Assembly: GCA_002371985.1 (NCBI GenBank) | Contig: DFHZ01000097.1 | Coordinates: 1 to 11,127, forward strand | Direction: 5' to 3' | Source: Ruminococcaceae bacterium UBA3710 | GTDB taxonomy: Bacteria; Bacillota; Clostridia; Oscillospirales; Acutalibacteraceae | Length of the DNA stretch: 11,127 nucleotides | Shown here: one piece after another, positions 1-11,127 of the stretch | Layout of the letters: the number at the start of each line of letters is the position of its first letter | How positions within the stretch are numbered: position 1 is the stretch's first letter | Notes under the pieces: model-generated | Seen by the model: only the letters and a program-made list of their open reading frames with translations | What the model was told of the DNA's origin: nothing | Databases searched by the model: none | Position numbers and translations under genes: made by a program

Positions 1-5
1 AGAAA

Positions 6-281
6 ATGGTGATTATTATGATTGCTTTAATTATCAGTTTTTTATTTGCTGTATTGCAGACATTTTTGCTTAAAAACTTAATGTCGGCGATAACATCCGG
101 CAATAGAAGAAAAAGTTTTGGGCTCTTCTTTCTCAAATTTGTTTTATACGGTGTTGCAATAGCACTGTTTATGTTTAAATATATGCAGTTTGCCGTATTC
201 TGCCTTTGCGGTTTTGCAGCAGGAATGCCTCTTACCGCAATAACTCTTTTTATCTACTATTCGTTTATAAAAAAACAATAA
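6..281 (+). CDS. Small AtpI-like membrane protein ahead of the ATP synthase genes
   Basis: This is a 91-residue, very hydrophobic protein with about three membrane segments (roughly residues 1-21, 41-60 and 62-88). A short basic loop with the residues GNRRK lies between the first two. It sits 20 bases before atpB, the place where Clostridia usually carry atpI, whose product is thought to help assemble the c-ring or support Mg uptake. The layout resembles AtpI proteins, but these are usually about 120 residues with four helices, so this one is short. The start is uncertain: ATG at 6 and ATG at 18 are in frame, and any ribosome binding site would fall outside or at the edge of the window. The true start could also lie upstream of the window. 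The AtpI assignment rests on position and hydrophobicity, not on a clear motif. Confidence 0.6.
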   Translation: MVIIMIALIISFLFAVLQTFLLKNLMSAITSGNRRKSFGLFFLKFVLYGVAIALFMFKYMQFAVFCLCGFAAGMPLTAITLFIYYSFIKKQ

Positions 282-301
282 TTTTTCGGAGATGAAATTA
301 T

Positions 302-1195
302 TTGGGATTCTTGAATGTTGTTGAAATCTGCGTTTCTTCAATTTGTCTTGCCTTGGGAATTGCCGGTCTTGCTTTTTCAAAATCTTCAAAAGCAGTAGGC
401 GACGACCCTAAAAAAGCAAAGAAACGCAAAAGACTCTTTACCGTTTTAACGCTATTCGGGGGTTGGTTCCTTATCGGAACTTTAATTTCTGTAATAAGCA
501 ACAAAAAAAGCGGTATTGAAATTGAGTTTTCTCTTCTTAGTGAGAGATTAAATATTTTCGGGTTTTCACTTGCCGAAACATCTGTAATTTCCATCTGTAT
601 TACTGCAATAGTTTTGGTGTTATCGCTTGTTTTCAGGTTTTTTATTTTCCCAAAATTTACATTTGATAACCCTAAGGGCATACAAAACCTGCTCGAGATT
701 GCAGTTGAATCAATGGACAAGTTTGCAAAGAGTAATTTAATGGATTATTCGGGAGTTTTAGCACCGTATATGTTCACGCTCGGCGTATTTATGATATTTT
801 CCGCCGCAAGTGAATTATTCGGTTTAAGGGCTCCGACATCCGACATAGTTACTACCTTTGCAATGGGAATAATTACATTTGCTCTCATAAATTTCTTTGG
901 AATAAAGAAAAAAGGTATCGGCGGAAGAATAAAGGGAATGGCGTCGCCTACCCCTCTTGTTTTTCCTATGAAAATACTAAGCGATATAGCAGTCCCCGTT
1001 TCACTTGCATGTCGTCTTTTCGGAAATATGCTCGGCGGAATGATAGTTATGGACCTTTTAAAGTCTGCTCTCGGCGGATACGCAACCGGTATTCCGGCTG
1101 TTGCAGGAATTTACTTTAATCTATTCCACCCTATAATTCAAGCCTATATATTTATTGTTTTGTCTATGACCTTCATTAATGAAGCGATAGAATAA
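302..1195 (+). CDS. atpB: ATP synthase F0 subunit a, with N-terminal extension
   Basis: Subunit a is the stator half of the F0 ion channel. The diagnostic segment is around residues 233-247, with RLFGN preceded by PVSLAC. R238 corresponds to the essential stator arginine (E. coli aArg210). The C-terminal helix with NLFHPIIQAYIF is also typical. At 297 residues it is long for a clostridial subunit a. About 80 residues precede the usual first helix and contain two predicted membrane segments (about 8-27 and 45-66) separated by a strongly basic stretch (KKAKKRKR). The canonical core begins near residue 90. The start is TTG at 302: an in-frame TGA lies at 293, and GGAG at 288-291 gives 10-base spacing. 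The ATG at 292 is in another frame and stops after 10 codons. Confidence 0.95.
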   Translation: MGFLNVVEICVSSICLALGIAGLAFSKSSKAVGDDPKKAKKRKRLFTVLTLFGGWFLIGTLISVISNKKSGIEIEFSLLSERLNIFGFSLAETSVISICITAIVLVLSLVFRFFIFPKFTFDNPKGIQNLLEIAVESMDKFAKSNLMDYSGVLAPYMFTLGVFMIFSAASELFGLRAPTSDIVTTFAMGIITFALINFFGIKKKGIGGRIKGMASPTPLVFPMKILSDIAVPVSLACRLFGNMLGGMIVMDLLKSALGGYATGIPAVAGIYFNLFHPIIQAYIFIVLSMTFINEAIE

Positions 1196-1223
1196 AGATT
1201 TTTAATTTAAGGAGATAAAATTT

Positions 1224-1433
1224 ATGAACGCTATTGGTGCAGGACTTGCAATGTTGACTGCTTTAGGAGCAGGATTCGGTATGTGTATGGCAACAGCAAA
1301 GGCCGTTGAATCGGTGGCTCGTCAGCCTGAAGCCTCGGGTAAAATCAACTCTATTCTTCTTTTGGGTTGTGCTCTTGCAGAGTCAACCGCAATTTATGCA
1401 TTCGTTATCGCACTTGTTCTTGCGGTAAAATAA
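1224..1433 (+). CDS. atpE: ATP synthase F0 subunit c (ring proteolipid)
   Basis: This 69-residue hairpin of two membrane helices forms the rotating c-ring. The polar loop with ARQPEA (residues 32-37) is the classic contact with gamma and epsilon. E53 in helix 2 is the ion-carrying carboxylate and is followed by S54 and T55, as in sodium-binding rings such as that of Ilyobacter. However, the residue 33 positions before E53, Gln in those rings, is Met20 here, and no other Gln lies in helix 1. By sequence the ring is therefore not a standard sodium type, and proton coupling is at least as likely. GGAG at 1211-1214, nine bases before the ATG, is a good ribosome binding site. This is usually the most highly translated gene of the operon. 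Confidence 0.97.
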
Positions 1434-1446
1434 GAGGTAAGTTGCA

Positions 1447-1938
1447 ATGAACATTAATCTATCCGAAACAGTCGTAGATTTAATTATCAATATTTTAAAT
1501 ATTGTTATTCTTTTCTTGATTGTTAAGGCTTTGGTTTATAAGCCTGTTCGCAAGTTTTTAGATGACAGAAGAGCCAAAGTAAACGAAGAAACCTCAAAGG
1601 CTCAAAAAATTCTCGACCAAGCAAACGAAGCTCTTAAAAGCAAGGACACCATTATTGAAGAAAGTCGGAAAAATGCCGAAATTGAGGCTCAAAAGACCTT
1701 TGAAGAAGCAAAGAACAATGCTGATTTCATAATTGCCGAAGCCAAAAAGAATGCTAAAATCATTGAGGAAAAATCAGCAGAGGAAATTAAATCTCAAAAG
1801 GAAAATATGATTCACTCTTCTAAAAATGAAATTGCCGAACTCGCAGTAAATATAGCCGAAAAAATTCTCGAAAGAGAAACAAACGAAGAAGATACAAAGA
1901 GAATAATCAACGAATTTTTTGACGAGGCAAATATATGA
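1447..1938 (+). CDS. atpF: ATP synthase F0 subunit b (peripheral stalk)
   Basis: The 163-residue protein has one N-terminal membrane helix (about residues 11-30) followed by the usual KPVRKFLDDRR turn and a long charged Ala/Glu/Lys-rich helix. It dimerises as a coiled coil to form the stalk holding the alpha3beta3 head still. Length and layout are normal (E. coli 156), so it has not absorbed any domain missing from the short delta that follows. The ribosome binding site AGAGG at 1433-1437 overlaps the atpE stop. The 3' end overlaps atpH by four bases (ATGA), which suggests coupled translation. Confidence 0.96.
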   Translation: MNINLSETVVDLIINILNIVILFLIVKALVYKPVRKFLDDRRAKVNEETSKAQKILDQANEALKSKDTIIEESRKNAEIEAQKTFEEAKNNADFIIAEAKKNAKIIEEKSAEEIKSQKENMIHSSKNEIAELAVNIAEKILERETNEEDTKRIINEFFDEANI

Positions 1939-2150
1939 CTATTACCATAACCGTACCTGCAAATATAACCGACGAAACCTACAATGAAATTTGTGAAGGG
2001 TTTAAAAAGAGATACGGAAACGATATTACCTTTTTAAAGGAAACGGACGAAAAAATTATCGGCGGATTTATTGCCGAAGCAAACGGTATTGTTTACGACA
2101 CTACCATCCGTTCCAAGTTAAATATGGTTAAAAAGGTTATTACCGAATAA
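1935..2150 (+). CDS. atpH: ATP synthase F1 subunit delta, C-terminal domain only
   Basis: Delta links the b stalk to the top of the F1 head. Normal bacterial delta is about 180 residues: an N-terminal six-helix bundle that binds the alpha N-termini, then a smaller C-terminal domain that binds b. This protein has only 71 residues and matches the C-terminal domain. It opens with a beta strand (TITITVPANI), continues through an amphipathic helix, and carries the hallmark EKIIGGFI stretch followed by the YDTTIRSKL segment. The start is firm: ATG at 1935 overlaps the atpF stop as ATGA and has GAGG at 1924-1927. There is no frame or space upstream for the missing domain, since atpF fills it and is itself full length. 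It does not look like a broken gene. The N-terminal domain may be dispensable or encoded elsewhere. Confidence 0.85.
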   Translation: MTITITVPANITDETYNEICEGFKKRYGNDITFLKETDEKIIGGFIAEANGIVYDTTIRSKLNMVKKVITE

Positions 2151-2171
2151 CAGTTTTATCGGAGGCAAATT

Positions 2172-3672
2172 ATGTCCGAATATATGCCCGAAGGCATTAG
2201 TGCTTTTCTGAAAAAGCGACTTTCTGAACATACAGTTCAAACTATTAAATATAAATACGGAACGGTCATCAAAACCGGCGACGGCGTTGCCCGTATAAGC
2301 GGTCTGCCAGAAACGAAATACGGTGAACTCTTGCGTTTTGAAAACGGAACCTACGGTATGGTTCTTGACCTTGAAGAGAACCGTTTGGGTGCTGTTATAT
2401 TAGATACCGGAGATACAGTTTCCGAGGGCGATACGGTTATCGGCACGGGAAGAGTCGCCGAAGTGCCTGTCGGGAACGAACTTTTAGGCAGGGTTGTAGA
2501 CCCTATCGGCAGACCTCTTGACGCAAGACCACTTATAGCAAACGAATATAGTGCCTTAGAACAACCTGCACCTAAAATAATCGAACGCAGACCTGTTGAT
2601 ACACCGCTTAAAACCGGTATTCTTGCTATTGACAGTATGATTCCTATAGGTATGGGTCAGCGTGAACTTATAATAGGCGACCGTCAAACGGGTAAAACCT
2701 CTATTGCTATTGATACTATACTTAATCAGAAAGACTCTGATGTTATTTGTATCTATTGTGCCATAGGTCAAAAGGCTTCAACCGTTTCTTCTGTTATTGA
2801 TACGCTTAAAAGCAAGGGTGCATTGGAATATACAACCGTTGTCGTTTCTACCGCTTCCGACTCACCGGCTATGCAGTATCTATCGCCTTTTTCAGCCACA
2901 AGCATTGCCGAACATTTTATGAAAAACGGAAAAAATGTTCTTGTTATCTATGACGATTTGTCAAAACACGCTGTTGCATACAGAACTATGTCCCTGCTTC
3001 TTCACAGACCGCCCGGCAGAGAAGCATATCCGGGTGATATATTTTATCTTCATAGCAGACTTTTGGAACGAAGTGCCTGTCTTTCAAAAGATTTGGGTGG
3101 CGGTACTCTTACCGCTCTGCCTATTATTGAAACAATGGGCGGAAACATTTCGGCTTATGTTCCTACTAATGTAATTTCAATCACAGACGGTCAGATATAC
3201 CTTGAAAACGAGTTGTTTAACAGCGGTATCAGACCTGCCATTAACACGGGTCTTTCGGTTTCCCGTGTCGGCCGTGCCGCACAAAGCAATTCTATGAAAA
3301 AGGTTTCGGGTACTCTGCGTATTGAATTATCAAAATTCAGAGAAATGGCAGTTTTTGCCCGTTTTGGCAGTGATGTTGATGTAACTACGGCTAAAATGTT
3401 AAAACGAGGTGCCGTTTTAACCGAATTATTTAAACAAGAAAAATCAAAACCGTACAGCAATTTTGAAGAAACGGCGTTATTACTCGCCTATAAAACAGGT
3501 GTATTTGAAGATATTGAACTTAAAAATCTTAAAAAGTTTTGTTCTCTTATGCTTGAATATGTTAAAACCGACTCTTCTGCTGCGGCATCAAAAATAAACA
3601 CCTCAGGCAATATGGATGAAAGCGACGAAAGAGCCTTGGTAAGTTCTATTTTAGAATTTAAGGAAAGTTATA

Positions 3673-3680
<8 letters not shown>
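2172..3680 (+). CDS. atpA: ATP synthase F1 subunit alpha
   Basis: This is the non-catalytic nucleotide-binding subunit of the F1 head, 502 residues, the usual length. The Walker A motif GDRQTGKT is at residues 169-176 and the Walker B region with YDDLSK starts at 260. PPGREAYPGD (280-289) and LHSRLLER (293-300) are the expected family blocks. R365 in SVSRVG is the arginine finger that reaches into the catalytic site on beta. The usually small residue three positions later is arginine here (R368, giving VGRAAQ). The N-terminal amphipathic helix that normally docks on the delta N-terminal domain is still present (about residues 2-20), although that delta domain is missing. GGAGG at 2161-2165 is a strong ribosome binding site. 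The end overlaps atpG by eight bases. Confidence 0.98.
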
Positions 3681-5933
<2,253 letters not shown>

Positions 5934-5965
5934 TACTCCGTTTTTAATATTTGAGAGGTGGGACT

Positions 5966-6379
5966 ATGAGCGAATTTAATCTCGAAATTTTAACTCCTGA
6001 AAAGCAGTTCTTTTCAGGGGCAGTTGAAGACGCTATATGCCCTACTTCCGACGGAGATATTGAAATACTCAAAGGGCATCAAAATCTTGTTGCCGCTTTG
6101 GGTCGGGACGAAATCAAACTCAAAATAAACGGCGAGTGGAAAACCGCTGTTGTTGAGGACGGCTTTTTTGAGGTCAGACCCGACAAGGTTATTATTTTTG
6201 CTATGTATTGCGACGATATAAGCGACTATAAATCGGCAAAGGCAAAACGAGAGGAAACAATAAAAAGAGAGCAAGAAATTTATAAAGAAAATCTTTCAAA
6301 AGAAAAAATAAATAATATTGATATTTCAAAATTCATTATTTCTGCACACAGAAGAAATAAAAGTATAAATTTCAAATAA
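5966..6379 (+). CDS. atpC: ATP synthase F1 subunit epsilon
   Basis: Epsilon sits at the foot of the shaft, binds the c-ring loop and can inhibit ATP hydrolysis. From the ATG at 5966 the protein is 137 residues (E. coli 139). The N-terminal beta sandwich shows the usual FNLEILTPEKQFFSG opening, the GDIEILKGHQNLVAAL block and GFFEVRPDKVIIFA. The C-terminal part is a charged helical arm rich in Lys and Glu. A TTG at 5951 is also in frame, but GAGGTGGG at 5955-5962 just before the ATG decides for 5966. It is separated from atpD by 32 bases, unlike the overlapping genes before it, and is the last gene of the operon. I see no clear Bacillus-type ATP-binding motif in the arm. Confidence 0.95.
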   Translation: MSEFNLEILTPEKQFFSGAVEDAICPTSDGDIEILKGHQNLVAALGRDEIKLKINGEWKTAVVEDGFFEVRPDKVIIFAMYCDDISDYKSAKAKREETIKREQEIYKENLSKEKINNIDISKFIISAHRRNKSINFK

Positions 6380-6395
6380 ATTTTATCGAAATTAT

Positions 6396-6432
6396 TAGAA
6401 GGGTGAGAGAATTTTATTCTCTCACCCTTCTA
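6396..6432. terminator. Terminator hairpin between the convergent ATP synthase and tryptophan transport operons
   Basis: The arms AGAAGGGTGAGAGAA (6397-6411) and TTCTCTCACCCTTCT (6417-6431) are perfect inverted complements. One further T-A pair at the base (6396/6432) and one at the loop side (6412/6416) give about 17 pairs around a three-base loop. ATTTTT follows on the plus side. On the minus side the trailing T run is poorer, so the plus-strand function (end of atpC) is clearer, but it can serve trpZ as well. It lies 17 bases from each flanking coding end. Confidence 0.9.
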
Positions 6433-6448
6433 TTTTTAAAAAGTATAT

Positions 6449-7234
6449 TTAATCAAGAAGCATACGGTCATTATCAAGGGTAGTTCCTGCCGCATTTTTG
6501 AATGCAACAAGCAGGTCTGAAACCGTAAGTTTTGAACGCTCTTCCCCCGAAGTATCAAATATGATTTTTCCTTTATCCATCATAATCGTCCTTGTTCCGA
6601 GGTCCAAAGCCGACTGCATATTATGAGTAATCATAAGGCAGGTTAAATTGTTTTCGCTTACTATTGTCTTTGTAAGATTTATAACCTTTTCGGCAGTTGC
6701 AGGGTCGAGTGCCGCCGTATGTTCGTCGAGCAGTAAAAGTTTTGGCGGATTTATAGTTGCCATAAGAAGTGTTATCGCCTGTCGCTGACCGCCCGATAAT
6801 AGTCCCATCGGGCTTTGCATACGGTCTTCAAGTCCCATATCAAGACAGGCTATCTTCTCACGAAATAGTTTCTTATCGTCAGCCGAAACACCCGAAAGCC
6901 AACCGCCGTGCCCACAGGCAAGTGCAAGGTTTTCTTCTACGGTCATTCCCGGTGCCGTGCCTTTCATCGGGTCTTGAAAAAGTCTGCCGATTTTCTTTGC
7001 CCTTTTATGCTCAGGCATAAGGGTTATATCCTTGCCGTCAAGTAATACCGAGCCGGTATCGGTTATAAATGTTCCGGCGATTGCATTAAACAAGGTTGAT
7101 TTACCGGCACCGTTCGCACCGATAACCGTTATAAAATCACCCGATTTAACATTAAGAGAAAGATTGTCAAGGGCAAGTTTTGCCGTAGCCGTACCGGGGT
7201 TAAATGTTTTGGAAATATTATTTATATTAAGCAT
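6449..7234 (-). CDS. trpZ: ABC transporter ATPase of a tryptophan importer (TrpZ type)
   Basis: This ATPase powers the importer encoded by the two genes before it. From ATG at 7234 it has 261 residues. It contains Walker A GANGAGKST (39-47), Q-loop FQDP (86-89), signature LSGGQRQ (146-152), Walker B LLLLDEH (166-172), D-loop ALDP and switch histidine H204. The Glu of Walker B is present, so it should hydrolyse ATP. The opening MLNINNISKTF is the normal start of such proteins. A GTG at 7255 is in frame and would add seven residues overlapping trpY, but neither start has a convincing ribosome binding site. The ATG is four bases past the trpY stop, so re-initiation after trpY is likely. The tryptophan assignment comes from the T-box upstream, not from this protein. 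Confidence 0.88.
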   Translation of the reverse strand: MLNINNISKTFNPGTATAKLALDNLSLNVKSGDFITVIGANGAGKSTLFNAIAGTFITDTGSVLLDGKDITLMPEHKRAKKIGRLFQDPMKGTAPGMTVEENLALACGHGGWLSGVSADDKKLFREKIACLDMGLEDRMQSPMGLLSGGQRQAITLLMATINPPKLLLLDEHTAALDPATAEKVINLTKTIVSENNLTCLMITHNMQSALDLGTRTIMMDKGKIIFDTSGEERSKLTVSDLLVAFKNAAGTTLDNDRMLLD

Positions 7235-7238
7235 TGTA

Positions 7239-8312
7239 TCAGCCACGAACTTCACCGCCGTTTCTATGCTTTAACCGTCTTTTTATCATTGGTAACTGTT
7301 TTTTGAAATACGGTGTTGAAATTGCAATTACAACAATTAAGGAATAAACAAGTTTTAAGAGATTTGTATCTATCTTAAGTGCAAGTGCTATGGCATAGAT
7401 AAGACGGAAAATAATTGTTCCGAGCACCGCACCAAGGCAACGCACCGCTATACTTCCCTCGCTTATGAAAACTCCGCCTATAAGAAGTGAAGCAAGAGCC
7501 ATTGTTACCATACCTCCGCCGACATTTATATCGGCAGAATTTGTATATTGTATAAAAAGGCAACCTGAAAGAGCCGTCATAGACCCCGAAATACAAAGTC
7601 CTGTAATTATCGTCATTACGGGGTTTATAGAGGAAGAGCGAACCATTTCGGGGTTATCGCCGGTTGCGTGAATGGCAAGACCTAATTTAGTCCTTAAAAA
7701 GAAGGACAAAAATGTAATTACTATTATTACAAAGGCACCGGCAACTATAAGTGCCGAATACTGAACAAACGGTGATTTAGGCATTCTTTCAAACGCATTT
7801 TCAAAACCCATTCTCGCCTTTTCGCCGAAAACTCGTCTTACAATAGAAAATATCGTTTCATTTCTGAAAATATTTATTGTAGATTTGCCCATAATTACAA
7901 TATTTACACTATAAAGTCCAGTATTCACGATAATTCCCGACAAAAGACTGTTTACGCCCATTTTTGTCTGCAAAACGGCAGTAACAAGTCCCGAAAGGGC
8001 CCCTGCCAAAAGTGCGGCAGGTATTGCTAAATAAGGATGTCCCGAAGCCGCCATAACTCCGCCTACGGCAACACCCAAAGTATAGCACCCGTCGGTAGAA
8101 AGGTCGCATATATTAAGCATTGTATAACTTAAAAACAATGCCAGAACGACAAGAGAATTGATAAGACCTACTTCTATCGCCGCCTGATCACGGTTCCACG
8201 ATAACACACCAAATAAATGGAGAAGAATTATCACGACAAGAAGTATGAGTATCGGCGAAATCTTGCCGAGTGTTTTCAAATACTTATTATCTGATTTTAA
8301 ACTCATTTTCAA
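7239..8312 (-). CDS. trpY: ABC transporter permease of a tryptophan importer (TrpY type)
   Basis: This 357-residue inner-membrane protein has eight or more hydrophobic segments and belongs to the branched-chain amino acid/ribose permease type (BPD_transp_2). The segment GVNSLLSGIIVNTGLYSVNI (119-138) and the Gly/Ala-rich helices are typical. In TrpXYZ-like systems a single permease gene works as a homodimer with the ATPase and the lipoprotein. The tail after the last helix is basic (KKQLPMIKRRLKHRNGG). The start is ambiguous: TTG at 8312 has AAGGGA seven bases ahead of it, while ATG at 8306, two codons in, is 13 bases away. Spacing favours TTG, codon type favours ATG. It lies 26 bases after trpX. 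Confidence 0.9.
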   Translation of the reverse strand: MKMSLKSDNKYLKTLGKISPILILLVVIILLHLFGVLSWNRDQAAIEVGLINSLVVLALFLSYTMLNICDLSTDGCYTLGVAVGGVMAASGHPYLAIPAALLAGALSGLVTAVLQTKMGVNSLLSGIIVNTGLYSVNIVIMGKSTINIFRNETIFSIVRRVFGEKARMGFENAFERMPKSPFVQYSALIVAGAFVIIVITFLSFFLRTKLGLAIHATGDNPEMVRSSSINPVMTIITGLCISGSMTALSGCLFIQYTNSADINVGGGMVTMALASLLIGGVFISEGSIAVRCLGAVLGTIIFRLIYAIALALKIDTNLLKLVYSLIVVIAISTPYFKKQLPMIKRRLKHRNGGEVRG

Positions 8313-8338
8313 AAACTGTTCCCTTACGCTTAAAAAAA

Positions 8339-9376
8339 TTACTTATCAAAGTTTTCTGCTGTCTTTATAGGAAGTACCTTTGAGCAAAGAGGAGCAAATA
8401 ATTCAGATAATTTTTCAAAATCATATCCGATAGCCTTTGCCGTTTCTTCGTTGATAGTTGCTATGCCGTTATCAAATGTCTTAACAGGTATAGACGAAGG
8501 GCTCTTTCCGTTTACAAGAATATCCGCAACTATTTTTGCGGTTTCTTTTCCTAAATTTGCATAATCTACGCCGTATCCTAAAAATGCTCCGTTTAATGCG
8601 AAAGAATCGGCACCTGTATAGTGAGGAATTTTTGCATCGGCGAATATTTTATAAATTGAAAGTTCTGCTGCCATAATCGAATTATCGGTAGGAGTAAATA
8701 CGGCATCAACCTTTTCCGAAACAAGTTGTTCGGCGGCAAGTTTGATTTCCTCTATTGTTGCACCGTTTGCTTCGGCAACCTTAATACCTGCGTCTTCGAG
8801 GAATTTCTTAGCATCTTTAACAGGGGTAGCGGAAGAATCCTGACCCAAATCGTAAAGAAGACCTACCTTTTTGACATCGGGATTAAGTTTTTTAATCAAA
8901 TTCAAAACTGCTTCTGTATTAAGATAATCCGATGTGCCGGTTATGTTTGCTTCGGGGTTTTCGAGAGATTTAACAAGACCTACGGAAATCGGGTCTGATA
9001 CTGCGGAAAACACAACAGGTATATCGCTGTTTGCCGTTTGTGCTTGCATAGCCATTGCAACAGGTGTTGCAACACCAATCATTAAGTCAACCTTATCAGA
9101 TTTAAACTCTTCAATGATTTGTTGCAAAAGAGAACTATCAGCATTGCAGTTTTCAACCGTTACATCAAACTCAACATCATTTGCTTTTGCTATTGATTTA
9201 AGTTCGGACTGTATGTTGTCTACAATCTGGTTAAGGGAAGCATCGTCAACATAGTTGCAGATACCCACCTTAAAAGTCTTTTTGGCAGTTTCACCTTTTT
9301 CTCCGCACCCTGCAAGAAGCGAAATGCAGGAAATCACCAAAACGATTGATAAAATAATTGACAGTGTCTTTTTCAT
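8339..9376 (-). CDS. trpX: Tryptophan-importer substrate-binding lipoprotein (TrpX type)
   Basis: This 345-residue extracellular binding protein is anchored by a lipid. The N-terminus has KK, a hydrophobic helix and a lipobox LLAGC with Cys24 as the modified residue. The mature protein matches the ABC_sub_bind family (Pfam PF04392): FKVGICNYVDDASLNQI opens lobe 1, VDLMIGVATPVAMAMQ and IPVVFSAVSDP follow, then TGTSDYLNTEAVLNLIKKL at the hinge and VDAVFTPTDNSIMAA in lobe 2. Members occur with one permease and one ATPase, and in Bacillota often behind tryptophan or tyrosine T-boxes. ATG at 9376 has AGGAG at 9386-9390. The T-box with a UGG specifier makes tryptophan the expected ligand. A tryptophan-related metabolite is not excluded. 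Confidence 0.9.
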   Translation of the reverse strand: MKKTLSIILSIVLVISCISLLAGCGEKGETAKKTFKVGICNYVDDASLNQIVDNIQSELKSIAKANDVEFDVTVENCNADSSLLQQIIEEFKSDKVDLMIGVATPVAMAMQAQTANSDIPVVFSAVSDPISVGLVKSLENPEANITGTSDYLNTEAVLNLIKKLNPDVKKVGLLYDLGQDSSATPVKDAKKFLEDAGIKVAEANGATIEEIKLAAEQLVSEKVDAVFTPTDNSIMAAELSIYKIFADAKIPHYTGADSFALNGAFLGYGVDYANLGKETAKIVADILVNGKSPSSIPVKTFDNGIATINEETAKAIGYDFEKLSELFAPLCSKVLPIKTAENFDK

Positions 9377-9430
9377 AATGAATTACTCCTTTATACAATA
9401 ATATTTATATTTGCTTTTTAATAAAATATT

Positions 9431-9463
9431 TCAGTTTTGCCATCGTACCGTCAATAAAAACAT
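9431..9463 (-). CDS. Possible 10-residue leader peptide with one Trp codon
   Basis: Between the T-box terminator and trpX, AAGGAG at 9472-9477 is followed eight bases later by an ATG opening a ten-codon ORF (MFLLTVRWQN, stop TGA). The eighth codon is UGG. The ribosome binding site is as good as that of trpX itself. It would be translated only on read-through transcripts. The single Trp codon could be chance. It is too short for coding statistics, so the claim rests on the ribosome binding site, the position and the Trp codon. Confidence 0.25.
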   Translation of the reverse strand: MFLLTVRWQN

Positions 9464-9490
9464 AAGCCGCTCTCCTTAAATAAAAATAAC

Positions 9491-9523
9491 AAAAAAGTCC
9501 CATCCCTTAAAAGGGACAAGACT
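9491..9523 (-). terminator. T-box-controlled intrinsic terminator upstream of trpX
   Basis: On the minus strand AGTCTTGTCCC and GGGATGGGACT form an 11-pair stem (with three G-U pairs) around a TTTTAA loop, followed by a run of T residues. It lies directly after the T-box motif at 9534-9547, whose alternative pairing as antiterminator would disrupt it when uncharged tRNA-Trp is bound. Confidence 0.9.
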
Positions 9524-9760
9524 TTAAATATCCTGCGGTACCACCCTAATTGACGAAATAACCGTCCACTCTGCCTCATACAAACATACGAGCCGCATTT
9601 TAACGATTGCGTAACCGTCGACTACTACTAACAGAAATGCTTTCGGTCGCCCTCATAAGTCCATTCATTTGAAACCGAATTATCGCCATCCCACCGTCGG
9701 CGACTCTCTTAAAACGCGGGAAATCAAACTACTACTCTTAATCGCTGGTTTTTCTTTATG
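9491..9760 (-). promoter_or_regulatory. T-box riboswitch specific for tRNA-Trp, controlling trpXYZ
   Basis: The leader senses the charging state of a tRNA and decides between termination and read-through. Reading the minus strand, the 5' side of the specifier loop carries AGTA inside GAGTAGTAG (about 9728-9736). The 3' side carries GAA followed by TGG (9661-9663) and then A. The loop is closed by TAAG/CTTA, and the GCGA and TGAGG segments below it look like the usual kink-turn. GTTTGA/TCAAAT pair above the loop. The distal stem I arm is TCGCC/GGCGA. The T-box motif AGGGTGGTACCGCA lies at 9534-9547, differing from the consensus only in its last base, and the terminator follows. The UGG codon pairs with the tRNA-Trp anticodon, and UGG is unique to Trp in the standard code. 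The fold was made by eye. Confidence 0.93.
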
Positions 9761-9765
9761 CGTTC

Positions 9766-9794
9766 ATTTTAACAAACAAAATTCCGTTTGTCAA
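9766..9794 (-). promoter_or_regulatory. Sigma-A-type promoter of the T-box/trpXYZ transcript
   Basis: The minus strand shows a -35 box TTGACA (9789-9794, perfect), a 17-base spacer and a -10 box TAAAAT (9766-9771). Transcription would start near 9757-9760, just before stem I of the T-box. It lies about 30 bases beyond the P-type ATPase stop, so trpXYZ is its own transcription unit. Confidence 0.88.
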
Positions 9795-9816
9795 TCATTT
9801 TTTTTAAAATTTTTTC

Positions 9817-9838
9817 AAAAGCCCTATCTGTCGAGCTT
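9817..9838 (-). terminator. Weak candidate terminator at the end of the P-type ATPase gene
   Basis: AAGCTC and GGGCTT form a six-pair stem (one G-U pair) with an eight-base loop overlapping the stop codon, followed by TTTTG and then a long A/T-rich stretch. The stem is short and the T run is brief, so termination would be partial at best. Confidence 0.3.
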
Positions 9839-11127
9839 CAAGAGCCTGAAAAAGAAGAATGTAAGATATCTCATGACCGTTATCTCCGCAAAGGCGAAAA
9901 CAACGCAAAGCATAACGCCCCTGTTTGAAAACTCGGTCAGCATGAAAAGGTCGCGAAGCTGGGGAACGAGGGCGAAAAGGATAAATCCCAAAACGCACCC
10001 GATAAGAACGGTTATCTTGTATCCGTTAAGCGGTTTTGAAACATGGTGAAGGATAAGGAAACCTACTATCGCGAGAAGATATGTGCTTGCGATACCGACA
10101 TCCTTGCCCGAAATGTTAAAGACATCTCCGAAAACTACCAGCGCCGCTATCGACATAAAGGATGTAAGGGAAGCCGGAAGCGCCGTCATAACGGTCCGTT
10201 TAAGGAAATTCTGACTTTGCTTTTTAGTGTTTGTTTCAAGGGATAAAAGGAAGGCGGGAACGCCGATATTGAAAAGGGATACGAGAGAGACCTGCGAGGG
10301 CGAGAGGGGATAGGTAAAGAACATGGCGATCGAGTAGATGGCAAGAAAAGCCGAGAACATATTTTTGTATAAAAAGAGGGTCGCCGAGCGGGTAATGTTG
10401 TTTACTATCTGCCGCCCCTGGGTCACGATGCTTTTCATTCTCGAAAAATCCGAGTCGAGCAGAACTATCTGCGCCGCCTGCCTTGCGGCGTCGCTTCCCG
10501 TACCCATTGCGATAGAGCAGTCCGCCTCTTTCATGGCGAGGATATCGTTGACGCCGTCGCCGGTCATGGCAACTGTATGTCCGTCTTCTTTTAAGGCACG
10601 GACAAACATGCGTTTCTGTGCAGGTGTGACACGGCCGAAAACGGTGTATTCCCGGACGGCGTGCCGGATATCGTCCATCGTCTCCAGGGTGGATGCATCT
10701 ACATACAGGCCTGCATTGTGAATCCCCGCCTGTGTAGCCACTTCCGACACGGTCAGCGGGTTGTCACCGGAAATGACCTTGATGTCCACTCCCTGATTGT
10801 GGAAATAGCGGAAGGTTTTGTCCGCATCTTTCCGGATCTTATTGGCGATCACAACGAGGGCCAGCGGTGTGATCGGAGCAGTGAGTGCCTGACCGTCCGG
10901 TTCTCCTTTATAGGAGGCAAGCACCAGCACACGGAATCCCTTCCCGGTATGTTCCTCAATTTCTTCTCTATATGTTTCGAATTGTTCTTTTAGGATAAAT
11001 TCAGGAGCGCCAAGTACATACGCGTGATCTTCAAACGTGACGCTGCTGTACTTAAAGGCGGATGAAAAACCTGTAACGGTAATCGGTCTGGCCGAACCCG
11101 GGTGTGTAAAGAAAGCCTGCAGGGCTT
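9824..11127 (-). CDS. P-type cation ATPase, CtpE-like, 5' end outside the window
   Basis: The frame is open from the right edge to the TAG at 9824, giving 433 C-terminal residues of a protein probably near 800. The GTG at 10930 is only an internal codon. Visible in order are the end of the nucleotide-binding domain (FSSAFKYS, then VLGAPEF near residue 39, where many P-type pumps have KGAPE), the P-domain GDNPLT and the TGDGVND hinge near residue 187. About six membrane segments follow, including the block FNIGVPAFLLSLETN typical of CtpE-like pumps. The phosphorylated DKTGT and the transmembrane metal site are outside the window. CtpE of Mycobacterium has been linked to calcium uptake, but the ion here is not readable. 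The gene is richer in G+C than its neighbours, and codon choice changes near TGDGVND. Confidence 0.9.
   Translation of the reverse strand, partial: ALQAFFTHPGSARPITVTGFSSAFKYSSVTFEDHAYVLGAPEFILKEQFETYREEIEEHTGKGFRVLVLASYKGEPDGQALTAPITPLALVVIANKIRKDADKTFRYFHNQGVDIKVISGDNPLTVSEVATQAGIHNAGLYVDASTLETMDDIRHAVREYTVFGRVTPAQKRMFVRALKEDGHTVAMTGDGVNDILAMKEADCSIAMGTGSDAARQAAQIVLLDSDFSRMKSIVTQGRQIVNNITRSATLFLYKNMFSAFLAIYSIAMFFTYPLSPSQVSLVSLFNIGVPAFLLSLETNTKKQSQNFLKRTVMTALPASLTSFMSIAALVVFGDVFNISGKDVGIASTYLLAIVGFLILHHVSKPLNGYKITVLIGCVLGFILFALVPQLRDLFMLTEFSNRGVMLCVVFAFAEITVMRYLTFFFFRLLKLDR

Follow-up and report, generated by a model that had tools for sequence, protein, structure and literature searches.

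The textbook F-type ATP synthase has one peripheral stalk, one delta subunit, and one a-subunit, and the number of ions moved per ATP is set by the size of the c-ring alone. The b-delta fusion of mycobacteria keeps the N-terminal domain (NTD) of delta and a single stalk. In the PDB chain of that fusion (7jg5_d, 445 aa) the C-terminal domain (CTD) of delta shares one chain with a stalk subunit, unlike the delta described here, which is unfused.

In an engineered Bacillus PS3 FoF1, delta residues 2-104 were deleted and the rest was fused to alpha, giving enzymes with up to three stalks and three a-subunits and an H+/ATP ratio of 5.8 (Ueno et al. 2025; PMC12229609). According to the accessible part of that paper, the NTD, lying on the threefold axis, restricts the enzyme to one stalk; the CTD was fused because the authors feared that an unfused one would not hold, and they blamed detachment for the rarity of three-stalk particles in cryo-EM. 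The same part notes a natural NTD-less delta-alpha fusion in Acidaminococcus fermentans, which the authors predict to be multi-stalk, and similar features in two UniProt entries (PMC12229609). The NTD-less multi-stalk F-ATPase is thus already in the literature, in engineered form and with mention of one natural fusion; a lineage with a free delta CTD and a b-CTD-alpha triple fusion were not found in the literature searched.

The ATP synthase of Chloroflexus aurantiacus is also F-type with more than one a-subunit and delta per PDB entry (9itj and related): six entries hold 18 alpha and 12 delta chains and 18 entries hold 36 a chains, an average per entry, by chain counts only, of three alpha, two delta, and two a. 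Its delta differs from the one described here, having 157 aa with the CTD at 89-155 and the sequence before the CTD still there.

The atp Operon

The window, the whole 11,127-nucleotide stretch analysed (Ruminococcaceae bacterium UBA3710, contig DFHZ01000097.1), shows the gene order of F-type ATP synthases: a, c, b, the delta slot, alpha, gamma, beta, and epsilon (Table 1). The genes atpA, atpG, atpD, and atpC are whole, and subunits a and b, though below the NCBIfam cut-offs, score well above those of Pfam. Subunit c retains an AEST stretch and has Met at the position where the Na+ c-subunit of Ilyobacter presumably has Gln. Downstream are ABC transporter genes on the minus strand (ATPase, permease, and substrate-binding protein, recognized by eye), as well as a P-type ATPase-like ORF cut off by the end of the window (6449-9376 and 9824-11125).

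Table 1. Features of the atp operon in the window
Feature	Position	Strand	Size and basis
atpB, subunit a	302..1195	+	297 aa by longest ORF, TTG start; PF00119 E = 2.9e-39; below NCBIfam cut-offs
atpE, subunit c	1224..1433	+	69 aa; TIGR01260 above cut-off
atpF, subunit b, full length	1447..1938	+	163 aa; PF00430 E = 4e-19; below NCBIfam cut-offs
GAGG, likely ribosome-binding site of short delta	1924..1927	+	sequence
atpH, delta CTD, free-standing (deltaDeltaN)	1935..2150	+	71 aa; PF00213 positions 104-170; pLDDT 92.6; Foldseek
atpA, alpha	2172..3680	+	502 aa; TIGR00962 686.2 bits; N-terminal helix kept (alignment)
atpG, gamma	3673..4548	+	291 aa; TIGR01146 above cut-off
atpD, beta	4548..5933	+	461 aa; TIGR01039 736.6 bits
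atpC, epsilon	5966..6379	+	137 aa from ATG 5966 (longest ORF: TTG 5951); TIGR01216 above cut-off

A Delta Subunit Reduced to Its C-Terminal Domain

The slot between atpF and atpA encodes the delta/OSCP CTD alone, and the gene is not broken. Its ATG at 1935 overlaps the TGA stop of atpF (1936-1938) as ATGA, with the GAGG lying seven bases 5' of the start. Residues 2-67 match the C-terminal, b-binding end of the Pfam OSCP family (PF00213, E = 3.3e-11; 172 model positions), and model positions 1-103, covering the six-helix NTD, are without any match; the NCBIfam delta models likewise match the C-terminal part alone, with scores below their cut-offs. The reading frame is open for just 75 codons from stop to stop, so no upstream start could add an NTD. 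The predicted structure is strand-helix-strand-strand-strand-helix, and a Foldseek search with it returned ATP synthase entry chains as the first 42 of the best 50 of 1135 matches; those also recovered by sequence search are delta/OSCP or b-delta chains. The protein thus shares the CTD sequence and fold of canonical delta/OSCP and differs from it in having no NTD.

The short delta is a working gene of fixed size under purifying selection: dN/dS is 0.07-0.17 in seven of nine species pairs (dS is saturated in the other two, and is below 1 in two pairs only: 0.10 and 0.17), and all six database matches, one of them the window's own cluster (P0001), are exactly 71 aa long at 70-99% identity. Together with the profile and structure matches, this exceeds chance by a wide margin. 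A preliminary description made from the window sequence had taken the gene for the b-binding C-terminal part of delta, with its start fixed by the ATGA overlap and the GAGG, no remnant frame, a full-length atpF, and an alpha that keeps its N-terminal helix, and had argued that this is not a simple truncation by mutation. All of these points stand, the last because of the purifying selection, the constant length of the matches, and the preservation of size in many species.

The natural gene resembles the engineered PS3 delta closely, residue 1 corresponding to about residue 107 of PS3 delta where the engineered cut keeps 105-178; in both the NTD is absent and the alpha helix is kept. As far as the published account of the PS3 enzyme goes, the two differ in that the latter is man-made, with its CTD fused to alpha and its stalks measured, whereas the window has a separate delta gene and its stalk number must be deduced. 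The fusion to alpha that marks the multi-stalk type of Ueno et al. is lacking in the window as well by comparison with the published description of A. fermentans, which shares the natural loss of the NTD. The second PDB match of the family profile is a 580 aa delta-alpha chain (9jc1_I), presumably the engineered enzyme of Ueno et al.

Distribution of NTD-Less Deltas

A search of 119 relatives and the window's own genome yielded 33 loci matching the CTD only or mainly, all of which were parsed: 17 are lone short deltas (the window included; 15 in its genus), eight are CTD-alpha fusions, seven are triple fusions of b, CTD, and alpha, and one is a divergent 159 aa ORF (L043). The lone deltas are 71-84 aa by longest ORF, apart from one of 118 aa through an early start. 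Five further lone deltas were found (L187-L191), among them that of G312, whose genome is a single contig. Of the relatives that have names, Clostridia bacterium Horse_feces227 (L072) and Ruminococcaceae bacterium UBA3220 (L073) stand nearest to the window. Close relatives with an intact delta would have spoken for a frameshift or deletion in the window; instead, the same 71 aa form recurs in four relatives whose alpha is 75-80% identical. Full-length deltas do occur in the genus, in a different operon lineage whose alpha is 50-55% identical in those compared. One small genome (G006) has two F-ATPase operons (L046 and L067), one with a lone delta CTD and one with a full delta.

Of 394 genomes sampled evenly across the order, 205 gave an OSCP match, and in 61 of the 205 the best match covered the CTD only (49 re-examined and 12 from the search of relatives; G077, which holds the divergent ORF L043, was excluded). 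The open frame is lone-sized (73-78 codons) in nine of the 61. Among the other 52, 45 have open frames 579-641 or 736-784 codons long, the lengths that CTD-alpha and b-CTD-alpha fusions would give, leaving four with 681 (G169), 668 (G117), 521 (G213), and 239 (G351) codons and three that are unclassified (G190, G269, and G347). One of the 61 (G450) has a second OSCP match at 34-172, reaching further into the NTD side, with three internal stops.

A CTD profile was used on a class sample (391 genomes), in which, among the matches listed, lone-sized frames of 75-92 codons, assigned by frame length, occur in at least five genomes (G000, G861, G865, G896, and G1088). In a phylum sample of 398 genomes the window is the sole row below 120 codons among the matches listed. 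Four genomes (G487, G568, G602, and G657) have three to four CTD-profile matches each, again among those listed. Another locus (L201:5572-6599 and 10013-10348) encodes three proteins of 111-160 aa with a delta-CTD-like domain, and atp genes were not found within its 12 kb stretch.

Search for a Separate NTD

The NTDs of ten full deltas were combined into a profile. At E<=0.01 it matched nothing in any of 21 lone-delta genomes, the window's own and the single-contig G312 among them; four weak matches (E 0.019-0.68) are at chance level. In all seven full-delta control genomes, which include G006 with its additional lone-delta operon, the same profile matched at E<=1.9e-27. Five of the seven had contributed rows to it (G006, G009, G065, G085, and G106), and the two that had not scored 3.5e-30 (G020) and 1.2e-33 (G052). 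The window's genome is a fragmented draft, 86.85% complete, with one OSCP match in all, so that on its own the missing NTD means little; over the set of 21 genomes it means much. The preliminary description had left a choice between a stalk-to-head joint that works differently in this lineage and another protein that supplies the clamp, perhaps a lone OSCP NTD encoded elsewhere in the genome. The second finds no support in the profile search and its controls. With only the CTD left and no separate NTD found, the joint must differ, and the likely consequence of losing the NTD is that the restriction to a single stalk is lifted. Neither this consequence nor the fused forms in relatives figure in the preliminary description.

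Fused Forms

The loci parsed include, besides full deltas and free CTDs, CTDs joined to alpha at its N-terminus (longest ORFs of about 570-655 aa), a tandem form with two delta CTDs on alpha (L182:5541-7568, 675 aa), near-full deltas fused to alpha (L183-L186 and L193), a b-deltaCTD fusion (L200, 229 aa), and proteins of about 730-750 aa that combine b, CTD, and alpha (L032, L034, L036, L047-L049, L051, L197, and others). Directly 5' of the triple fusion in 13 loci is an ORF of 138-152 aa, labelled b by BLAST in eight and unlabelled in five. Since each enzyme has three alphas, CTD-alpha fusions should bring three CTDs, and b-CTD-alpha should bring three b helices and three CTDs, if the chain stays whole. 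The predicted structure of one natural CTD-alpha fusion (L054) is poor (pLDDT 71.8, linker below 50, from an 18-row alignment) and silent on docking.

The b-deltaCTD gene and a 774 aa ORF lie side by side (L200:1885-4209 and 5712-6401); this ORF contains beta at 324-772, and the 320 residues at its start are probably gamma. Two loci (L126 and L144) have a UDP-GlcNAc 2-epimerase-like gene (by eye) directly 5' of atpA, in the place of delta; subunits a, c, and b had no match in the stretch examined there. Six loci of the CTD-alpha group (L060, L062, L053, L092, L098, and L099) encode a subunit c with a long N-terminal extension that resembles a signal peptide by eye.

Phylogeny of Alpha

Alpha trees were computed by quick IQ-TREE searches with SH-aLRT support only and are unrooted. 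The first (140 rows) omits L001, L016, L020, L031, L051, L068, L069, and L071, cores below 440 aa, and duplicates. The second (116 rows) has 34 of the 92 full-delta rows, chosen by hand, and excludes L043, L126, L143, and L144; the 37 rows added for it, L199 among them, were labelled by hand. L124 and L149, to which the BLAST step gave no label, were called lone by eye from upstream ORFs of 78 and 79 aa.

In the second tree the window falls in a group of 31 rows set apart by a branch with SH-aLRT 98 and consisting of 25 free CTDs, five CTD-alpha fusions, one b-CTD fusion, and no full delta; the matching group of the first tree has 24 rows and no full delta (SH-aLRT 97). Free and fused states are thus found in one group, and the type of fusion described by Ueno et al., absent from the window, is present in five of these 31 rows. 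The triple fusions form one clade of 15 rows (SH-aLRT 100). Of the near-full delta-alpha fusions, which number five, four branch at the base of the large CTD-alpha group or close to it (at forks that have support of 88-94 or are undrawn); L184, the fifth, nests with two CTD-alpha fusions (96). This placement suggests that in the large CTD-alpha group fusion preceded the erosion of the NTD, which took place more than once.

The AU test, run on a quick tree, rejects a single clade of all 76 NTD-less rows (p 2.8e-5). A single NTD loss shared by every NTD-less enzyme is thereby rejected, and the triple forms and the window are not closely related. By parsimony, six changes separate the states with and without NTD.

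Proposed Mechanism and Alternatives

On sequence and analogy, we favor, with some reserve, the view that the window enzyme is a naturally occurring F-ATPase with several stalks, each held by a delta CTD that is not fused to another subunit. Each CTD would grip a b pair by its C-terminal ends while resting on one alpha at the N-terminal region. In the ordinary enzyme, a single delta NTD occupies the dimple at the center of the alpha3beta3 head and ties the other two alphas, leaving room for one stalk. Since the genome yielded no NTD, all three alpha sites would be equivalent, so that two or three units of b pair, delta, and a could mount, and each extra a-subunit would offer a further ion path. 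More ions would then pass per ATP, and a weaker gradient would suffice for synthesis. More than one stalk is physically possible and seems to occur in nature, judging by the published engineered PS3 enzyme and the C. aurantiacus chain counts. What can be read directly from the window and its relatives is the loss of the NTD, purifying selection on the CTD, the retained alpha helix, and the mixture of free and fused states; from these we infer more than one stalk, and a CTD of this kind would have to hold its b pair to the head without fusion. The concern of Ueno et al. about an unfused CTD and the scarcity of their three-stalk particles count against this reading.

Whether the whole clade shares this design is a further step, which we put forward tentatively: it may run obligate two- or three-stalk enzymes on a free CTD, other lineages having locked the same architecture by fusion to alpha, to b, or to both. 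If so, loss of the NTD would be a switch thrown repeatedly in evolution, multiplying a-subunits and raising the ion/ATP ratio in low-energy anaerobes. The natural free, alpha-fused, b-fused, and triple-fused forms offer material for testing the number of a-subunits as an evolvable gear, and for asking if anaerobes near the thermodynamic limit use such gearing.

A one-stalk enzyme without a clamp, in which one free CTD links one b pair to one alpha and two alpha N-termini stay unbound, appears rather unlikely to us, although the operon forces no second CTD, its delta is unfused, its other subunits look ordinary, and the N-terminal helix of alpha would serve such an enzyme equally, which counts against the multi-stalk inference. 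The tree group of the window contains five CTD-alpha fusions and one b-CTD fusion, which would force more copies if the chain is whole. The PS3 experiment mounted extra stalks without an NTD, and in the accessible text the same authors doubted that a lone truncated delta would be stable on the head (PMC12229609).

An unrelated protein occupying the clamp site on the three alphas is improbable. Being dissimilar in sequence, it would evade a profile search, and alpha keeps its helix; yet the search found no relative of the NTD in any of the 21 genomes at the threshold given above, the atp genes of the window abut and leave no room for an additional gene, and the repeated losses counted by parsimony argue that the NTD is dispensable. 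Still less credible is a decaying or non-functional delta, or an error of assembly: the draft state of the window's genome lends it some color, but the dN/dS ratios, the similar size in 17 loci, and the uniform length of the database matches tell against it, and the similar-sized copies in other genomes and databases, together with the lone delta of the single-contig genome G312, rule out an assembly gap or frameshift.

Membership in the N-ATPases, a type that according to the accessible part of a published account lacks delta and has a longer b (PMC5706428), can be dismissed, because the window has the gene order given above with a separate gene for the delta CTD, its b is only 163 aa, and all six matching alt_F1F0 models (TIGR03305, 03306, 03321, 03322, 03323, and 03324) score below their cut-offs. 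The control genome of Methanosarcina acetivorans, a species counted among those with N-ATPase, the type without delta, in the part of the source available (PMC4154653), has an OSCP family score over the cut-off; a delta-CTD-like part might sit in an N-ATPase b.

Cellular Setting

RnfC scores above its cut-off in the window's genome and in 19 of the 21 lone-delta genomes, but also in six of the seven full-delta genomes, and it is not special to the lone-delta form. The V-type AC39 subunit is matched in 13 of the 21 lone-delta genomes versus one of the seven full-delta genomes, its profile having no match in the window's genome and seven other lone-delta genomes. For the window's genome, the presence of RnfC and the lack of an AC39 match would be fitting for an enzyme that works on a modest gradient made by Rnf, and a putative low-gradient ATP synthase would suit such cells. 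The single-contig genome G312 has a second lone-delta match in a second atp operon (L202:2470-13761), whose alpha is split into two ORFs and which directly follows an rnf operon (RnfC recognized by profile, the other rnf genes by eye).
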